From Thermoplasmatales archaeon (GTDB taxonomy: Archaea; Thermoplasmatota; Thermoplasmata; Thermoplasmatales; Thermoplasmataceae): a stretch of 64,000 nucleotides of DNA. The translations under genes were made by a program, and so were the position numbers. Location of the stretch: NCBI GenBank assembly GCA_026127925.1, contig JAJSLM010000007.1, positions 1 through 64,000 of the forward strand. Reading direction: 5' to 3'. The notes under the pieces are model-generated. The model was not told the origin of the DNA, ran no database searches, and saw nothing but the letters and a program-made list of their open reading frames with translations. This document shows positions 1-64,000 of this stretch, piece after piece. The first letter of the stretch is position 1. Each line of letters opens with the position of its first letter.

Positions 1-88
1 GATCACCATATTCCTGGGAGTGTGCAGGAGTTTCAAAAAACCCCCTCTGGACTCCCCCTTATATCTATATCGTAGTATATTATCTCTC

Positions 89-607
89 TTATAACTGTAA
101 ACTGTACAAATAATAAAGGGAGCACATCAATCCCCTTCTCCTTCTGTTCCATTTTGATCCAAGATAATCTCCCCTGATGGTGATCTTGAATCCTGTGGAA
201 TCAATGGCACAGTCCACAGGCTTCATCGGGAGATCATGAATTCTTGGAGCAATCTTCCTTATCCTTCTGAATATGCTTGTATAGGAAACGATTGCAATGC
301 CGGTGATCCTTGCAAATACTCTGGCAATTCCCTCAAGTGATCTGAAAGGTACGTTGTATACTGCCCTCAGCTTGGCAAGGAATGTTATGAATGCATTTGG
401 GGTCTTGTAAGGATGCCCTTTCTTTCCTCTATTGTTATCTTCCAGGAGTTCCTTCCAGTTCATTAGAAATGACGGATCAATCAGGTCCTCGATCCTGTTT
501 ACAAGGGATCTGTTATACCTGTCAAACCTTCTGTTTGAACCGATCCAATACCTTCTTGTTCTTCTATTACCTACAGCAGTGATTGGTTTTGGTGTCATAC
601 AAGCCAA
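89..607 (-). pseudogene. Truncated IS5-like DDE transposase
   Basis: The 172-aa frame reads like the N-terminal half of an IS5-type transposase: an Arg-rich start, a helical DNA-binding region (FRSLEGIARVFARITGI) and the first catalytic aspartate in AIDSTGFKITIRG near residue 137. After GSKWNRRRRG similarity stops and the frame ends in an unrelated hydrophobic tail. The second Asp and the Glu of the DDE triad are absent, and I do not find them in the remaining 88 bases of the window. I see this as a dead remnant cut by a deletion or later insertion. The family name is inferred from motif style; IS5 versus a neighbouring family is not settled. Confidence 0.7.
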
Positions 608-609
608 TC

Positions 610-639
610 ACTCCCCTGTATTTCACTATACAGGGGAGT
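610..639. repeat. Perfect 11-bp inverted repeat upstream of transposase remnant
   Basis: Arm ACTCCCCTGTA at 610-620 pairs exactly with TACAGGGGAGT at 629-639 across an 8-nt loop. It lies immediately before the transposase start on the minus strand. It could be the element's subterminal structure, or a hairpin that limits read-through into the transposase from outside. It is too symmetric to be chance, but its role is inferred only from position. Confidence 0.6.
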
Positions 640-795
640 TATGCAACACAGTTGTAATTAAGTTATCATTATCGCTTGTTAAATCCGAATTACAATTATT
701 TTTTTTAAAACCTATTCAAGGTGGCATTAGTATCTTCAAGACACCTCCTGATCTATTCTTTTGCGTTTGTGTAGTTCAGCACAAACATAATGTAG

Positions 796-1677
796 TCAGA
801 TTAAGCAAGAAACAATAAATAAGATGCCATAAAGTGAGATTATCTTACCATAATAGTTTTCTATATCCTTAGCCGGCATGCTTCCAATTTTATGAAAGAA
901 CAACATTAGAAATGGGAATGTGGCTAGCGTGATCAGAAAAATTGGGCCTACTATTTTAAAAACCGCAAATAGTACGATAACTACTACAGCTATGCTGGAG
1001 ACAACTTCCATAAGAATAATGCTATTCTTTTTTCCAAGTAAAACTGCAATAGTCCTGATTTTCCCTCTATCATTTTCAATATCTCTGAAATTTCCGATAT
1101 ACAATAATACGAAAAGAAGAACTGAAAATGGCGTAGACAAAAGTATAGAATTCAATGAAACTTTTTCAATTTGGAAGAAAACAATTGAATTGAATATTAG
1201 AATGAATGATAGCATCAGTACGATCTCCCCAAGAGCTCTGTACTTAAATTCGAACAGTGGACCTGTATAACCGTACGCAATACATATTCCTGCGACCTCA
1301 AACAGGATCATCGTGTAGTTGTCTTCAACCACAGAGAGCACAAAAAAGATCAGGAAAGAAAGAACGGTTGAAACCACGGCAAGTTTCAGGAGTCGGTTTG
1401 GTTTCAGTCGATAATAAAATATTGGATGATTTCTGTACGAAGTGTTCGGACTATCCGGTCTGTCTATCCCATTTTTATAATCGAAATAATCGTCAAATAG
1501 ATTTATGGAAACAAGGAGAAATCCATACGATACAAAGGCTACAAGATAAAAAAGAAGATTAAACACGCCTGCTTTTTCGTAGCAGTATGCGAATCCCATT
1601 GAAACTATCACAAAGTATAGATATATTGGCGGAACTCGTCCATCCCTTATTGCTATCATGAAATAATTTTTAAGCAT
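796..1677 (-). CDS. menA: UbiA-family prenyltransferase, probable MenA
   Basis: This is an integral membrane prenyltransferase of about 293 aa with roughly eight to nine hydrophobic segments. It carries both Asp-rich UbiA motifs: NLFDDYFDYKNGID near the N-terminus and GNFRDIENDRGKIRT about 120 residues later. The NL..DYFDY..G.D form is typical of MenA (1,4-dihydroxy-2-naphthoate prenyltransferase). The geranylgeranylglyceryl-phosphate branch usually has NDYxDxxxDxxNxPxRPxxxG. It is probably a menaquinone-pathway enzyme supplying the quinone used by SDH, FDH and the oxidase. I chose the ATG at 1677 because the frame upstream to 1752 encodes a non-family extension. Polyprenyl transfer to another aromatic acceptor cannot be excluded. 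Confidence 0.75.
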   Translation of the reverse strand: MLKNYFMIAIRDGRVPPIYLYFVIVSMGFAYCYEKAGVFNLLFYLVAFVSYGFLLVSINLFDDYFDYKNGIDRPDSPNTSYRNHPIFYYRLKPNRLLKLAVVSTVLSFLIFFVLSVVEDNYTMILFEVAGICIAYGYTGPLFEFKYRALGEIVLMLSFILIFNSIVFFQIEKVSLNSILLSTPFSVLLFVLLYIGNFRDIENDRGKIRTIAVLLGKKNSIILMEVVSSIAVVVIVLFAVFKIVGPIFLITLATFPFLMLFFHKIGSMPAKDIENYYGKIISLYGILFIVSCLI

Positions 1678-2064
1678 GGATGCGAGCGATATTGTTGGCA
1701 GAAATAATAAGCATGGGTAAGATTGGTGAAATTGACCTAATGTTTGGGGCAAGCAAAAATGTAAAAAATGAAGGTTTTATTCACCTTTGCTGTCCCGTTC
1801 TCCCCTTAAAAGGCATTTCCGCTCATTTGAGATGGTAATCGCGCCTATTTAAATTGTAGATTCGGATTTTTTAAACAGAGTTCAATGAGGCTTTAAGTAT
1901 TCTACAAGAGCAATAATGTCATGGGATGGCCTAAGGGAGACGAAGGAATCGACAATAGTTTCTGTGTAATTTTTACGAGTGTAATGATCTAAAATCTATT
2001 TAAGGTAAATTGCCATACTCTTTTTAGTATCGTTGATAAGGCAGAGATAAGGGAGCTGAATTAT
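1678..2064. other. Divergent intergenic region
   Basis: No gene is supported in this gap between two divergent genes. It contains a TATA-like CTATTTAAGG near 1994-2003, which could serve the downstream plus-strand gene with a leader of a few dozen nt. A weak GGGAG Shine-Dalgarno lies about 10 nt before that gene's TTG start. A 17-codon ATG frame near 1918 has no distinguishing features. Confidence 0.4.
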
Positions 2065-2835
2065 TTGGCTACAATTGAAGAAAAGATCACGCAGTTAGAG
2101 GCTGCATTAGAAAACGAAAAGGGGAAGAGTCAAGACGGCACTAGCTGCATAACGATAGCAAAAATTGAGCTTCAACTGTCACAGCTCTATAGGCAGATAG
2201 GGAATGTTCCAAAATCAGATGAAATGATGGGTGAGGCAGAAAAAACACTTCAAGATCCAACATGCCCACAGACGCGGGAAACAAGTCGTCTCATTAACTA
2301 TGTGCGCTACTATAAGGCCAATCCTAATATTGCGAACATAAAGCCTATGCCTCCTCTTCAAAGGTATATGTCATTGATCATATTGATAGCCGGATATGGT
2401 GTTCTCTATTTATTGTATTTTATTGGCGTTGTTTCTGGCGAGGATATGTTTATAGGCATAATAATCGTGTTCGTACTTTCGATGATAATCAGTTCTACGA
2501 TGAGATCACGCTATATACGAGATCAGAAAAATCAAGTCACGAACAGCGGTGCGACAACCCAAAATGAGGACATAGTTCATATAGAATCAAGGATAGATTC
2601 AGACACTACTTATCGCAATCCAGAAAGAATTCTTGATGCGGCAAGATCCGAACTAACCCTAGCCAATATATACCTTCAAAAAAATAATCTTGAAGAGGCA
2701 ATGAATCACATAGACTTGGCTAAAAAATTCCTCAATGATCCCATGTGCGAATCTGATGCAGAGAAAGAGCAAGTAACTCAATCTACCAGTAATCTAGAGG
2801 CTGCGATACGCTCTAAGCAAATGGGGACAAGATAA
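2065..2835 (+). CDS. Membrane protein with two duplicated TPR-like modules
   Basis: I do not recognise a named family. The 256-aa protein has a helical module (about residues 25-85), a transmembrane hairpin (about 105-150; two hydrophobic segments split by GVVSGED) and a second helical module (about 185-245). The two soluble modules are visibly related. IELQLSQLYRQIGN with EKTLQDPTC in the first aligns with SELTLANIYLQKNN with KKFLNDPMC in the second. This looks like an internal duplication of a TPR-type unit. With two membrane spans both modules would face the same side, probably the cytoplasm. The start is a TTG with a GGGAG motif upstream. A scaffold or assembly role is plausible but unproven. 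Confidence 0.65.
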   Translation: MATIEEKITQLEAALENEKGKSQDGTSCITIAKIELQLSQLYRQIGNVPKSDEMMGEAEKTLQDPTCPQTRETSRLINYVRYYKANPNIANIKPMPPLQRYMSLIILIAGYGVLYLLYFIGVVSGEDMFIGIIIVFVLSMIISSTMRSRYIRDQKNQVTNSGATTQNEDIVHIESRIDSDTTYRNPERILDAARSELTLANIYLQKNNLEEAMNHIDLAKKFLNDPMCESDAEKEQVTQSTSNLEAAIRSKQMGTR

Positions 2836-3074
2836 AAAAAGTAAAGACAAAGGCGAAAGTCCATAGCTTTGTCGTTTCAAGGTAATTGAATTTCTCTAAG
2901 TATGCATAAACAGTATTTAACTGAGAATATTATAGACTGACAGCTGTTGTTGGCAACGGTTCATTCGGATTAGTCAAATTCACTTACGAGCATCTTTGAT
3001 TAATATTGACTGGAGATTAGGACTATAGTAAATAATGGGGTAGTTTCTAATAATTTGGTGCAATACCCAAATCA

Positions 3075-5468
3075 ATGGCTGAAGATAGCGAGTTCAAGAA
3101 ATTAACAATAGGTGAAACTTTAGCCAAATTATCTTCAAGTGCTGATGGTTTATCCAGCGCTGAAGCCGGAAAAAGAATTACGGAGTACGGAAAAAACGAA
3201 GTGTCGGAGAAAAAAAAGAATCCAGTATTCGCGTTTTTAAAAAAATTCTGGGCGCCAGTTCCTTGGATGCTTGAGGTAGCTATCATTCTGACCTATATTT
3301 TAGATAAATTCCTAGATATGTACATTATTGCGTTTCTCCTTGTTTTTAACGGTATTATCGCGTTCACTCAAGAAAAGAGAGCCGAAAACGCTGTAGAACT
3401 ATTAAAGCAGAGATTAAATGTCAAAGCCCGGGTTCGGCGTGATGGATCCTGGAGTATTATTGAAGCTAGCGCTCTTGTCCCAGGGGACATAATCCATATA
3501 AGGTCTGGAGACATAATTCCTGCAGACATCAAGATCATTGATGGACATGTACTAGTTGATCAGTCTGCTCTGACTGGAGAGTCTATTGCTGTGGACTACG
3601 GGAAGAGCAATATGGCATACTCCGGTTCATTGGTGAAAAATGGCGAGTCAACAGGAATCATTGTTGCAACAGGCTCAAAAACATTCTTTGGAAAGACAAC
3701 GGAGTTGGTAAAAGCTGCCGGATCCGAATCTCATCTTGAGAAACTCATACTGAACATAGTCAAGTACCTCATCGCTATTGATGTTGCTCTTGTCGCTATT
3801 CTTGTTGTATTTTCCCTTTTAATGGGCATAAGTTATTCATCGGTAATTCCATTTGCTTTGATAGTTTTAATTGTATCTATTCCCGTTGCGCTACCAGCAA
3901 CATTTACTATTGCGATGGCTCTTGGTGCTAGGGAATTATCTGGAAATGGAATCCTTGTAACAAGACTGGTTTCTGCTGAGGACGTCGCGTCAATGGATGT
4001 CCTGAATCTGGACAAGACCGGGACAATCACGGAAAATAAGCTGACTGCAGGAATACCTATACCTTACGGCGTATACAAGGATTCGGATGTGTTGAAGTAC
4101 GCATACCTGGCCTCAAGTGAATCTAGCCAGGATCCAATAGATCTTGCCGTTATTGAAGCTTTTAAAAAGTCTAATGTGGCTATGCCTGAATTCAGTGTGG
4201 AAGAATTCGTGCCATTTGATCCTAAAACTAAGAGAACCGAAGCTACAATCAAGTTCTCAGATCAGACAATAAGTGTCATGAAAGGCGCTCCTCAGATCAT
4301 TGCCGGCATTGCAACCTTTACCAACGTAGATGCATATCACCGGGAAATAGATAAACTCTCGAAAAAAGGTTTCAGGGTAATTGCAATAGGTAAGATAGGA
4401 GATGGCAAAAAGTGCGATCTTGTAGGGCTCCTTCCTTTGTACGACCCACCAAGAAAAGATAGCAAAGCATTCATACAAGAAATAAAGAATCTTAACGTTG
4501 TTCCAAAAATGGTAACGGGAGATAATTCTGCCATAGCTAATGAGATCGGCACGGAAGTAGGTATTGGCGGGCGTGTATGTAGTATCGATGAATTGAAGGG
4601 ATTAGCTAGTTCGGAATCCGAGGTTTCCAAAATAATAAACAGTGATGTCTTTGCAGAGGTTTTTCCAGAAGATAAGATATTAATCGTGAGGGATCTCCAA
4701 AAGGGGAAACATTATGTTGGAATGACTGGTGATGGAGTCAATGACGCTCCGGCACTCAAGCAAGCTGAAGTAGGGATAGCTGTATCCAATGCTACGGATG
4801 TAGCCAAGGCATCTGCCAGCATGGTTCTTACCCATGAGGGTCTTAGTGACATTGTAAACGCAATAAAAGTGGGACGACGGATATTCCAAAGAATGCTAAC
4901 CTATACCATAAACAAGATCGTTAAGACAATTCAGGTTGCAATATTTCTTACACTTTCATTTTTTGTGGTTCGTTTTTTTGTTACAACACCGTTTGATATA
5001 GTCCTTCTGCTGTTTGCTAATGATTTTGTTACAATGTCAATAGCAACCGACAATGCAAGGTATTCAATGCACCCAGAAAAATGGAGCGCGCGAAGCCTAA
5101 TCAGGTCCTCTCTAATACTGTCAGTAGCCGTCCTTGTAGAATCGTTTTTCACGCTATGGGTAGCGCTGTACTTTAGAATGACGCAGTTAGAAATACACAC
5201 TTTCATATTTGACATGCTAGTATTCAGCGGTCAATTAACCGTATATGTGGTACGGGAGAGGGGACGTATGTGGTCCTCTAGGCCAAGTACTTTTCTGATG
5301 ACAGCAAGTATACTCGATATAATAGCAATATCGCTTCTCTCGGTCTTTGGAATTCTCGTGAGCCCATTGCCTTACATATACGTACTCATAGCGCTCGGCA
5401 TAACTTTCGGCTTTGCCCTTGTTCTTGACCAGGTAAAAATCTCCCTAAAGCGTGATTTTCGCGCCTGA
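3075..5468 (+). CDS. P-type plasma-membrane H+-ATPase (type IIIA)
   Basis: This 797-aa P-type ATPase has the cytoplasmic A-domain motif LTGES, the phosphorylation motif DKTGT with Asp313, the MVTGDN nucleotide-domain motif and the hinge [19 protein letters not shown]. It has about ten hydrophobic segments. The [14 protein letters not shown] stretch after the hinge matches the membrane Asn-Asp of plant and fungal proton pumps, where the Asp is the proton site. No heavy-metal-binding N-terminal domain and no Ca2+- or K+-type membrane signature is seen. Outward proton pumping is therefore the best call and suits an acidophile. It stands alone, convergent with uspA. Mg2+ or another cation as substrate is the main alternative. 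Confidence 0.85.
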
Positions 5469-5497
5469 TCGTTAGTAAAATAAAAAAAAGATAATAT

Positions 5498-5977
5498 TCA
5501 TTTTACTATTAATACTGGGCAATCTGAATGTGCGACAACGGCATTAGAGACACTACCAAGCAATAAGCTCTTGAACCCTCCAAGTCCCCTGGAACCCATA
5601 ACTATGAGGTCCGGTTTTAATTTATTTGCCTCTTCAAGCAAAGACTCAGCAACTGAGGTAGTTCCACTGGTAAAAACGCTTTTCACATCCTCCTCCTCGG
5701 CTTTTGCCTCTTTAATCAATGGATTGAGAACCTTTAATACATTTTTCTTAGCGAGTGAATAGTACTCATCCCAATCAAAATAAGCTTCTCCCGTACCGTA
5801 ACCACCTATCGGAAAAGCAACGGCATGTACAACCGTAATCTCTGACCCGTACTTATTGGCTATAGAGAGCGCAGTTTTGAACGCCCTTTTGGATGGCACT
5901 GATCCATCGAAAGCCACAATAATCTTTTTCGGGAAAAAATCTCCTTCTGATTTATTGTTTTGATCTTTATTCTTCAT
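5498..5977 (-). CDS. Universal stress protein UspA family
   Basis: A 159-aa single-domain Usp fold. It starts IIVAFDGSVPSKRAFKTA and ends with the ATP-binding signature GSRGLGGFKSLLLGSVS followed by CPVLIVK. The G-x2-G-x9-G-S pattern is the nucleotide-binding (MJ0577-like) type rather than the ATP-less UspA type. About 20 polar residues precede the fold. A TATA-like stretch (TTATAAAATTTAAAA) lies just upstream of the ATG on the minus strand. It probably has a stress or regulatory role in the cytoplasm; no partner is evident. Confidence 0.9.
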   Translation of the reverse strand: MKNKDQNNKSEGDFFPKKIIVAFDGSVPSKRAFKTALSIANKYGSEITVVHAVAFPIGGYGTGEAYFDWDEYYSLAKKNVLKVLNPLIKEAKAEEEDVKSVFTSGTTSVAESLLEEANKLKPDLIVMGSRGLGGFKSLLLGSVSNAVVAHSDCPVLIVK

Positions 5978-6074
5978 CAGTTGTAAATGAGTTTATAAAA
6001 TTTAAAATTATCTATACAATTGTATTCCACTCTTTAAAAACAGCTTTCGAATAGGACTGTAACTATCTTTTATG

Positions 6075-6362
6075 TTATCTAAGTTCATTCAGGCGGTTTG
6101 GGCGATGATTCAGCACTACAACCGTAGGTCTTACCATGTACTTTGACTTTGAGACTCGAGTTATAGAAACAAGCGCAGTTCTTTCGGATGTTGTATTAAA
6201 GAATTTCTTGAGTTCAGACAATAGTGACTTTGTTGGATAAAGTTCAACAAAGATAGGGTTCCCGTCATGGTACCAGGTAGCTATGATTGTATTGCAATCT
6301 TCGTCCTCTATATCCTCCCTGTCTATCTCGAAATCAAACTTCTGCCCTACTTCTATCCTCAA
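6075..6362 (-). CDS. Hypothetical protein, 95 aa
   Basis: I do not recognise this protein. It is a small, mixed-charge, probably beta-rich soluble protein with no cysteine cluster or membrane segment. It has an acidic N-terminal stretch (DREDIEDEDC) and a basic C-terminus (NHRPNRLNELR). The start is TTG. Upstream on its strand a TATA-like CTAAATATAA is preceded by the perfect palindrome at 6405-6418, so it has its own promoter rather than sharing the aMBF1 transcript. Codon usage resembles its neighbours, which supports a real gene. Confidence 0.55.
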   Translation of the reverse strand: MRIEVGQKFDFEIDREDIEDEDCNTIIATWYHDGNPIFVELYPTKSLLSELKKFFNTTSERTALVSITRVSKSKYMVRPTVVVLNHRPNRLNELR

Positions 6363-6404
6363 ATTATTTACCTATCTACGTAACCTGGGACATTATATTT
6401 AGTT

Positions 6405-6418
6405 TTTCACTAGTGAAA
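6405..6418. promoter_or_regulatory. 14-bp perfect palindrome upstream of the 95-aa gene
   Basis: TTTCACTAGTGAAA is a perfect palindrome. Relative to the minus-strand gene ending at 6075 it lies just upstream of the TATA-like element. That position fits an activator or a repressor that blocks TFB/TBP. The binding protein is unknown; the adjacent aMBF1 gene is a possible but untested candidate. Confidence 0.4.
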
Positions 6419-6464
6419 TCAGACAATTGTTCTAAAATCAGATATAATCCATCCAGATATATTA

Positions 6465-6914
6465 CTATTCAATTTTTTCCACCAACTGAATTTTCAGGAA
6501 TTTTTCAAGTTTTCGCAATGTCCGAATCTCAGGAATATAACCTCCTCTCTCTATAGATGAAATGATGTTTTTCTTTTCAAGTACTTTTTCAGCCAGCTGT
6601 TCCTGAGTCAAGCCCATTCTAGACCTGGCTTCTCTGACGAGTAAATGGAAATCAGGGACCGGTTCAAGTGATTCTATGTCATCTTTAACCCTCATTTTCG
6701 TATTAGGTTTTGGAACTGGATACGCGCGTTTTTTCACCGGGATAGTCACTGCAGGAATATCTTCCTGATAGTGTGGCTTAGTGCTTGAATGCTCCACAAC
6801 AGGCTTTCCGAATTTCAGGCAGTTATCACACACATTCAGTTCCGCATCCTCTATGCGTATCTTAGTTAATTTTGGAACATTGCGCCCACACATTTCACAA
6901 TACATATCGATCAT
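6465..6914 (-). CDS. aMBF1: multiprotein-bridging-factor-like HTH protein
   Basis: The 149-aa protein has the archaeal MBF1 layout. An N-terminal zinc ribbon (CEMCGR ... CDNCLKFG) is followed by a Pro/Lys-rich linker and a C-terminal Cro/C1 helix-turn-helix with GLTQEQLAEKV and IERGGYIPEI. In archaea this protein is a conserved putative transcription/translation coactivator associated with ribosomes; eukaryotic MBF1 bridges TBP and activators. It is transcribed divergently from flpA. An alternative ATG three codons downstream would change little. Confidence 0.88.
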   Translation of the reverse strand: MIDMYCEMCGRNVPKLTKIRIEDAELNVCDNCLKFGKPVVEHSSTKPHYQEDIPAVTIPVKKRAYPVPKPNTKMRVKDDIESLEPVPDFHLLVREARSRMGLTQEQLAEKVLEKKNIISSIERGGYIPEIRTLRKLEKFLKIQLVEKIE

Positions 6915-7025
6915 TCACAAATACTATGACAGATTAAAGTTTTGCGAATTTCATCGTGGTTCGAAAAAGTTCTCATCAGCATAACTATACATAGTTTTTT
7001 TAACTTATATTCTGTTCCACCTCTA

Positions 7026-7673
7026 TTGAATGATAAATCTGTAAGATATAGTGTGTCAAAGGGCAAGGCATTCACTATTAGTGACTATAGTAAGCCAGTT
7101 TACGGAGAAAACGTTGTCCACAGCGGGGGAAAATATGCCAGGGAATGGAATCCTAAAAGGAGTAAACTTGCTGCAGCACTGATAAAAGGTTTTTCGCATC
7201 TTCCTTTTACTAGCGACAGTAAGATTCTTTATCTTGGCGCCTCGTCCGGTACGACGGTAAGCCATATTTCGGACATATCTATAACTGGAAAAATTTACGC
7301 AGTAGAAAAGGCAATTGAACCATTTTCAAAATTACTATTCCTGGCTGAGCAGAGAAGAAATATATACCCAATCCTGGATGATGCAAATTCTCCGGAAAGG
7401 TACAAATTTTTTGTGGACAACGTCAACGTTATGTATCAGGACATTTCCCAAAGAAACCAAGTTCAAATATTCAATGAAAACGTTAATGCTTTCCCAGGGG
7501 TAAATAGTGCGATCCTCATATTAAAGATCAATGCAATTTCAAGCAAGGGGAAGGAACATGAAATCCTGGAAACAAATTTACGCATGATACCGCATTTCAA
7601 GATTTTGGACATAATCGATCTTCGCCCGTATTCTAAGGCCAACTATTTTGTCTTTATGCAGAGAATTAGGTGA
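7026..7673 (+). CDS. flpA: Fibrillarin-like 2'-O-methyltransferase FlpA
   Basis: This is the catalytic subunit of the archaeal C/D-box sRNP, methylating rRNA and tRNA 2'-OH groups under guide-RNA direction. It shows the FlpA N-terminal YGE and the EWNPKRSKLAAA motif, the SAM site KILYLGASSGTTVSHISDI, and Asp in MYQDIS. I chose TTG at 7026, giving 215 aa (typical for FlpA), because a TATA-like TTAACTTATA lies at about 7000-7009. Starting at 6942 would put the promoter inside the gene and add a non-family extension. The usual partner nop5 is not adjacent in this window. Confidence 0.88.
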   Translation: MNDKSVRYSVSKGKAFTISDYSKPVYGENVVHSGGKYAREWNPKRSKLAAALIKGFSHLPFTSDSKILYLGASSGTTVSHISDISITGKIYAVEKAIEPFSKLLFLAEQRRNIYPILDDANSPERYKFFVDNVNVMYQDISQRNQVQIFNENVNAFPGVNSAILILKINAISSKGKEHEILETNLRMIPHFKILDIIDLRPYSKANYFVFMQRIR

Positions 7674-7752
7674 TCGGTTTAAAGGTCTGTTCAACCCGAT
7701 TTCAACAGTGAAGGAGACAATAGTATATTATGCATCATTATAATGCTCAAAA

Positions 7753-8508
7753 ATGACTGATTATCATGATTTTTTTTCCAAAAATGTGGACTACTATACT
7801 AAGAGCAAGTCCCATAGATCGGGGGAGGATTTGTCAATGCTTCTGGAGGCTCTTAATGTGTCCGGTGATTCTGTCGGGCTAGATCTTGCAACAGGAACCG
7901 GTAATACCGCAATTGAAATTGCGAAGATAGCACGTATGGTATACGGGCTTGATGGCACGCAGGAGATGCTCGACTCAGCAATCAAATCAGCTTATAATCT
8001 CGGGCTTAGTAATATTGAATTTGTACTGGGGTCCGTAGAGCACCTCCCTTTTGGCAATGAAACATTTGATCTCGTGTCATGTCGTCGGGCAGCCCATCAT
8101 TTTAAAGATAAGAGTATGTTTTTGGATGAAGTTCGCCGTGTTTTGAAGGTTGGAGGGAAGTTTGGCCTGGTCGACTTTGTTCGACCCGAAAATGATACTC
8201 TGAACCTGTTTAACAGAATAGAAACCATGAGAGATCCTTCGCACGTCGCTGCATTAAGATTTTCCGAGTGGGATGATATGGTGAAGAATCACGGATTCAA
8301 AGTCTTAGAATCTCAACTTGTAAGAAGGTCAATTCCTTTTGGAGAATGGCTTAGTCCCGTTTCTGTAGACAGTGAAGCCGGTATCGGGATACAGAAACTC
8401 CTGAGATCGGTCAGCGCGTCTGAGCTCGAAATAATAAATTTCGATCTTGATGCCATGGAGATAAAGAAAGACTACCTTATACTGACTTGTGCAAAGGTAA
8501 ATGATTAA
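7753..8508 (+). CDS. Class I SAM-dependent methyltransferase
   Basis: A 251-aa methyltransferase of the UbiE/Methyltransf_11 type. It has motif I (GLDLATGTGNTAIEIAK), a motif II acidic loop (GLDGTQEMLD), FVLGSVEHLPFGNETFDLVSCR and the motif III region VLKVGGKFGLVDF. The substrate cannot be read from the sequence. Similarity to MenG/UbiE-type enzymes makes a quinone or other small aromatic possible, but the UbiE-specific C-terminus is not clear. It sits 18 nt upstream of alaS on the same strand and may share its transcript. Confidence 0.8.
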   Translation: MTDYHDFFSKNVDYYTKSKSHRSGEDLSMLLEALNVSGDSVGLDLATGTGNTAIEIAKIARMVYGLDGTQEMLDSAIKSAYNLGLSNIEFVLGSVEHLPFGNETFDLVSCRRAAHHFKDKSMFLDEVRRVLKVGGKFGLVDFVRPENDTLNLFNRIETMRDPSHVAALRFSEWDDMVKNHGFKVLESQLVRRSIPFGEWLSPVSVDSEAGIGIQKLLRSVSASELEIINFDLDAMEIKKDYLILTCAKVND

Positions 8509-8526
8509 GTTAAGCTTTAGTTTAGG

Positions 8527-11226
8527 GTGAATGATGTGGTTGGTAGCGAAAATGGAAATCTTGATCTTGAATTTTTCAAGTCGGAAAAGTTCATTAAGAA
8601 AAAATGTGTAAAATGTGGGAAATATTTCTGGACTAAAGACAAAAATAGGGTAACATGTGGAGATCCTCCGTGCGATTCATATTCCTTTATCGGGAATAGT
8701 CCTGTGAACAAGCAGTATTCTCTGAAGGAGATGAGGGATGCGTTCACTGGTTTTTTCTCGAATACCCACACGTTCATTAAACCTTATCCCGTTGTGCCAA
8801 GATGGCGTGACGATGTTCTCCTGGTAAACGCATCAATTTACGACTTCCAGCCTCATGTAACCTCTGGGAGAGTTAAGCCTCCCGGAAACCCATTGGTAAT
8901 GTCACAACCGTCCATAAGAATGAATGATACTGATCTTGTAGGAGCTACGGGCAGGCATCTTACCAGCTTTGAAATGCTATGTCACGATGCATTCAACTAC
9001 CCGGATAAAAAAGTGTACTGGAAGGAAGAGACAACAAAGTACTGTTATGATTTCCTGACTCTGGGATTAGGCGTAGATTCGAGCCTTATTACGTTCAAGG
9101 AAAAGCCTTGGTCTGGTGGTGGAAACGGAGGAAACGCCTTTGAGGTTTTTGTTTCCGGTCTGGAAGTTGCCACGCTCGTTTTCATGGATCTGAAGGAAGA
9201 TCCAAATGGACCCGTAGAGATCGAAGGAAAGAATTACTCGAAAATGGATATGGAAATTGTCGACACAGGGTATGGGCTTGAACGTCTTGTTTGGTTATCT
9301 CAGGGAACTCCTACAGTTTATCATGCCGTTATGCCTGATGTCATAGACCTTCTTCTAGGGCTCCTAGATGATCGAGAGATAGATAATGAGATTCTATCTG
9401 TTTTTTCAATGGAAGCTGCCTTACTCGAACCCTTTGATAAGAGTGAGTTGCTGGAAAACACACTTGGCAGAATTAGGCGTGAAAAGAAAGACGTTGACAT
9501 GAAAAGGTTGGAAGAATTGTTCGATAAGGCCCGGTCTCTCTTCACACTTGCTGATCATTCTAAATCACTCATGTTTCTCTTTTCGGATTATGTCATTCCC
9601 TCAAATGTGAAGGTAGGGTATCTTTCTCGCCTTCTCATAAGAAGGAGTCTAAGAATGATCGACGACCTTGGCATAAATGTCGATCTGTCAGATCTAATAA
9701 TCAGGCACAGCACAAATATGCAGGATGTAATCCCGAACTTTCCTTCGGAATTTCTCAATACCATAATGCCTATGGAGAAGGCAAAATACAACGATCTTAA
9801 AAGTCGAGCTGTAGGCATTGTCGAGCGTGTGTTCAGAAAGAGCGATACTCTTGCACCAGATGATCTCGTACTCCTGTATGATTCGTTCGGGATAACTCCA
9901 GAACAATCGACAGAGATAGTGAGAGAAAAATTTGGAAAAAATATTGAGATCCCAGGTGATTTCAGTAAACTAGTCGTCTCTATACACGATCAGGGCGTCG
10001 TTTCGAAAGGTGAAGTTGAACACTTTCCAGATATACATACCAGGCCTCTTTATTACGATGACGCATCAATATCGGAATTTACAGCCGTAGTTCTTTATTC
10101 TGAGGGAAATAATATAATCACAAATCAAACCGCTTTCTACCCCGAAGGTGGTGGACAGCCAACTGACACTGGCTATTTTGCCTTAGGAAATAAAAAGGTG
10201 GATATGTTAAAGGCGGAAAAATTCAATCGCAGTATTGTTCACAGGCTCTCGTCGCCTATTCCGCTTGGTACACGCATTTCTGGGCACGTTGATTTCTGGA
10301 GAAGGAGAAGGCTCATGGTTCATCACTCCGCGACGCACCTATTGCTTGGTGTTTGCAGGATGGTCCTCGGAAATCATGTGTGGCAGAGCAGTGTGCAGAA
10401 GGGAACTGAGCACTCAAGACTTGATATAACACATTATGCGAAGATCTCAGATGATGAGATAAGGAAAATTGAGCAAACTTGCCTGAAGTTTATAACCGAA
10501 AACAGAAAAGTAAGAGTTAGAAACATTGAGTGGAACAAGGCCATTGGCACCTTCGGGTTCCGTCTTTTTCAGGGTGGTGTTCCCGATGGAAAGGAAATTA
10601 GGGTTGTGGAAATCGAGGGGGTCGATGTAGAGGGGTGCGGAGGAACACATGTTGCATCAACAGGAGAATTGGGTTTTCTTAAAATTATAAAAACCGAGAC
10701 AGTCCAGGAAGGTATACAGCGTATTATATTCTCGGCTGGCTTTGCGGCTCTTGATTTCGTTGAGGACCAATATTTCACAATCAAGGCCGTGGAAGGCAAG
10801 ATCAAGCCAAGTCCCGAGGGCCTTAAAGATTCATTTTTGAGAATTGTTGACGAAAATATACGCTATAAAAAGGAGCAAACGAAAAACGAAAGAAAATTCA
10901 TAGAAACTCTTATCTCCTCCGCAACCAAGATCCGTATTAATGAACTTGAAGGGATATTCATATCTCATGACCTCGAAGATCGAGACTACAAGCTACTTGT
11001 TTCGGCCATTTTCAAACTCCATCCATTTTCAATCATAAGCAGGAGAACAGGGGATGTTTATGAAACGACAATCATATCCAGTGGCGCAATAGATTGTAAC
11101 AAAATGGCAAATATTCTCAGGTCACGTATCGGTGGAGAAGTATCAGGATCCAACAACAACTCTATCGTTAAGAGTCAAGAATCGATTAATGAAACGTTAA
11201 TAAGGAAGGTTTTCGATTTAGATTGA
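8527..11226 (+). CDS. alaS: Alanyl-tRNA synthetase
   Basis: At 899 aa this is a full-length archaeal AlaRS. It begins with a Cys-containing N-terminal extension (KKKCVKCGKYFWTKD...VTCGDPPC) characteristic of archaeal AlaRS, followed by the class II catalytic core. The editing domain carries HHSATHLLL and the zinc-site GCGGTH, and a C-Ala region ends the protein. It charges tRNA-Ala in the cytoplasm. The start is GTG, 18 nt after the methyltransferase stop. The next gene starts 17 nt after its stop, so translation and membrane genes are probably co-transcribed. Confidence 0.97.
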   Translation: MNDVVGSENGNLDLEFFKSEKFIKKKCVKCGKYFWTKDKNRVTCGDPPCDSYSFIGNSPVNKQYSLKEMRDAFTGFFSNTHTFIKPYPVVPRWRDDVLLVNASIYDFQPHVTSGRVKPPGNPLVMSQPSIRMNDTDLVGATGRHLTSFEMLCHDAFNYPDKKVYWKEETTKYCYDFLTLGLGVDSSLITFKEKPWSGGGNGGNAFEVFVSGLEVATLVFMDLKEDPNGPVEIEGKNYSKMDMEIVDTGYGLERLVWLSQGTPTVYHAVMPDVIDLLLGLLDDREIDNEILSVFSMEAALLEPFDKSELLENTLGRIRREKKDVDMKRLEELFDKARSLFTLADHSKSLMFLFSDYVIPSNVKVGYLSRLLIRRSLRMIDDLGINVDLSDLIIRHSTNMQDVIPNFPSEFLNTIMPMEKAKYNDLKSRAVGIVERVFRKSDTLAPDDLVLLYDSFGITPEQSTEIVREKFGKNIEIPGDFSKLVVSIHDQGVVSKGEVEHFPDIHTRPLYYDDASISEFTAVVLYSEGNNIITNQTAFYPEGGGQPTDTGYFALGNKKVDMLKAEKFNRSIVHRLSSPIPLGTRISGHVDFWRRRRLMVHHSATHLLLGVCRMVLGNHVWQSSVQKGTEHSRLDITHYAKISDDEIRKIEQTCLKFITENRKVRVRNIEWNKAIGTFGFRLFQGGVPDGKEIRVVEIEGVDVEGCGGTHVASTGELGFLKIIKTETVQEGIQRIIFSAGFAALDFVEDQYFTIKAVEGKIKPSPEGLKDSFLRIVDENIRYKKEQTKNERKFIETLISSATKIRINELEGIFISHDLEDRDYKLLVSAIFKLHPFSIISRRTGDVYETTIISSGAIDCNKMANILRSRIGGEVSGSNNNSIVKSQESINETLIRKVFDLD

Positions 11227-11243
11227 TTGAGGTCTCATAGCCA

Positions 11244-12962
11244 ATGGATAAGACGGAATCTGAACAAATTGAGAAGTTAGTATGTTCGAAATATAAGTGC
11301 GTGGACAAAAGTTATGACGGAAAGACACTAACTGTCAGCATCGATCATCTCGATTCCTACCCGGACAGCGTATTCGATAATTTGTCCAATGCAGTTGAAA
11401 GAATGGGATTCATTGCATTCACTGTCAAGGGAGATCCAGATTCGATAGTTATTTTGGATAAGTCACCAAAAAGAAAATCGGAGTCCACAATTAAGTTTGC
11501 TCTTGTGGGGGCCACGATTCTTAGTATAATCTATGTAGGTTACACTTACGTTTCTGTGTTCATTGGAGGATCAAATTTTCCAGCGATCCTAGGATACTCA
11601 CTCATTCTTTACACAATACCTATTATAGCAATACTTGGAAGTAGGGAGATTGGCAGGTTTGTCGCACTTCATAAGAATGGTATGAGATATCAATTCCCTG
11701 TGTTCATCCCGAATCCTCTCGGAATGGGGACAATGGGATCCCTTAATTCAAGAAGCGATTCATTCAAAAACAGAAAAGTTATGATCGAGACAGGTGCTTA
11801 TTCACTCATTTTTGGATTGTTCATTTCCATGTTCTTCTATATATTTGGTGCACTTTTTACCATCAGTTCCCTGCATTTTTATTCCATTTCACACTCAACA
11901 AGCAGTATCGGTAGCTCACTCATTTCACAAATGTTTCTCTTTGCTGGTCTCCCGGTATCGAGTTCTCTCACCCCTATAGGTTTTGCGGGCTTTGTTGGTC
12001 TGATAATAACTGCATATAACGCTTTACCGCTTGGATTCCTCGATGGTGGCTTAATTTCATCAGGAATCTTCGGAAAAAATTCTTACATATTGTCCTACGT
12101 CTCTGTTGTGGTAATAGTGGGTTTTGCTATCCTGTATCCACCAGTTCTCGTTCTGGCGGTTTTTGCACTTTTGTTTGGTGCAAAGGGGCCCCAACCATTG
12201 AATAATCTGAGTCACTTGTCAATAAGCGGAAAATCTTTGACAGTGATAGCGTTCATTGTGCTAGTGATTGGGATAGCTCCATTACCCTTGCACGTTCCAT
12301 ACAATACGTTTCATCTATCCGTTCCAGACTCAGATATCCTGATCTACAATAACAGTCAACAGGAGATAAATTTTAACCTTAGCCTCAATAATACTGGCGC
12401 CGTGACAGTATTTCCCTCGTTTGGTGTCACTCCGACTGTAAAGTACGACATTTCCGGAATATCGGATTCTGTCCTTCCAGGAAAGCAATCGTTCTACCAA
12501 GTCACCATATTTACCGGTAAGAATTTATCCTACGGTTTCTCCAACTACACGATTATCGTAAAATCCGGTTCAGCTCAAAGTTCAACCAGTGTTAGGATCC
12601 TTAAGATCAATGTTACGTCTGCCGTTGAATTCACAAATATCCCGAATAGGGTTATCAGTGTTTCCTTATCCAATAAGCAGGTCCAGCCATTCGTGGTTAC
12701 AAGCTACATTCAAAATTCATCCATAAGGATTATGAGTATTGGTGGGCAAAATCTATCGTTTCTATTCTTTCCGTCGAACAAAAGCAGTTCATCTGCGATG
12801 ATTAGTTCTGGTTTTCAAGTACTCTCACTTAACCTTAACATTAGCCCTTCGAGCAGTTACACATTTAGGGTAGAACCGCTGACTGTGCCAGATTATTGGT
12901 ACATTGTCGCATTTAACTCTACTTTCAGTGGGACCTATGAAAAAATCCAAGTGGTCAAATGA
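11244..12962 (+). CDS. Site-2-protease (M50) homologue with destroyed HExxH motif
   Basis: The 572-aa protein has a soluble N-terminus (about 80 aa), a polytopic core, and a C-terminal Ig-like beta-rich region of about 210 aa. In the core, ALHKNGMRYQFPVFIPNPLGMGTMG and NALPLGFLDGG (Asn259, Asp267) are the conserved M50/S2P landmarks. The zinc motif HExxH should fall at residues 134-138 but reads REIGR. The codons are AGG and AGG, so two independent His-to-Arg changes are present and a single read error does not explain them. A non-catalytic S2P-like chaperone or regulator is therefore more likely than an active protease. Its stop overlaps the next gene by 4 nt. Confidence 0.82.
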   Translation: MDKTESEQIEKLVCSKYKCVDKSYDGKTLTVSIDHLDSYPDSVFDNLSNAVERMGFIAFTVKGDPDSIVILDKSPKRKSESTIKFALVGATILSIIYVGYTYVSVFIGGSNFPAILGYSLILYTIPIIAILGSREIGRFVALHKNGMRYQFPVFIPNPLGMGTMGSLNSRSDSFKNRKVMIETGAYSLIFGLFISMFFYIFGALFTISSLHFYSISHSTSSIGSSLISQMFLFAGLPVSSSLTPIGFAGFVGLIITAYNALPLGFLDGGLISSGIFGKNSYILSYVSVVVIVGFAILYPPVLVLAVFALLFGAKGPQPLNNLSHLSISGKSLTVIAFIVLVIGIAPLPLHVPYNTFHLSVPDSDILIYNNSQQEINFNLSLNNTGAVTVFPSFGVTPTVKYDISGISDSVLPGKQSFYQVTIFTGKNLSYGFSNYTIIVKSGSAQSSTSVRILKINVTSAVEFTNIPNRVISVSLSNKQVQPFVVTSYIQNSSIRIMSIGGQNLSFLFFPSNKSSSSAMISSGFQVLSLNLNISPSSSYTFRVEPLTVPDYWYIVAFNSTFSGTYEKIQVVK

Positions 12963-14032
12963 GCAAGAAAAATGTTGGATTTTTGGTGAATCCCATTGCA
13001 GGATGCGGCCAATTTTTTAACATGAAGGGATCCGATGGTCTCTCTCTCAAAGATTGCCCTGAGTCTGTATCTTTAAGCCTGGCTGAAAGATTCCTTGACC
13101 TGATACCTGAAACAAACGTAACCTATTACACTGCAAGCGGAAACATGGGTGCAAAGGCATTTAACAAGAAACCATTGGAAAATTTTCATGTTATCTATAA
13201 TGCCCCTGAGATTACATCTAGGGCTGATACTCAGAACTTTGTTTGTGCGCTTGGGGATTATCCCATAGACATCCTTGTTTTCTTTGGGGGGGACGGGACA
13301 GCAAAGGATCTTGTCGATGCGAGAGTGGATATACCAGTCCTCGGTGTCCCAGCAGGAACTAAGATGTTTAGTTCAGTGTTCTCGATATCCGTAGAAGATG
13401 CTGTTTCTGTGTTAAGATCGCTTCTTTCCCAAGACGAAGGGACAATCGTTAGCGGGGACGTAATATATGTTGATGAAAATAAGTACTCTGCAGGAAATCT
13501 TGTTATGTCCTTGTATGGTCAGTTAAAAATACCTTCTTCTCCTATGATCGTTACGGCATGTAAAGGGGAATATCCAGATAGTAATATTATGGACATAGTT
13601 GAATATATAGAAGAAATAATAAAGCAGGATGTCAATTATATCGTGGGTCCAGGTTCTACATGCCTTGAAATAAAAAAATTATATGGCGATGATGGAACTA
13701 CATTCGGTTTCGATCTTATTAAAAATGGTAAAATCGTAGCAAGAGATCTATCCGAAAAGGAAATTTATGAAGCTGAAGCCGATCCCACTAAAATCGTCAT
13801 TTCCCCACTTGGAGGTCAGGGTTTTCTCATTGGGCGAGGAAACAAACAATTATCAGCGAGAGTGATAAAAAAAATAGGTTTTGAAAATTTCATTGTTGTT
13901 TCTTCACCAGAAAAACTTAATGGTATCAATTATCTCTATATAGACATCGGCAACTTTGATTTTACCATCCCGAGTTACGTAAGAGTGCTATATGGATATG
14001 GCACATTCAAATTGGTAAAACTTCGGAGATAA
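12959..14032 (+). CDS. COG3199 ATP-NAD kinase-like protein
   Basis: The 357-aa protein begins KKNVGFLVNPIAGCGQ and has the diacylglycerol/NAD-kinase superfamily motif FFGGDGTAKDLVD followed by PVLGVPAGTKMFSSVF. This is the arrangement of the archaeal COG3199 group, predicted to bind ATP and possibly phosphorylate NAD. The C-terminal half (VGPGSTCLEI, SPLGGQGFLIGRGNKQLS) is also typical. It overlaps the S2P-like gene by 4 nt (ATGA), implying translational coupling. NAD kinase activity is inferred from the family only. Confidence 0.82.
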   Translation: MSKKNVGFLVNPIAGCGQFFNMKGSDGLSLKDCPESVSLSLAERFLDLIPETNVTYYTASGNMGAKAFNKKPLENFHVIYNAPEITSRADTQNFVCALGDYPIDILVFFGGDGTAKDLVDARVDIPVLGVPAGTKMFSSVFSISVEDAVSVLRSLLSQDEGTIVSGDVIYVDENKYSAGNLVMSLYGQLKIPSSPMIVTACKGEYPDSNIMDIVEYIEEIIKQDVNYIVGPGSTCLEIKKLYGDDGTTFGFDLIKNGKIVARDLSEKEIYEAEADPTKIVISPLGGQGFLIGRGNKQLSARVIKKIGFENFIVVSSPEKLNGINYLYIDIGNFDFTIPSYVRVLYGYGTFKLVKLRR

Positions 14033-14349
14033 AATACAACTGCCCGTATAAGGAACTGGGCACATGTATGCCCATATGCTAATCTTATGGATCGAGCAAC
14101 TGGCAACCTACGTTGGGATATCCCCAAAGAAAGTTCTGGAATTACGCGAGACCAAAATCTTGAGTGCATTCATAACCCCATCCTACCAAATAATCTCTGT
14201 TTCTTTATTGATTTATTTGTATACAACATTGAAGAACTTTAAAAATAAATGACATGATGCCAACCTCCTAAGTTGTGATAAATAATCGCATCGTATGGAA
14301 TAGAAGGGTATAGAAAAAGATATAATGTGAGTTAGCAATACACACTTCA
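14033..14349. other. Intergenic region, no confident gene
   Basis: This 317-bp gap contains short frames on both strands, none with a recognisable product. One plus-strand frame without a start codon (about 14037-14240) has CPYANLMDR, faintly like the end of a TnpB-type zinc ribbon, but the similarity is too weak to call. A TATA-like AGATATAATG at about 14320 is well placed for the leaderless TTG start at 14350. Confidence 0.35.
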
Positions 14350-16089
14350 TTGGTTAGAAGCAAAACTAAGGTAAAAGGATTCTCAGATCTGAGCAAAATG
14401 ATCAAGCGCTCACCAAAATGGTGGCAGCTCTTGATCCTGGTGTCTGTTATTTTGGTAGTAGATTATTTGCTTATTAGAAACGTTATTTTTATACTATTCG
14501 GCATTCTTGGATCATATGCTTTGTTAATATTATTCGATGTATTTTTTATTAGAATTAGCCGTACATATTTCCCGTTTCGTAGGATTATGTACCTAGATTT
14601 TTTGGCTTTTCTTATTTCATCTGCTTTCTTCTGGATACTCTACTATTCTCGCATATTTCAGAATCTGGAAGTTATCCTACTTCTGTCTATATCCTCCGCA
14701 GCTCTTCTTCGCGTCCTAATCCTCGCCATATATTATTCGGATAAGGTTTCAAAGTTAACGATACCTACACTCAACTACACATTTTCATCAATGATAGTTC
14801 TGACAATCATCTATCACAGCTGGTATGTCCTTATTCCAGCAATAATTTCTTCAATAATATATATTGTCGCTGGCATAATTTTCATAAAAACTACAACGCA
14901 TAAATTTTCAAAAGAGTACGGTGAAAGCGCAACAAAGATAATAAATCTGTTTTTAAATTATAATAACAACCATAAATATATGAACACAGGAATTAACTTT
15001 TTTTCCAAGTTGTACACGAATACGAGATCAGTGCCCGTGAAGACAATTGACGTAATTAAGAAAGATGGTGGCCGTCTCGTAACCATGGTTTTCCCCTACG
15101 TTCACCCGGGTCCGTTTGGTAAATTAGGATCAAGTGATCTTCCTATAAGATTGCAAACAAAACTTCACGAAATCCAGGCCGATCTCATGGTTTTTCACAC
15201 AACAACAACAAACAGTAACAATTGTGCTGGAGAAGAAGACCTTGATGCTATTGCAAGAAGTGTAAAGAAGTCCCTCAAGAAAATGAGTTACACAACGACG
15301 ATCTCTCCATTCAGAAGATTTGAGTACAACAACTTCTCTCTGGGGATTCAGAAATTTGGCAATTTTGCTTTCGGAGCAATAATACCTGAACAGACCTCAT
15401 TTGATGATATAAAATTGAACGAAGGACTAAGCGTGATAAAGCATGTTGAAAGCAAAGCAGTTAAACAATTTGCTCTCATCGATGGGCAAAATTTCTTTGT
15501 AGAAAAGGGTCAGGAACTTGATAACTGCGAAGGGATGGGCCAGGCTTTTGTGGAAGAGCTCGGAATACTGTCCGCTGATTCGCCAGCTCGTTTAGGTTAT
15601 TATCGCATAAATGAGCCATTACCTGATCTGGGGACAATGGGAATTCAAAGCCTTGTTACTGAGAGTAACGGCAGATTTTATGCCATTACCCTTACGGATT
15701 CCAACAACATCCTGAGAGAAGTTGTAGAGGCAGCACGAGACATCCTAAAAAATGAAATTGCGGACCTAGAGATATATACCACAGATAACCATGCATTAAA
15801 CGCAAATAATCTTGATTCAAATCCACTAGGAAAGAGCAGCGAAATCAATACGGTAGTCAAGCTAATTGTTAAATCAGTGAGGCTAGCTAAAGGTAATATC
15901 GATGATGTTAAAATTGGCGCAAGTACTGTTGCAGCTAGAGTTAGAATGGGTGACGAGAATGCGTATCAGAGACTAATAGATTCTGTTTTCAGATCGCTCA
16001 AAGCTGCGAAATATTCCATTATTCTTACGATCCCATCCAGCATCGTTGCGTCAATAGCGGTTTTTAAGTTTCTATTGCCAATTTTATGA
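14350..16089 (+). CDS. DUF2070 archaeal membrane protein
   Basis: The 579-aa protein has an N-terminal membrane domain (about six to seven hydrophobic segments over residues 25-180), a large soluble domain (about 220-550) and a final hydrophobic segment at the C-terminus. The soluble part contains the conserved VFPYVHPGPFGKLGSSDLP and HTTTTNSNNCAGEEDLDA blocks of the archaeal DUF2070 family. The His, Asp and Glu residues in these blocks look like a metal or catalytic site, but no activity is established. The start is TTG, with a TATA-like box about 25 nt upstream. Confidence 0.82.
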   Translation: MVRSKTKVKGFSDLSKMIKRSPKWWQLLILVSVILVVDYLLIRNVIFILFGILGSYALLILFDVFFIRISRTYFPFRRIMYLDFLAFLISSAFFWILYYSRIFQNLEVILLLSISSAALLRVLILAIYYSDKVSKLTIPTLNYTFSSMIVLTIIYHSWYVLIPAIISSIIYIVAGIIFIKTTTHKFSKEYGESATKIINLFLNYNNNHKYMNTGINFFSKLYTNTRSVPVKTIDVIKKDGGRLVTMVFPYVHPGPFGKLGSSDLPIRLQTKLHEIQADLMVFHTTTTNSNNCAGEEDLDAIARSVKKSLKKMSYTTTISPFRRFEYNNFSLGIQKFGNFAFGAIIPEQTSFDDIKLNEGLSVIKHVESKAVKQFALIDGQNFFVEKGQELDNCEGMGQAFVEELGILSADSPARLGYYRINEPLPDLGTMGIQSLVTESNGRFYAITLTDSNNILREVVEAARDILKNEIADLEIYTTDNHALNANNLDSNPLGKSSEINTVVKLIVKSVRLAKGNIDDVKIGASTVAARVRMGDENAYQRLIDSVFRSLKAAKYSIILTIPSSIVASIAVFKFLLPIL

Positions 16090-16222
16090 GCTACTACAAT
16101 ATTTAACACTTGCGAGCGAGAATTTCCCTTTCGCAAGATAGGGGATGAAAGCGAGCGAAAAGCTATGTCAATGAAATAACAAGCAAAATATATAAGCAGT
16201 CACATGTAATTACTTAAACAGC

Positions 16223-17379
16223 ATGTTCAACGCTTACAGATTCCGAATGTACCCTAATAAAGAATAAAAGATTCTTCTGAAAAAGCACTTCGGTTCATGC
16301 CGCTTTGTTCGGGGCCATTTCCTTGATCTTCGGAATAGACAGTATGTGGAAACAGGAAAGAGGATGAGTTGCAAGAGCATGCAGTCCCTTCTCCCTTCAT
16401 TGAAAAGAAGAATGAATGGCTGAGTGATGTCAATTCGCAGAGTCTTCAGGTAGTGCTTCAAAATCTTGACATGGCATATAGTAGATTCTTCAGAAATATT
16501 GCTACTTATCCTAATTTCAAGAAAAAGAAAGCTGGAGGTTCATTCACAGTCCCTCAGCATTTCTCCATCAATGACAACCATCTATCGATCCTGAAGTTCA
16601 AGACTCCATTGTGTTTCTTCATGCGCAGGAACATTGAAGGCGAGATGAGGAGTTTCACCGTGACAAAGACACCATCAGAAAAACATTATGTTTCAATACT
16701 TGCTGGGAGGGGGAAAGAATACCTGAACCTGTAGAGATTGAAGTAGTCACGTCTATTGGTATCGATGTGGGCATCAAGTCATTTTCCACTGCTTCGGACG
16801 GAATTAAAATTCACAAACCAAAGAATCTCAAAAAATCAGAAAAAAAACTTGTCTTGTTACAGAAGAGGCTATCCAGAAAGCAAAAAGGATCAAAGAATCG
16901 CAATAAGGCAAGGATAAAAGTTGCAAAGACACAGGAACATATATCGAATCAGAGAATCGATTTCCACAACAAACTCTCGGATGCGGATGTTCAATGCATA
17001 CGACGCCGTAATAATGGAAGATCTGAATGTAACCGGAATGATGAAGAATCATAATCTTGCAAGGAGCATATCTGATGCAGGATGGTCCTCTTTCATGATA
17101 ATGCTCAAAACCAAGGCAATGTTAAGAGGGAAGAACATAATAGAGATCGGAAGATTCGATCCTTCATCGAAGATGTGTTCAAAGTGCGGGAACATAAAGC
17201 ATGATCTGAAACTATCAGATCGCACATATCACTGCAATGAATGCGATCCCATCATCGACCGTGATCTGAATGCCGCAATAAACATAAAGAAATTTGGCCT
17301 CATACAGATAGGGGTACCCACGGACAGCGGGGGAAGTTACGCCTATGGAGATATCTCTCGCGGGATGCCTGATTCGTGA
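16223..17379 (+). pseudogene. Broken TnpB (RuvC-like nuclease of IS605 family)
   Basis: Translation begins MFNAYRFRMYPNKE at 16223 and hits a stop after 14 codons. The protein then continues in other frames: MQEHAVPSP... (16369-16734), IGIDVGIKSFSTAS (about 16758-17054), and YDAVIMEDLNVTGM to the end (to 17379). All three RuvC acidic positions can still be found: Asp in GIDVGI, Glu in IMEDLN and Asp in DRDLNAAINI. The zinc ribbon CSKCG...CNEC is also there. At least one internal stop and two frameshifts make the intact RNA-guided nuclease impossible without recoding. Confidence 0.85.
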
Positions 17380-17410
17380 AGGCATTAGCCATGTATCGTT
17401 GAAATAGGAA

Positions 17411-17431
17411 GCCCCCTGCGTTAGCTGGGGG
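17411..17431 (+). repeat. Right-end hairpin of the IS605-type element
   Basis: CCCCC at 17412-17416 pairs with GGGGG at 17427-17431. An inner GC/GC pair closes a GTTA loop across a T-T mismatch. Position and shape match the subterminal hairpin recognised by TnpA Y1 transposases; in TnpB systems the same 3' region would form the end of the guide (omega) RNA. Confidence 0.6.
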
Positions 17432-17543
17432 AGGATGTCACCAATATGAACGGCACAAAGTAATACGTAAAAATTATTATTGCTGGTAATAATACAATAT
17501 CTGTTAAAGAAAAACTTAATTAGTCATATTAAATGGGAGATAC

Positions 17544-19502
17544 GTGGAAAACTCAACCGAAGATGTGGGCTCCTGGGTAAAGAAGTTAAATCTGGCTTCT
17601 ACAAAAGACATCCAGGTTCCGAAGTTGTTATTCGATCAGGTTATCGGTCAAGATGAGGCTAGGGAAGTTGTTAAAAAAGCCGCACTTCAAAAGAGGCACG
17701 TGTTGTTAATTGGAGATCCCGGAACAGGTAAATCAATGTTAGCACAATCCATGGTGGATTTTCTTCCTAAGGATGAACTCGAAGATATACTTGTATTTCC
17801 GAATCCAGAGGATTCCAACCGTCCCAAGGTCAAGACCTTGCCTGCAGGAAAAGGTAGAGAAATCGTAAGGCAGTATCAGATAAAGGCTGAAAGAGAAAAG
17901 AAGGATCGATCGAGAAGTATACTTTTCATAGCCATTACTATTATATTCCTCGGGATAATCGGAACGATTCTATTTCACGACGATATACTTGTTCTTCTTT
18001 TTGCCGTAATGATCGCTATAATGCTCTATTTCATGTTCGCAATGACTCCTGCAATAAGAATGGAAAAGGCTATGGTGCCAAAAGTCATTGTTTCTCATAA
18101 TCCAAATGATAAGCCACCGTTCGTTGATTCTACGGGTGCACATTCTGGAGCACTTCTTGGGGATGTAAGACACGATCCATTCCAGTCCGGTGGTCTTGAG
18201 ACCCCTGCGCACGAGAGAGTGGAGGCGGGAAACATTCACAAGGCTAACAAGGGCGTGCTATTCGTCGACGAAATGAACCTGCTTCGTATAGAAAGCCAGC
18301 AGGCACTGCTAACAGCGATGCAGGAAAAGAAATATTCGATATCGGGTCAGAGTGAAAGAAGTGCTGGAGCTATGGTACAAACAGAACCTGTCCCTTGCGA
18401 TTTCGTATTAGTGGCTGCAGGAAATCTTGACGCAATTCAGGGCATTCACCCGGCTCTTAGGTCAAGGATAAGGGGATATGGTTACGAAATATATGTAAAT
18501 GACACTATGGACGACAACGAGGAAAATAGGCACAAATTGGTTCAATTCATAGCACAGGAAATCGTAAAAGACAAGAAGATTCCGCAGTTTGACGCCTCTG
18601 CAGTAACTGAGATCATGAAAGAAGCTCAGAAAAGAGCTGGAAGAAGAGGCAAACTTACACTAAGACTGAGAGAACTTGGCGGTCTTATTCGCGTAGCCGG
18701 AGACATAGCGGTCAGCGAAAAGGCAGATATAGTTACTGCAAATCATGTTCTCAGAGCAAAAGCACTCAGCAAACCCCTAGAACAGCAGGTAGCTGATAGA
18801 TCCATTGAAATGAGGAAGACGTACCAGACTTTCAGAAGTGAAGGCGCATACGTGGGAATGGTAAACGGCCTCGCTGTAGTTGGCGCTAACTCAGGTATGG
18901 CGGATTACACTGGCATAGTTATGCCAATAGTAGCGGAAGTAACTCCTGCTCAACACAAGGGTAATGGTGTCGTTGTTGCAACCGGGAAACTGGGTGAAAT
19001 TGCAAAAGAAGCTGTTCAAAACGTTTCTGCTGTTTTCAAGAAACTTAGTGGAAAAGACATATCGGATTTGGATATTCACATACAGTTTATTGGAACGTAT
19101 GAGGGCGTAGAAGGGGACTCTGCTAGTGTATCAATTGCAACAGCTGTGATATCTGCGATAGAAAACATCCCTATCGATCAAAGCGTTGCTATGACCGGTT
19201 CACTAAGTGTTCGTGGAGCCGTTCTTCCGGTAGGCGGTGTGACTGCAAAAGTCGAAGCAGCAATAGAGGCTGGCATGAAGAAAGTAATTGTTCCTGCTGC
19301 TAACTTCAACGATATAGTTCTGGATCAGCTGCATGTCGATAAGATAGAAATCATACCTGTTTCCACTATTAGCGATGTGTGGGAAAATGCACTTACCGAG
19401 ACACCGGAGAAGAATAATTTCCTGTCAAGCGTCCGAAACTTCCTTAACGTCAAGAAGATTGTTTCCGGGAAAGGCGGTGTCGCTGGATCAAACGTTGCCT
19501 AA
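17544..19502 (+). CDS. lonB: Membrane-anchored archaeal LonB protease
   Basis: The 652-aa ATP-dependent protease shows Walker A GDPGTGKS (57-64), a Walker B-like VLFVDEMN, and two transmembrane segments inserted in the AAA+ domain (about 125-143 and 148-167). The insertion defines the LonB class. The C-terminal S16 domain has the catalytic pair Ser526 (GDSAS) and Lys569 (TAKVEAA). The 43-residue spacing equals that of E. coli Lon. It degrades abnormal and regulatory proteins at the inner face of the membrane and is normally essential in archaea. The start is GTG, with a TATA-like AAAACTTAATTA about 25-30 nt upstream. Confidence 0.96.
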
Positions 19503-19530
19503 TATTGTTTTCTTTTCTTTAAAGAGATTA

Positions 19531-19947
19531 TTGAATCAGGACCAAATTAACGATATAATCTCTTCAATTCCTACCAAAAATGGCAGCTTTTTTGTTCTGG
19601 TTGATGCTCATTCTATCAGAACGCATAAACAAGTACAAGAAGCCTATTCTCGCTCATTGAGGATTTTTGAGGAATCCAAAAAAATCTTGAAACCCGAATC
19701 TGTGTTCCTGATGCTAGTCTCTGGTGAAAGTCAGATTTCAAGGGCCATAGCAAAATCCGGCATATCTCCAACAACAAAAGAGGGGTATATTGTACACGAT
19801 TTTCCCGATGGTTTCAACAACTTTCTTTCTTTACATTCTGAGATTTTTGATTTTGTTGCTGATCCAAAAATTGCGTACGATGACGTCGATTCCGACAGAG
19901 ACGTTTTTTTTTCAATGCTTAAAGTACAGTTAAAACTAGGGCTATAA
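19531..19947 (+). CDS. Probable KEOPS subunit Cgi121
   Basis: From the TTG at 19531 the product is 138 aa. It follows the Cgi121 pattern: a strand FVLVDAHSI, a helical segment with QVQEAYSRSLRIFEESK, then VFLMLVSGESQISRAIAKSGIS. The last block matches the Cgi121 block around the conserved Gln-Ile and Gly-Ile residues. Cgi121 binds the kinase Bud32 and tRNA in the KEOPS complex that makes t6A. The frame is open back into lonB, but the upstream part is an out-of-frame shadow of lonB. The other KEOPS genes are not in the window, so the call rests on sequence pattern only. Confidence 0.6.
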   Translation: MNQDQINDIISSIPTKNGSFFVLVDAHSIRTHKQVQEAYSRSLRIFEESKKILKPESVFLMLVSGESQISRAIAKSGISPTTKEGYIVHDFPDGFNNFLSLHSEIFDFVADPKIAYDDVDSDRDVFFSMLKVQLKLGL

Positions 19948-19982
19948 GGAATCATTTTTTACTCAAAAGTTATCATGAACCG

Positions 19983-20891
19983 ATGAAAAAGAGATTTCTG
20001 GCATTTTTTGGTCATTTCAATATTGATGTTACTATACGTGTTCCCTTCTTGCCTAAGAAGGGATCTGTGAACGTAATTTCTGAAAATGAGGCATTCGGGG
20101 GCACTGCTGGTAATTTTTCTATTGTAGCTGCTCATCTGGGAATACCGTTTGTATCTGTTTCTGCAGTCTCAAGGAGATCCCATTCCGATTTTCTTCGGTA
20201 TTTGAAGGAGTTAAAAGTAGATCTTACGGACATAGTTGTTCATGAAGATTCATTCGGGCCTGTGTGTTACTCCGTTTCGGATGGGGAGGAACAGGTGTAC
20301 TATGTAAATCAAGGACCCATGAGCATTCCGTTCACGAAGGGGCTGAACGAGGATTGGAACAGCTTCCAGTATCTGCACTTTGGAACAGGCCCACCGGAGG
20401 ATTATCTTGACATTCTCAAGAATTCACATGGAAACGTAAAAGTCTTCGATCCTGGTCAGGAAATTTCCTATCGCTATACAAATAGAATAATACTGGATTT
20501 TATCAAAGTATCGGATATCACGTTCCTGAATTCCCATGAACTCGAAATGGTAACATCGATCACTGGTGTTGAGAAGGAGGAACTTTTCGATCTCGGCAAA
20601 GTGTTCATAATAACAAAAGGGACAGAAGGCGTTGAGATCCGTAGCAGAGATAGAGTTACCAGAGTACGTTCCAGGAAAGTTTCGGACGTTTATGATACAA
20701 TAGGCGCTGGCGACGCATTCAGGGCGGGTTTCTACATGGGTTTAAATGAGAATTTTGATTACACTAATGCAGCAGTAATTGGGGACATAGTTGCAAGTGA
20801 GGCAATAAGGAAGCCAATACCAAAATTCAATCTGGCACATGATGACGTTATTAAAATATTTGAAAATGAAAGAGATAACTTAATTCTTTGA
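19983..20891 (+). CDS. PfkB/ribokinase-family sugar or nucleoside kinase
   Basis: The 302-aa kinase has the N-terminal ribokinase motif GGTAGNFSIVAAHLG and the C-terminal anion-hole/catalytic motif DTIGAGDAFRAGF with catalytic Asp in GAGD. The substrate is not readable: ribose, a nucleoside or a keto-deoxy sugar are all used within the family. It starts 35 nt after the Cgi121 stop and is followed by enolase, so a role in central carbon or nucleoside salvage metabolism is plausible. Confidence 0.85.
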   Translation: MKKRFLAFFGHFNIDVTIRVPFLPKKGSVNVISENEAFGGTAGNFSIVAAHLGIPFVSVSAVSRRSHSDFLRYLKELKVDLTDIVVHEDSFGPVCYSVSDGEEQVYYVNQGPMSIPFTKGLNEDWNSFQYLHFGTGPPEDYLDILKNSHGNVKVFDPGQEISYRYTNRIILDFIKVSDITFLNSHELEMVTSITGVEKEELFDLGKVFIITKGTEGVEIRSRDRVTRVRSRKVSDVYDTIGAGDAFRAGFYMGLNENFDYTNAAVIGDIVASEAIRKPIPKFNLAHDDVIKIFENERDNLIL

Positions 20892-21006
20892 ATTCTGTTA
20901 TAGTGTGAGAAAGTGCCAATCTCCCCGTCGCATAAGATAGAAATATATTTTGACCGGAATCGGAAAAAGCTGGTAACATTTAAGTTATCTTATTCGCTTA
21001 TGTTTT

Positions 21007-22221
21007 ATGATGGAAGTACATATTGACGAAATTAAGGCAAGAAAAGTTCTTGACTCGCGAGGAACCATTACGGTTGAGGTTGAAGTATCCGCTGGTGGGC
21101 TTACTGGAATGTGCTCGGCCCCTTCCGGCGCGAGTACCGGTAAGACAGAGGTAGCTTCATTCCCTAAGGGTGGACCAGATTCGTCATTAGAATTTTTGCA
21201 AAAGAAACTTGCTTCAAAGTTGCTTGGGTTGAACATTTTTGATCAGAGGCTTATAGATACAACCTTAATGGAAGTAGACGGAACAAAAAATTTTGCCAAT
21301 GCCGGTGGCAACCTTGCGACGGCAATATCAATAGCCTGTGCAAAGACGGCCTCTTATCTACTTGGAATGCCGATGTACCGATATGTAGGTGGGGCATTCT
21401 CGGATAGTCTACCCAGACCCATGGGTAACGTCATAGGCGGTGGAAAACATTCTAAGAACGGAACAACGATCCAGGAATTTCTTGTGTCAGGTCAGGGCAA
21501 GGACTTTTTCGAGTCGATGCTAATAAATGCTCGAGTCCACCATAGAATAGGTGAGCTCCTTTCTGAAAAATTTCCTAAAGAAAGCATTGGATTGGGAGAC
21601 GAAAAGGCATGGACAGCAAACGTAAGCGATCTTGAAGCCGTAGAGATAGTAAAAAGTGCAGCAAAAGAAATATCATCCGAATTCAAGAGGCCAGTTCTTC
21701 TCGGGACGGATTTTGCGGCGTCATCATTCTACGAAAAAGGAAAATACGTATACAAAAAAGGCGTAAAGAGTCGGGACGAGCAGATAGATTTCGCCAGGTC
21801 ATTTTCGAAGGAATTCGGATTCTACTATATTGAAGATCCACTTGATGAAACGGATTTCGAGGGATTTGCCGAAATTACTAAGGGTGTCGGATCAAAGAGT
21901 CTTATTGTTGGTGATGATCTTTATACGACCAACCCAGATAGGATTATGAAGGGTGCAAAATTGCATTCCACAAATTGTGTTCTTATAAAAGTTAACCAAA
22001 TAGGGACCCTTAGCAAAACAGCAGAAGCCGTAAAGGTGGCTTCTGATGCTGGTATGGAAACCACCGTATCACATAGGAGTGGGGAAACAACAGACGACTT
22101 TATTGCACATCTGGCAGTAGCGTTTTCCTCCAAATTTATCAAGACCGGGACAATCGGTGGCGAGAGGCTTGCCAAGCTTAATGAACTTGTCAGAATAGAG
22201 GAAGATCTCTTAAGCAGTTGA
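21007..22221 (+). CDS. eno: Enolase
   Basis: The 404-aa glycolytic enzyme interconverts 2-phosphoglycerate and phosphoenolpyruvate. It shows the N-terminal [18 protein letters not shown], the SGASTGKTE loop, the Mg2+-binding region [13 protein letters not shown] and GDDLYTTNP, the catalytic [13 protein letters not shown], and SHRSGETTD. The start is ATG at 21007 or 21010. A TATA-like TTTAAGTTA about 20-28 nt upstream implies a leaderless mRNA. Dph5 follows after 1 nt. Confidence 0.97.
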
Positions 22222-22222
22222 T

Positions 22223-22996
22223 ATGTTACATTTGCTTGGGACTGGCCTGAGGGGAATAAAGAGCATCACGATAGAAGAGTTAGATATCATCCTAAAGGCT
22301 GATAAGGTCTACGTTGAAAATTACACCTCAGTCTCCCCTGAAGACCTCATTTCATCATTGAAGGATCGCTATGGGATTGAAGCAGAGCCCGTTAAGCGCG
22401 ATGACGTTGAAGGCGAAGAAAAAATTCTGTCTTTTGCTAGGAAACATGATATATGCGTTCTTGTTGTCGGGGATCCACTGTCAGCCACCACTCATAACCA
22501 GTTACGCCTTTCGGCCCTGAATAATGGGATAGATGTAGAATTAGTGGAGAATGCCTCGATTGTCACTACGGCGCCTGCAAAGGCCGGTTTTTTGTTGTAC
22601 AAGATGGCCCCGCCGGTTTCATTGCCATTCCTGAGCGAGAAATTTCTTCCCAAAAGTATTTTATTAAAGATAAAAAGGAATCTAGAACTTGGTTTTCATA
22701 CTTTAGTTCTCCTTGACCTGAAGGAGGGTAAAACAATGTACCCTGAAGAAGCAGTGCGTGGACTTATGACTCTGGAGGAAACTTACAACATAGGGGCTGT
22801 AAACGAAGACAGCATGATATGTGTTCTTTCTAACATTTCACAGCCTGGCGAAAGAATAATCTTTGACTGCGTGCGAAACCTGCTTGATTATAGAGATGAG
22901 ACCTCGCCCACTGTGCTCATAATACCTTCAAAGTTAGATGATACGGAAGATAGGTTTGTAAAGGCATTTTCAAAGACAGTAAATCAACTCAAGTAA
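22223..22996 (+). CDS. dphB: Diphthine synthase
   Basis: The 257-aa SAM-dependent methyltransferase (Dph5/DphB) modifies the diphthamide precursor on a histidine of elongation factor aEF2. The tetrapyrrole-methylase fold is seen in LLGTGLRGIKSIT, VYVENYTSV, VVGDPLSATTH and ENASIVTTAPAKAG. The last matches the family's NASI block. It lies 1 nt after enolase, so it is probably on the same mRNA. Its last 13 nt overlap the convergent HTH gene. Confidence 0.95.
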   Translation: MLHLLGTGLRGIKSITIEELDIILKADKVYVENYTSVSPEDLISSLKDRYGIEAEPVKRDDVEGEEKILSFARKHDICVLVVGDPLSATTHNQLRLSALNNGIDVELVENASIVTTAPAKAGFLLYKMAPPVSLPFLSEKFLPKSILLKIKRNLELGFHTLVLLDLKEGKTMYPEEAVRGLMTLEETYNIGAVNEDSMICVLSNISQPGERIIFDCVRNLLDYRDETSPTVLIIPSKLDDTEDRFVKAFSKTVNQLK

Positions 22997-23583
22997 GTCT
23001 TTACTAGCGATCGTACGTAATCTTCAGGAACACTATTTTCTTCTGATACGGTCTTATAATCTAATGTGTCTACGTAATCCAACAGTAATTCTCTTGCGAA
23101 ACGATCATTTACCGAGACAACAATAAAGTCATGCAAATTTGCCAGGATATGGTCCTTCTTGGCTATAAGCCTGCTTCTCTCCGTCATGAGATTTTCAATA
23201 TCGGAGTTAATTTCAATTAAACTAGAAAGGAATTCCCGAAGATCGGATCTTTCTTTGATCTCTTCCTTTTTGTTCTCAACGGGAATTTCATATTTCCTTA
23301 TGTCTATAAAATTTCTGGAATAATCAGCGACAAGGGTGGAGAATCCGCGAGGCCTGTATATTTTGCGAGAAGCTCCTAGTTCGCTAGGAAAGGTTCCTAC
23401 AGACTCAATGAGGTTAGCTCTCTCCAGAAGATCGAGCTGTTTTATGACGGCTTGCTGGGATATGCCAACCAATCGGCTGATCCGGAGCGCATAAGATTCA
23501 TCTAGAGTGAGACACCTTAGTATCTCCCTTCTAGTGTTATTGAGTATAGCGCTCACAAATTCGTCCAGGCTTGAGTCTGTCAT
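22984..23583 (-). CDS. ArsR-like winged-helix regulator downstream of hsp20
   Basis: The 199-aa protein has an N-terminal winged helix (AILNNTRREILRCL, ALRISRLVGISQQAVIKQLDLLERANLI) followed by a charged, probably coiled-coil middle and a helical C-terminus. No metal-binding Cys is seen. The gene is 7 nt downstream of hsp20 on the same strand, so the two are almost certainly one operon. The layout suggests an autoregulatory heat-shock or proteostasis repressor comparable in logic to Phr, but its ligand or signal is unknown. Confidence 0.8.
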   Translation of the reverse strand: MTDSSLDEFVSAILNNTRREILRCLTLDESYALRISRLVGISQQAVIKQLDLLERANLIESVGTFPSELGASRKIYRPRGFSTLVADYSRNFIDIRKYEIPVENKKEEIKERSDLREFLSSLIEINSDIENLMTERSRLIAKKDHILANLHDFIVVSVNDRFARELLLDYVDTLDYKTVSEENSVPEDYVRSLVKTYLS

Positions 23584-23590
23584 AATTTAT

Positions 23591-24148
23591 TCACTGTATG
23601 TTTATTTTATTTCCAGTTGCATCAGGTTTCCTGGCCTTTTCTATGGTAACATCAAGAATCCCGTTTGTAAACTTTGCAACAGTGCCGTCCGTTTTCAGAT
23701 CGTAATCAAAGTCAATGCTTTTGAAGTATTTTCTCGGCCCTTCCTTTACTTCGAGTGTGACATTTCTGTCAAATACTTTGAGGTCAATGTTTTCCTTTGA
23801 TATTCCTGGAAGTTCATAAGTGATGTAAACCTTGTTCTGATCCTCGTTCATGTCTGTTATGGGTTCCCTAACGTCTTTTTCTGTCACCGGGAAGTAGCGT
23901 GAAGGTTTAGATTCAGGCAAGTTGCCAAATTCCTCAAACTGAGGCTTTCCGTCGGGTCCAACTTTATAAGTAAATCCATAAACATATGGCCCGTATGTTT
24001 TGACATCTGGATCTTTAAGTAATTTACCCCAGATTCTCTTCATTCTCTCTTCGAAGCGATCGAAATCAAATCCCCAGTCATCGAAGAAATCGTCAAAGTC
24101 ATTATTCCAATCAGATCCGTAATCCCTATCTTTCTTTTTTCCAACCAT
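23591..24148 (-). CDS. Small heat-shock protein Hsp20
   Basis: The protein is about 185 aa. It has an acidic/aromatic N-terminal region rich in Asp, Phe and Trp (DDFFDDWGFDFDRFEERMK) and a C-terminal alpha-crystallin domain with YITYELPGISKENIDLKV and TNGILDVTIEKA. It acts as an ATP-independent holdase. I chose ATG at 24148 because GGTGA, complementary to the 16S 3' end, lies 5 nt upstream; the GTG at 24157 is part of that motif. A perfect inverted repeat sits directly upstream. Confidence 0.9.
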   Translation of the reverse strand: MVGKKKDRDYGSDWNNDFDDFFDDWGFDFDRFEERMKRIWGKLLKDPDVKTYGPYVYGFTYKVGPDGKPQFEEFGNLPESKPSRYFPVTEKDVREPITDMNEDQNKVYITYELPGISKENIDLKVFDRNVTLEVKEGPRKYFKSIDFDYDLKTDGTVAKFTNGILDVTIEKARKPDATGNKINIQ

Positions 24149-24160
24149 TCTCCTCACCTG

Positions 24161-24181
24161 TTGTCAACCGATTGTTGACAA
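24161..24181. promoter_or_regulatory. Putative operator of the hsp20-HTH operon
   Basis: TTGTCAAC (24161-24168) and GTTGACAA (24174-24181) form a perfect 8-bp inverted repeat with a 5-bp spacer. On the minus strand it lies between a TATA-like TTAAAATA (about 24204-24211) and the hsp20 Shine-Dalgarno, overlapping the expected transcription start. That is the classical place for a repressor site; the operon's own winged-helix protein is the obvious candidate. Confidence 0.6.
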
Positions 24182-24580
24182 CTATGTATTACTAACTGGT
24201 ATTTTAACCTTTTCAATAACAGTCGCCGCAGGCCCAGAGCTTGATTATGGGTATATGCAATGATAAAGAATCTGTTTCTCTGTAATTACACTAGGCGTAA
24301 GCCAAAGGTGCTGAAATCGCATGAAAATCTATACTCGCACAAAACTCTGTAAATATTGCGAATTCAATTTAGTAACCATTGGGATACCATGTGTTTCCTC
24401 TCAAAAATGATAAGCAGATTATGAAAACCTGTTCTTCACATACGTCATTAAAAAGTTATGGAAGCATGTAAAATATATAATGGAAAGATCGCTATTTTAC
24501 ATATGGAGGTAAAACGTTAGGTACTATTTCTGGACGAAAAAAACTTTATTTGTCGCTGATATCCTTAATCGTGATTTTAC
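24182..24580. other. Divergent intergenic region hsp20 / sdhA
   Basis: No gene is supported in these 399 bp. The hsp20 side contains the promoter described for the operator. On the sdh side AACTTTATTT (about 24542-24551) is a TATA-like box roughly 30 nt before the TTG start of sdhA. The rest is AT-rich without clear structure. Confidence 0.45.
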
Positions 24581-26284
24581 TTGGACACAATTAAAGAGGA
24601 TGTAATTATCCTAGGTGGCGGCATGGCCGGTCTGAGGGCTGCTGTTGCGGCGGCTGAATATGACCCAAAGATTACCATAGGCTTGGTTTCTAAGCTTTAT
24701 CCGTTGCGATCTCATTCTGTGGCTGCCGAAGGCGGAACGAGCGCAGTATTGAATCCAAAGGATAGTTTTGATCTGCATGCATATGATACGATTAAGGGCA
24801 GTGATTATCTGGGTGATCAGGACGCTATAGAGGAATTTGTTAGACTTGTTCCGGAACAGATTTACACTACGGATCATTGGGGTTGTCCGTGGAGCAGAAA
24901 CGAGGACGGAACTATATCACAGAGAGACTTTGGAGCTCTCAGTTTTCCGAGAGCCGTCTTTGCTGCAGATAAGACGGGTTTTCATGTTATGCAAACGCTT
25001 TACAGCAGAGCACTCATGTATCCAAATATACATTTTTACAATGAGTATTTTGCTACCAAACTTATCGTCCAAAATAACCTCTTCAACGCCATTACCACGA
25101 TAAACATAAAAACTGGAGACTTTGTGGTTTTCCAGGGAAAGTCTATAGTATTTGCCGCTGGTGGTGCCGGAAGGCTATATCAGTTCAGTACAAACGCGCA
25201 TTTTGTGACTGGTGATGGTGATGGTATAGCTTACATGGCAGGAATCCCACTTAAAGATATGGAATTCATGCAATTTCATCCAACTGGGCTCGTGCCCTCA
25301 GGGATCCTCATTACCGAAGCCGCTAGGGCCGAAGGTGGTATTCTCCTCAATAGCGAGAAGAAAAGATTCATGTCAACATACGCTCCAAATAAGCTCGAAA
25401 AAGCATCCAGAGATGTTGTTTCAAGAGCTATAATGTGGGAAATAGAGGCCGGAAGAGGCATTAAAGGCGAATATGGCGATATGGAATATGTGTATCTGGA
25501 TCTAACTGGCATATCAGATATCCTTGATGAAAGATTGCCAATGATAACAGAAATTGCGAAGAAGTTCAATGGAATAGATGCTCACAAGGAGCCAATACCA
25601 ATACATCCTGCCGCACATTATACTATGGGCGGAATAGACACCAACGTTAAGACAACGACACTTTATTCAAATGTTTTTGCGGTCGGTGAAAATGCATGCG
25701 TGAGCATTCACGGTGCAAACAGGCTAGGTTCGAACTCTACAAATGAGTGCCTTGCGTTGGGCAACGTTGCTGGGAAAGTGGCTGCAGAATGGGCTAAGTC
25801 ACACGATTTCACAAGTGTTAATACTTCGTCGGTTATGGATGAGGAAAAGAGGATCTGGGAGGACCTTCTCAAACGGAATGGAGGAGAAAATATAGCGAAG
25901 ATCAGAGATGACCTAAGGATCAATCTTGATAAAAATGTTGGAGTATTCAGAACAGAAGATTTGTTGCAGCAGGGTCTTAAAAACATCAAGTCCTACCAGG
26001 AAAGATATAACAGAATAACAATAGAGGATAAATCATCCAGATTTAATATGGAGCTGCAATGGGCACTTGAGCTCGGATTTATGCTTGATCTGGCAGAGGT
26101 CATTAACATTGGCGCGATAATGAGAAAGGAAAGTAGAGGTGCACACTACAGAAGAGATTTCCCTGACAGGGACGACAAGAATTTCATGAAACATACAATA
26201 GCAACTTATTCGCTCAATGGTCCTCAGATTTCTTATAAACCGGTTGTTAAGACGAAGTGGGAGCCGACAGTCAGGTCCTACTGA
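24581..26284 (+). CDS. sdhA: Succinate dehydrogenase flavoprotein subunit
   Basis: This 567-aa subunit oxidises succinate to fumarate. It has the FAD-binding dinucleotide fold VIILGGGMAGLRAA, the covalent-FAD region LRSHSVAAEGG with His45, the FHPTG substrate loop, TEAARAEGG, and the catalytic HPAAHYTMGGI block. It opens a four-gene operon (sdhABCD) with tight spacing. The start is a TTG about 30 nt after a TATA-like box. It should face the cytoplasm, attached through SdhB. Confidence 0.97.
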   Translation: MDTIKEDVIILGGGMAGLRAAVAAAEYDPKITIGLVSKLYPLRSHSVAAEGGTSAVLNPKDSFDLHAYDTIKGSDYLGDQDAIEEFVRLVPEQIYTTDHWGCPWSRNEDGTISQRDFGALSFPRAVFAADKTGFHVMQTLYSRALMYPNIHFYNEYFATKLIVQNNLFNAITTINIKTGDFVVFQGKSIVFAAGGAGRLYQFSTNAHFVTGDGDGIAYMAGIPLKDMEFMQFHPTGLVPSGILITEAARAEGGILLNSEKKRFMSTYAPNKLEKASRDVVSRAIMWEIEAGRGIKGEYGDMEYVYLDLTGISDILDERLPMITEIAKKFNGIDAHKEPIPIHPAAHYTMGGIDTNVKTTTLYSNVFAVGENACVSIHGANRLGSNSTNECLALGNVAGKVAAEWAKSHDFTSVNTSSVMDEEKRIWEDLLKRNGGENIAKIRDDLRINLDKNVGVFRTEDLLQQGLKNIKSYQERYNRITIEDKSSRFNMELQWALELGFMLDLAEVINIGAIMRKESRGAHYRRDFPDRDDKNFMKHTIATYSLNGPQISYKPVVKTKWEPTVRSY

Positions 26285-26295
26285 GGTGTTTGTAA

Positions 26296-27018
26296 ATGGA
26301 TGAATATACTGTTGAAATAAAAAGAACGGATGCAGATGGGAAATCAAGTATGCAGACTTTTAAGGTGCCAAAGGACAAGGTTTCCACGGTCCTTGAAACG
26401 CTCTTGTATATCAAAGGCTATCTCGATCAAACCCTGACCTTTAGATACTCGTGCGGTATGGAGATATGCGGTAGTTGTGGAATGGAAATAAATGGCAAAC
26501 CGCATATGGCTTGCTCGTTTGTACTTGACAATTTTAAGGAGGACAAGATAGTTATAGAGCCTCTGAAACACTTTAAGATCTTGCGCGACCTGGCTGTTGA
26601 TATAGATCCATTTTTTGACAAGTACAAAGCCGTTAAGCCTTACATAATTAGAAACGACGATGGCAATTATCAGAAAGAATTGCTGCAGACGCCGAAGCAA
26701 TTCGATGAATACATGGACTATTCTATGTGTATCAAGTGTGGTCTCTGCATGGCAGCGTGCCCAATTGAGGGTTCCGATGAGGATTATTTGGGTCCTGCAC
26801 CTTTAACTGCAGCGTGGAGATTTATTGCCGATAACAGGGATCAAGGTAAGAAAATGAGACTTGAAATCGTCAGCGGTACTGAGGGCGCTTCCAGGTGCCA
26901 CTTTGCAGGAGAGTGCACAGAGGTTTGCCCGAAAGGGGTCAATCCTTCTTTTGCGATACAAAAATTGCGCAGTTCGATGTTAGGTCTTGAATTTCAAAAG
27001 TTATTTGGGGGAAAATAA
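26296..27018 (+). CDS. sdhB: Succinate dehydrogenase iron-sulfur subunit
   Basis: The 240-aa subunit carries the three expected clusters: [2Fe-2S] in SCGMEICGSCGM with a later Cys in HMACS, [4Fe-4S] in CIKCGLCMAACP, and the third cluster in CHFAGECTEVCP. Cysteine replaces or neighbours the residues seen in [3Fe-4S] types as in other SdhB. It passes electrons from FAD to the quinone site at SdhC/D. The gene starts 11 nt after sdhA. Confidence 0.97.
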   Translation: MDEYTVEIKRTDADGKSSMQTFKVPKDKVSTVLETLLYIKGYLDQTLTFRYSCGMEICGSCGMEINGKPHMACSFVLDNFKEDKIVIEPLKHFKILRDLAVDIDPFFDKYKAVKPYIIRNDDGNYQKELLQTPKQFDEYMDYSMCIKCGLCMAACPIEGSDEDYLGPAPLTAAWRFIADNRDQGKKMRLEIVSGTEGASRCHFAGECTEVCPKGVNPSFAIQKLRSSMLGLEFQKLFGGK

Positions 27019-27019
27019 A

Positions 27020-27430
27020 ATGGATGAAAGTGTTCGGAACCTGAATGAAGGCGTTATAGGTTGGGTGAAATTTTATAGAAAGGGCTGGAATTATTTTGCG
27101 TTTGCAATGCACAGATTCAGTGGATTGGTGATAGTTTTCTACCTCTACCTGCATCTCTTTGTTCTTTCTCATCTTCTCAGCGGAGCAGTAACTTACAACA
27201 AGCTGGTGACAACTGTGACATATGGGCCATTTGATTCGTTCCTTGTTCTTGATGTCCTACTGGCGCTGGTAATTTTCTATCACGGCGCAAACGGAATACG
27301 GCTTGCTCTCAATGAGTTTGGCTTCGGGCTTCAGAAGAATAAGGTAATGTTCATAGTGTTTGAAGGAATAGCAATGGTGGTACTTGGTGTGTTCCTTTAC
27401 TATGCTTACATGTTTATAGGGGCGAGCTAA
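27020..27430 (+). CDS. sdhC: Succinate dehydrogenase membrane subunit C (cytochrome b)
   Basis: This is a 136-aa membrane protein with about three to four hydrophobic segments. HRFSGLVIVFYLYLHLFVLSH contains the conserved His-Arg-x-Ser-Gly of the SdhC family and candidate haem-ligand histidines. The frame is open upstream to 26987, inside sdhB, but ATG at 27020 directly follows the sdhB stop with a GGGGG-A Shine-Dalgarno-like stretch and gives the family start. It forms the quinone-reducing anchor with SdhD. Confidence 0.9.
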   Translation: MDESVRNLNEGVIGWVKFYRKGWNYFAFAMHRFSGLVIVFYLYLHLFVLSHLLSGAVTYNKLVTTVTYGPFDSFLVLDVLLALVIFYHGANGIRLALNEFGFGLQKNKVMFIVFEGIAMVVLGVFLYYAYMFIGAS

Positions 27431-27811
27431 ATGGAAACTGAAAACAAATATGGTGTAACCAAAAGACCAATGGGTTCAATATCAAGGATGTTTCAGGCTG
27501 GATCGGGGGTGTTCCTAATATTCTTCCTCGGCGTGCACCTTTTCGTGGCGCATATCGACTTTGGCCATCCTATTCAGTTCTTTACTCAGGTCATACAAAA
27601 CCTTCGCAATCCATGGTGGCTTCTCTTCTTCATAGTCTTTGTGTGGATCATTACTTACCACGCCCTTAATGGCGTTGGCAACATATTCAAAGACACGAAC
27701 ATAGGAGAAAAGGGGCGTAGTTACCTAAATATTGCCCTTATTGTAGTCTACTTTGCCACATCAATCTATGGAACCATACTCTCCATAGTCGTGGCGGGCG
27801 TGCCACTCTGA
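27431..27811 (+). CDS. sdhD: Succinate dehydrogenase membrane subunit D
   Basis: A 126-aa membrane protein with three hydrophobic segments. His residues lie in FLGVHLFVAHIDFGH and ITYHALNGVGN; these resemble the haem and quinone-site helices of SdhD/FrdD. It begins immediately after the sdhC stop codon and ends the operon. A T-rich AATTTTTTTAG at about 27821-27832 could terminate transcription. Confidence 0.87.
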   Translation: METENKYGVTKRPMGSISRMFQAGSGVFLIFFLGVHLFVAHIDFGHPIQFFTQVIQNLRNPWWLLFFIVFVWIITYHALNGVGNIFKDTNIGEKGRSYLNIALIVVYFATSIYGTILSIVVAGVPL

Positions 27812-27855
27812 GCAAAATTAATTAATTTTTTTAGTATATTATTTATCTAAAAACT

Positions 27856-28422
27856 TTAGTCGCTTCCCGGGATGTTGGCGTAGAAATCGCCTAACATGGC
27901 TTTTACTTCGTTTTCCGGCAACTCGAAGCGACGTAATTTCAAATCACTTTCTAATAGCATCAACTCAGCAAGTTCATCTGGATACCCCTGCGCATATATA
28001 ACTTCCTGGATCTTTGCATTCATAAGCATCTTGGAGCAGACGACGCAAGGGTGGGTAGTGATGTATATTGTTCCGCCAGCTATACTGACACCGTGCACTG
28101 CTGCCTGGATGATTGCATTCTGTTCAGCATGAAGTCCACGGCAGAGTTCATGTCTCTCACCGGAAGGGACATTCAGATCATCACGAATGCAGCCAACAAC
28201 ATCACAATGCACGGTGCCAGAAGGTGGACCATTATAACCAGTAGATAACACGTTTCTGTCCTTAACAATAACTGCACCAACCTTTCTTCTGGTGCAGTTT
28301 GATCGTGAAGCTGCAAGAAAAGCCATTCTCATAAAGTACTGATCCCATGTCGGTTTAATGTTTTCCATACAGTCTATAACCTCATCGCGGATAAAATGTT
28401 TTCCAGTGTGATGGAATTTCAC
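27856..28422 (-). CDS. dCMP/cytidylate deaminase family protein
   Basis: The 188-aa zinc enzyme has [22 protein letters not shown], the catalytic HAE motif (GLHAEQNAI) and PCVVC, with two additional Cys in HCDVVGC. This pattern is typical of ComEB-type dCMP deaminases producing dUMP for thymidylate synthesis. The GTG at 28422 fits a strong TATA-like TAAAATATAT about 28 nt upstream. The ATG at 28368 would give the usual family N-terminus and is a real alternative; I could not decide from sequence alone. Confidence 0.85.
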
Positions 28423-28460
28423 CGGTGTGCAATTAAACCTGATATATTTTAGCTATATCC

Positions 28461-28477
28461 AAAAAAAAAAAAAAAAA
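28461..28477. repeat. A17 homopolymer
   Basis: Seventeen consecutive A residues in the divergent gap between the dCMP deaminase and the glycosyltransferase gene, by far the longest homopolymer I noticed. On the minus strand it lies upstream of the deaminase TATA element. It may act as stiff upstream promoter DNA and is prone to length variation or sequencing error. Confidence 0.6.
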
Positions 28478-28654
28478 CAAATTACAAAAGTGAACCTCTT
28501 AGGGAAACAGCAATACTGAATTATTAATCGGAAAAAGAATAATAACGGGATCAATCGGCTGGCTAGGTTGTAGATCGGCCTATTGACACACTCGTCCATT
28601 CATTCAGGCCGAAGAAAAACGAAATCTTAATGCGATGTACGTGATACTACACTG

Positions 28655-29863
28655 ATGCCCATTACAATTTCAACAACGTACATAATTATCACTTCCGCAA
28701 TAATAACTCTCTATTTCCCCATTGCAGTGGCGCAGACAACTTTACTCATTGCACAGTTCCGGAAGAACTCTGATAGGGTTCACAGTAAACTTAGGAAATC
28801 AAATATTGAAATGCCACCACCAATTCTGGTTCAAAAAAATTATCACAACGGAAGGAAAGTGATTGTTGTAATCACTACGAATGGTGCAAACGCGGATGTT
28901 GTGGACAAATTATTATCGATACTCAAATCATACATGCTCCCAATTCGGTTGTTTGTTATCAAGGAAGCATACGATAAGCATGCATATCCTGCAGAGGAAA
29001 TCGTCGTTCCTGCAGACTATAACTGCACAAATAAATCAAGAGCGAAACTACGTGCATTACATTATGGAAGTTTATGGTTCAAGGAACATGGCATTGGCAA
29101 AGAGACTTACATTTGCCATCTGGATGACGATTCCGTGGTTTCTCGAGAATATCTCGAGTACGTATATTCAATGCCGTACGATAGCGGGCAAGGTCATATT
29201 AGATTAAGAGAGCCCGGGAGGCATTTATTCTCTACATTGGGTGATATGTGGCGAATTTCGGAGTGTGCCTCGTTCTGTGCATACTTCAATAGCAAAGGAA
29301 AGCCCATGACAGCACATGGCGAGGGAATGGTAATAAGGGCTGACGTCGAGGAGAAAATTGGCTGGGATTATGGAACTTACGGTGCAGAAGACGTGATCAT
29401 GGCACAATTGATCGTGAAGAATGGATACACATTCGGGTACATACCTGGACCAATATTCATTGCACCTCCACTGTCAACAAAGGATTTCTACAAGCAGAGA
29501 AGAAGATGGATCTGGGCCATGTTATGGGCTACTCCATTCATAGAAAAAATAAACAGGAAGTATGTTTACTGGGCATTATACCGGTATGCAATCGGATGGA
29601 GCGGATTTGTCGGTTTCTTTCTTTCTTTACCTGCGTATTTTATCCATTTCCAATATTCCTATGCAATTATTGCCTTCTCAATGTTCAATACAGTCAATTA
29701 CTTCTTCTTCTATCAATATGGTATATTCAAGACAAACAAGAGGTGGAGTCTGTTGATGTTTATATTGCAATACCCAGTATCGCTGTACGAAGGAGGCACA
29801 ATGATATATTCTCTCCTCTTCCCGCCAAACAAAATGAAATACGATGTGATTAAGAAGATTTGA
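28655..29863 (+). CDS. Egghead/BRE-3-like GT2 membrane glycosyltransferase
   Basis: The 402-aa protein has an N-terminal membrane segment, a GT2 catalytic domain and two to three C-terminal membrane spans. GT2 landmarks are HLDDDS (metal-binding Asp triad), GEGMVIRADV, the TYGAEDVIMAQ acidic pair and QRRRW. The combination is reminiscent of the Egghead/BRE-3 beta-mannosyltransferase branch, otherwise known mainly from animals and scattered microbes. It probably transfers a sugar from a nucleotide donor to a lipid or glycan at the inner membrane face. The donor and acceptor are unknown. The gene stands alone. Confidence 0.78.
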   Translation: MPITISTTYIIITSAIITLYFPIAVAQTTLLIAQFRKNSDRVHSKLRKSNIEMPPPILVQKNYHNGRKVIVVITTNGANADVVDKLLSILKSYMLPIRLFVIKEAYDKHAYPAEEIVVPADYNCTNKSRAKLRALHYGSLWFKEHGIGKETYICHLDDDSVVSREYLEYVYSMPYDSGQGHIRLREPGRHLFSTLGDMWRISECASFCAYFNSKGKPMTAHGEGMVIRADVEEKIGWDYGTYGAEDVIMAQLIVKNGYTFGYIPGPIFIAPPLSTKDFYKQRRRWIWAMLWATPFIEKINRKYVYWALYRYAIGWSGFVGFFLSLPAYFIHFQYSYAIIAFSMFNTVNYFFFYQYGIFKTNKRWSLLMFILQYPVSLYEGGTMIYSLLFPPNKMKYDVIKKI

Positions 29864-29926
29864 AACCTATTTCAGCAATTTTTACGTACGTAGAATTTTT
29901 ATGTTCTGGAAAATCAATAATTTTTA

Positions 29927-30472
29927 ATGATGGTGCTATCACATGCATGTATGATATTGAATTTTGAGGGTCGGGTACCACTGATCGATGAGACAGCATA
30001 TATATTCCCCAATGCGACAATTATTGGTGCTGTAAAGATTGGCAAGAATGTTTGGGTTGGTCCAGGGGCTGTTCTTCGCGGAGATTACGGGGAGATTGAA
30101 GTAGGGGCTTACAGTGCGATAGAGGACAATTGCGTCGTTCATGCCAGACCAGGTGAAAAGACGACAATAGGTGAGCATGCAACAATAGGACATCTTTCTG
30201 TCATACACACGGGGAGAGTTAATGACTGGGCGGTAGTTGGAATGAATGTCACAATCTCAGATTTTTCACGCGTCGGTGTCTGGTCAGCCATTGGGGAAGG
30301 TGCAGTAGTTAAAAGTAATCAAGAAATACCCGATGAAGCCATTGCAGTGGGTGTCCCTGCTAAAGTAATCGGGAAAGTTTCGGAAGAATACAAAAGGCTG
30401 TGGACAGACTATAAACACAATTACAACACGTTTTGCCAACGCTATAAATCCAATCTTACCGCAATGGAGTAA
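29927..30472 (+). CDS. Gamma-class carbonic anhydrase-like hexapeptide protein
   Basis: The 181-aa protein is a left-handed beta-helix with hexapeptide repeats (IFPNATIIGAVKIGKNVWVGPGAVLRGD). Three histidines are placed as in the Cam family zinc site: CVVHARPG, and two in GHLSVIHTG. It may hydrate CO2 or be a related acyltransferase-like scaffold. The ATG at 29927 is about 26 nt after a TATA-like ATTTTTATG, supporting a leaderless start. The ATG at 29951, preceded by the palindrome ACATGCATGT, would give the more usual N-terminus. Confidence 0.82.
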   Translation: MMVLSHACMILNFEGRVPLIDETAYIFPNATIIGAVKIGKNVWVGPGAVLRGDYGEIEVGAYSAIEDNCVVHARPGEKTTIGEHATIGHLSVIHTGRVNDWAVVGMNVTISDFSRVGVWSAIGEGAVVKSNQEIPDEAIAVGVPAKVIGKVSEEYKRLWTDYKHNYNTFCQRYKSNLTAME

Positions 30473-30524
30473 GCATATTTCCACGATAATTCCAATCTTT
30501 TTTTTGTTGTGTCTGGTGTATATT

Positions 30525-30538
30525 TAACCTTCGGGTTA
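30525..30538 (+). promoter_or_regulatory. TAACC-TTCG-GGTTA hairpin in the adenine methylase promoter
   Basis: A 5-bp stem closed by a TTCG tetraloop lies between a TATA-like GTATATTTAA (about 30518-30527) and the ATG at 30549. If transcription starts near 30548, as the TATA spacing suggests, the hairpin is in promoter DNA rather than RNA. It could then be a short operator. If transcription starts earlier, it would form a stable UUCG RNA hairpin. Confidence 0.35.
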
Positions 30539-30548
30539 GAGTGTAAAA

Positions 30549-31349
30549 ATGTATCTAAAATTGATGAAATACCCCGGTTCAAAAACGGTGCTGTTGCCAG
30601 AAATAAAGCGTTTATTTCATCTCTCTGGTTCTAACATGCTAGTCGATGTTTTTGGCGGTTCAGGTCTGGTATCCCTGAACCTTGGGGCGCAAAGGACAGT
30701 GTATAATGACATAGACGCAAAACTTGTTAATATCTTCACTGCAATTCAAAACGATCCAGAATTAATCAAGGCCATGCTTTACGAAGTATTAAAATTTGTT
30801 AGCACCGAAGATAGAAATAAGATGTCATTTCGTGGGTGGTTATTAGCGAACAGCATGTATCATGGTCGTAAACTTGAGCTTATAGAGAGCCTTTATCTAT
30901 ATACGACAGGATTCGGAGGCATGGGCAGCACTTATGCAACGAAGAACGAAAAATCAAAGGGGGCATTCATCAAGAAGACATTAGCGAACTTTGGAAAAAT
31001 TCAGGCATCAGTGCATTCATGGAGTATAGAAAATCTAGATTTCAGGAAGTTGTTCGAGAAATATCATTCTTCAGAGGCATTCTTTTACCTCGATCCTCCT
31101 TATTCCGAGAAAGCCTGGTATAACTATAACTTAGCAAGAAATGATTATCTTGATCTTAAGTCTATACTGTTTAAATTGGGTCAGCCTTATCTTATGAACA
31201 TCGACCTTATGGACAAAGAACTCCTGGATATTTTTGAGAAACCCAAGTTCGTAAGAAGATACGCAAATGAAAACGGAAAGCCAGGGCGCGTAAACGATCG
31301 TATGAAGGCGTTTTACACGAATATTCCTGGAACGGGCGGAAATTTATAG
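30549..31349 (+). CDS. D12-class adenine-N6 DNA methyltransferase (orphan)
   Basis: The 266-aa methylase has the Dam/D12 order: MKYPGSKTVLLPEI at the N-terminus, SAM motif I LVDVFGGSGLVSLNL, VYNDID, and the catalytic FYLDPPYSEKAWY (DPPY) near residue 180. The D12 group methylates adenine, often in GATC-like sites. No restriction endonuclease gene lies beside it, so it is an orphan or a solitary regulatory methylase. The target sequence cannot be read from the protein. Confidence 0.9.
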   Translation: MYLKLMKYPGSKTVLLPEIKRLFHLSGSNMLVDVFGGSGLVSLNLGAQRTVYNDIDAKLVNIFTAIQNDPELIKAMLYEVLKFVSTEDRNKMSFRGWLLANSMYHGRKLELIESLYLYTTGFGGMGSTYATKNEKSKGAFIKKTLANFGKIQASVHSWSIENLDFRKLFEKYHSSEAFFYLDPPYSEKAWYNYNLARNDYLDLKSILFKLGQPYLMNIDLMDKELLDIFEKPKFVRRYANENGKPGRVNDRMKAFYTNIPGTGGNL

Positions 31350-31671
31350 AAGATTTAAATTTCATTTCCTGGTGCCAATTCATCACTTTCTCGCCACAGC
31401 TAGTAAATCTAACTCCAAAATTGCCCTGTCAGCTCCAAGAAAACAAAGATTGGAAAACAACTGAAACATTTTGCTTTACTCGGGAACCTATGCAGAGGCG
31501 CGTGTCTGCAAAGCTATGCAAAACTTCAGGTGTAGTGCAACTTCATGATCAGTAAAACTTGTACCGACCAGGTTAGGCCTCCCTTTGAGCCTATCCCAGA
31601 CTCCGAAGAATATTGGCTTGTTGGATCCCGAGTCCGCATAAGATAAATATCCATATCAAGCATCTCCATCT
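31350..31671. other. Intergenic region upstream of purC
   Basis: I see no convincing gene in these 322 bp. A 51-codon open stretch on the minus strand (about 31500-31660) lacks a start codon and matches no family I know. The 3' end contains the purC promoter, with ATAAATAT at 31643-31650, 22 nt before the purC ATG. Confidence 0.4.
31643..31650 (+). promoter_or_regulatory. TATA-like box of purC
   Basis: ATAAATAT lies 22 nt before the ATG of purC. The spacing implies transcription starting at or next to the start codon, that is, a leaderless mRNA. The same arrangement is seen before the oxidase operon. Confidence 0.5.
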
Positions 31672-32562
31672 ATGCAACTAGTCAGAAAAGGGAAGGTAAA
31701 AGATGTCTACGACGAAGGTAAGACTTTGCTGTTCAAATTTTCCAATAGGATATCTGTCTTTGACAAGATAATTCCGAACGAGGTCCCGGAAAAGGGGGCG
31801 TCACTGTGCAGGACATCTACGTTTTGGTTCAAAATGGTGAAGGATCGTTTGGGTTTTCCAACACATTTCATTGATATGCCGGAAAGAAACCAAATGAGGG
31901 TTAAGAAGTATCAGGTCCTTTCAAGAAAACCAATTCCGGAGGATAGCAATTACCTAATTCCTCTGGAATTTGTCACCAGGTATTACGTGGCTGGGTCTTT
32001 GTTTGATAGATTGAAAAGCGGTGAGATAAAGTTTCAGGATCTTGGATTTTCGAAGTTCCCGTCATACGGTGATAAGCTGCCTCATCCATTCTTCGAAAGC
32101 ACCACTAAATTTGAAAAATTCGATCGCCCTGTATCCGCATCTGAGGCCTGTGATATAAGCGGTCTTACACCATCGGACCTTGAAAAGATAAGAAACGAAA
32201 TTTACAGAATAGATGAGGAAATCAACTCAACCGTATATTCAAGAGGGCTTATCCATGTAGACGGAAAGAAGGAATTTGCCCTTGACGAAGAGAGAAATCC
32301 GGTGCTTGTCGATACATTCGGCACTGCTGATGAAGATCGTTTCTGGGACAGGGAGAAATACGAGGCCGGAACTCAGGAAGAGTTCAGCAAAGAAATGGTC
32401 AGGCAATACTACCGCTCGATTGGTTATCACAAAGCGCTTTATGATGCCAGAAAGAATGGTACAAAGGAGCCAGATATACCACCACTGCCTGAAGATATGG
32501 TTCGTTCTGTAACTACCCTTTACACTGGCTTGTACGAAAAAATTACGGGGATGAAATGGTGA
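31672..32562 (+). CDS. purC: SAICAR synthetase (PurC)
   Basis: The 296-aa enzyme joins aspartate to CAIR in purine biosynthesis. The N-terminal RKGKVKDVYDEGKTLLFKFSNRISVFD, the EFVTRYYVAGSL block and the ATP-site DTFGTADEDRFWD are diagnostic. It is somewhat longer than the bacterial form (about 240 aa), like other archaeal and eukaryotic versions. No other pur gene lies next to it. Confidence 0.96.
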   Translation: MQLVRKGKVKDVYDEGKTLLFKFSNRISVFDKIIPNEVPEKGASLCRTSTFWFKMVKDRLGFPTHFIDMPERNQMRVKKYQVLSRKPIPEDSNYLIPLEFVTRYYVAGSLFDRLKSGEIKFQDLGFSKFPSYGDKLPHPFFESTTKFEKFDRPVSASEACDISGLTPSDLEKIRNEIYRIDEEINSTVYSRGLIHVDGKKEFALDEERNPVLVDTFGTADEDRFWDREKYEAGTQEEFSKEMVRQYYRSIGYHKALYDARKNGTKEPDIPPLPEDMVRSVTTLYTGLYEKITGMKW

Positions 32563-32577
32563 ATATATTCTTCATTT

Positions 32578-32967
32578 TCAGTCTACGTTGCTCTGGGTTT
32601 CTATAAAGTGCCATAAAGCGTGTTCTAAGTGGTACGTCCATAGCGCTTCAGGTATTTCATTAAACGCTAGTTGTGGTTTCTGGAAAAACGATTCAGTGTT
32701 TGAGTCGTCTGGGCTTTCAATCCAGGGTGATACCCCAAGCCTTATAGTTAGTGACAAACCATTCTCACTTATTACAATCGTGTATGCCTTATCTCTTCCC
32801 AGTATCGTTCTGTATATACCACCCTTTGTAGCCTGCACAATGTTTCCATGAACAGATTTGTATTCGTGAGTCCTAAAACCTTCTTCCGCGAAAAAACTAA
32901 CTATTTCGCGTGATAGTTCGTCATCACTCTGCTTCTTCGTGAAGTAATCTCTCTGTGTATATCTCAT
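32578..32967 (-). CDS. Hypothetical protein, 129 aa
   Basis: I do not recognise a family. The protein is soluble, rich in aromatic residues, and has alternating strand-like segments (GIYRTILGRDKAYTIVIS, LSLTIRLGVSPW). A C-terminal helix contains two His (YHLEHALWHFIE). It has no cysteine and no membrane segment. It converges with purC, ending 15 nt from it. Length and clean frame support a real gene. Confidence 0.6.
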   Translation of the reverse strand: MRYTQRDYFTKKQSDDELSREIVSFFAEEGFRTHEYKSVHGNIVQATKGGIYRTILGRDKAYTIVISENGLSLTIRLGVSPWIESPDDSNTESFFQKPQLAFNEIPEALWTYHLEHALWHFIETQSNVD

Positions 32968-33150
32968 AAACTACCTCATGTGCAATTTGTTATTATTTTT
33001 TCCCAATTGCATCTTGACCAGTCGAAATCGTGCTCGTTACTTATACTTTCTCACAGAGCGTGGGCAGCAAAATTTTAAACATTGTTAATTAGACAAATAA
33101 TCTTATTTAATCGGAATGCATGGTAAACCACGAAGCCATGGTATTTTGAA

Positions 33151-33798
33151 TTGGTCAGACGCTGCATAGAACTGTATGGTTATGAACACGTGATCTCCCT
33201 AGATCTGGAAACATTAATTCATAAGCAGCGAGACTTTTTGACAAACGAGCCTATAATAGCTGTTTCCATCAGTTACTTCAAAGATTCTATAAATACTGAG
33301 CTATTTGTTGCTAAGAACGACAGTAAAGAGGAGGAAGAAAACATTCTTATAAAGTCAGGGAACTTTGTTTCTTCACTTGAACCTGCTATTATCATAGGTT
33401 ATAATCACACAGGTTATGACGTACCACTTCTACAGATGAAATTGAAATCGCACTCCGTTTTCTCACAGCTTTACAAATTCAAATATTATCTGGCTACATC
33501 ATATGTATTAGACATGATGTATGTTGTGGCGGATTATCTCTACTCCTACGATGGTGACTATAGACTAAGGAAACTCTCAGAAGTAGTTTCGCACGAGGCA
33601 TTTTCTAGCCTGGATCTGGATAGAAAAAAGAATCTTGTCATAAAGGAAGGAAAAGGGGTAGGAGAGGTGATCGAGGATCTCTGGAAATCCGGTTCTAATG
33701 ATTTCATCGATTACATAAGAGGTGATACGCGTGATATCTTGAAGATATTTTTCAGGTTATTTTCACAAGAGAAATCCTCACAGCATAGTACCCCTTAA
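33151..33798 (+). CDS. Stand-alone PolB-like DEDDy 3'-5' exonuclease
   Basis: The 215-aa protein contains the three exonuclease motifs of family-B polymerase proofreading domains with no polymerase domain. ExoI is SLDLET, ExoII is IIGYNHTGYDVPLL, and ExoIII is YIRGDTRDI, with the tyrosine of the DEDDy subgroup. The length is that of an isolated RNase H-like fold. It probably trims DNA or RNA 3' ends, for example in repair. The start is TTG; no partner gene is adjacent. Confidence 0.75.
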   Translation: MVRRCIELYGYEHVISLDLETLIHKQRDFLTNEPIIAVSISYFKDSINTELFVAKNDSKEEEENILIKSGNFVSSLEPAIIIGYNHTGYDVPLLQMKLKSHSVFSQLYKFKYYLATSYVLDMMYVVADYLYSYDGDYRLRKLSEVVSHEAFSSLDLDRKKNLVIKEGKGVGEVIEDLWKSGSNDFIDYIRGDTRDILKIFFRLFSQEKSSQHSTP

Positions 33799-33876
33799 GA
33801 ACCGGAAGTGACGATTGTGCCCAAATAGTAAGCTGAGCTAGATAATGTTTAATTAATAGATTATCATTATAACTTA

Positions 33877-34860
33877 ATGTCTCCATTTAAAGATTCGTAT
33901 GGTCGTCCAGTTACCAGCATGAGAATACAGGTAAACACGACCTGCAATTTTAAGTGCTTTTTCTGCCACATGGAAGGAACTGGAGTACATTCTGAAACAC
34001 TTTCTGCTGAAGAGATAGAGCGTGTTGTAGAGGTTGCAGCGAGACATGGTGTCAATAAGATAAAATTTACTGGCGGTGAACCTACTTTAAGACACGATAT
34101 TCTGGACATAATCAAACTAACAAGGAAGCACATATCAGGAAATATTTCCATGACAACAAACGGTATCATGTTGCCGTCACTTGCTCAGAAACTTAAGGAG
34201 GCTGGGCTTGATCGGGTAAACATATCTATGCACTCCATAGATCGTGATGGTTTTCAATTCATAACCGGCGTTGATGCTCTCGATAAAGTTGTGAATGGTA
34301 TTCGAGCGGCCAAATCTGCCGGTTTTGAGCCTATAAAGATAAATTTCGTGGTTCTGAAGGATGTGAACATAGATCAGATCCCTCGGATGATCGAACTGTC
34401 ATCTAACGAAGGAGTTATATTGCAACTGATCGAGTTTGAAACAATACGAGAAAATGAAAATTCCGAAGAATATTTGAGATATCACGTGCCGCTTGACGGT
34501 ATCGAAGCATCTCTCAAGGCAAATGCAGAGAGGGTAGACTATAATAGCCTTCATCTTCGGCCCAGGTACACTATTAACATTAATGGGAGGAAAGCTGTAG
34601 TTGAACTCGTAAAGCCCATGCATAATTACGAATTCTGCAAGCATTGCACCAGGATAAGGCTCACGTCTACAGGTGCACTGAAGCCATGCCTTATGAGGGA
34701 CGATAACTATACGGATATTATCTCCGGAATCCGAAACAACTCAGGTAACGATCTGCTGGACGGTATATTCAGGGAAGCCGTGATGAAAAGGGAGCCATAC
34801 TGGAAGGAAGAGTATGAACTCAAAAATAGTGATAAAGTACTTTGGATCAATCAGGGATAA
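33877..34860 (+). CDS. moaA: GTP 3',8-cyclase MoaA
   Basis: The 327-aa radical-SAM enzyme performs the first step of molybdopterin synthesis. The SAM cluster is Cys23, Cys27, Cys30 (CNFKCFFC); the GGEPT motif follows. The second cluster ligands are in FCKHCTRIRLTSTGALKPC. The usual C-terminal Gly-Gly is not present; the protein ends in Gln-Gly. It overlaps moaD by 47 nt, so translation is coupled, and it opens the Mo-cofactor/FDH island. Confidence 0.95.
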   Translation: MSPFKDSYGRPVTSMRIQVNTTCNFKCFFCHMEGTGVHSETLSAEEIERVVEVAARHGVNKIKFTGGEPTLRHDILDIIKLTRKHISGNISMTTNGIMLPSLAQKLKEAGLDRVNISMHSIDRDGFQFITGVDALDKVVNGIRAAKSAGFEPIKINFVVLKDVNIDQIPRMIELSSNEGVILQLIEFETIRENENSEEYLRYHVPLDGIEASLKANAERVDYNSLHLRPRYTININGRKAVVELVKPMHNYEFCKHCTRIRLTSTGALKPCLMRDDNYTDIISGIRNNSGNDLLDGIFREAVMKREPYWKEEYELKNSDKVLWINQG

Positions 34861-35065
34861 TATTGGTATCTCGGAGGAATACCTGGAAATCAGTGACGGC
34901 TGGAAAGTTGCAGATGCTGTCGATATCCTGAATCAAAGACACAAAGAATTAAAACCGGGATCCAATAATTTTCTTATGGCCTTAAACAAGGAATACACCA
35001 ATAAATCCGCGATTTTAAAGAATGGAGACGAACTTGCAATATTTCCAATGGTAAGTGGAGGATAA
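34814..35065 (+). CDS. moaD: Molybdopterin synthase small subunit MoaD
   Basis: An 83-aa ubiquitin-fold protein ending in FPMVSGG. The C-terminal Gly-Gly becomes a thiocarboxylate that donates sulfur to precursor Z together with MoaE, encoded at 39520. The ATG at 34814 lies within the moaA reading frame, a 47-nt overlap. It converges with fdhD, 3 nt apart. Confidence 0.92.
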   Translation: MNSKIVIKYFGSIRDNIGISEEYLEISDGWKVADAVDILNQRHKELKPGSNNFLMALNKEYTNKSAILKNGDELAIFPMVSGG

Positions 35066-35068
35066 AAT

Positions 35069-35923
35069 CTATTCAAAAATTATCCTTTCTTGATGAGTGT
35101 ACACATTGAATCCATTTTCGCGCACGAAGCAGATAAGGGTGATACCTAGCACATCGGCGGCTTCTATGGATAGACTGGATGGTGCAGAGACAGAGCTAAC
35201 TATGGGTATTCCTGCAATTGCCGCTTTTTGAACAATCTCAAAGCCTGCTCGTCCACTGACCTGCATAATGAAGTTCCAGGCAGGTAAAAGATGGTTCCAC
35301 AACATATAGCCTATAACTTTATCGACAGCGTTATGTCTTCCAACATCTTCGGCTGAAATGAGCATTTTCCCGTCTTCATCGAATATTGCTGCAGCATGAA
35401 CACCGCCTGTTTCTTCAAATACCGCCTGGTATTCAATCAGTCTCTTTGGCAGTTCAGTGATAAAATCCGAAGTAACGCGCAAGCTTGATCTGTTTATCCT
35501 TCCAATCCTCAAAAATATATCATCAACGCTGTTCTTGCCGCAGACACCGCAACTTGAATTCACTACGAAATTTCTTCCATGTACACTTTTGAACTCATGC
35601 TTAAGGTCAAATTCTATTGTATTGTCTATGGCGATCCCATCGGCCTTTACGTTGCGTACTGAAATTATATCTTCGGGACTTCTCATGGCGCCTTCGGAAA
35701 AGAGGAAACCGGTACCTAAAAATTTGTCCATTGTCGGTGTTCTCATTATAATTGCATAATTTCTCGTTTTAGATCCGTTATACGAGACGGTGATCTGCAA
35801 AGGTTCCTCCACGGCAACTTTATCTGTGCGACGCTTCAACAGTTTCTGATTTCTAACCATTGCAACAGGAACATTCATTGTTCCTGATTCACCGGGGTAT
35901 CTATGTACGTATCCCGAATTCAT
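35069..35923 (-). CDS. fdhD: Formate dehydrogenase sulfurtransferase FdhD
   Basis: The 284-aa FdhD family protein transfers sulfur from a cysteine desulfurase to the bis-MGD cofactor of formate dehydrogenase. It has the Cys loop NSSCGVCGKNS, the GGVHAAA block, and SAEDVGRHNAVDKV. It is the last gene of a minus-strand set with DUF1641 and fdhA (4-nt overlap with DUF1641), which fits assembly of the FdhA encoded upstream. Confidence 0.95.
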   Translation of the reverse strand: MNSGYVHRYPGESGTMNVPVAMVRNQKLLKRRTDKVAVEEPLQITVSYNGSKTRNYAIIMRTPTMDKFLGTGFLFSEGAMRSPEDIISVRNVKADGIAIDNTIEFDLKHEFKSVHGRNFVVNSSCGVCGKNSVDDIFLRIGRINRSSLRVTSDFITELPKRLIEYQAVFEETGGVHAAAIFDEDGKMLISAEDVGRHNAVDKVIGYMLWNHLLPAWNFIMQVSGRAGFEIVQKAAIAGIPIVSSVSAPSSLSIEAADVLGITLICFVRENGFNVYTHQERIIFE

Positions 35924-36378
35924 TTCTTTCCTGCTGATCCTATTCCCTTCAAAACCCCAAACATCAACCTAATTCCCTCAGCAATATCCGGATCCTTCAT
36001 CATCTGCATAATTGTGAGGATGCCTATATTTTCCGCTTTAGGTGTCTCACCTAGGCCATTGATCGATTCGGTCAAGCTCCTTGAAATGCTGTCTAACTTG
36101 TCCGAGTTTATATGTGAGAGGAGTGAAACTAGAGATGAGGAATTCCTTAAAAGTCGAACGTTTGATTCTCTCAACATCTCGTTGGAGACAACGGACAAAA
36201 TTGCGTCCGGATCGGACAACACCGCTTTTATTATCGTTAAAATCCCTGACTTCTCTATAACATCAATTAAGGATATCATCTCCTTTATCTGCCCATAGTG
36301 TTCCGATACTAAGCCCGTAAGTTCAATCAAATTATCCATGTCGTCAATTTTTTCCACAGTTTCTATACTTTTTGCCAT
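35920..36378 (-). CDS. DUF1641 protein of the formate dehydrogenase operon
   Basis: The 152-aa, mainly helical soluble protein starts MAKSIETVEKIDD and contains the DUF1641-like pattern ENIGILTIMQMMKDPDIAEGIRLMFGVLKGIG. DUF1641 genes recur beside NAD- or ferredoxin-type formate dehydrogenases; no activity is established. It lies 7 nt downstream of fdhA and overlaps fdhD by 4 nt. It is a candidate small subunit or assembly factor of FdhA. No cysteines for a cluster are visible. Confidence 0.8.
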   Translation of the reverse strand: MAKSIETVEKIDDMDNLIELTGLVSEHYGQIKEMISLIDVIEKSGILTIIKAVLSDPDAILSVVSNEMLRESNVRLLRNSSSLVSLLSHINSDKLDSISRSLTESINGLGETPKAENIGILTIMQMMKDPDIAEGIRLMFGVLKGIGSAGKK

Positions 36379-36385
36379 TTTTATA

Positions 36386-39382
36386 TCACTCCGTCACTAA
36401 TTTTACGTAATCCTTTCTTTTCCATTTATTTTCAATCATAATTCCCTTTTGCGGCATAGCAGAATAAAATCTAGGGTTACTTTTCGGCAGCGGAGAATTG
36501 CCATCCCCATCGCTAACCTTTTTAATCTTGACTGGAAGTTCTTTATACGCTGGTGTATGACTGACCTGGTCCATGATGCGACCAGTAAGATTGTTTACAC
36601 CCCGTTCCCCCTGCCCGTTCATAGGAAGATAAAGCTCATTCCCAGAAACCCTTTCTGTCACCAATGCAGGTACTGTTATAGATCCCCATTTAGAGGTTAT
36701 CTTGATGAGATCTCCATTCGAAATGCCTCTGTCCGTTGCAAGCGCCGGAGATATTTCTACAAAAGTGCCTGGAACTTTCTCTCTAATGCCATCTGTCTTA
36801 TAGGTTTCGTTTCCTTCATGGAAATGCTCCAATAACCTGCCATTGTTCAGTTGCAAATCATATGTCTTGGAGGTTGTAAGCGGCTCTGTATATGATAGCG
36901 GAAAGAGACGTGCTCTTCCATCTGGAAACGCAAATGATTTTTCATAAAGAAATGGTGAATCAGTCCCGTCTTGGGATACAGGCCATTGAAGGCTCTTAAA
37001 CCATTCCATCCTGTCATATCGAACTCCAGAAAACATGGGTGTAAGTGCAGCCGCTTCTTCCATCACTTCTGCGGGTGATTTGTAATTCCAACTTACTCCC
37101 AGTTTGTTGGCAAGCTCCCTGAATATAGCGAAATCCGATCTGCTATTTCCTAATGGGTCCATCGCCTTGTATATCCTCTGGATTCTTCTTTCTGTGTTCG
37201 TAAACGTGCCCTCTTTCTCAAGGCTAGCACAGGCCGGCAAAACGACATCGGCATACTTGGCGGTCTCCGACAGGAACATGTCCTGTACGACCAAGAAGTC
37301 AAGGTTTGAAAGCTTCTCTCTTATGTAGCCAGAATCCGAGCCGGTTTCCGCGAGCTCCTCTCCTATGACGTACATAGCCTTTATTTTTCCATCCTCAATG
37401 GCCTCTAGGCACGTATTGTTGTCGTATCCCGCGTTTGGATTTATTTTAGCATTCCAAGCCTTCTCAAATTTTTCTCTTACTTCTGGATCTTTTATACTCT
37501 GATAGCCTGGAAGGAAGGCGGACATTGCTCCAAAGTCACTTGTTCCCTGGACATTATTATGGCCCCTCAAAGGATAAGCTCCTGTACCACGTCTCCCATA
37601 GTTTCCGGTCACAAGAAGTAGATTAGAAATCGCGGTAGAAGTGTCACTCCCCATCTGATGTTGAGTAACACCCATAGCCCATAAGGCGCATACCCTCTTT
37701 GCATTATGAATCATTTCTGCAACACTTTTCAAACTTTCTTGCTCTATGCCAGAAACCTCAGCTGCAAAGTCAAGTGTAAATTTTTCAAGACTCTTTTTGT
37801 ATTCCTTTAATCCGTTTACTCTTTCATCCAGAAACTCTCGGTCTTCCCATCCTTGATCAAGAATATATTTCGTAATTGCACTAAGCCATACCATATCGGT
37901 TCCAGGCTTTGGATGGAGGTATTTATCCGCTCTCCTAGCCATCTCATGCATCCTGAGATCAGCAACTATCAGTTTTTGTCCATTGAGCTTGTGTGCTCTT
38001 TTGACTCTGGTAGCAAGAACTGGATGCGATTCTGCAGTATTTGTACCGACGGCAAGAACAAGGTCTGCCATGTAGATATCCTGGATTGATCCCGCATCTC
38101 CTCCATAGCCCACTGTTCTCCAGAGTCCATTCGTGGCAGGTGCCTGGCAGAATCTAGAACTATTATCCACATTATTTGTTCCAAATACCTGCCTAGCGAG
38201 CTTCTGGACCATATAGGCTTCTTCATTTGTGCCTTTGGAGGAAGCGATAAATTCAATTGCATCTCCTCCGGACTTATTTTTTATGTTCTTGAGACCTTTT
38301 GCCACGGCATTAAGAGCCTCATCCCAAGAAGCTTCTCTAAATATATCACCCTCCCTTATAAGAGGGTTTTTCAGGCGCTCTTTGCTATTCACAAAATCCC
38401 ATCCAAATTTTCCCTTAATGCAAGTAGAAATACCGTTGGCAGGAGACTCTGGTTGCGGCTGCACTTTCAATATGTCTCTGCCTTTTGTCCATATCTCAAA
38501 TGAGCAGCCGACGCCGCAGTAAATGCAGACCGTTTTTGTCTTTTTGATCTGGAATTCTCGTAATTTCGATTCTGCATTACTGATCGCCATTACAGGAGCC
38601 ATTGTTAATTCATGTTCAACGGACTTTACTGCATCAACCATGGATTTTCTTGTATTTCTGTCAATATTGGTTAGGTATCCAGCCTTTCGCAACATGCTCT
38701 TTTCCATCAAGGCATTAACTGGGCATACGGTAACACAGTGCCCACAGGATACGCATGACGATTCATTAGCAGGCACCCCTTTGTCCCATATAACTCTCGG
38801 TCTTGGCAAGGTCCAATCTATGGAAAGGGTTTCATTGACCTGTACATCCTGGCACGCCTCAACACAGCGTCCACAAAGAATGCACTGGTTCGGATCATAG
38901 GCGTAGAATGGGTTGGAATCATCATAACTATATGGTTTTGGTTCAAACGGATATTTCTGAACCGTTATGTCAAGGTCGTGAACAGCATTATGAAGTGCAC
39001 AGTCTCCATTGTTATTTTCACAGACAGTGCAGTAAAGCTCATGATTATGTAGAATCAACTGCACAGCCTCTGTGCGAAGATTCTTGATATCGACTGATGA
39101 GACGTCTATAGAATCACCGTCCTGTATTTGTGTTGAACAAGATCTTAGAACCTTTCCGTTAATGTTGACAAGGCATGAATCGCAAGACTGTAATGGACCA
39201 AGGTTAGGTTGATAACAAATATGGGGAATGTCGTAATCTAATTCAAGCAATTTGTTAAGAACTGTATCCGGAGTTTCGAACGAAAAATCTCTTCCATCAA
39301 TTTTGACATCAATATTGGTCGCTGCTTTCACTTCAGCATCCTCGAGTCTCGATCTAAGAATAATAATTAAACCTTTTGTCAT
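36386..39382 (-). CDS. fdhA: Formate dehydrogenase alpha subunit, NuoG-like fusion
   Basis: The 998-aa molybdenum or tungsten oxidoreductase combines an N-terminal [2Fe-2S] domain (Cys56, 67, 70, 82), a His-Cys3 [4Fe-4S] site (HNHELYCTVCENNNGDC), two ferredoxin clusters (CILCGRCVEAC, CVSCGHCVTVC), a further cluster at CIYCGVGC, and the bis-MGD domain. The metal ligand position is Cys412 in SRFCQAPATNG, not selenocysteine. No NuoE/NuoF-type NADH or quinone subunit gene lies beside it; electrons may leave to ferredoxin or an unlinked partner. Flanking Moa and FdhD genes supply the cofactor. Confidence 0.93.
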   Translation of the reverse strand: MTKGLIIILRSRLEDAEVKAATNIDVKIDGRDFSFETPDTVLNKLLELDYDIPHICYQPNLGPLQSCDSCLVNINGKVLRSCSTQIQDGDSIDVSSVDIKNLRTEAVQLILHNHELYCTVCENNNGDCALHNAVHDLDITVQKYPFEPKPYSYDDSNPFYAYDPNQCILCGRCVEACQDVQVNETLSIDWTLPRPRVIWDKGVPANESSCVSCGHCVTVCPVNALMEKSMLRKAGYLTNIDRNTRKSMVDAVKSVEHELTMAPVMAISNAESKLREFQIKKTKTVCIYCGVGCSFEIWTKGRDILKVQPQPESPANGISTCIKGKFGWDFVNSKERLKNPLIREGDIFREASWDEALNAVAKGLKNIKNKSGGDAIEFIASSKGTNEEAYMVQKLARQVFGTNNVDNSSRFCQAPATNGLWRTVGYGGDAGSIQDIYMADLVLAVGTNTAESHPVLATRVKRAHKLNGQKLIVADLRMHEMARRADKYLHPKPGTDMVWLSAITKYILDQGWEDREFLDERVNGLKEYKKSLEKFTLDFAAEVSGIEQESLKSVAEMIHNAKRVCALWAMGVTQHQMGSDTSTAISNLLLVTGNYGRRGTGAYPLRGHNNVQGTSDFGAMSAFLPGYQSIKDPEVREKFEKAWNAKINPNAGYDNNTCLEAIEDGKIKAMYVIGEELAETGSDSGYIREKLSNLDFLVVQDMFLSETAKYADVVLPACASLEKEGTFTNTERRIQRIYKAMDPLGNSRSDFAIFRELANKLGVSWNYKSPAEVMEEAAALTPMFSGVRYDRMEWFKSLQWPVSQDGTDSPFLYEKSFAFPDGRARLFPLSYTEPLTTSKTYDLQLNNGRLLEHFHEGNETYKTDGIREKVPGTFVEISPALATDRGISNGDLIKITSKWGSITVPALVTERVSGNELYLPMNGQGERGVNNLTGRIMDQVSHTPAYKELPVKIKKVSDGDGNSPLPKSNPRFYSAMPQKGIMIENKWKRKDYVKLVTE

Positions 39383-39519
39383 AAAAATTATACAGAAAAT
39401 ATTGGGCGCTGCTTCACGAGTGTTGCTCTAAAAGTAGGATTCAATGTTAGATCGCATGCGGAGGCTCATTGGTGAGCGCATTTCAGGAATAAATTTATTC
39501 AGGCAAGTAATCAATATTC

Positions 39520-39927
39520 ATGGATGTCACAATCCAGAAGAACAAAATCAACATTGAAGAGTTAATAGAAAAAACAAGAAGTGAAAAGGCTGGTGCAATC
39601 GTTACTTTTCAAGGTACAGTCAGGAAATTCACGGATTCAATAGAAGTAAAATCACTTTTTTATGACAGTTATCCTGAAATGGCGGTGAAAATGATTCGAT
39701 CTATAATGGAGGACGCCACGAATAAATACAAGATTCTTGACGTAAACGTAATACACCGTATCGGTGAAATAGGCTTGTGCGAGGATTCCGTTGCGATATG
39801 TGTCAGTTCGCAACACAGGAAAGAGGCATTTCTCGCGTGTGAATATGTGATCGACATGATAAAGGAAAAGGCCCCCATATGGAAGAAGGACATTCTTCAA
39901 TCAGGCGGATCTAAGTGGCACAACTGA
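39520..39927 (+). CDS. moaE: Molybdopterin synthase large subunit MoaE
   Basis: The 135-aa catalytic subunit converts precursor Z to molybdopterin. It has GAIVTFQGTVRKFTDS, HRIGEIGLCEDSV, SSQHRKEAFLACEYVID with the conserved His-Arg, and the catalytic Lys region EKAPIWKKD. It is separate from moaA-moaD but encloses the fdh operon on the other side, so the whole segment works as one island. Confidence 0.95.
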   Translation: MDVTIQKNKINIEELIEKTRSEKAGAIVTFQGTVRKFTDSIEVKSLFYDSYPEMAVKMIRSIMEDATNKYKILDVNVIHRIGEIGLCEDSVAICVSSQHRKEAFLACEYVIDMIKEKAPIWKKDILQSGGSKWHN

Positions 39928-40120
39928 ATTATTATTTCCACATCCTGTGCTGTCAGGCTTAGTAATAGGTTCATTTTTCTTAATTTTGCATTTGTATACT
40001 CCATCCCAGTAACCTTTTGCACCTCTTCTAAGTGCCAGTAGTTTTTTTCATGCGAATAACGTGATCTATAATTAATAGACACTGTAAAATAATGGGTTTT
40101 TACGCAAATGGGAAAAAAGG

Positions 40121-40128
40121 TTTAAATA
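40121..40128 (+). promoter_or_regulatory. TATA-like box of the terminal-oxidase operon
   Basis: TTTAAATA preceded by AAAAAAGG, a BRE-like purine stretch, lies 22 nt before the ATG at 40150. This implies a leaderless transcript beginning at the small membrane protein and reading through subunit II, subunit I, sulfocyanin and beyond. Confidence 0.55.
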
Positions 40129-40149
40129 AAGGTCTTTGATCAAGACATA

Positions 40150-40398
40150 ATGCAAAAAGTTGAGAATTTAATAATCTCCTTCTTAATAGTATCTATAGTG
40201 ATAGGGGTTGTTGCATATTTCATTCTAGGATTCCTTTTTTCTTTACATTTTATTGGCGTTCCCGGGGTTCCTGCAAGTCAAGAGGCGCAACCAATAATGG
40301 CAACTGGAATTGCTGCTATGGCATTTACAATATTGTTTATGATGTATCCTGTTGTTAAATTCGGAGTAAAGAATGATGAAGGTGACGATTTCAGATGA
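40150..40398 (+). CDS. Small two-span membrane protein of the oxidase operon
   Basis: The 82-aa protein has two hydrophobic segments (about residues 8-30 and 48-68) joined by the short loop GVPGVPASQEAQ, and an acidic C-terminus. I do not recognise a family. It is the first gene of the oxidase operon and overlaps coxB by 4 nt (ATGA). That makes an accessory oxidase subunit likely, comparable in position to the small subunits of B-type oxidases; this is inference from context. Confidence 0.7.
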   Translation: MQKVENLIISFLIVSIVIGVVAYFILGFLFSLHFIGVPGVPASQEAQPIMATGIAAMAFTILFMMYPVVKFGVKNDEGDDFR

Positions 40399-40844
40399 AT
40401 TCTAAAACAAAAATTGAGCTGCTCTTTGTCGTCGTCGTATTAATAATATTGATGTCTGCTGCTGGCCTTAACATAGTTTACGTATTGGGACATGAATCAA
40501 ACATCGCTACTGCTAAAGATCCATCTACAGTCCCAGCTGGTTCCACAGTTATTAATGTCACCGGTTATCAGTGGGCTTGGCAATTCACATATCCGAATGG
40601 AACGAGCAGTACTGATGTGCTGTGGGTTCACGTTAACACTGAGTACACATTTCAAGTAATTAGTAAGGATGTAATACATGATCTGCTAATTCCTGCGTTA
40701 GGTTTGCAAGTGTATGCGGTACCTGGACATCCAAACCAGGTGAGTTTCTCCGTTAATAAAGTAGGACACTACATATTCGAATGTGTGGAATATTGCGGTG
40801 AAGATCATTATCTTATGCGAGGAACAATGGAGGTTTTGAGCTAA
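40395..40844 (+). CDS. coxB: Cytochrome c oxidase subunit II (CuA)
   Basis: The 149-aa protein has one N-terminal membrane span and an external cupredoxin domain. The dinuclear CuA ligands are all present: His95, Cys130, Cys134, His138 and Met141 in the CVEYCGEDHYLM block, with backbone of the intervening Glu. A single span, rather than two, is characteristic of B-type oxidases. It would take electrons from the sulfocyanin encoded two genes downstream. Confidence 0.93.
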   Translation: MNSKTKIELLFVVVVLIILMSAAGLNIVYVLGHESNIATAKDPSTVPAGSTVINVTGYQWAWQFTYPNGTSSTDVLWVHVNTEYTFQVISKDVIHDLLIPALGLQVYAVPGHPNQVSFSVNKVGHYIFECVEYCGEDHYLMRGTMEVLS

Positions 40845-42550
40845 TGTCAACAGAATCTCTTTTAATAATCTCTGGCGTTGTTCTTTCAGTCGTTGCAATA
40901 TTGGTTTTTCTGATATATTATCTAGTGGCAACCAAGGGGAGTGTGGTTGCTGAGGTTGCTGAAAAGGATGGCTATCAAGATAAAGATGTGTTCATAAGAG
41001 ATCAGACATGGGGAAAACCACGATATCTAAGTTGGTCGGTACTTTCCGCAAATGACGCAAAAAGCATAGGCCTTCGTTTTATTTTCACATCTTTATTATT
41101 CCTTTTCCTTGCCGGTGCAATCGGGGTTTTCATGAGGATTAGCTTGGTCGATCCAAATCCCACAATAATCACCCCTATCGTTTACAACGTCTTGTTAACT
41201 CAACATGCGGTCTTAATGATATACATGTTTGCTCTCGGCTCGGCAATAGGGCTGGCGTATTATCTTCTACCCACTCAACTACATTTGAAGAGAGACGATC
41301 TTGGAAGATATTCTTCATTTGCTTACTGGATATGGCTTCTTGGGGGCGTTTTATTCTTCATATCTCAGTCCAGTATGAGATGGTACATGTATCCGCCACT
41401 TTCTCTTGAGATGCAAGCCTATGGGGCAGGAGTGTATAATTCGGTCGGAATTTTTGCTGTTGAACTAATCTTTATCGGCGTATTCATGGCCTCTATCATA
41501 GTACTAAGAATAATTTTGATTGATAGATCAGATGACATTCCTCTCAGCAAGATGCCCATATTCGCGTGGGCCATGGTTTTTACTGCAATAATGCTTATCA
41601 GTTCCGCTCTGCCACTGATGGTTGGAGTAGGTATGTTGTTTTATGACGTTTTTAACCCGATATTCTTTTTGAAGGATCCATTGACATTTGCGGTGATATT
41701 CTGGTTCTGGGGACATCCTGTGGTCTATCTGGCAGTGCTTCCTGCGTTCGGCTTGATGTATGATGTAATAACGAGGTTTACAAAGAGGCCAATGTACAGT
41801 TATTCTTCTGGTGTCTTTTCGTTGGGTCTTCTGATGATACTAAGTGAACTTGTTTGGGGGCATCATCTCTTGAATTCCGGTCTTGGCGTAGATTGGGTCC
41901 TGTTTTTCACTACCTCCTCATTCTTCGTCGCCATCCCTTCTGCAATTACTATATTCAACATGATCGCAACTTTGTGGACTGCCAAGAAGATACGAATAAC
42001 AACGCCCATGCTATTCGTCCTTAACGCTATTTTGGATTTCACGCTTGGTGGGGTTGCAGGTGTAATGCTGGCGAATCAATCTATTAATGAAATTGCTCAT
42101 GGGACATATTTCGTTACAGGGCACTTTCATTTCATATTTGTTGGTGTAACCCTTGGAGTCTTCATGGCTATATTCTATCTCCTCTATCCAACATTCTCCC
42201 ATGGTAGGACTTACGATACGCGCTTGGCCAGATGGCATTTCTATTTCACGGCTGTCGGCTCTTTTCTTATGTCTGTTTCATGGGAGGTTGGGGGTTTTAT
42301 AGGTATGCCTCGTGCTGTAGCAGGGTATTTCCCGCAATTCCAGCCGTATCAGGACAGTGCCATTTTGGGTGGTGTTATAATTGGTATTGGGCAGCTCATC
42401 TTCCTGTATAATATAACGAAAAGCTGGTCTGCTGTTCCCAGCGTGGATTCGTCAAATATCTTAGAGTATAGAACCGAGACAAATGATCCTATTGAATCAA
42501 GTGACGTCGGTCCAATTGCAGCTAAAGAAGAAGGAGGTTCTGGTGCATAA
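40844..42550 (+). CDS. coxA: Haem-copper oxidase subunit I (B-type)
   Basis: The 568-aa polytopic subunit has all redox ligands: His121 (low-spin haem), His291 and Tyr295 (GHPVVY, the CuB ligand and cross-linked Tyr), His340 and His341 (CuB), His427 and His429 (haems). The A1-type glutamate of HPEVY is valine here, and no A2-type YS replaces it. Together with the single-span subunit II, this assigns it to the B family (ba3/SoxB-like), which uses one proton channel. It reduces O2 to water at the outer membrane. Start and stop overlap neighbouring genes by 1 nt. Confidence 0.93.
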   Translation: MSTESLLIISGVVLSVVAILVFLIYYLVATKGSVVAEVAEKDGYQDKDVFIRDQTWGKPRYLSWSVLSANDAKSIGLRFIFTSLLFLFLAGAIGVFMRISLVDPNPTIITPIVYNVLLTQHAVLMIYMFALGSAIGLAYYLLPTQLHLKRDDLGRYSSFAYWIWLLGGVLFFISQSSMRWYMYPPLSLEMQAYGAGVYNSVGIFAVELIFIGVFMASIIVLRIILIDRSDDIPLSKMPIFAWAMVFTAIMLISSALPLMVGVGMLFYDVFNPIFFLKDPLTFAVIFWFWGHPVVYLAVLPAFGLMYDVITRFTKRPMYSYSSGVFSLGLLMILSELVWGHHLLNSGLGVDWVLFFTTSSFFVAIPSAITIFNMIATLWTAKKIRITTPMLFVLNAILDFTLGGVAGVMLANQSINEIAHGTYFVTGHFHFIFVGVTLGVFMAIFYLLYPTFSHGRTYDTRLARWHFYFTAVGSFLMSVSWEVGGFIGMPRAVAGYFPQFQPYQDSAILGGVIIGIGQLIFLYNITKSWSAVPSVDSSNILEYRTETNDPIESSDVGPIAAKEEGGSGA

Positions 42551-43071
42551 TGGCGTTTAAAAATGCTGGTGTAGGTTTTGCCGTGATAGTCATCGTGGTT
42601 GTAGCTTTATCGTTTGGATATATAGGCGTGTCTCATATGGCGGCGTCCTCATCTTTAACACCACCGCCGCACGCAAAAACCAATCATACAGCTTACACTC
42701 ATCTGTGGGCAGATGCAAACGGATGGGATTACAACCATGGTAAAATTAATCCAACTCTTTATTACAATGTTACAACAATGGTCTACTGGAATGTGACGGA
42801 AGAGGATAATGCTCCGCATACACTTACTATTTGTTATGATGGTGCTTATTCTGTTGCGTTATTTGACAAGATAAATTCAACCATTGCAACATCCCCGTTG
42901 ACATGGGAGAAGAGTCCCAGCTATACAATTATCGGAACGAATCTGCTTACGGGTCTCAATACCGGTCAGACAGTTCATGCGACGTATCCCTTTTTGACGG
43001 GTGGAATTTATACGTATTGGTGCACTGTCCATCCAACGTCAATGTTTGGTATCATTGTCGTAACCGGATGA
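42550..43071 (+). CDS. soxE: Sulfocyanin-type blue copper protein
   Basis: The 173-aa protein has an N-terminal membrane anchor (residues 6-27) and a cupredoxin domain outside. The type-1 copper ligands are His90 (NAPHTLT), Cys158, His161 and Met165 (CTVHPTSM). This matches the sulfocyanins of acidophilic archaea, which replace cytochrome c as electron carrier to the oxidase. It overlaps coxA by 1 nt. Rusticyanin is the alternative name, but the membrane anchor and the short C-x2-H-x3-M loop favour sulfocyanin. Confidence 0.87.
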   Translation: MAFKNAGVGFAVIVIVVVALSFGYIGVSHMAASSSLTPPPHAKTNHTAYTHLWADANGWDYNHGKINPTLYYNVTTMVYWNVTEEDNAPHTLTICYDGAYSVALFDKINSTIATSPLTWEKSPSYTIIGTNLLTGLNTGQTVHATYPFLTGGIYTYWCTVHPTSMFGIIVVTG

Positions 43072-43088
43072 GAAAGAAAGTGATGTAG

Positions 43089-43955
43089 GTGAACGCAAAA
43101 GATTTTTTTAAATTATTTAAAGTAGAGATTACTCTTCTCGTTGATCTCGTCGCTGTCGCTGCTTTTTTTTCCAATCCTCTTTTTTCTACAAGGGTAGTAC
43201 TAATTGCGCCCCTGCTTGTTTCAGGTACATTGGCTTCGATGTCTGCGGGCTTATTTAATAATATTTATGACAGAGATATAGACACAAAGATGGATAGGAC
43301 TGCGTACAGGTGGAAGCTTATCAATGATTCTAATCTGAAGCAGTTTTCTGTGTTTTCTATACTAATGGTAGCAGCTTCATTTACAATAAGCTATATTTTC
43401 ATAAATTTGCTTACTGCGCTTTTGATATTCAGCGGTTTTCTGGCCTATGTGGTCCTTTACACTATTGTTTTAAAGAGAAGAACGTCCTGGAACATAGTTC
43501 TGGGCGGAATAGCAGGAAGTTTTCCAGCTTTAGCGGGCTGGTCGACATTGTCAGATTCGTTATCTATTACCGCTTACTTTATTGCTTTCCTGGTATTTCT
43601 CTGGACGCCCACGCATTTCTGGAACCTTGCAACGTCTCATGTCGAGGAGTATAAGAAAGCTAATGTCCCTATGCTTCCTGCAGTCGTATCCAGAACGAAA
43701 AGTGAGTTCTATGTTCTTTTGAGTAGCATCATTCTTGTCGTGTATAGCTTAATTCCACTCGTTGTTCGTTCAATAAACGTGGGGATTCTCTATTATGTAT
43801 TCGCAGTGGTGATGGGAGGCGTTATAGTATATACTGCAGTAAAACCGTTGATCTCTCCGGTCAGCGCGAACTTCTTTAAAAAGTCGTTCGGTTTTACAAA
43901 CTTCTATCTATTAATACTCTTGATTTCCATATCCCTTGTAAGTATAGTAAGATGA
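43089..43955 (+). CDS. ctaB: Protohaem IX farnesyltransferase (haem O synthase)
   Basis: The 288-aa UbiA-fold membrane protein converts haem B to haem O with farnesyl or geranylgeranyl diphosphate. It has the Asp-rich NNIYDRDIDTKMDRT motif and the family's WTPTHFWNLATSHVEEYKKANVPMLP block containing conserved Trp, His and Glu. The start is GTG, 17 nt after sulfocyanin. It overlaps the next gene by 4 nt. No CtaA (haem A synthase) is seen in this window. Confidence 0.93.
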   Translation: MNAKDFFKLFKVEITLLVDLVAVAAFFSNPLFSTRVVLIAPLLVSGTLASMSAGLFNNIYDRDIDTKMDRTAYRWKLINDSNLKQFSVFSILMVAASFTISYIFINLLTALLIFSGFLAYVVLYTIVLKRRTSWNIVLGGIAGSFPALAGWSTLSDSLSITAYFIAFLVFLWTPTHFWNLATSHVEEYKKANVPMLPAVVSRTKSEFYVLLSSIILVVYSLIPLVVRSINVGILYYVFAVVMGGVIVYTAVKPLISPVSANFFKKSFGFTNFYLLILLISISLVSIVR

Positions 43956-45430
43956 ATTCACTTATCAAGAGCTATGTACTATCTGCGGGTTCCTTCGTTT
44001 CGTTCTTTATAGCCTTTGTTTTGGGCATTTCTGAAGGCCAGATTCTGATAGACACTGATGTAGCGTTGCCTGTGCTAATTGGGGTCGTGGTACTATTGCT
44101 ACTTGAGGCCATATGGCCTGTAGTTAAAAATGAAACAATATCGATGTATCTGAAAATGTTCATTACGCTGTTCTACGTACTTGTAGCATTTTTTGCTTTT
44201 CCGATCCTGAACCTCTTCCTGATATTCTTGATAGCCGTATTGATAAGTTTTTATGGGTTTTTCTTACGTTTTGGAATTAAAAGTATACCAACCAAGAAGT
44301 TTCTTGCATCCTCAATAGTATTTATAATAATGATGTTTCTCGCAACGCTCTTAAGAGAAAATTTTGTACCGGAGAATATTGGTATTCTCGTCGGTTCAGT
44401 TTATGACGACGTGCTTCCAGGGGGCGTTACATTCATGTTTCAGAATGGACTAGTATTTTTTTCCAGGTATTTCGTGGTAACTATCAGTCCCCAAACCCTC
44501 ATGCTGTTTTCCCTTCTGTCTGCGCTTCTTGTCGAGAATTATGTTTTGATATTTCGATACGTTGGAAAACATGCCAAATCGGCTCTTGGTGGCCATCTTA
44601 CACAGGCTGTATCGGTTGTCAGTTGTCAATGCGAATCCCTGGTCGCCGCCTTTCCTTCCATAGTGACTCTTCTGCTAAGTTTTCTCGCTCTTCCTTTGAT
44701 ACTGGAAAGTGTTGTTTTGGCTGGCATAACAAATTTCCTTTTAAGAAAGAGGTTCTTGCTTTCCAGGCCCTCACGCATTCTTCAATCATTATGGCCAGTA
44801 AGGAGAAGAAGCATCTTCATTTTTGCCACATCTATTTTTCTTCTCGCGATACCGGTAGTTGAGATCATAGGTATATATTACGGTCTTCAGGACACACTTT
44901 ATTTTTATGGATCTATAAATTTTTTAATGCTTCTAGGTGGTACGTTCTTTTCGATCTTGCTGCTTGAGTTATTGACTGTGAAAGGCAGGCAATGGAATTT
45001 CGGTACTATTTCTCTCCTCTCTATAGGTACTGTAGCTATGTTTGTTTGGTTTATTCCGTATTTGGTTACTAAGGCTGTGACGGATCCCGGTATATTTGCA
45101 CTAATGAGTATCACGTCATTCATTTCAGGCATGATTTTCGGGATTGCATACGTTTTTTCCAACAAGGGATTCCGGAAAGTCATTATTGAATACATTCCGA
45201 TGATGTTCACACTTTTCGCAATGGTTGTATTCTTTTTCTCTGTTGTCACATCTTACACCGTCTGGCCTATGTTCGGTCTGATAGAGCAGTTCTTCTTCAG
45301 CATCTCGGTTTGGCTTGTTTTCCTTCCGATAATGTGGCTGTCGACTGTAACTGTATTGAACACATACGTTGTGGAGAAAAGGGAAAGAATTACATCTAAT
45401 GTTAATATTGACACTGACTACGGCCAATGA
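43952..45430 (+). CDS. Unknown polytopic protein with Cys-x-Cys motif
   Basis: I do not recognise this 492-aa protein. It has about 13 hydrophobic segments and almost no soluble domain. The striking motif is SVVSCQCESLVAAFPS near residue 225, in or at the edge of a hydrophobic segment, followed by a Glu. A Cys-Gln-Cys-Glu cluster could bind copper or a metal. Overlap with ctaB by 4 nt, and operon position after sulfocyanin, make a cofactor insertion or assembly factor plausible. Nothing in the sequence identifies it as a known transporter. Confidence 0.75.
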   Translation: MNSLIKSYVLSAGSFVSFFIAFVLGISEGQILIDTDVALPVLIGVVVLLLLEAIWPVVKNETISMYLKMFITLFYVLVAFFAFPILNLFLIFLIAVLISFYGFFLRFGIKSIPTKKFLASSIVFIIMMFLATLLRENFVPENIGILVGSVYDDVLPGGVTFMFQNGLVFFSRYFVVTISPQTLMLFSLLSALLVENYVLIFRYVGKHAKSALGGHLTQAVSVVSCQCESLVAAFPSIVTLLLSFLALPLILESVVLAGITNFLLRKRFLLSRPSRILQSLWPVRRRSIFIFATSIFLLAIPVVEIIGIYYGLQDTLYFYGSINFLMLLGGTFFSILLLELLTVKGRQWNFGTISLLSIGTVAMFVWFIPYLVTKAVTDPGIFALMSITSFISGMIFGIAYVFSNKGFRKVIIEYIPMMFTLFAMVVFFFSVVTSYTVWPMFGLIEQFFFSISVWLVFLPIMWLSTVTVLNTYVVEKRERITSNVNIDTDYGQ

Positions 45431-45454
45431 CACCTTTAGGCGAAGTTTATTTTG

Positions 45455-46117
45455 ATGGAAATGAATGAAATGGATAGAACGAATATCACCCCTCCAGAGA
45501 AGAAATTCACTTTATTATTCGCTTTTTTAGAATTTGTGTTTTTCGCTCTCTTCTATTTTAGTCAAGATTCTTATATAAACCATACACTGGTTTTCCACAT
45601 CTATATTTTTACTGCCCCCGTTATAATAATAGTCTTGATATGGCTGATACCAGAATTAAGAAAAAAAGTAAAATCATTACTTGTATCAAAGGATTTAATC
45701 ATATTTGTTGCAGTGTTAGCTATTTGGTTATATGCTTATGATGTCCAACACATCGGTGTTTCGTCTGTGTTTTCATTCCTTTACTACCCAGTGATTCTTG
45801 AGGAGTTAAATTTTAGATTCATTGTAATAGAGTTTTTGAAAAATTACACCTCAGACGGAAGAGCTATCATTTTTCAGGCATTAATGTACACTCTGTTTTA
45901 CGCTAGTTTCGTAATATTTTATCCCAGTGGATATCCTGGTCTTTATTCTCTCCTATTTATTCTTGATAATTTTGCTATGGCCATTATTTACGGGGCGATA
46001 TACTATTTACGGAAAAACATCTACTTAACCACTGCACTGCATCTTTCATTCTATCTGCTCTTGGTTTTTCTTCCACTTGATTTTGGATGGCTGGGTTATG
46101 TAACCACACCAGTTTGA
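45455..46117 (+). CDS. CPBP/Abi-like membrane protease homologue
   Basis: The 220-aa membrane protein has about six hydrophobic segments. EELNFR matches motif 1 (EExxxR) of CPBP (Rce1/Abi) metalloproteases, and ALHLSF resembles the last motif with its His. Motif 2, normally FxxxH, reads FYASF and lacks the His, so activity is uncertain. ATG at 45455 is preferred over the overlapping TTG at 45452. It lies 24 nt after the CxC membrane protein and may end the oxidase operon. Confidence 0.65.
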   Translation: MEMNEMDRTNITPPEKKFTLLFAFLEFVFFALFYFSQDSYINHTLVFHIYIFTAPVIIIVLIWLIPELRKKVKSLLVSKDLIIFVAVLAIWLYAYDVQHIGVSSVFSFLYYPVILEELNFRFIVIEFLKNYTSDGRAIIFQALMYTLFYASFVIFYPSGYPGLYSLLFILDNFAMAIIYGAIYYLRKNIYLTTALHLSFYLLLVFLPLDFGWLGYVTTPV

Positions 46118-46265
46118 TAGTTAAAAATACATCAAACGATTTTTGCTACTTTTAGTCCACAAATAATCGCTTCCTAGTTACAGGATCTCTTTCAGTAATA
46201 ATCGGGTTAAGGATAATTCCCAAGATCAATGATAAAAATGTGCACTCATACATGAATCTCTTCAG

Positions 46266-46667
46266 TTATTTTGATTTGAAGCCTAAAGATTTTATTATCT
46301 CTTCTGGAACAGTCTTAGGCTTACCATTCTGATCTACAAACACCCCCACTATGGTGGCAGTTGAATAAACTGTACCGTCGTCTGAGTATATCTTATGAAA
46401 AAATGTTATGCTTGTCTTACCTATCTTTGCGATATCTGTCCCAACATGTATATCATTCTCAAAGAGTATCGGTTTCAGAAAATCAATCTCCGCCCTCGCT
46501 ATGACTATCCCGATTTCAACAGGTTTTGTTTTATAAAAATTTTTGAGGAAGTTTACTCTTGCGAGTTCATAGTAAGTTAAATAAGCAGCATTGTTGACAT
46601 GCCCAAGTGCGTCTATATCACCATACCTGAGTTGTATGTCTGTAACAAATTCATCGTAAGCCATCAT
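46266..46667 (-). CDS. 4HBT hot-dog-fold acyl-CoA thioesterase
   Basis: The 133-aa protein has the 4-hydroxybenzoyl-CoA thioesterase signature VTDIQLRYGDIDALGHVNNAAYLTYYELAR with the catalytic Asp in the D-x-x-G-H-V-N-N loop. It hydrolyses acyl-CoA thioesters; the acyl group is unknown. It overlaps the upstream hydrolase-like gene by 17 nt, so the two are co-translated. Its last residues show no targeting signal, consistent with a cytosolic tetramer. Confidence 0.9.
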   Translation of the reverse strand: MMAYDEFVTDIQLRYGDIDALGHVNNAAYLTYYELARVNFLKNFYKTKPVEIGIVIARAEIDFLKPILFENDIHVGTDIAKIGKTSITFFHKIYSDDGTVYSTATIVGVFVDQNGKPKTVPEEIIKSLGFKSK

Positions 46668-47181
46668 CTATGAAGCCCACAAGGTAATTAAAAACTTTTG
46701 TAGGATTCTCAAGGCTGGAATTATTTACAGGCCTAATATACTTAATAACGGAACCAGCTATTAAGTCGTGGAAACTTAAGTGTTCAAGCACATATAACTT
46801 ATGCATAGGCACTCCAGAAATTATCATTGTCGGGACATTAATTCCGTGTAACTTAGTTTTAATCGTCCCATCATCCTTTGGATCGATGAGAATTAACTTT
46901 TGCGTCACCTTTTCCTTAGAATAGAGAATATCTATGACCGGTTTCACCATCCTGCCTTCGGCGATAATAGCTATAGGTGGCTCTTGGGCGCTAACTTGCG
47001 ATCTCAATACGGTAGCCGGATCACTTAACAAACCGGGGTTATTAGTATAGTTTTCTATAATTTCAATCACAAAACCATCGAGAGTAAATTTTCTCTCAAT
47101 AAAGTGAATCGCATCGTTTTTCTCAGGAATAAACCAGATTATTTTGCCTTTCCTTTTCTCATCGACGTCGTTTTCAGCCAT
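46651..47181 (-). CDS. Degenerate alpha/beta-hydrolase-like protein
   Basis: The 176-aa protein shows the alternating strand-helix pattern of a small alpha/beta hydrolase. KIIWFIPEKNDAIHF and IAIIAEGRMVKPVIDIL are placed like the first strand and the nucleophile elbow, and KLILIDPK and NVPTMIISGVP like the later strands. The elbow reads A-E-G-R-M without the Ser of GxSxG, and the end has His (LSFHDLI). It is likely non-catalytic, or a diverged binding protein. Family membership is a weak inference; the overlap with the thioesterase is clear. Confidence 0.5.
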   Translation of the reverse strand: MAENDVDEKRKGKIIWFIPEKNDAIHFIERKFTLDGFVIEIIENYTNNPGLLSDPATVLRSQVSAQEPPIAIIAEGRMVKPVIDILYSKEKVTQKLILIDPKDDGTIKTKLHGINVPTMIISGVPMHKLYVLEHLSFHDLIAGSVIKYIRPVNNSSLENPTKVFNYLVGFIDDGLR

Positions 47182-47279
47182 ACTTACGCCTTCTCGAATT
47201 TATTGTAACTTTAAGTTATCGGGTCTCTTGGGGTCGAGAATTTGTTGTCAAGTTCACAGAATGACAAAGAAGGATTAAG

Positions 47280-48269
47280 TTATGACGCTTTGTTGATAAT
47301 TTCTCTATTAGCACCTGTAATCCTTTCCTCTTTTTCCAGTTCGATTGCTTTATGCATGTTAATCTCGTAGGCTATAACCCCTATTACTGCCACACTAAAA
47401 ACCACGATGAAAAATGGCAAGCCGAGAACGTCCAGATTGTGAACCTTAAGACCCGTGTCTATGCCATAGTTCCATAGCGCTGGGAAAATAATTGTTACAA
47501 TCCCGGCAATTACAAACGCTGAACCACCGTAAGTTAGAACATAAGAACTCATGCCACGTGCTACAGTCTGTATTCCCTGCAGCGACAGTTTCTTTGCCTT
47601 TGAAAGCCACATACCAAAAATTGTACCTGCCAAAACCTGCATGGTCATTGTTCCAAGGCCAAAAAGAAGGCCTGGCATAAAACCAATATATATTGGCATG
47701 GAAGGCGCAAGAACAAAATATATTATAAGAGCAAAAGCACCAAACCCAAACCCTGCAATGAGACCGTGAACAAATGCAAGCTTCATCGGGATAGGTTTAT
47801 AGATCCCATGATCCTCTCGAAGGATTGGGTTTTTTATGTGTTCGAATTCTTCCTCCTCCTCTAGGGCCCTATGTTTGTGTATTCCAAAAAGGCTGTAAAA
47901 GGCATGCTCTATTACATGAATATGGGGGTAATGTAGCTTTTTTGATATGTATAGACCAGAAATAGCCATTACTGTTCCCACTATAACATATATTAAACTA
48001 TTGAAATATGGGTAAAACATGAATCCTGTTAGAGCAATAGCTGCGATTTCTGACATTATGGCTCTTTCAAGTGTAAATCCGCTTGAAAATATTAAACCAG
48101 CCTTGGCACCACCTTTCACAGAGTAACTTCCCACCGCATATGAAAACGTGATGGGCCATGTGTGTTCATCTGGTGTAATGCCATGGACTATACCAAGCAA
48201 ATAAGAAACCAAGAAAGCCGCATAAATGCCTTCGTACTGGGGATTCCATAAGTTGATATCCATTCGCAC
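47280..48269 (-). CDS. NicO-like metal transporter
   Basis: The 329-aa membrane protein has about eight hydrophobic segments. The first contains VHGITPDEHTW (His29, Asp34, His36), close to the HxxxxDH signature of NiCoT/NicO nickel-cobalt carriers; a second FVHGLIAGFGFG mirrors it. A cytoplasmic-looking loop is rich in His and Glu (HYPHIHVIEHAFY, HKHRALEEEEEFEH). It lies directly after a DtxR-type metalloregulator on the same strand (stop-to-start gap of zero), so the pair forms a metal-homeostasis operon. The transported ion (Ni, Co, Mn, Fe) is unknown. Confidence 0.7.
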   Translation of the reverse strand: MRMDINLWNPQYEGIYAAFLVSYLLGIVHGITPDEHTWPITFSYAVGSYSVKGGAKAGLIFSSGFTLERAIMSEIAAIALTGFMFYPYFNSLIYVIVGTVMAISGLYISKKLHYPHIHVIEHAFYSLFGIHKHRALEEEEEFEHIKNPILREDHGIYKPIPMKLAFVHGLIAGFGFGAFALIIYFVLAPSMPIYIGFMPGLLFGLGTMTMQVLAGTIFGMWLSKAKKLSLQGIQTVARGMSSYVLTYGGSAFVIAGIVTIIFPALWNYGIDTGLKVHNLDVLGLPFFIVVFSVAVIGVIAYEINMHKAIELEKEERITGANREIINKAS

Positions 48270-48668
48270 TCACTCGTTTATGGGATTGCCATGTGGACAA
48301 AGTTTCGGGTTGCCAAGGTTGGAGGATAGTCTTTCAATGATATCGTGCTTAAAAACATAATCAATCTCTGATGCCACCTCACAACATTCACTTTTCGGGA
48401 TACCATAATTATAAAGCATAACTTCTATAATTCTGTGACTTTCAATAACGTCGTGGTAAACTTTCTTTCCCTTGTCCGTTAATATTACCATACCCCCTCT
48501 CCTCGAAACGAGACTCTTTGATTCAAGTTTATCAAGAAGTTGTATTGTAGTCGGAGGCTTGACCTTTAGTTTTTTAGAGATGTCAATTAGTCTGTCGGGA
48601 AAACCTTCCTTTACATCATTACCTATGAATACAAGGCAATCTCTCTCTCTATGGGTTAATTCTAACAT
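48270..48668 (-). CDS. DtxR/MntR-family metal-dependent regulator
   Basis: The 132-aa regulator has an N-terminal winged helix (RLIDISKKLKVKPPTTIQLLDKLESKSLV) and a C-terminal metal-binding dimerisation region. The DtxR pattern is seen in ESHRIIEVML, CCEVASEIDYVFKHDIIERL and CPHGNPI. The SH3-like third domain is missing, as in MntR-type members. Shine-Dalgarno GGTGA lies 3 nt before the ATG. The gene precedes the NicO-like transporter and follows a palindromic element, so it probably represses its own operon when metal is abundant. Confidence 0.9.
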   Translation of the reverse strand: MLELTHRERDCLVFIGNDVKEGFPDRLIDISKKLKVKPPTTIQLLDKLESKSLVSRRGGMVILTDKGKKVYHDVIESHRIIEVMLYNYGIPKSECCEVASEIDYVFKHDIIERLSSNLGNPKLCPHGNPINE

Positions 48669-48681
48669 AACTCACCGTAAA

Positions 48682-48696
48682 TTAGTATTACACTAA
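48682..48696. promoter_or_regulatory. Putative DtxR-type operator
   Basis: TTAGT (48682-48686) and ACTAA (48692-48696) form an inverted repeat with a 5-bp spacer. On the minus strand a TATA-like TTTAAATA lies immediately upstream, so the repeat overlaps the expected transcription start of the dtxR-nicO operon. The half-site resembles the TTAG core of DtxR-type boxes. Confidence 0.55.
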
Positions 48697-48905
48697 CATA
48701 TTTAAAGCTTATGAAACATAATTAAGTTAAACATAACGAGTTACTTTTGACCAGAACAGTCTTTAACATGATTAAGATCAATTTCAAGGCACAAATGATG
48801 AAGGTTTCAATCTTCTCGGGAAGCGATAAGCAAAGATAGAACCATAGAAGTAGTTGGACATTGTGGCGAATATAGAATAAGGTGCGTATTATTACTGACT
48901 AGAAA

Positions 48906-50732
48906 ATGAATCCAAGACCATCTTCAATAGATCTTTATGCGTTCGTTGAACTAAATAGAAAAAAGATAGAGGATGGGATAATAAAGAAGGTTTACCAGAC
49001 AGGCAAAAACGATTTTCTTTTTCAGATTTATGGTCGCGACCACAAGAAATTCTATCTATTCTTGTCTCCCATAATCGGCTTTATGATTCATGATCTGGAG
49101 AGGCCTGAATCCCCCTCCTCACTAATAATGCTGCTTCGAAAGAAAGTTTCTGAAAAGAGAGTGGTTAAATTTGAGCAAATAAATTTTGACAGGATATTGA
49201 TGATCACTCTACACTCGGGGGAACAAATAATTTTTGAGATGTTTAGGAGCGGCAACGTCATAATAACCGAAGAAGGAAGGATAACTTTTGCTTCCGAAAC
49301 CAGAGAGTGGAAAAATAGGAAAATCGCTAACGGTGAACCCTATTTGCCTCCCTCCTCTATGAATCCGCTCAGCCTTAGCGAAGACGGCCTTAAAAGTATA
49401 CTAGAGAATAGCAATGCATCAATTGTTCAGACACTGGCGTCAAGAATGAATATCGGAGGAGACCTTGCAGAGGAAGTACTGTATAGAGCAGGCTTAGACA
49501 AATCACTTCTGGCAAAGAATTTGACGGCAAAAGCGAATGTGATTCTTGCAAAATTTCATGAAATACTTAGCGAATCGCTATTAGATAAGGCGTTCTATTA
49601 TGCGGGACCAAACATTCTTTCACCAATTGAGTTCAAGCATTTAAGCAAAACCTCCGACAAAGAGTTTGGAGAATTCAATGAGGGACTCGTCGATTTCATA
49701 CTGTACCATTACCCGCAGGATAAACCTGTCACAGAGGCGTTGCGAAGAACAGATTCCATAGAGAAAAGCATAAAGGAATTCGAGGAACAAGAAAGAATAA
49801 ACGCGGAACTAGGGCACATAGTCGTATCAAATCTTTCAGCTGTCGATAGAATTATCAAAACGGTGAGATCAAATCAATCAAATCCCGATAAATCACTGTA
49901 CCCCAAAGTGGGCGAATTCTCATATAAATCATACGATCCCGCAAGAAAGGAGATCGTACTCAGTGACGGTGAAAGAGAATTCAGACTCGATGCAAACGTG
50001 TCCGCTGGTCAGAACTCTAACATTCTATTTTCCAAATCAAAAGAGTATCGGCAGAAAATAGTAGGCGCAAATAAAATCCTGGAACAAACTATCAAATCGT
50101 CCAAAAAGAAAGAAACTGAAAAGAAGAAGAAACGGAATGCAGAGTGGTTCGAGAACTATCATTGGTTTTATTCCAGCGAAGGTTTCCTCGTAATAGCCGG
50201 AAGGGATGCCAAAAGCAACGAAAGGATTGTTAAGCGGCACCTTAAGGACAAGGATATATATGTCCATGCAGAAGTTTACGGCGCTCCAAGTACTATTGTT
50301 AAAGTTGAGGGAAACCTTAATCCTACAGATAAGACCCTGACCGAAGCCGGAGTATTTGCAGTCTCTTTCTCCAGAGCATGGCCAGCTGGTGTCGCCAGTA
50401 GCTCTGCATACTGGGTTCTCCCGAGTCAGGTAAGCAAGACTCCAGAATCCGGGGAATACATCTCCACTGGTTCCTGGATTGTCAGAGGAAAGAGGAATTA
50501 CATGCCGAATCTTCCGCTTAGGCTACAAATATCCATGTACTCGTCAAAAGGCATTGATATCCCCATGATTCATCCCGTGTTCGAAACAAAAAATCAGGAA
50601 AAAACAGTCACCATAGTTCCTGGCGAAATGAAGCGACAGGAAGCTGCAAAGGAAATTTCCAAGAAACTCGGTGTAGAGAAAGAGGAAATTGAAAAGTTAC
50701 TTCCACCCGGGGGGTCAAGAATAGAAGACTAA
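48906..50732 (+). CDS. Archaeal RqcH/NEMF (NFACT) ribosome quality-control factor
   Basis: The 608-aa protein has an NFACT-N domain (residues 1-250, MNPRPSSIDLYAFVELN onward), coiled-coil middle helices (about 280-420, SKKKETEKKKKRNAEW) and the NFACT-R domain NYHWFYSSEGFLVIAGRDAKSNERIVKRHL with VHAEVYGAPSTIVK. This is the Rqc2/NEMF family, which binds stalled 60S/50S-nascent chains with peptidyl-tRNA and can add C-terminal tails. Its last 4 nt overlap the convergent pgi gene. Confidence 0.9.
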   Translation: MNPRPSSIDLYAFVELNRKKIEDGIIKKVYQTGKNDFLFQIYGRDHKKFYLFLSPIIGFMIHDLERPESPSSLIMLLRKKVSEKRVVKFEQINFDRILMITLHSGEQIIFEMFRSGNVIITEEGRITFASETREWKNRKIANGEPYLPPSSMNPLSLSEDGLKSILENSNASIVQTLASRMNIGGDLAEEVLYRAGLDKSLLAKNLTAKANVILAKFHEILSESLLDKAFYYAGPNILSPIEFKHLSKTSDKEFGEFNEGLVDFILYHYPQDKPVTEALRRTDSIEKSIKEFEEQERINAELGHIVVSNLSAVDRIIKTVRSNQSNPDKSLYPKVGEFSYKSYDPARKEIVLSDGEREFRLDANVSAGQNSNILFSKSKEYRQKIVGANKILEQTIKSSKKKETEKKKKRNAEWFENYHWFYSSEGFLVIAGRDAKSNERIVKRHLKDKDIYVHAEVYGAPSTIVKVEGNLNPTDKTLTEAGVFAVSFSRAWPAGVASSSAYWVLPSQVSKTPESGEYISTGSWIVRGKRNYMPNLPLRLQISMYSSKGIDIPMIHPVFETKNQEKTVTIVPGEMKRQEAAKEISKKLGVEKEEIEKLLPPGGSRIED

Positions 50733-51658
50733 GTCAGTCTTTTTTTCAGTAATTCAATTTTTGAAACGTCTTGCGGATCGACTTTCCTGAATTTTGCAAG
50801 GTGATAGGATACATAGTCTCCGTAATGAACAAGAAAGAATAGTTTTTCTATAACGCTATTGCCTTCCGCGGCCACTGGATAAAAGTCAACACCCGTGATC
50901 TTCGAAGTTTCTTCGATTCTCTTCTCTATACGCTCATTCACTGATCCCCTGAACGCTATATATTTGAACATATCTTTCCTAAATGTGTCTCCAATTGCCA
51001 TTGTCTCATTATGATTCAGCTCCGGAAAATAGTTTGAAAAGGCCATTATTTTTGAGTTTTCGTTAAATTGTGTTTTCCACCTATAAGCGACCCATGCAAA
51101 CGGGAAAAAACCCATTATAACCGGTATCCTCTGTTCTTTAAAAATTTCGAGAGCAAGTTTTTCCTCTTTTGAGTGATCTTCATCCATACTTTTTAGCACC
51201 TTGAATGTGGCATCGCGCACATTATTCGTTACATCCATAAAGGTTGAGAGGAGGGGCATCAACATATATCCAAGCGAGGATCTCGGTTGTAAGCCACCTG
51301 GTATTCGGATAGTTTGGAATCCCATTCCTGATATTTTCCCACCGGAAGTTATTGCAACTGTAACGCAATGATTTCTTTGCGCTTGATTCAACACAGATAC
51401 CGTTTCTTCAGTGTTTCCAGAATAGCTGACTCCTATCACCAGAGTTCTATTATTGGCATATTGTGGGAGGTGATAATCTGACACAACTTTAACCGGTTTT
51501 TCCGAATAAAGTTCAGAAAATATCCTTCCAACTATACCTGAGCCCCCCATACCTGCAACAACTACGTTGTCGAAGTCTCTATCTATGGCAAATTTTTCTG
51601 AAAATCTTACTTGGTCTTTTAGTGTTACCAACTCTTGTAGTAACTTGTCATCTGGCAT
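50729..51658 (-). CDS. Bifunctional phosphoglucose/phosphomannose isomerase
   Basis: The 309-aa SIS-fold enzyme interconverts fructose-6-phosphate with glucose-6-phosphate or mannose-6-phosphate. The phosphosugar site is seen in VVVAGMGGSGIVGR and VIGVSYSGNTEET, with the PRSSLGYMLMPLL block typical of crenarchaeal/Thermoplasma PGI/PMI. The active-site Glu and His lie in the C-terminal half (ELNHNETMA). It is downstream of a 30-aa membrane peptide on the same strand. Confidence 0.93.
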   Translation of the reverse strand: MPDDKLLQELVTLKDQVRFSEKFAIDRDFDNVVVAGMGGSGIVGRIFSELYSEKPVKVVSDYHLPQYANNRTLVIGVSYSGNTEETVSVLNQAQRNHCVTVAITSGGKISGMGFQTIRIPGGLQPRSSLGYMLMPLLSTFMDVTNNVRDATFKVLKSMDEDHSKEEKLALEIFKEQRIPVIMGFFPFAWVAYRWKTQFNENSKIMAFSNYFPELNHNETMAIGDTFRKDMFKYIAFRGSVNERIEKRIEETSKITGVDFYPVAAEGNSVIEKLFFLVHYGDYVSYHLAKFRKVDPQDVSKIELLKKRLT

Positions 51659-51679
51659 GACACAGTGATTGTGTCGTTA

Positions 51680-51772
51680 TTAAAAAGGTCTTATCACAAC
51701 AAAATAACCGAAAATCGCTGTAACAACAGCGGCAGTCGTTATGACGGCCTTAATCTTAGTATCGGAAGACAT
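51680..51772 (-). CDS. Small single-span membrane peptide, 30 aa
   Basis: From ATG at 51772 a 30-aa frame runs to TAA at 51680. It has a short polar N-terminus (MSSDTKIKAV) and one membrane span rich in Thr, Ala, Val and Ile, ending IRPF. A TATA-like AAGATTAAGTA lies about 26 nt upstream, and the frame sits 21 nt before pgi on the same strand. It could be a very small membrane subunit; Sec61-beta-like proteins have this overall shape, but no Sec61-beta motif is clear. A chance frame cannot be excluded. Confidence 0.4.
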   Translation of the reverse strand: MSSDTKIKAVITTAAVVTAIFGYFVVIRPF

Positions 51773-51870
51773 ACTCTTTTATTAAATCAACGTACTTAAT
51801 CTTTTTTAGCCTGCTGGGCAAGAAAACTGTCACAGGAGAGTTTATCCTACGATAGGAGATCACCAAATAA

Positions 51871-52147
51871 TTTTAACATTTGCAAGCAGAAATTGCCCTT
51901 TCGCAAGATAGGCGATGAAAGCGAGTAAATGTTTATTCTCGGCTCCATGATATTGTAATGTTCGCTGACAGACAGAAATGAAACAGGTCGGATCGCATAT
52001 TGCTTCATCCGTGCCCGCATCCGTAAAGTCAGATGGTTTAGCATGTGGGACAGAGTACTTTCGGGAGGGGGGATTCAAGCCCATGGAGATTCCGCCAGCA
52101 ACCTTTGAAGTGGGAAGATCAATGCAAAAGCGGGGGAGACGGTCACC
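51871..52147 (+). mobile_element. Internally deleted IS605-type element (MITE-like)
   Basis: The left 55 bp (51871-51925) match the left end of the tnpB element at 16101-16155 in 47 of 55 positions without gaps. ATGTTCGCTGACAGA at 51958 matches the start of that tnpB minus one codon. The frame ending GGFKPMEIPPATFEVG (about 52063-52110) resembles a TnpB C-terminus, and the right terminus GGGGGAGACGGTCACC (52132-52147) resembles 17427-17442. About 1 kb of the tnpB body is missing. The element is non-autonomous. Confidence 0.6.
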
Positions 52148-52171
52148 GATAGTGCCTATGTTATATCATGA

Positions 52172-52951
52172 TCACTTATAGATGCTCCCATGGGCTAAAA
52201 GCATGCCAAAATAGTTCTCCACATAATGGTAATCATAATGCATTCTTATGTTTCCCTCTTCCAAAAATCCCTTTAAAATGATCATGTTCCAGAAACTGTC
52301 CGGCTTCGCGCCATCCACTATCTCTTTACTGACATCCCTAAGAGTTTGAAAATTGTTTGATCGAACGCAGCGTTCCATTATATCCTCGTATCTCTTAGAA
52401 TCACCAGAATATCCATAAGGACCACTCTGGGAATGGGTATGGGCCTGGTCAGCGCTGAATAATACCGATACCTTTTTATTATAACTATCAACATCATGAA
52501 ACAGATTTCTGCCAAAGGTTTCAAGATCATCAAGATTCCAGATTCTAGGTTGGCCCATTACAACGAGTTTCTTTTTATTAAAAAAATATAATGGTATTAA
52601 TGAACCAAAATCGAGAGGGAATACAGATTTTGGACCAGAAGAGGTAATAAACGAGGCTTCCTCGGCCAATTTATTATTCCTGATGATTTTAAGTGAGAGA
52701 TCCTTCTCATTTCTGTACTTTCTTCTTATAATTTTGTTTCCCAACTTCAGATATCCCCAAAAATAATCCGTTAAGAGAACCGATATATTTCTACCTAACC
52801 TCAAGCCATGAGGGCTTATTATCGCAAGTATTTCTGCATTGTCTGCCTTAGATAGCGTAGCAAGGCGAGTTGCAAGGATCTTGCTTTGTTTATTTGGAAG
52901 TGTTATCAATTCGTCGCCATGCGGTGTAATATATACGTCAGTGAAGGTCAT
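52172..52951 (-). CDS. LigB-family extradiol dioxygenase-like protein
   Basis: The 259-aa protein has the LigB/COG3885-type layout. The N-terminal His is in VYITPHGDE, the second in AIISPHGLRLGRN, the third in FSADQAHTHSQSGPYG, and a C-terminal HYVENYFGMLLAHG closes the fold. The histidines could ligate a metal, as in extradiol aromatic ring-cleaving dioxygenases. In archaea, related proteins are often of unknown function (for example the AMMECR/Memo type), so the substrate is not assigned. It stands alone after the IS remnant. Confidence 0.75.
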   Translation of the reverse strand: MTFTDVYITPHGDELITLPNKQSKILATRLATLSKADNAEILAIISPHGLRLGRNISVLLTDYFWGYLKLGNKIIRRKYRNEKDLSLKIIRNNKLAEEASFITSSGPKSVFPLDFGSLIPLYFFNKKKLVVMGQPRIWNLDDLETFGRNLFHDVDSYNKKVSVLFSADQAHTHSQSGPYGYSGDSKRYEDIMERCVRSNNFQTLRDVSKEIVDGAKPDSFWNMIILKGFLEEGNIRMHYDYHYVENYFGMLLAHGSIYK

Positions 52952-53048
52952 ACGACATAAAGCGATTATGCGGATATCTATTTTTCCAGAACGCAGAAAA
53001 ATGACAAAAACTAGTTCTAGTTGTACAAAAATGGATTATTTAAAATTT

Positions 53049-53462
53049 TTAAAATTCTACCTTGACCTTCCAGGAAGTTCTTTCCTGCATGGTATCTGCT
53101 TTCACACCTTTTTCGTTAATTCTTCGTTTAGCATTTTCTGCTTCTCTTTCATCAAGATATTGAAGAAACATCCCATCAATACCGAATTCTGGCACAAACT
53201 GTTGTTCGGACAGAACATCAGATATTTTTTCGACGGTAGAGAGAAACAAATTTTCTTCTACGTGAAACGATCCTCTAGAAATTCTCTTAATTCCCTCCTC
53301 TTTGATAGATTGATAAATCATTTTGTTTATCTTCTTTTGGATCTTCTTAGTATTCAATAAAACGTTAATTCTACAATAGATAAAAGTTTTTTCCGCGACA
53401 TCTGGTAGCAGCACAGGCAAGTTGAATTGAAAAAATATTTCGTTTTCCAAATTCGCTCTCAA
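53049..53462 (-). CDS. Conserved-looking hypothetical protein, 137 aa
   Basis: I do not recognise a family. The protein is soluble, with strand-like NLENEIFFQFNLPVLLPDVAEKTFIYCRINVLLN followed by a helix-rich middle and a basic C-terminal strand (TSWKVKVEF). It has one cysteine. It starts 2 nt after the emg1 stop on the same strand, so it is in an operon with a ribosome biogenesis enzyme. That context suggests an RNA- or ribosome-related role, no more. Confidence 0.6.
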   Translation of the reverse strand: MRANLENEIFFQFNLPVLLPDVAEKTFIYCRINVLLNTKKIQKKINKMIYQSIKEEGIKRISRGSFHVEENLFLSTVEKISDVLSEQQFVPEFGIDGMFLQYLDEREAENAKRRINEKGVKADTMQERTSWKVKVEF

Positions 53463-53464
53463 CT

Positions 53465-54139
53465 TTATTGTACTATCTTATTGTCGCGTTCGTACTGGAC
53501 AATAATCTCCATTGCTGTGGTCCAAATCGTTAGTTCTTCATCGAATATACGATACGCCTTGGCGGAGCTGTAAACATCCGAACTGTAGTCTCCTTCTGAG
53601 AATCCGCCTATGATAACTGTTCGCTCGCCTAGCCCTTGAAAGAGGTTAGAAACCAGAATCGGGTCCCCTTTTGGTGAAAGAACAGACAGATTCCCTGTGA
53701 CGGCACTACCTAATAGATCTTGAATAGTACCGTCGGACATTTTCATTAACGTTTTGCCTTCACTCTTTATTTCCTTCTTTTTGTAAAGGTCTTCAATCAG
53801 CCCAATAAATCTGTTGTAGGACTTCGGAAGTTTTACTTCTGGGTTAAACGATATAATTTTATCTCTCTTCGTGTGAATATATATCTTCAGCTCGCCTTTC
53901 TTGTTAAGAATGCTTTCCATGCAGACCTGAAGGAAATTATAAATAATATCTGGCCTGCCCATCCTTCGCGATCCCCCATTATAATAACGATCTATGGCTG
54001 TGTGCATGTAATTGCTGTCAAGAATGATTTCCTTAACGGGTTTTTTTCGCTGTTTCGCTAATTTTATGATAGAATAATCATCCCACATTTCCTTGGGGAT
54101 CAATTCCAGTTCCGCGTCAACAAGAAGAATAGTTAACAT
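53465..54139 (-). CDS. Emg1/Nep1 rRNA pseudouridine-N1-methyltransferase
   Basis: The 224-aa SPOUT-fold enzyme methylates a hypermodified pseudouridine of 16S rRNA and assists small-subunit assembly. LLVDAELELIP at the N-terminus, HTAIDRYYNGGSRRMGRPDIIYNFLQ with the RPD motif, and the SAM-knot region VIIGGFSEGDYSS are diagnostic. It is co-transcribed with a downstream 137-aa protein. Confidence 0.93.
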   Translation of the reverse strand: MLTILLVDAELELIPKEMWDDYSIIKLAKQRKKPVKEIILDSNYMHTAIDRYYNGGSRRMGRPDIIYNFLQVCMESILNKKGELKIYIHTKRDKIISFNPEVKLPKSYNRFIGLIEDLYKKKEIKSEGKTLMKMSDGTIQDLLGSAVTGNLSVLSPKGDPILVSNLFQGLGERTVIIGGFSEGDYSSDVYSSAKAYRIFDEELTIWTTAMEIIVQYERDNKIVQ

Positions 54140-54308
54140 AGAAGGTTATAGCGCAACTCAATAATATATTTGCACGCCTGAACGGGCGTTAAAAATAGAG
54201 AATCGTTTAGTTTCACTTTTCATAATTCTTGGAGACGCGCGATATTAATTTTGTAAACTTATTAATGTAGTAACGTTATAAATATATAACCTTCAGAAAT
54301 ACCAGAAC

Positions 54309-54938
54309 ATGAACAAATATCCCTCGGACACAAGAATTATACTAGAATTAAAGACATCGAACGGGCTAAGCCTGAACGATTTATCGCAGAGGATTGGCAT
54401 CTCAAAGATGGGTGTATTAAATCAAATACAGAAATTGGAAAATAGAGGGATGATTGAACGTAAAATAATCAAGAGTAAGATAGGGAGGCCTTATTTTGTC
54501 TTCACCCTTAGGGAAAATTCAAAGAGTATGGTAAATAATTCAAGTGATGCCATGCTGGAGGATTTATTGACTTATATTTCAGAAAAAGGAGAAGGAGACA
54601 TAGTAGAGCGCTTCTTGAAGGATCGCTATCAGGCTATCAGAATCGAGTACTCCAAGAAACTCTATGGTCTTGTTCAAGATAAGAAGATAGAGGCTTTAGT
54701 GAAGCTGCGTGAAGAAGAGAACTACTTCCCAGAGCACAACAAATTGAACAATCAGGCTGACGAACTATTGGAATATAACTGCCCCATATTCCGGATATCA
54801 AACAGATTTGGAATTGCGTGTTCCCTTGAGACTTCATTATTTTCATCTGTTCTTAACATGGATGTAAAATCAACTCACAGGCAGGTTGACGGAAGTGGTT
54901 TGTGCAGATTCCTTATATCCAGAAAAAAAGATCTATGA
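54309..54938 (+). CDS. SufR-like winged-helix regulator with Cys cluster
   Basis: The 209-aa regulator has an N-terminal HTH (GLSLNDLSQRIGISKMGVLNQIQKLENRGMIE, then RGRPYF-like KIGRPYFVFTL). The C-terminal region has cysteines in ENCPI-like YNCPIFRIS, IACSLE and GLCRFL, in the pattern of the iron-sulfur-sensing SufR/COG2345 group. It could sense Fe-S status or redox state and control sulfur-cluster assembly or its own gene. Convergent with htpX (6-nt overlap). Target genes are not visible nearby. Confidence 0.8.
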   Translation: MNKYPSDTRIILELKTSNGLSLNDLSQRIGISKMGVLNQIQKLENRGMIERKIIKSKIGRPYFVFTLRENSKSMVNNSSDAMLEDLLTYISEKGEGDIVERFLKDRYQAIRIEYSKKLYGLVQDKKIEALVKLREEENYFPEHNKLNNQADELLEYNCPIFRISNRFGIACSLETSLFSSVLNMDVKSTHRQVDGSGLCRFLISRKKDL

Positions 54939-55907
54939 TTTGTATCTTTCCAAAAGCTGTATTCTCTTGGCGGGGTGTGGATGATCACTAAAAATCGTAG
55001 ACACTAAACTTGGCTTCATTCTTTTCCACTGGTCTAGGAGGTCCCGGTAGTCATGATATTCGGCATCTCTGGAGCTGGAAAACATTAGCATGTTGGAAAA
55101 GGACGAACCAGCACTTGAGGTGTTACTCCTGTTCTGTTGACGTCTTGAGAATCTATTGTAGCTTTTTTGTACTCCGTAACTGCTGACAATTTTCGCCAGA
55201 GCAGTCTGGAGATTCTCCGCACCGCCATCAACAGTCTTAGCGGCGTTTATATCTGCATAAGCCTCTCTCATCCTATTGACTGCAAGTATCATCAAGTTGA
55301 AGACAAAACTCACAGCAACAAGAAGTATTGCAATGAGAAATATGTAGCCCCCATTGTTTCGGTTACCACCAGAAAACAGGAGCATAAATCCAAAATAAAA
55401 GATCAATGTTGGTATTAAGCCTATGGCCATCAATAATTCAACATCCCTGTGCCTGAGGTGCCCCATCTCATGACCTATAACTGCTGCCAGTTCATCCTTG
55501 TTAAGGATATTTAATGCTCCTCTCGTAATGGCCATCCTTCTTCCGGCAATAGGTGACCCGAAGGCAAACGCATTCGGTTCATTTACTTCTGCTATGAAGA
55601 TTTTCGGCACCTTTTGTTTGTTCGCTTGGCTAACGTTGCTGACTAGTTGAACCAGCCAGGAATACTCCATGTCAGTCGCGCTGATCTCTTTGAGTCGGTA
55701 CATCCTTGAGATGACATAAGGAGAGAAGAGCCACTGCATTACGTCCATAACAACTATTATCCCAATTATAAAATATACACTGATAATGGATAATGAAAAA
55801 CCCCAGACAAGTTTCACGGTCAATGCAATTATACCTACGGCTATACCCGCAATAGCTATCCCGACAAGGACACTTGCGATCCTTAATTTTGCTGATAAGA
55901 AATCCAT
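54933..55907 (-). CDS. htpX: HtpX-like M48 membrane metalloprotease
   Basis: The 324-aa protein has two N-terminal membrane segments, the zinc motif IGHEMGHLRHRD (HExxH) near residue 145, a second membrane hairpin, and the third ligand region in MREAYADINAAK (Glu). These are the marks of HtpX, a heat-shock and membrane quality-control endoprotease. FGSPIAGRRMAITRGAL before the zinc motif is typical. Its promoter lies near a perfect inverted repeat. Confidence 0.93.
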   Translation of the reverse strand: MDFLSAKLRIASVLVGIAIAGIAVGIIALTVKLVWGFSLSIISVYFIIGIIVVMDVMQWLFSPYVISRMYRLKEISATDMEYSWLVQLVSNVSQANKQKVPKIFIAEVNEPNAFAFGSPIAGRRMAITRGALNILNKDELAAVIGHEMGHLRHRDVELLMAIGLIPTLIFYFGFMLLFSGGNRNNGGYIFLIAILLVAVSFVFNLMILAVNRMREAYADINAAKTVDGGAENLQTALAKIVSSYGVQKSYNRFSRRQQNRSNTSSAGSSFSNMLMFSSSRDAEYHDYRDLLDQWKRMKPSLVSTIFSDHPHPAKRIQLLERYKS

Positions 55908-55949
55908 CGAAACGTGATGTAAAACTAAGATTTAACCTCTTTCAGCTCC

Positions 55950-55970
55950 CCATTTTAACGGGTAAAATGG
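55950..55970. promoter_or_regulatory. Perfect 8-5-8 inverted repeat upstream of htpX
   Basis: CCATTTTA (55950-55957) and TAAAATGG (55963-55970) are exact inverted repeats with a 5-bp spacer. The repeat lies about 12-15 nt upstream of the htpX TATA-like TTAAATCTTA (minus strand), the site for an activator. It also follows the ABC exporter stop codon and could act as a hairpin at the end of that transcript. It has the same geometry as the hsp20 operator but a different sequence. Confidence 0.45.
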
Positions 55971-55997
55971 TATTCAAGAGGTTCGGTCTCCACTTGT

Positions 55998-57782
55998 TTA
56001 TGTCTCATTCCCGAACTGTGTAGAATTCATCTTATAGAAAATGCCCTTCCTGTCGATCAATTCATCATAAGAACCTTCTTCGACAAGTTCGCCCTGATTT
56101 ATGACGACTATTTTGTCAACCAGGGAAATCATGGAGAAGCGATGGGTAATCAAAATTAACGTCTTTCCATTTATAAATTTCTTCAGAGATTGAATGAGCA
56201 ATTTCTCGGAAAATAGATCGATCTGAGAGGTTGGTTCGTCCAATATTAGTACTTGGGGATTTCTCAAAAATGCACGCAAAATTGAGATCGCTTGTCTCTG
56301 CCCCTCAGAAAGATTCCTTCCCATCTCCCCTACGTCGCTCTCCACACCATTCGGTAAACCTTGGAATATGTCTTGCAGGTTAAAGCGCTCTATCAGTTTT
56401 TCTACATCTTCTTTTGTTTTTTTGTCGTCATAGAATATTATGTTTTCATACACAGTTCCTTTGAAAAGCATTATATCTTGTAGAACTGGGATAACCATTT
56501 TCCTGTAATCTTTTGTTGCAATAGAAGACAAATCATTACCATTAAGGAGGATCGTTCCATTTGTTGGTGAGTAAAATTTCAATAGAAGATTGGATAGCGT
56601 TGTTTTTCCCGCACCAGTATGTCCAACGATACCAATATGTTCACCGCTTTTAATCTCTAATGTTATATCTTTTAGGGCTGGTCTATCTCCGTAAGAGAAA
56701 GTAACATCCTGAAATTCTATTTGCTTAAACGAGTCAACACGGGGGCCGTTTCCCTCATTAGCATTGTCACGGGGAAAATCCATTATGCCATATATTCGCT
56801 CAGCTCCAACCATTGCTGATTGATATGAGTTGTAAAGTTGTGAAAGTTGTGTAACAGGATCAAAGAACTCCTGAACGTATACTATGAAAGCAATAAGAAT
56901 CCCGAGTGTGATAATCCCTGAGAAGACCTCCCTCGCCCCAACATATATCACAAGAGCTATCCCCAGCGCCTCGATAATTCTCAAGACAGCACCATATGAG
57001 GACGAAAGCTTGGCTGCTTTCATGTTTGCATTGAAATTGTCCTTATTCAGGGTGTCAAAATTCTCATCAGTAGGTTCTTCTACTGTAAATGACTTAATTG
57101 CCCGAATTGCGCTTATATTTTCAGCAACGTTACCTGTTATAGCAGCTATTGTTTTTCGTGTTCTAAGGTAGTTTCTTCTAACGCGATTGCGAATACCAAA
57201 CGAGAATGCTATTACAACAGGCACAATGACAAGTGCATACAGAGCCAGATTGAAATCGTAATAGAACATCACTCCTATGGAGACTATAACGGTTGTGATT
57301 CCAGACAGCACCTGCGGTAATTGAAATGTAAGGAACTCACTCAGCATTTCCCCATCATTTGTTATCCTGCTTATGAGATATCCCGCCTTAACATTGGAGA
57401 AGAAACTAACGGGCACGTATTGTAGATTTTCGAAAGATTTGTCACGCATGTTCCTGACAACAGACTGAGCAAGAAATGTAGAATAGATGGTCCTGGACCT
57501 ACTCGCAAAAAACTGAATTAGGTAAAGGAGAAAGAAGGCTGTACCAAAAATATATAGATCTATTATGTGCCTGTATACTACTCCATTTATGGCAAACGCA
57601 AGCGCTATCGGATACAGCGCTCCCGCACCGGCATTAATTATTATAGCAATTATAACCCTGTTGAAGTGACCTCTATAGGAAATCATATCCCGGATGAGCC
57701 TTTTTAGAGTCTTTGTTCGGTTCCGTTTATCATAACTGCTCTCGTCTATATCCCACGAAGAACCTCTAGGCATCGCCATCAA
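55998..57782 (-). CDS. ABC exporter half-transporter B, canonical Walker B, LSEGQ
   Basis: The 594-aa half-transporter has six membrane segments (residues about 40-320) and a C-terminal nucleotide-binding domain. Walker A is GHTGAGKTTLS, the signature NLSEGQRQ (Glu in place of the second Gly of LSGGQ), Walker B LILDEPTS with catalytic Glu, and the H-loop LILITHRFS. Thus it is the partner with the intact catalytic site but an atypical signature. Its start overlaps the other half by 17 nt. Together they form a type IV exporter, probably for lipids or drugs; the substrate is unknown. Confidence 0.9.
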   Translation of the reverse strand: MMAMPRGSSWDIDESSYDKRNRTKTLKRLIRDMISYRGHFNRVIIAIIINAGAGALYPIALAFAINGVVYRHIIDLYIFGTAFFLLYLIQFFASRSRTIYSTFLAQSVVRNMRDKSFENLQYVPVSFFSNVKAGYLISRITNDGEMLSEFLTFQLPQVLSGITTVIVSIGVMFYYDFNLALYALVIVPVVIAFSFGIRNRVRRNYLRTRKTIAAITGNVAENISAIRAIKSFTVEEPTDENFDTLNKDNFNANMKAAKLSSSYGAVLRIIEALGIALVIYVGAREVFSGIITLGILIAFIVYVQEFFDPVTQLSQLYNSYQSAMVGAERIYGIMDFPRDNANEGNGPRVDSFKQIEFQDVTFSYGDRPALKDITLEIKSGEHIGIVGHTGAGKTTLSNLLLKFYSPTNGTILLNGNDLSSIATKDYRKMVIPVLQDIMLFKGTVYENIIFYDDKKTKEDVEKLIERFNLQDIFQGLPNGVESDVGEMGRNLSEGQRQAISILRAFLRNPQVLILDEPTSQIDLFSEKLLIQSLKKFINGKTLILITHRFSMISLVDKIVVINQGELVEEGSYDELIDRKGIFYKMNSTQFGNET

Positions 57783-59529
57783 CCTCCTTTATGTCTCTTG
57801 CCTCGTCAATTCGACCAGGATTAAGTAGTTGGCCCGGTTCGATGTCTTCGATGAGGTCCATGCCGTTGAGTCTCAGTATTCTGTCACAGAACTTCAACAC
57901 TGAGTACCTGAGCGATATGACTACTACGGTTGTTTTGTTTAGATAAGACCTAATATTTCGAAGCATTTCTAGCTCAGTTTCCGGATCGACACTTGAGGTT
58001 GCATCATCAAGGATCAACACACGTGGATGAATGAGAATAGCACGTGCTACTGCTATTCTTTGTTTCTGGCCTCCAGAGAGGGTGACGCCTCGTTCACCGA
58101 CAAGCGTATTGTATCCGTCGGAAAAATTATTAACGAATTCGGAAACCAACGATATTTCACATATGTGTTCAATCTCTTCATCACTCACATTTTTTGCTCC
58201 AAATGCAACATTTTCTTTTATTGTCCCTGAGAATATGTTTACTTCCTGGGGGACAACAGCAATAAACTTTCTGAGCGTCGAGAGGTTTACATCTTTCAGA
58301 TCTACGTCACCTATGGAGATTTTCCCTTCTGTAGGATCATAAAATCTTGAGAGTAGGGAGAACAACGTCGATTTCCCAGAGGCCGTTTTTCCGGTTATCC
58401 CCAGAAATTCTCCCTCTTTAATCTCAAAATCCAGATCTTTTAGAATAAAGCGATCGCCTCTTTTGAATGATACATGGTGGAATTTTATGTCTCCATTTTC
58501 TATGGTTTTAATTCCGGAATCATGGTCTTCATCGAGATGGTTGTCGGTTATCTCATTTATCCTTTCTATTCCAGCATTTGCATTCTCAGATGTCACTATG
58601 AGCCTGCCGAGATTTCCAACTGGACCACTGATCATTCCAAAAATATTTATCGCGGCTACCAGGGAACCCAAAGAGGCGAACGAAATATACGATGTGTATC
58701 CCCCATAGATTAATACAATTGAGGAAGCAGAGGACACGACGAGAGGCATCAGGTTGTTGAAAAGGCCTCTCAGTTTTGCAACTTCTTGATATTCTTCGAA
58801 ATAATCGTCAGTTTTGTTGCTGAAGCGATCTATCTCATCCTTCTCCTTCGAAAAACCTCGAACAACACGGTTTCCAACAATGTTCTCTTGAAGATATTCA
58901 TTCATAGTTCCGTAATGTTCTCTTATCTTTCTCCAATGGTTTCGTTGATTATTCTGGTAAACCATTCCAAGAAATACTAATATAGGGACAATCAGAACAA
59001 ATAAACCAGCATAGAGTGGTTTTAGCATGAAAAGGAGCGCAAAAGCATACAGTATCAAAAACACTGTGGGAATCAATTGGGAAAATGCGGCCTGAACAAA
59101 ATTGCCGGAGACCGTTACGTCCATTGTCATCCTTGACAAGGTATCTCCTGAAGTTCGTGATTGATAGAATTCCATGTGTTTTCTGATTAACTTTGAAAAC
59201 ACGAGTCTTCTGAGCTTATAGGAAAAATTCTGTGTAAGGAACTGTGACCCGTAATTTACGAGGAAACTGAAAACGGCTGAAAGGGAAGAAACTAAAACTA
59301 TCAGCAGTACTATGTGTTCAATTGTCACAAAACTTCCTATCTGCAAATCGGAAACTGAATCCCCAATGAATATGGGGATATATAATCTTAAAGCGCTTGT
59401 AGCAAGCGCAAATCCTATCACTAAACCTACGATGACTTTCTTGTCTTGTAAAAATTTTAAGGAGAATTTAAGCGGTCCAAGGACGTTAAAGAGTCTCCTC
59501 ACTGAATATATATTATCCTTTTGTGGCAC
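57766..59529 (-). CDS. ABC exporter half-transporter A with degenerate ATP site
   Basis: The 587-aa half-transporter has six membrane segments and an NBD. Walker A (GKTASGKST) and the signature TLSGGQKQ are intact. The catalytic residue after Walker B is Asp (LILDDATSS instead of DE), and the H-loop His is Leu (VVVISLRYS). This makes the composite site formed with the partner's LSEGQ degenerate, while the other site is canonical. It is the upstream gene of a two-gene operon. Confidence 0.9.
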   Translation of the reverse strand: MPQKDNIYSVRRLFNVLGPLKFSLKFLQDKKVIVGLVIGFALATSALRLYIPIFIGDSVSDLQIGSFVTIEHIVLLIVLVSSLSAVFSFLVNYGSQFLTQNFSYKLRRLVFSKLIRKHMEFYQSRTSGDTLSRMTMDVTVSGNFVQAAFSQLIPTVFLILYAFALLFMLKPLYAGLFVLIVPILVFLGMVYQNNQRNHWRKIREHYGTMNEYLQENIVGNRVVRGFSKEKDEIDRFSNKTDDYFEEYQEVAKLRGLFNNLMPLVVSSASSIVLIYGGYTSYISFASLGSLVAAINIFGMISGPVGNLGRLIVTSENANAGIERINEITDNHLDEDHDSGIKTIENGDIKFHHVSFKRGDRFILKDLDFEIKEGEFLGITGKTASGKSTLFSLLSRFYDPTEGKISIGDVDLKDVNLSTLRKFIAVVPQEVNIFSGTIKENVAFGAKNVSDEEIEHICEISLVSEFVNNFSDGYNTLVGERGVTLSGGQKQRIAVARAILIHPRVLILDDATSSVDPETELEMLRNIRSYLNKTTVVVISLRYSVLKFCDRILRLNGMDLIEDIEPGQLLNPGRIDEARDIKEVDGDA

Positions 59530-59633
59530 CTCTAAAAACCTCTAAAAACATTTGATTGGTTATCACGTTCCAATATTTTCATTTAGCGATTCATGCGGTT
59601 AAACTCGCTAGCGTTTTTAAAATGTAAGAGTAA

Positions 59634-60848
59634 TCACAATTTATGCAGCACTTTATAGTATACCCATCCCCCAATTGTTTGAATAGCTCCACCAAGAATC
59701 AAGGGAAATGGTATGTATATATCCATAAGGTACCCAGACGCCCCAGAAAGTGCCTGTGGTAGTCTGCTCGCGACACCCTGAATGCTTGTGGATGCACCGT
59801 AATCCGAAGCTTCTATTCCGCTTACGTTGACAGCTGTCCTGTTCGGTGAACCAAATCCGGCTACTGCAGATCTAAATGCATATATTACTTCTGATAAGAT
59901 TAGGAACGGCGACAAGGCAACAACTACAATAAGAATGCCCTGTAGAATTCTTGTCGCAGAAGCGTACTTTAACGATGATGCCCTATTTCCACTATAAAAA
60001 TGGCCTGCTGCATAAGATCCTATTGCTGTGGCCAGATAAGCCCATATGAATATGAATCCAACTTGTGAAGGTGTTATCTGATACCTTAGCTCAAACCATG
60101 GGGCAATTAGTACCATGGCCAATCCAAGTCCAGATCCGTTTACTACGTTTGTAAGCACAACCCTTGCAGTGTATTTACCGCTACTCCTCTTCATGATCTT
60201 TTCCTTTTTCTTAATCACGGGCTTCTCTTTCAGGAACATTAAGCTAAGGAACGACGTAGCGATAAGCGCAAAAGCTATCCCAAACAGGAATCTGAATGCT
60301 CCAACGAATCCGTACGAAATGGAAACATATGCGTGAACATACAGCATTATTGCCCCAATAATTGATCCAGCAGAAGAAATTGCTGTAATCATTCCTATTT
60401 TTTTCACTCTATCAATATTTTGAGGCCAGTTTTTTGCAACGTATGCGGTCATTCCCGGGGAAAAAGCCCCCCGCATTCCGCCAGGCGTTCCCGCAGTTCC
60501 GGAAAGTATTATACCAATAAGGATCAAATCTCTGTTAAGTGTAAATGTCAGCACGACTGAAATGAATAAAGCAGGTATCTCTCCAACTAGGAGTGAAGTT
60601 TTAAATCCAACGCGATCCCCAAGCATTCCTATACCTACGGAGAGAACGATAGAACAGATTATGACAAAAACGTAAATTACACCAATAATGAGTATTGAAT
60701 AATGGAGATAAAGCAAGTACAATGGAGACGACAATGTTATGAAAATTAGTCCTATGCTTCTTGATGCCCTAGAAACCAAGAGAAACCTGAAGCTATGGTT
60801 TATGTTCGAAGAATTATCACCTTTATCCATTCCTGACTCTTGATTCAT
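59634..60848 (-). CDS. MFS transporter, 12 TM
   Basis: The 404-aa secondary transporter has twelve hydrophobic segments in two halves with a basic loop in the middle (KEKPVIKKKEKIMKRSSGK). The loop 2-3 region reads GMLGDRVGFKTSLL, the MFS signature G-x-L-x-D-x-x-G. The substrate cannot be predicted. It lies upstream of the ABC exporter on the same strand, 104 nt apart, and may share its regulation. Confidence 0.88.
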   Translation of the reverse strand: MNQESGMDKGDNSSNINHSFRFLLVSRASRSIGLIFITLSSPLYLLYLHYSILIIGVIYVFVIICSIVLSVGIGMLGDRVGFKTSLLVGEIPALFISVVLTFTLNRDLILIGIILSGTAGTPGGMRGAFSPGMTAYVAKNWPQNIDRVKKIGMITAISSAGSIIGAIMLYVHAYVSISYGFVGAFRFLFGIAFALIATSFLSLMFLKEKPVIKKKEKIMKRSSGKYTARVVLTNVVNGSGLGLAMVLIAPWFELRYQITPSQVGFIFIWAYLATAIGSYAAGHFYSGNRASSLKYASATRILQGILIVVVALSPFLILSEVIYAFRSAVAGFGSPNRTAVNVSGIEASDYGASTSIQGVASRLPQALSGASGYLMDIYIPFPLILGGAIQTIGGWVYYKVLHKL

Positions 60849-60902
60849 AATCCAGAATGGTTAAATCCTTTGGATTGTATTAACTTTTTTTGACTATTTG
60901 CT

Positions 60903-61262
60903 CTAAGTTCTGCTGGGCTCTCTTGATTTTTTCATAGCTAAAAGTCTTTCCAGCTCTAGTATTTCTTTTTGATAGAAAAAGAGTGTAATTACCATGAGAC
61001 TGGACGTATCTGAATCTTTTTTTATGTAAAGAGGAAGCACAGATTCATAAAATTTGTCGAATGAGCTTACGCTATCGTCTACGATATCGAGTCCCCTGTT
61101 GCCAGTGGACTTGTATTCATCGTGAAGGTCAAGCAGGCCGTTTTTGAAACTATTGAATATTCCCATGAGATCAGCATTATTTACATCTGTACCATCTATC
61201 TCCATCCCGTGTAGTCTGGCAAACAGATCTATTATTTCTTTTTCAGTTGTTGAAAGTGGCAT
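60903..61262 (-). CDS. Hypothetical helical protein, 119 aa
   Basis: I do not recognise a family. It is an acidic, nearly all-helical soluble protein with no cysteine and a basic end (MKKSREPSRT). Segments such as FNSFKNGLLDLHDEY and VSSFDKFYESVLPLYIKK look amphipathic. It is 54 nt upstream of the MFS gene on the same strand, so it may belong to the same transcript. Clean frame and normal codon use support expression. Confidence 0.55.
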   Translation of the reverse strand: MPLSTTEKEIIDLFARLHGMEIDGTDVNNADLMGIFNSFKNGLLDLHDEYKSTGNRGLDIVDDSVSSFDKFYESVLPLYIKKDSDTSSLMVITLFFYQKEILELERLLAMKKSREPSRT

Positions 61263-61445
61263 TAGATATCCTAAGGATATTGATTCATTATGTTATAAAG
61301 ATTATCCACTTATTAAAAACAAAACTTTTTTTTTTCAGTTGTGGTATGGTGTAGATCGGCGTTCTCCCGGAAGATAAAGATCGTATATATTGATAATGGG
61401 AATAGAATGATATAATAAACGGTATTTACTATATTGTAAAGGTAA

Positions 61446-61823
61446 ATGAATCCATCAAAAGAATTTTGGAATAGCATTACAGATGAATTATTGACACTGG
61501 AACGGCCCTTGGTAATAAGGAAACTCGATCAGGAAGGAAACCCTATTCCAGATATTGGTGAGAGTGGGCTATTCTCAAGATCCATAGGGGAATATCATGG
61601 CCAGATTGCGGACTGGAGGGCAAGTATCCACAATAGCCAAAAAGGTATCCATGCACTTGAATACAATGATTTTTACAAGCTGCACATAGACAAATATGAT
61701 CCCAAGAAGAATCCTGTAGGTCACCTACTCCACGACAGTCCCGGGACGATTATCCTCGCGCTTTTGTCCGTTCTCTTGTTTATACCGTTGCTGAGGAAAC
61801 GACGTAGGCCTCCATTATTGTAA
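61446..61823 (+). CDS. Hypothetical tail-anchored membrane protein, 125 aa
   Basis: The protein has a soluble N-terminal region of about 95 aa (FWNSITDELLTLERPLVIRK onward) with no signal peptide, then one membrane span near residues 102-118 and a basic C-terminus RKRRRPPLL. SPG before the span followed by RKRRR resembles the layout of archaeal C-terminal sorting signals, but without an export signal a tail anchor is more likely. The start ATG is preceded by a TATA-like sequence in AT-rich DNA. No family is recognised. Confidence 0.55.
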   Translation: MNPSKEFWNSITDELLTLERPLVIRKLDQEGNPIPDIGESGLFSRSIGEYHGQIADWRASIHNSQKGIHALEYNDFYKLHIDKYDPKKNPVGHLLHDSPGTIILALLSVLLFIPLLRKRRRPPLL

Positions 61824-61828
61824 CAAAA

Positions 61829-62197
61829 TTAAGTTTCGTTATTCTCGATTTCCTTGAAGATTTGTTCGTATATGTCACCCTGGATCTCCGGAACATTCTT
61901 GGGTTTTGATGCGTTGTATATGTTCTCTTTATTATAGACCCATTGGTTAATACGCCATGAGCGTCCCTTAACAATATTGACTTCTTCCCTGTGCGTTTCC
62001 AAGAATCCATATTCCTCTAAATTATAAAAGACGTCGCGTTCAGGAGCGGAGAGAACATTGTCCAAGACGTAATCTTCATAACCAAAAAATGAAAGGATAA
62101 AGTCGCAGAGTTCCTCAATGTCTCCAGTGACCATCCCTTTCTGCCCGTAAGTGTTTTCAAGCGCCTTTATCAAAACATCTCTGGTCAAAACGGACAT
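61829..62197 (-). CDS. DUF6015-like Thermoplasmata protein
   Basis: The 122-aa soluble protein starts MSVLTRDVLIKALENTYG and has an N-terminal helical block with DFILSFFGYEDYVLDNVLSAPERDVFYNLEEYGFLET, then EEVNIVKGRSWRINQWVY. This pattern agrees with the DUF6015 family confined to Thermoplasmata. Its length is typical. The function is unknown. It converges with the tail-anchored protein gene, 5 nt away. Confidence 0.65.
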   Translation of the reverse strand: MSVLTRDVLIKALENTYGQKGMVTGDIEELCDFILSFFGYEDYVLDNVLSAPERDVFYNLEEYGFLETHREEVNIVKGRSWRINQWVYNKENIYNASKPKNVPEIQGDIYEQIFKEIENNET

Positions 62198-62502
62198 GGA
62201 ATCTTTTCTTCATTCCTTTCAAGTAATTAATCTTTCGTCTTACGATATTCGGATTGTATGGGTATCTAAAATCTTCCATATTGAAGGTGATCGGAGATCC
62301 CTGCTTCATCAATGGTGCCCTCATCTGCCATCTAAAGGCCTTACCCTATCTTCTATTTTTTTGCTCATAAGGTGTGAATTTCCTACTGCCTGTGGGTATG
62401 TGTGCTGTGTTACTTCAATCACTGTTATTCTCTTGCTCCAAATTGACAGGCATCACAAACTAAGTGGATTTTCCGCCCAAAATGTTGTAAGGATACAAGA
62501 TT
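62198..62502. other. Intergenic region, no confident gene
   Basis: In these 305 bp I see no tRNA and no gene with a recognisable product. A 55-codon minus-strand frame (62157-62324) overlaps the start of the DUF6015 gene and is listed as rejected. A long plus-strand frame through this stretch is hydrophobic and Cys-rich in a way expected from chance reading of AT-rich DNA. Confidence 0.35.
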
Positions 62503-63450
62503 TTATAATTTGCGTGATATTATAGTTTCCGCAACAGAATTGGATAGTGCTTTAAATTTCAATTCTCCTTTTGCATACGTAATCTCATTCTCTTTCAGCA
62601 CCCTGTGATCCTGATTGATTAATACGCCACTGCCATAAACAACCTTGAAAATGTCATTATCACCCAAGTGGAATTCTACAGTTTCCTCCGACTTTATAAA
62701 GTAATCCGAAATCTCAAAATTTTTATCATCAACTATTGTCTTCTTATAACCCCATGTATAGTCTGTTCGATTTTTATATTCTTCTCTCACCTGCTCCATT
62801 TCCTTTTCGCTGTCAACTCCTATCCAGAAAGTGTCCTCTTTGTATGCTCCAATGAGCTTGGCTGCTGCCAGTTCTGGGAACGCTGTTCTTTCTATGTCCT
62901 TTTCAAGATACTCTCGTAAGAATACATCGAATATGCTTTTCTTTATATAATAAAGCCCTGCGTTCATGTAGTAATTTAGCAAGGGTTTTTCTTTAAAACT
63001 CCCTACTTGATCACCCAAAAGATCAACTATTCCAAAAGGGCTCCTCATCTTTATCGCGAATATCACTAGACCGTACTGCGAAGCCCTAGAAAACTCTATG
63101 AATTTTTTAAGGTTGACATCCGTGACAGTGTCACCATTTCTCAATATAATGTCTTCTTCCCCGAACGTTGATATAAGATTCCTAACAGAATATAACGTTC
63201 CCATCGGTTTTTCTTCTTTAAGATAATGCATTCTAATGCCCCTGCTCTCCTTTCCGTATCTCTCTTCAATCTTCTCGCCAAGGTGGCCAGAAAGCACATA
63301 AACGTCTTTTATTCCAACACCCGAGAAGTCAAGAAGCTGCCTGTCCATAATTGTGTATTCATCCTTTATGGTTATTAGCGCTTTAGGAATGTTGTTTGCT
63401 ACAGGCCTAAGTCTCTTTCCAAATCCGCCCGCTAAAATAGCTCCAATCAT
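62503..63450 (-). CDS. NDP-sugar pyrophosphorylase with beta-rich C-terminal domain
   Basis: The 315-aa protein begins GAILAGGFGKRLRPVANNIPKALI, the G-x-G-x-R nucleotide-binding motif of sugar nucleotidyltransferases. RNGDTVTDVN carries the metal-binding Asp. The catalytic domain runs to about residue 235. A C-terminal part of about 75 aa (VEFHLGDNDIFKVVYG...HRVLKENEI) is strand-rich and looks cupin- or hexapeptide-like, without a clear family. It makes an NDP-sugar for glycan synthesis; the nucleotide and sugar are not deducible. Confidence 0.85.
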   Translation of the reverse strand: MIGAILAGGFGKRLRPVANNIPKALITIKDEYTIMDRQLLDFSGVGIKDVYVLSGHLGEKIEERYGKESRGIRMHYLKEEKPMGTLYSVRNLISTFGEEDIILRNGDTVTDVNLKKFIEFSRASQYGLVIFAIKMRSPFGIVDLLGDQVGSFKEKPLLNYYMNAGLYYIKKSIFDVFLREYLEKDIERTAFPELAAAKLIGAYKEDTFWIGVDSEKEMEQVREEYKNRTDYTWGYKKTIVDDKNFEISDYFIKSEETVEFHLGDNDIFKVVYGSGVLINQDHRVLKENEITYAKGELKFKALSNSVAETIISRKL

Positions 63451-63736
63451 TACAAGGTAAACATAATTGCTCTTTTTAATTTATGCACAAGCAAAATATA
63501 TATTGTATTGTGTAAAGGGTAGAACTTCGCTAAGAATGAAATTCCTAAAGGTTCTTCCAAACCCATCCTTGTTAAATGTTGAAGAATCTGGTTGGAATTT
63601 AAACAAAATTTCATGCGTTTGCATCAGAATAAGTCGAAGTAACGTATTTATAGGTATTCCCCTAAAACTTACCAATGCTACGAGGAATTTATGGGCATTG
63701 TAACTTTGCTGATACAAGGAAGAAAATAAACACGAA

Positions 63737-63898
63737 TTACTTTCCTTCCAAGCAATTTGGGCAAACGCAATCGTCTGATACGCTTGACAAAAAATCTCTT
63801 CTCCCCTTTGGCAAGTAAACTGAGCTGCACCAACATCCAGTTATTCCCCCACAAGTAAATTCTGTTCCACAAATGGCGCATACTTTCCTTTTGCTCAT
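63737..63898 (-). CDS. Cysteine-rich CWC family protein, 53 aa
   Basis: A frame of 53 aa starts ATG at 63898 and ends TAA at 63737. It reads KVCAICGTEFTCGG, then GCWCSSVYLP and a final DDCVCPNCLEGK. The seven or so cysteines, with C-x2-C-G, C-W-C and C-x2-C, are the signature of the small zinc-binding CWC family of unknown function. A frame on the same strand covering 63678-63995 is out of register and not real. AT-rich TATA-like DNA precedes the ATG. Confidence 0.8.
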   Translation of the reverse strand: MSKRKVCAICGTEFTCGGITGCWCSSVYLPKGRRDFLSSVSDDCVCPNCLEGK

Positions 63899-63921
63899 AC
63901 ACGAATATATTAAAAATAATT

Positions 63922-64000
63922 TTAAAAAGTTTGTTGTTCTGGATTTGAATCGGCAGCAATTCTAAGAGTAGTGAATCTCTTTTGTCCAACCTCAAGATAA
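63922..64000 (-). CDS. C-terminal end of a gene running off the window
   Basis: On the minus strand an open frame enters from beyond 64000 and ends at the TAA at 63922-63924. Its 25 codons include YLEVGQKRFTTLRIAADSN and end in EQQTF. The residue mix looks like a folded protein rather than chance, but the fragment is too short to identify. The stop lies 24 nt upstream of the CWC gene, which might be cotranscribed. Confidence 0.4.
   Translation of the reverse strand, partial: YLEVGQKRFTTLRIAADSNPEQQTF

Follow-up and report, generated by a model that had tools for sequence, protein, structure and literature searches.

The gene at positions 11244 to 12962 on the forward strand of contig JAJSLM010000007.1 raises the question of whether a site-2-protease (S2P) homologue that has lost its zinc-binding motif is still a working protein, and, if so, of what kind. 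In the stretch analysed here (positions 1 to 64,000 of the contig, hereafter the window), this pseudo-site-2-protease (pseudo-S2P) gene forms a frame of 572 codons with an ATG start and no internal stop. Residues 1-78 (11244-11477) make up a soluble alpha/beta domain, which aligns with the corresponding domain of active relatives; residues 79-350 (11478-12293) form a multi-pass membrane core homologous to that of M50/S2P enzymes, and residues 351-572 (12294-12959) a beta-rich C-terminal domain with weak Ig/CARDB-like matches. Hydropathy, the basic residues in the loop past residue 143 and the frequency of N-glycosylation sequons in the C-terminal domain, twice that expected from composition (4.5 against 2.2 per 100 residues), suggest a topology with the head in the cytosol and the beta domain outside. 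The AlphaFold2 model, computed from the window protein and one relative, reached a mean pLDDT of 36, and its only usable portion is the N-terminal domain, with pLDDT values of about 56-82 up to residue ~70.

At the position of the HExxH motif, residues 134-138 (11643-11657) read REIGR, encoded by AGG GAG ATT GGC AGG. Both zinc-ligand histidines, 134 and 138, are indeed replaced by arginine (AGG codons in each case), as the original prediction held, and Glu135 is retained. The two elements it had described as kept are also present, namely the second signature NALPLGFLDGG with Asp267 (residues 259-269, 12018-12050) and the loop HKNGMRYQFPVF (residues 143-154). Directly after LDGG, the histidine of the active forms (LDGGH) is replaced by Leu270. 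Two further positions set the protein apart from its active relatives: Lys84 (11493-11495), which is Asn in all of them and Lys or Arg in 50 of 52 pseudo-S2P representatives, and Tyr149 (11688-11690), which is Ala in nearly all of them and Tyr in 52 of 52 representatives.

The window protein scores only 19.6 bits against the Pfam M50 model, below the cut-off of 27.2, and the match covers the LDGG half only. When profiles are compared (hhalign), however, the whole core aligns with that of the active relatives with an E value of 6.9e-77 over 555 columns, and 29 of 30 pseudo-clade members match Pfam M50 at E<0.1. Together with a core that carries the N-x-x-P-x-G-x-x-D-G-G second motif, these alignments identify the protein as an M50/S2P homologue by descent. 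The structurally characterized MjS2P (MJ0392, PDB 3B4R) and RseP (7W6X/7W6Y) align with the active profile over the HExxH and DGG motifs, and no match to either was obtained with the pseudo-S2P profile at E<=1. From the MjS2P alignment over these motifs, residues 134, 138 and 267 would correspond to the three metal-ligand positions and residue 135 to the catalytic base. The pseudo clade has thus lost the HExxH motif with both of its zinc-ligand histidines, and has kept the third ligand, Asp267, in 52 of 52 representatives. Four M50-type genes are found in the window's own genome, and the remaining three carry HExxH.

To see how widely the altered motif is shared, orthologues were sought in 117 genomes of the order Thermoplasmatales, many of them drafts, 77 of which belong to the window's family, the Thermoplasmataceae. 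All but one of these 77 genomes (76) contain an orthologue, the exception (G112) being a 79%-complete draft. The pattern [RK]-E-x-x-[RK] occurs in 75/75 family genomes with a readable motif, always with Glu135 and Asp267; this count comprises 76 aligned sequences from 74 genomes plus the frameshifted G096, read by eye, while G103 is N-masked at the motif. A second genome of the same genus (86% identity) carries an identical REIGR, and no intermediate between HExxH and [RK]E..[RK] was found among the aligned proteins. A technical origin of the motif through sequencing, assembly or frame errors, of which the original prediction had named a local assembly error as a possible refutation, is contradicted by the same-genus REIGR and by the same residue pattern in 75 independently assembled genomes, complete single-contig ones included, and its probability is negligible. 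The two genus g17 genomes G105 (L014, L036) and G106 (L017, L037) apparently contain two pseudo-S2P copies each; the second copy of G106 resembles genus g9, and bin mixing is possible.

The gene could alternatively be a relaxed or decaying paralogue that is kept by its operon position only. Such an interpretation could draw on the pseudo clade evolving ~2.7 times faster than a short, HExxH-bearing family paralogue (described below), and on the score under the Pfam cut-off. Pairwise dN/dS values (Nei-Gojobori, dS 0.15-2), however, speak for the opposite: the membrane core of the pseudo clade has a median of 0.054 (34 pairs), close to the 0.049 of the active relatives' core (6 pairs), and the N- and C-terminal domains of this clade have medians of 0.103 and 0.095, respectively. 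The orthologous frames, 560-615 residues long, are intact nearly everywhere in the family, and the four ancestral active-site positions are invariant in a core of only 37% mean identity. Decay, the other refutation named at the outset, is therefore very improbable, and the same 75 family genomes with the same-genus REIGR contradict it as well, as they do a chance origin of REIGR. The original claim of a functional pseudoprotease under purifying selection is instead supported by the motif fixation and the low core dN/dS, the two checks that had been proposed for it: catalytic residues are lost while the rest is under purifying selection. We consider it very probable, from the sequences compared, that the protein is non-proteolytic yet functional.

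Could it nevertheless still be an enzyme? Peptide-bond hydrolysis might proceed through Glu135 and Asp267 and a metal or cofactor site that is displaced or of another kind, since no member has lost the catalytic Glu or the third-ligand Asp, and since active sites have migrated in some other pseudoenzymes, a general caution raised in PMC10211241. The loss of histidines speaks against this. His270 is found in 53 of 53 aligned HExxH proteins (family paralogues, sister families and the rest of the class) and His315 in all 46 HExxH representatives, and the pseudo clade has lost all four histidines that are invariant in the active clade (134, 138, 270 and 315). Nor does its core conserve any His or Cys from which a zinc site could be rebuilt, the only conserved His being that at position 350 (83%). 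In addition, Arg or Lys placed exactly at two metal-ligand positions would repel a cation, and a cryptic hydrolase therefore seems quite improbable.

The residues that took their place are conserved in a distinctive manner. Among 52 pseudo-S2P representatives of <80% identity (core columns 60-325, Lys and Arg merged), invariant columns number only 17 of 266 in the core, and they include all four ancestral active-site positions (hypergeometric probability about 1.2e-5). A fairer control is restricted to the 60 core columns that active enzymes conserve; only 13 of them stay invariant in the pseudo clade, and the probability is then about 1.5e-3. Across the full length of the protein, basic residues reach a frequency of 96% or more in columns 84, 134 and 138 and in no others, and only columns 135 and 267 are entirely acidic. 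We favour, with some reserve, the explanation that this cluster of charges stands in for the metal: after the zinc-ligand histidines had changed to Arg or Lys, with the catalytic Glu and the third-ligand Asp staying in place, the two basic side chains would supply the double charge formerly carried by Zn2+. They would do so within a buried network of salt bridges (Lys84, Arg134, Glu135, Arg138 and Asp267) that would lock the former substrate cleft in a conformation unable to hydrolyse.

The same three near-invariant basic core residues (84, 134 and 138) could alternatively mean that the protein has been neofunctionalised, with the old active site binding an anionic ligand (phosphate, a lipid head group or a nucleotide) or joining a transport or proton path, unrelated to proteolysis or to any paralogue. 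The pseudo-specific invariant residues Tyr102, Tyr149 and Gly249 and the long stem branch of the clade (1.3-1.8 changes per site) are in keeping with this possibility, as is the frequent neighbourhood of a COG3199 gene, which has a nucleotide/lipid-kinase-like fold. On the other hand, an open anion site would explain the invariance of Glu135 and Asp267 less well than internal pairing does, and several genera either dispense with the COG3199 gene or carry it elsewhere. We thus regard neofunctionalisation as an unlikely, though serious, competitor of the salt-bridge interpretation.

The COG3199-type NAD-kinase-like gene itself (12959-14032, forward strand) starts with an ATG at 12959 and overlaps the pseudo-S2P stop by 4 nt, and the two genes may be co-transcribed in the window's genome. 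It adjoins the pseudo-S2P gene in most genera of the family but not in all, being unlinked in genera g2, g5, g13 and g15 and absent from all three g11 genomes. In the sister families f2, f3 and f6, it is present but lies away from the active enzyme, and there is no pseudo form. The conserved linkage and co-occurrence expected of a functional module were thus not found. An obligate partnership of the two proteins is ruled out by the unlinked genera and the absence from g11, and the pseudo-S2P does not need COG3199. Of the coupling originally proposed, the 4-nt overlap stands, while the association has turned out to be family-specific and dispensable. Further downstream, positions 14350-16089 encode a DUF2070 membrane protein (E 1.4e-115), a frequent same-strand neighbour 3′ of the COG3199 gene family-wide. 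They are followed at 16369-17379 by a split TnpB-like transposon gene in three short overlapping frames, the last with a Cas12f1-like TNB domain (E 1.4e-18), which resembles a broken IS200/IS605-type element.

The upstream neighbour is more informative about where the zinc site was lost. The gene alaS (8527-11226, forward strand) ends 17 nt upstream of the pseudo-S2P gene and serves as a synteny marker, being conserved next to both the pseudo and the active loci: in sister families f2-f6, a same-length HExxH protein lies directly downstream of alaS, just as the pseudo form does here. HExxH is also present in 20 of 20 further class members sampled outside the order. In trees built without the motif columns, all proteins with the basic motif group in a single clade (SH-aLRT 100; bootstrap/SH-aLRT 100/100), which is nested with the enzymes of the order. 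Because of the alaS-linked HExxH forms in the sister families, the HExxH in all sampled class members and the single clade, we infer that the zinc site was lost once, on the Thermoplasmataceae stem and at the ancestral locus. Relatives with an intact HExxH, which had been thought to threaten the pseudoprotease claim, do exist at the alaS-linked loci of the sister families; they refute nothing, and instead date the loss. The alaS-M50 neighbourhood is old: the two genes are adjacent in the sister families and ~600 bases apart in class members L129, L133 and L134.

The M50 enzymes of f2-f6 and of other Thermoplasmata (HExxH, ~490-770 residues) have the same domain order as the pseudo-S2P, and those of f2-f6, within the order, share its alaS neighbour. 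They differ in keeping HExxH, LDGGH, Asn84 and His315, which the pseudo clade has lost all together. Profile alignment further shows that the active long forms too possess the C-terminal beta domain. The fused external domain of the original prediction is thus present and predicted to be external, but it is not a new fusion, since the ancestral active form has one.

The closest intact M50 relative within the family is a short HExxH paralogue (~365 residues), which forms its own clade and ends after the membrane core, lacking the beta domain. Its sequences were read in 21 family genomes, and each family genome with a completeness of 90% or higher yields two or more matches. Neither this paralogue nor the strictly basic nature of the replacements, with strict retention of the acidic partners, had been part of the original prediction. 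The copy in the window's own genome (364 residues, G000:C6:79372-, L002) adjoins a NurA-domain gene, and at about half of the short-paralogue loci read (12 loci, including L002:180-1256), a homologue of that gene is the neighbour. An AU test of whether the pseudo and short clades are sisters gave a p of 0.665. In a mirror-tree comparison, the partial correlation between the pseudo and short proteins was 0.53 given alaS, with that between the short protein and alaS equally high.

These observations point to a duplication of an ancestral M50 enzyme that was encoded behind alaS and combined a head in the cytosol with a membrane core and a C-terminal beta domain outside. At the ancestral locus, one copy retained the external domain but lost its zinc site; the second copy, placed elsewhere, lost the external domain and retained HExxH. 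Apart from the exact time of the duplication, this scenario can be read from the sequences themselves. Taken together, the best explanation, to which we assign a probability of roughly 0.8, is that the window encodes a catalytically dead but selectively maintained pseudo-S2P of the Thermoplasmataceae, split off by duplication.

The pseudo-S2P would probably act as a receptor or adaptor to which membrane clients bind without being cleaved. It would still accommodate transmembrane segments in its cleft and sense the outside through the beta domain, and it would present clients to a partner, withhold them from it or regulate it allosterically. Whether substrate binding has been retained is uncertain, given the 2.7-fold faster evolution and the alteration of much of the substrate-side signature. 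The most plausible partner would be the short active paralogue of the same genomes, itself devoid of an external domain; this pairing, based on co-occurrence and shared ancestry, is put forward tentatively. More doubtful still is the full picture in which the family has split one intramembrane protease into an external-domain receptor, with a salt bridge for zinc, and a bare protease, the dead half gating substrates in trans.

If true, this would be an archaeal counterpart of iRhom- or EGY3-type control and the first pseudo-S2P in which charge replaces metal. The strict [RK]E..[RK] plus Asp pattern amounts to a testable structural prediction, namely protein charges for a metal. With its single, dated loss, a sister enzyme still intact at this locus in neighbouring families and a live paralogue in the same genomes, the family offers a clean natural experiment in how a metalloprotease becomes a regulator. 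These genes would also be misannotated if automatic pipelines labelled them M50 peptidases. A survey of one acidophilic Thermoplasmatales genome lists S2P of family M50 without further comment (PMC10354927). In the open-access literature searched, we found no description of archaeal or M50 pseudoproteases, although an earlier mention elsewhere is possible, and no experimental work on the pseudo-S2P; a review of inactive metallopeptidases does not mention M50, site-2 or EGY3.

The known inactive intramembrane proteases that regulate membrane proteins, iRhoms and plant EGY3, are eukaryotic, and MjS2P and RseP, the S2P structures used above, differ from the pseudo-S2P in being active metalloproteases. 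A 2017 paper cited in PMC9263693 announces in its title a dimeric architecture for an S2P. The iRhoms are inactive rhomboid homologues that regulate the fate of clients in the membrane (PMC3149277), but they belong to a serine (rhomboid) protease family, and the comparison is by analogy only. EGY3, found in Arabidopsis and other plants, is closer, being a chloroplast S2P pseudoprotease without HExxH that is reported to stabilise other chloroplast proteins (PMC9355673, PMC10978774). Like the archaeal protein, it has lost HExxH, is conserved and shares a membrane system with active relatives. Orthology between the two is unlikely in view of the single archaeal origin in the trees, and the loss in the plant chloroplast protein was probably independent of the archaeal one. 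Unlike EGY3, the archaeal pseudo-S2P has an external beta domain and occupies the ancestral locus behind alaS. Compared with the S2P pseudoproteases known so far, what appears to be new is an archaeal, family-wide form with a charge-substituted zinc site.
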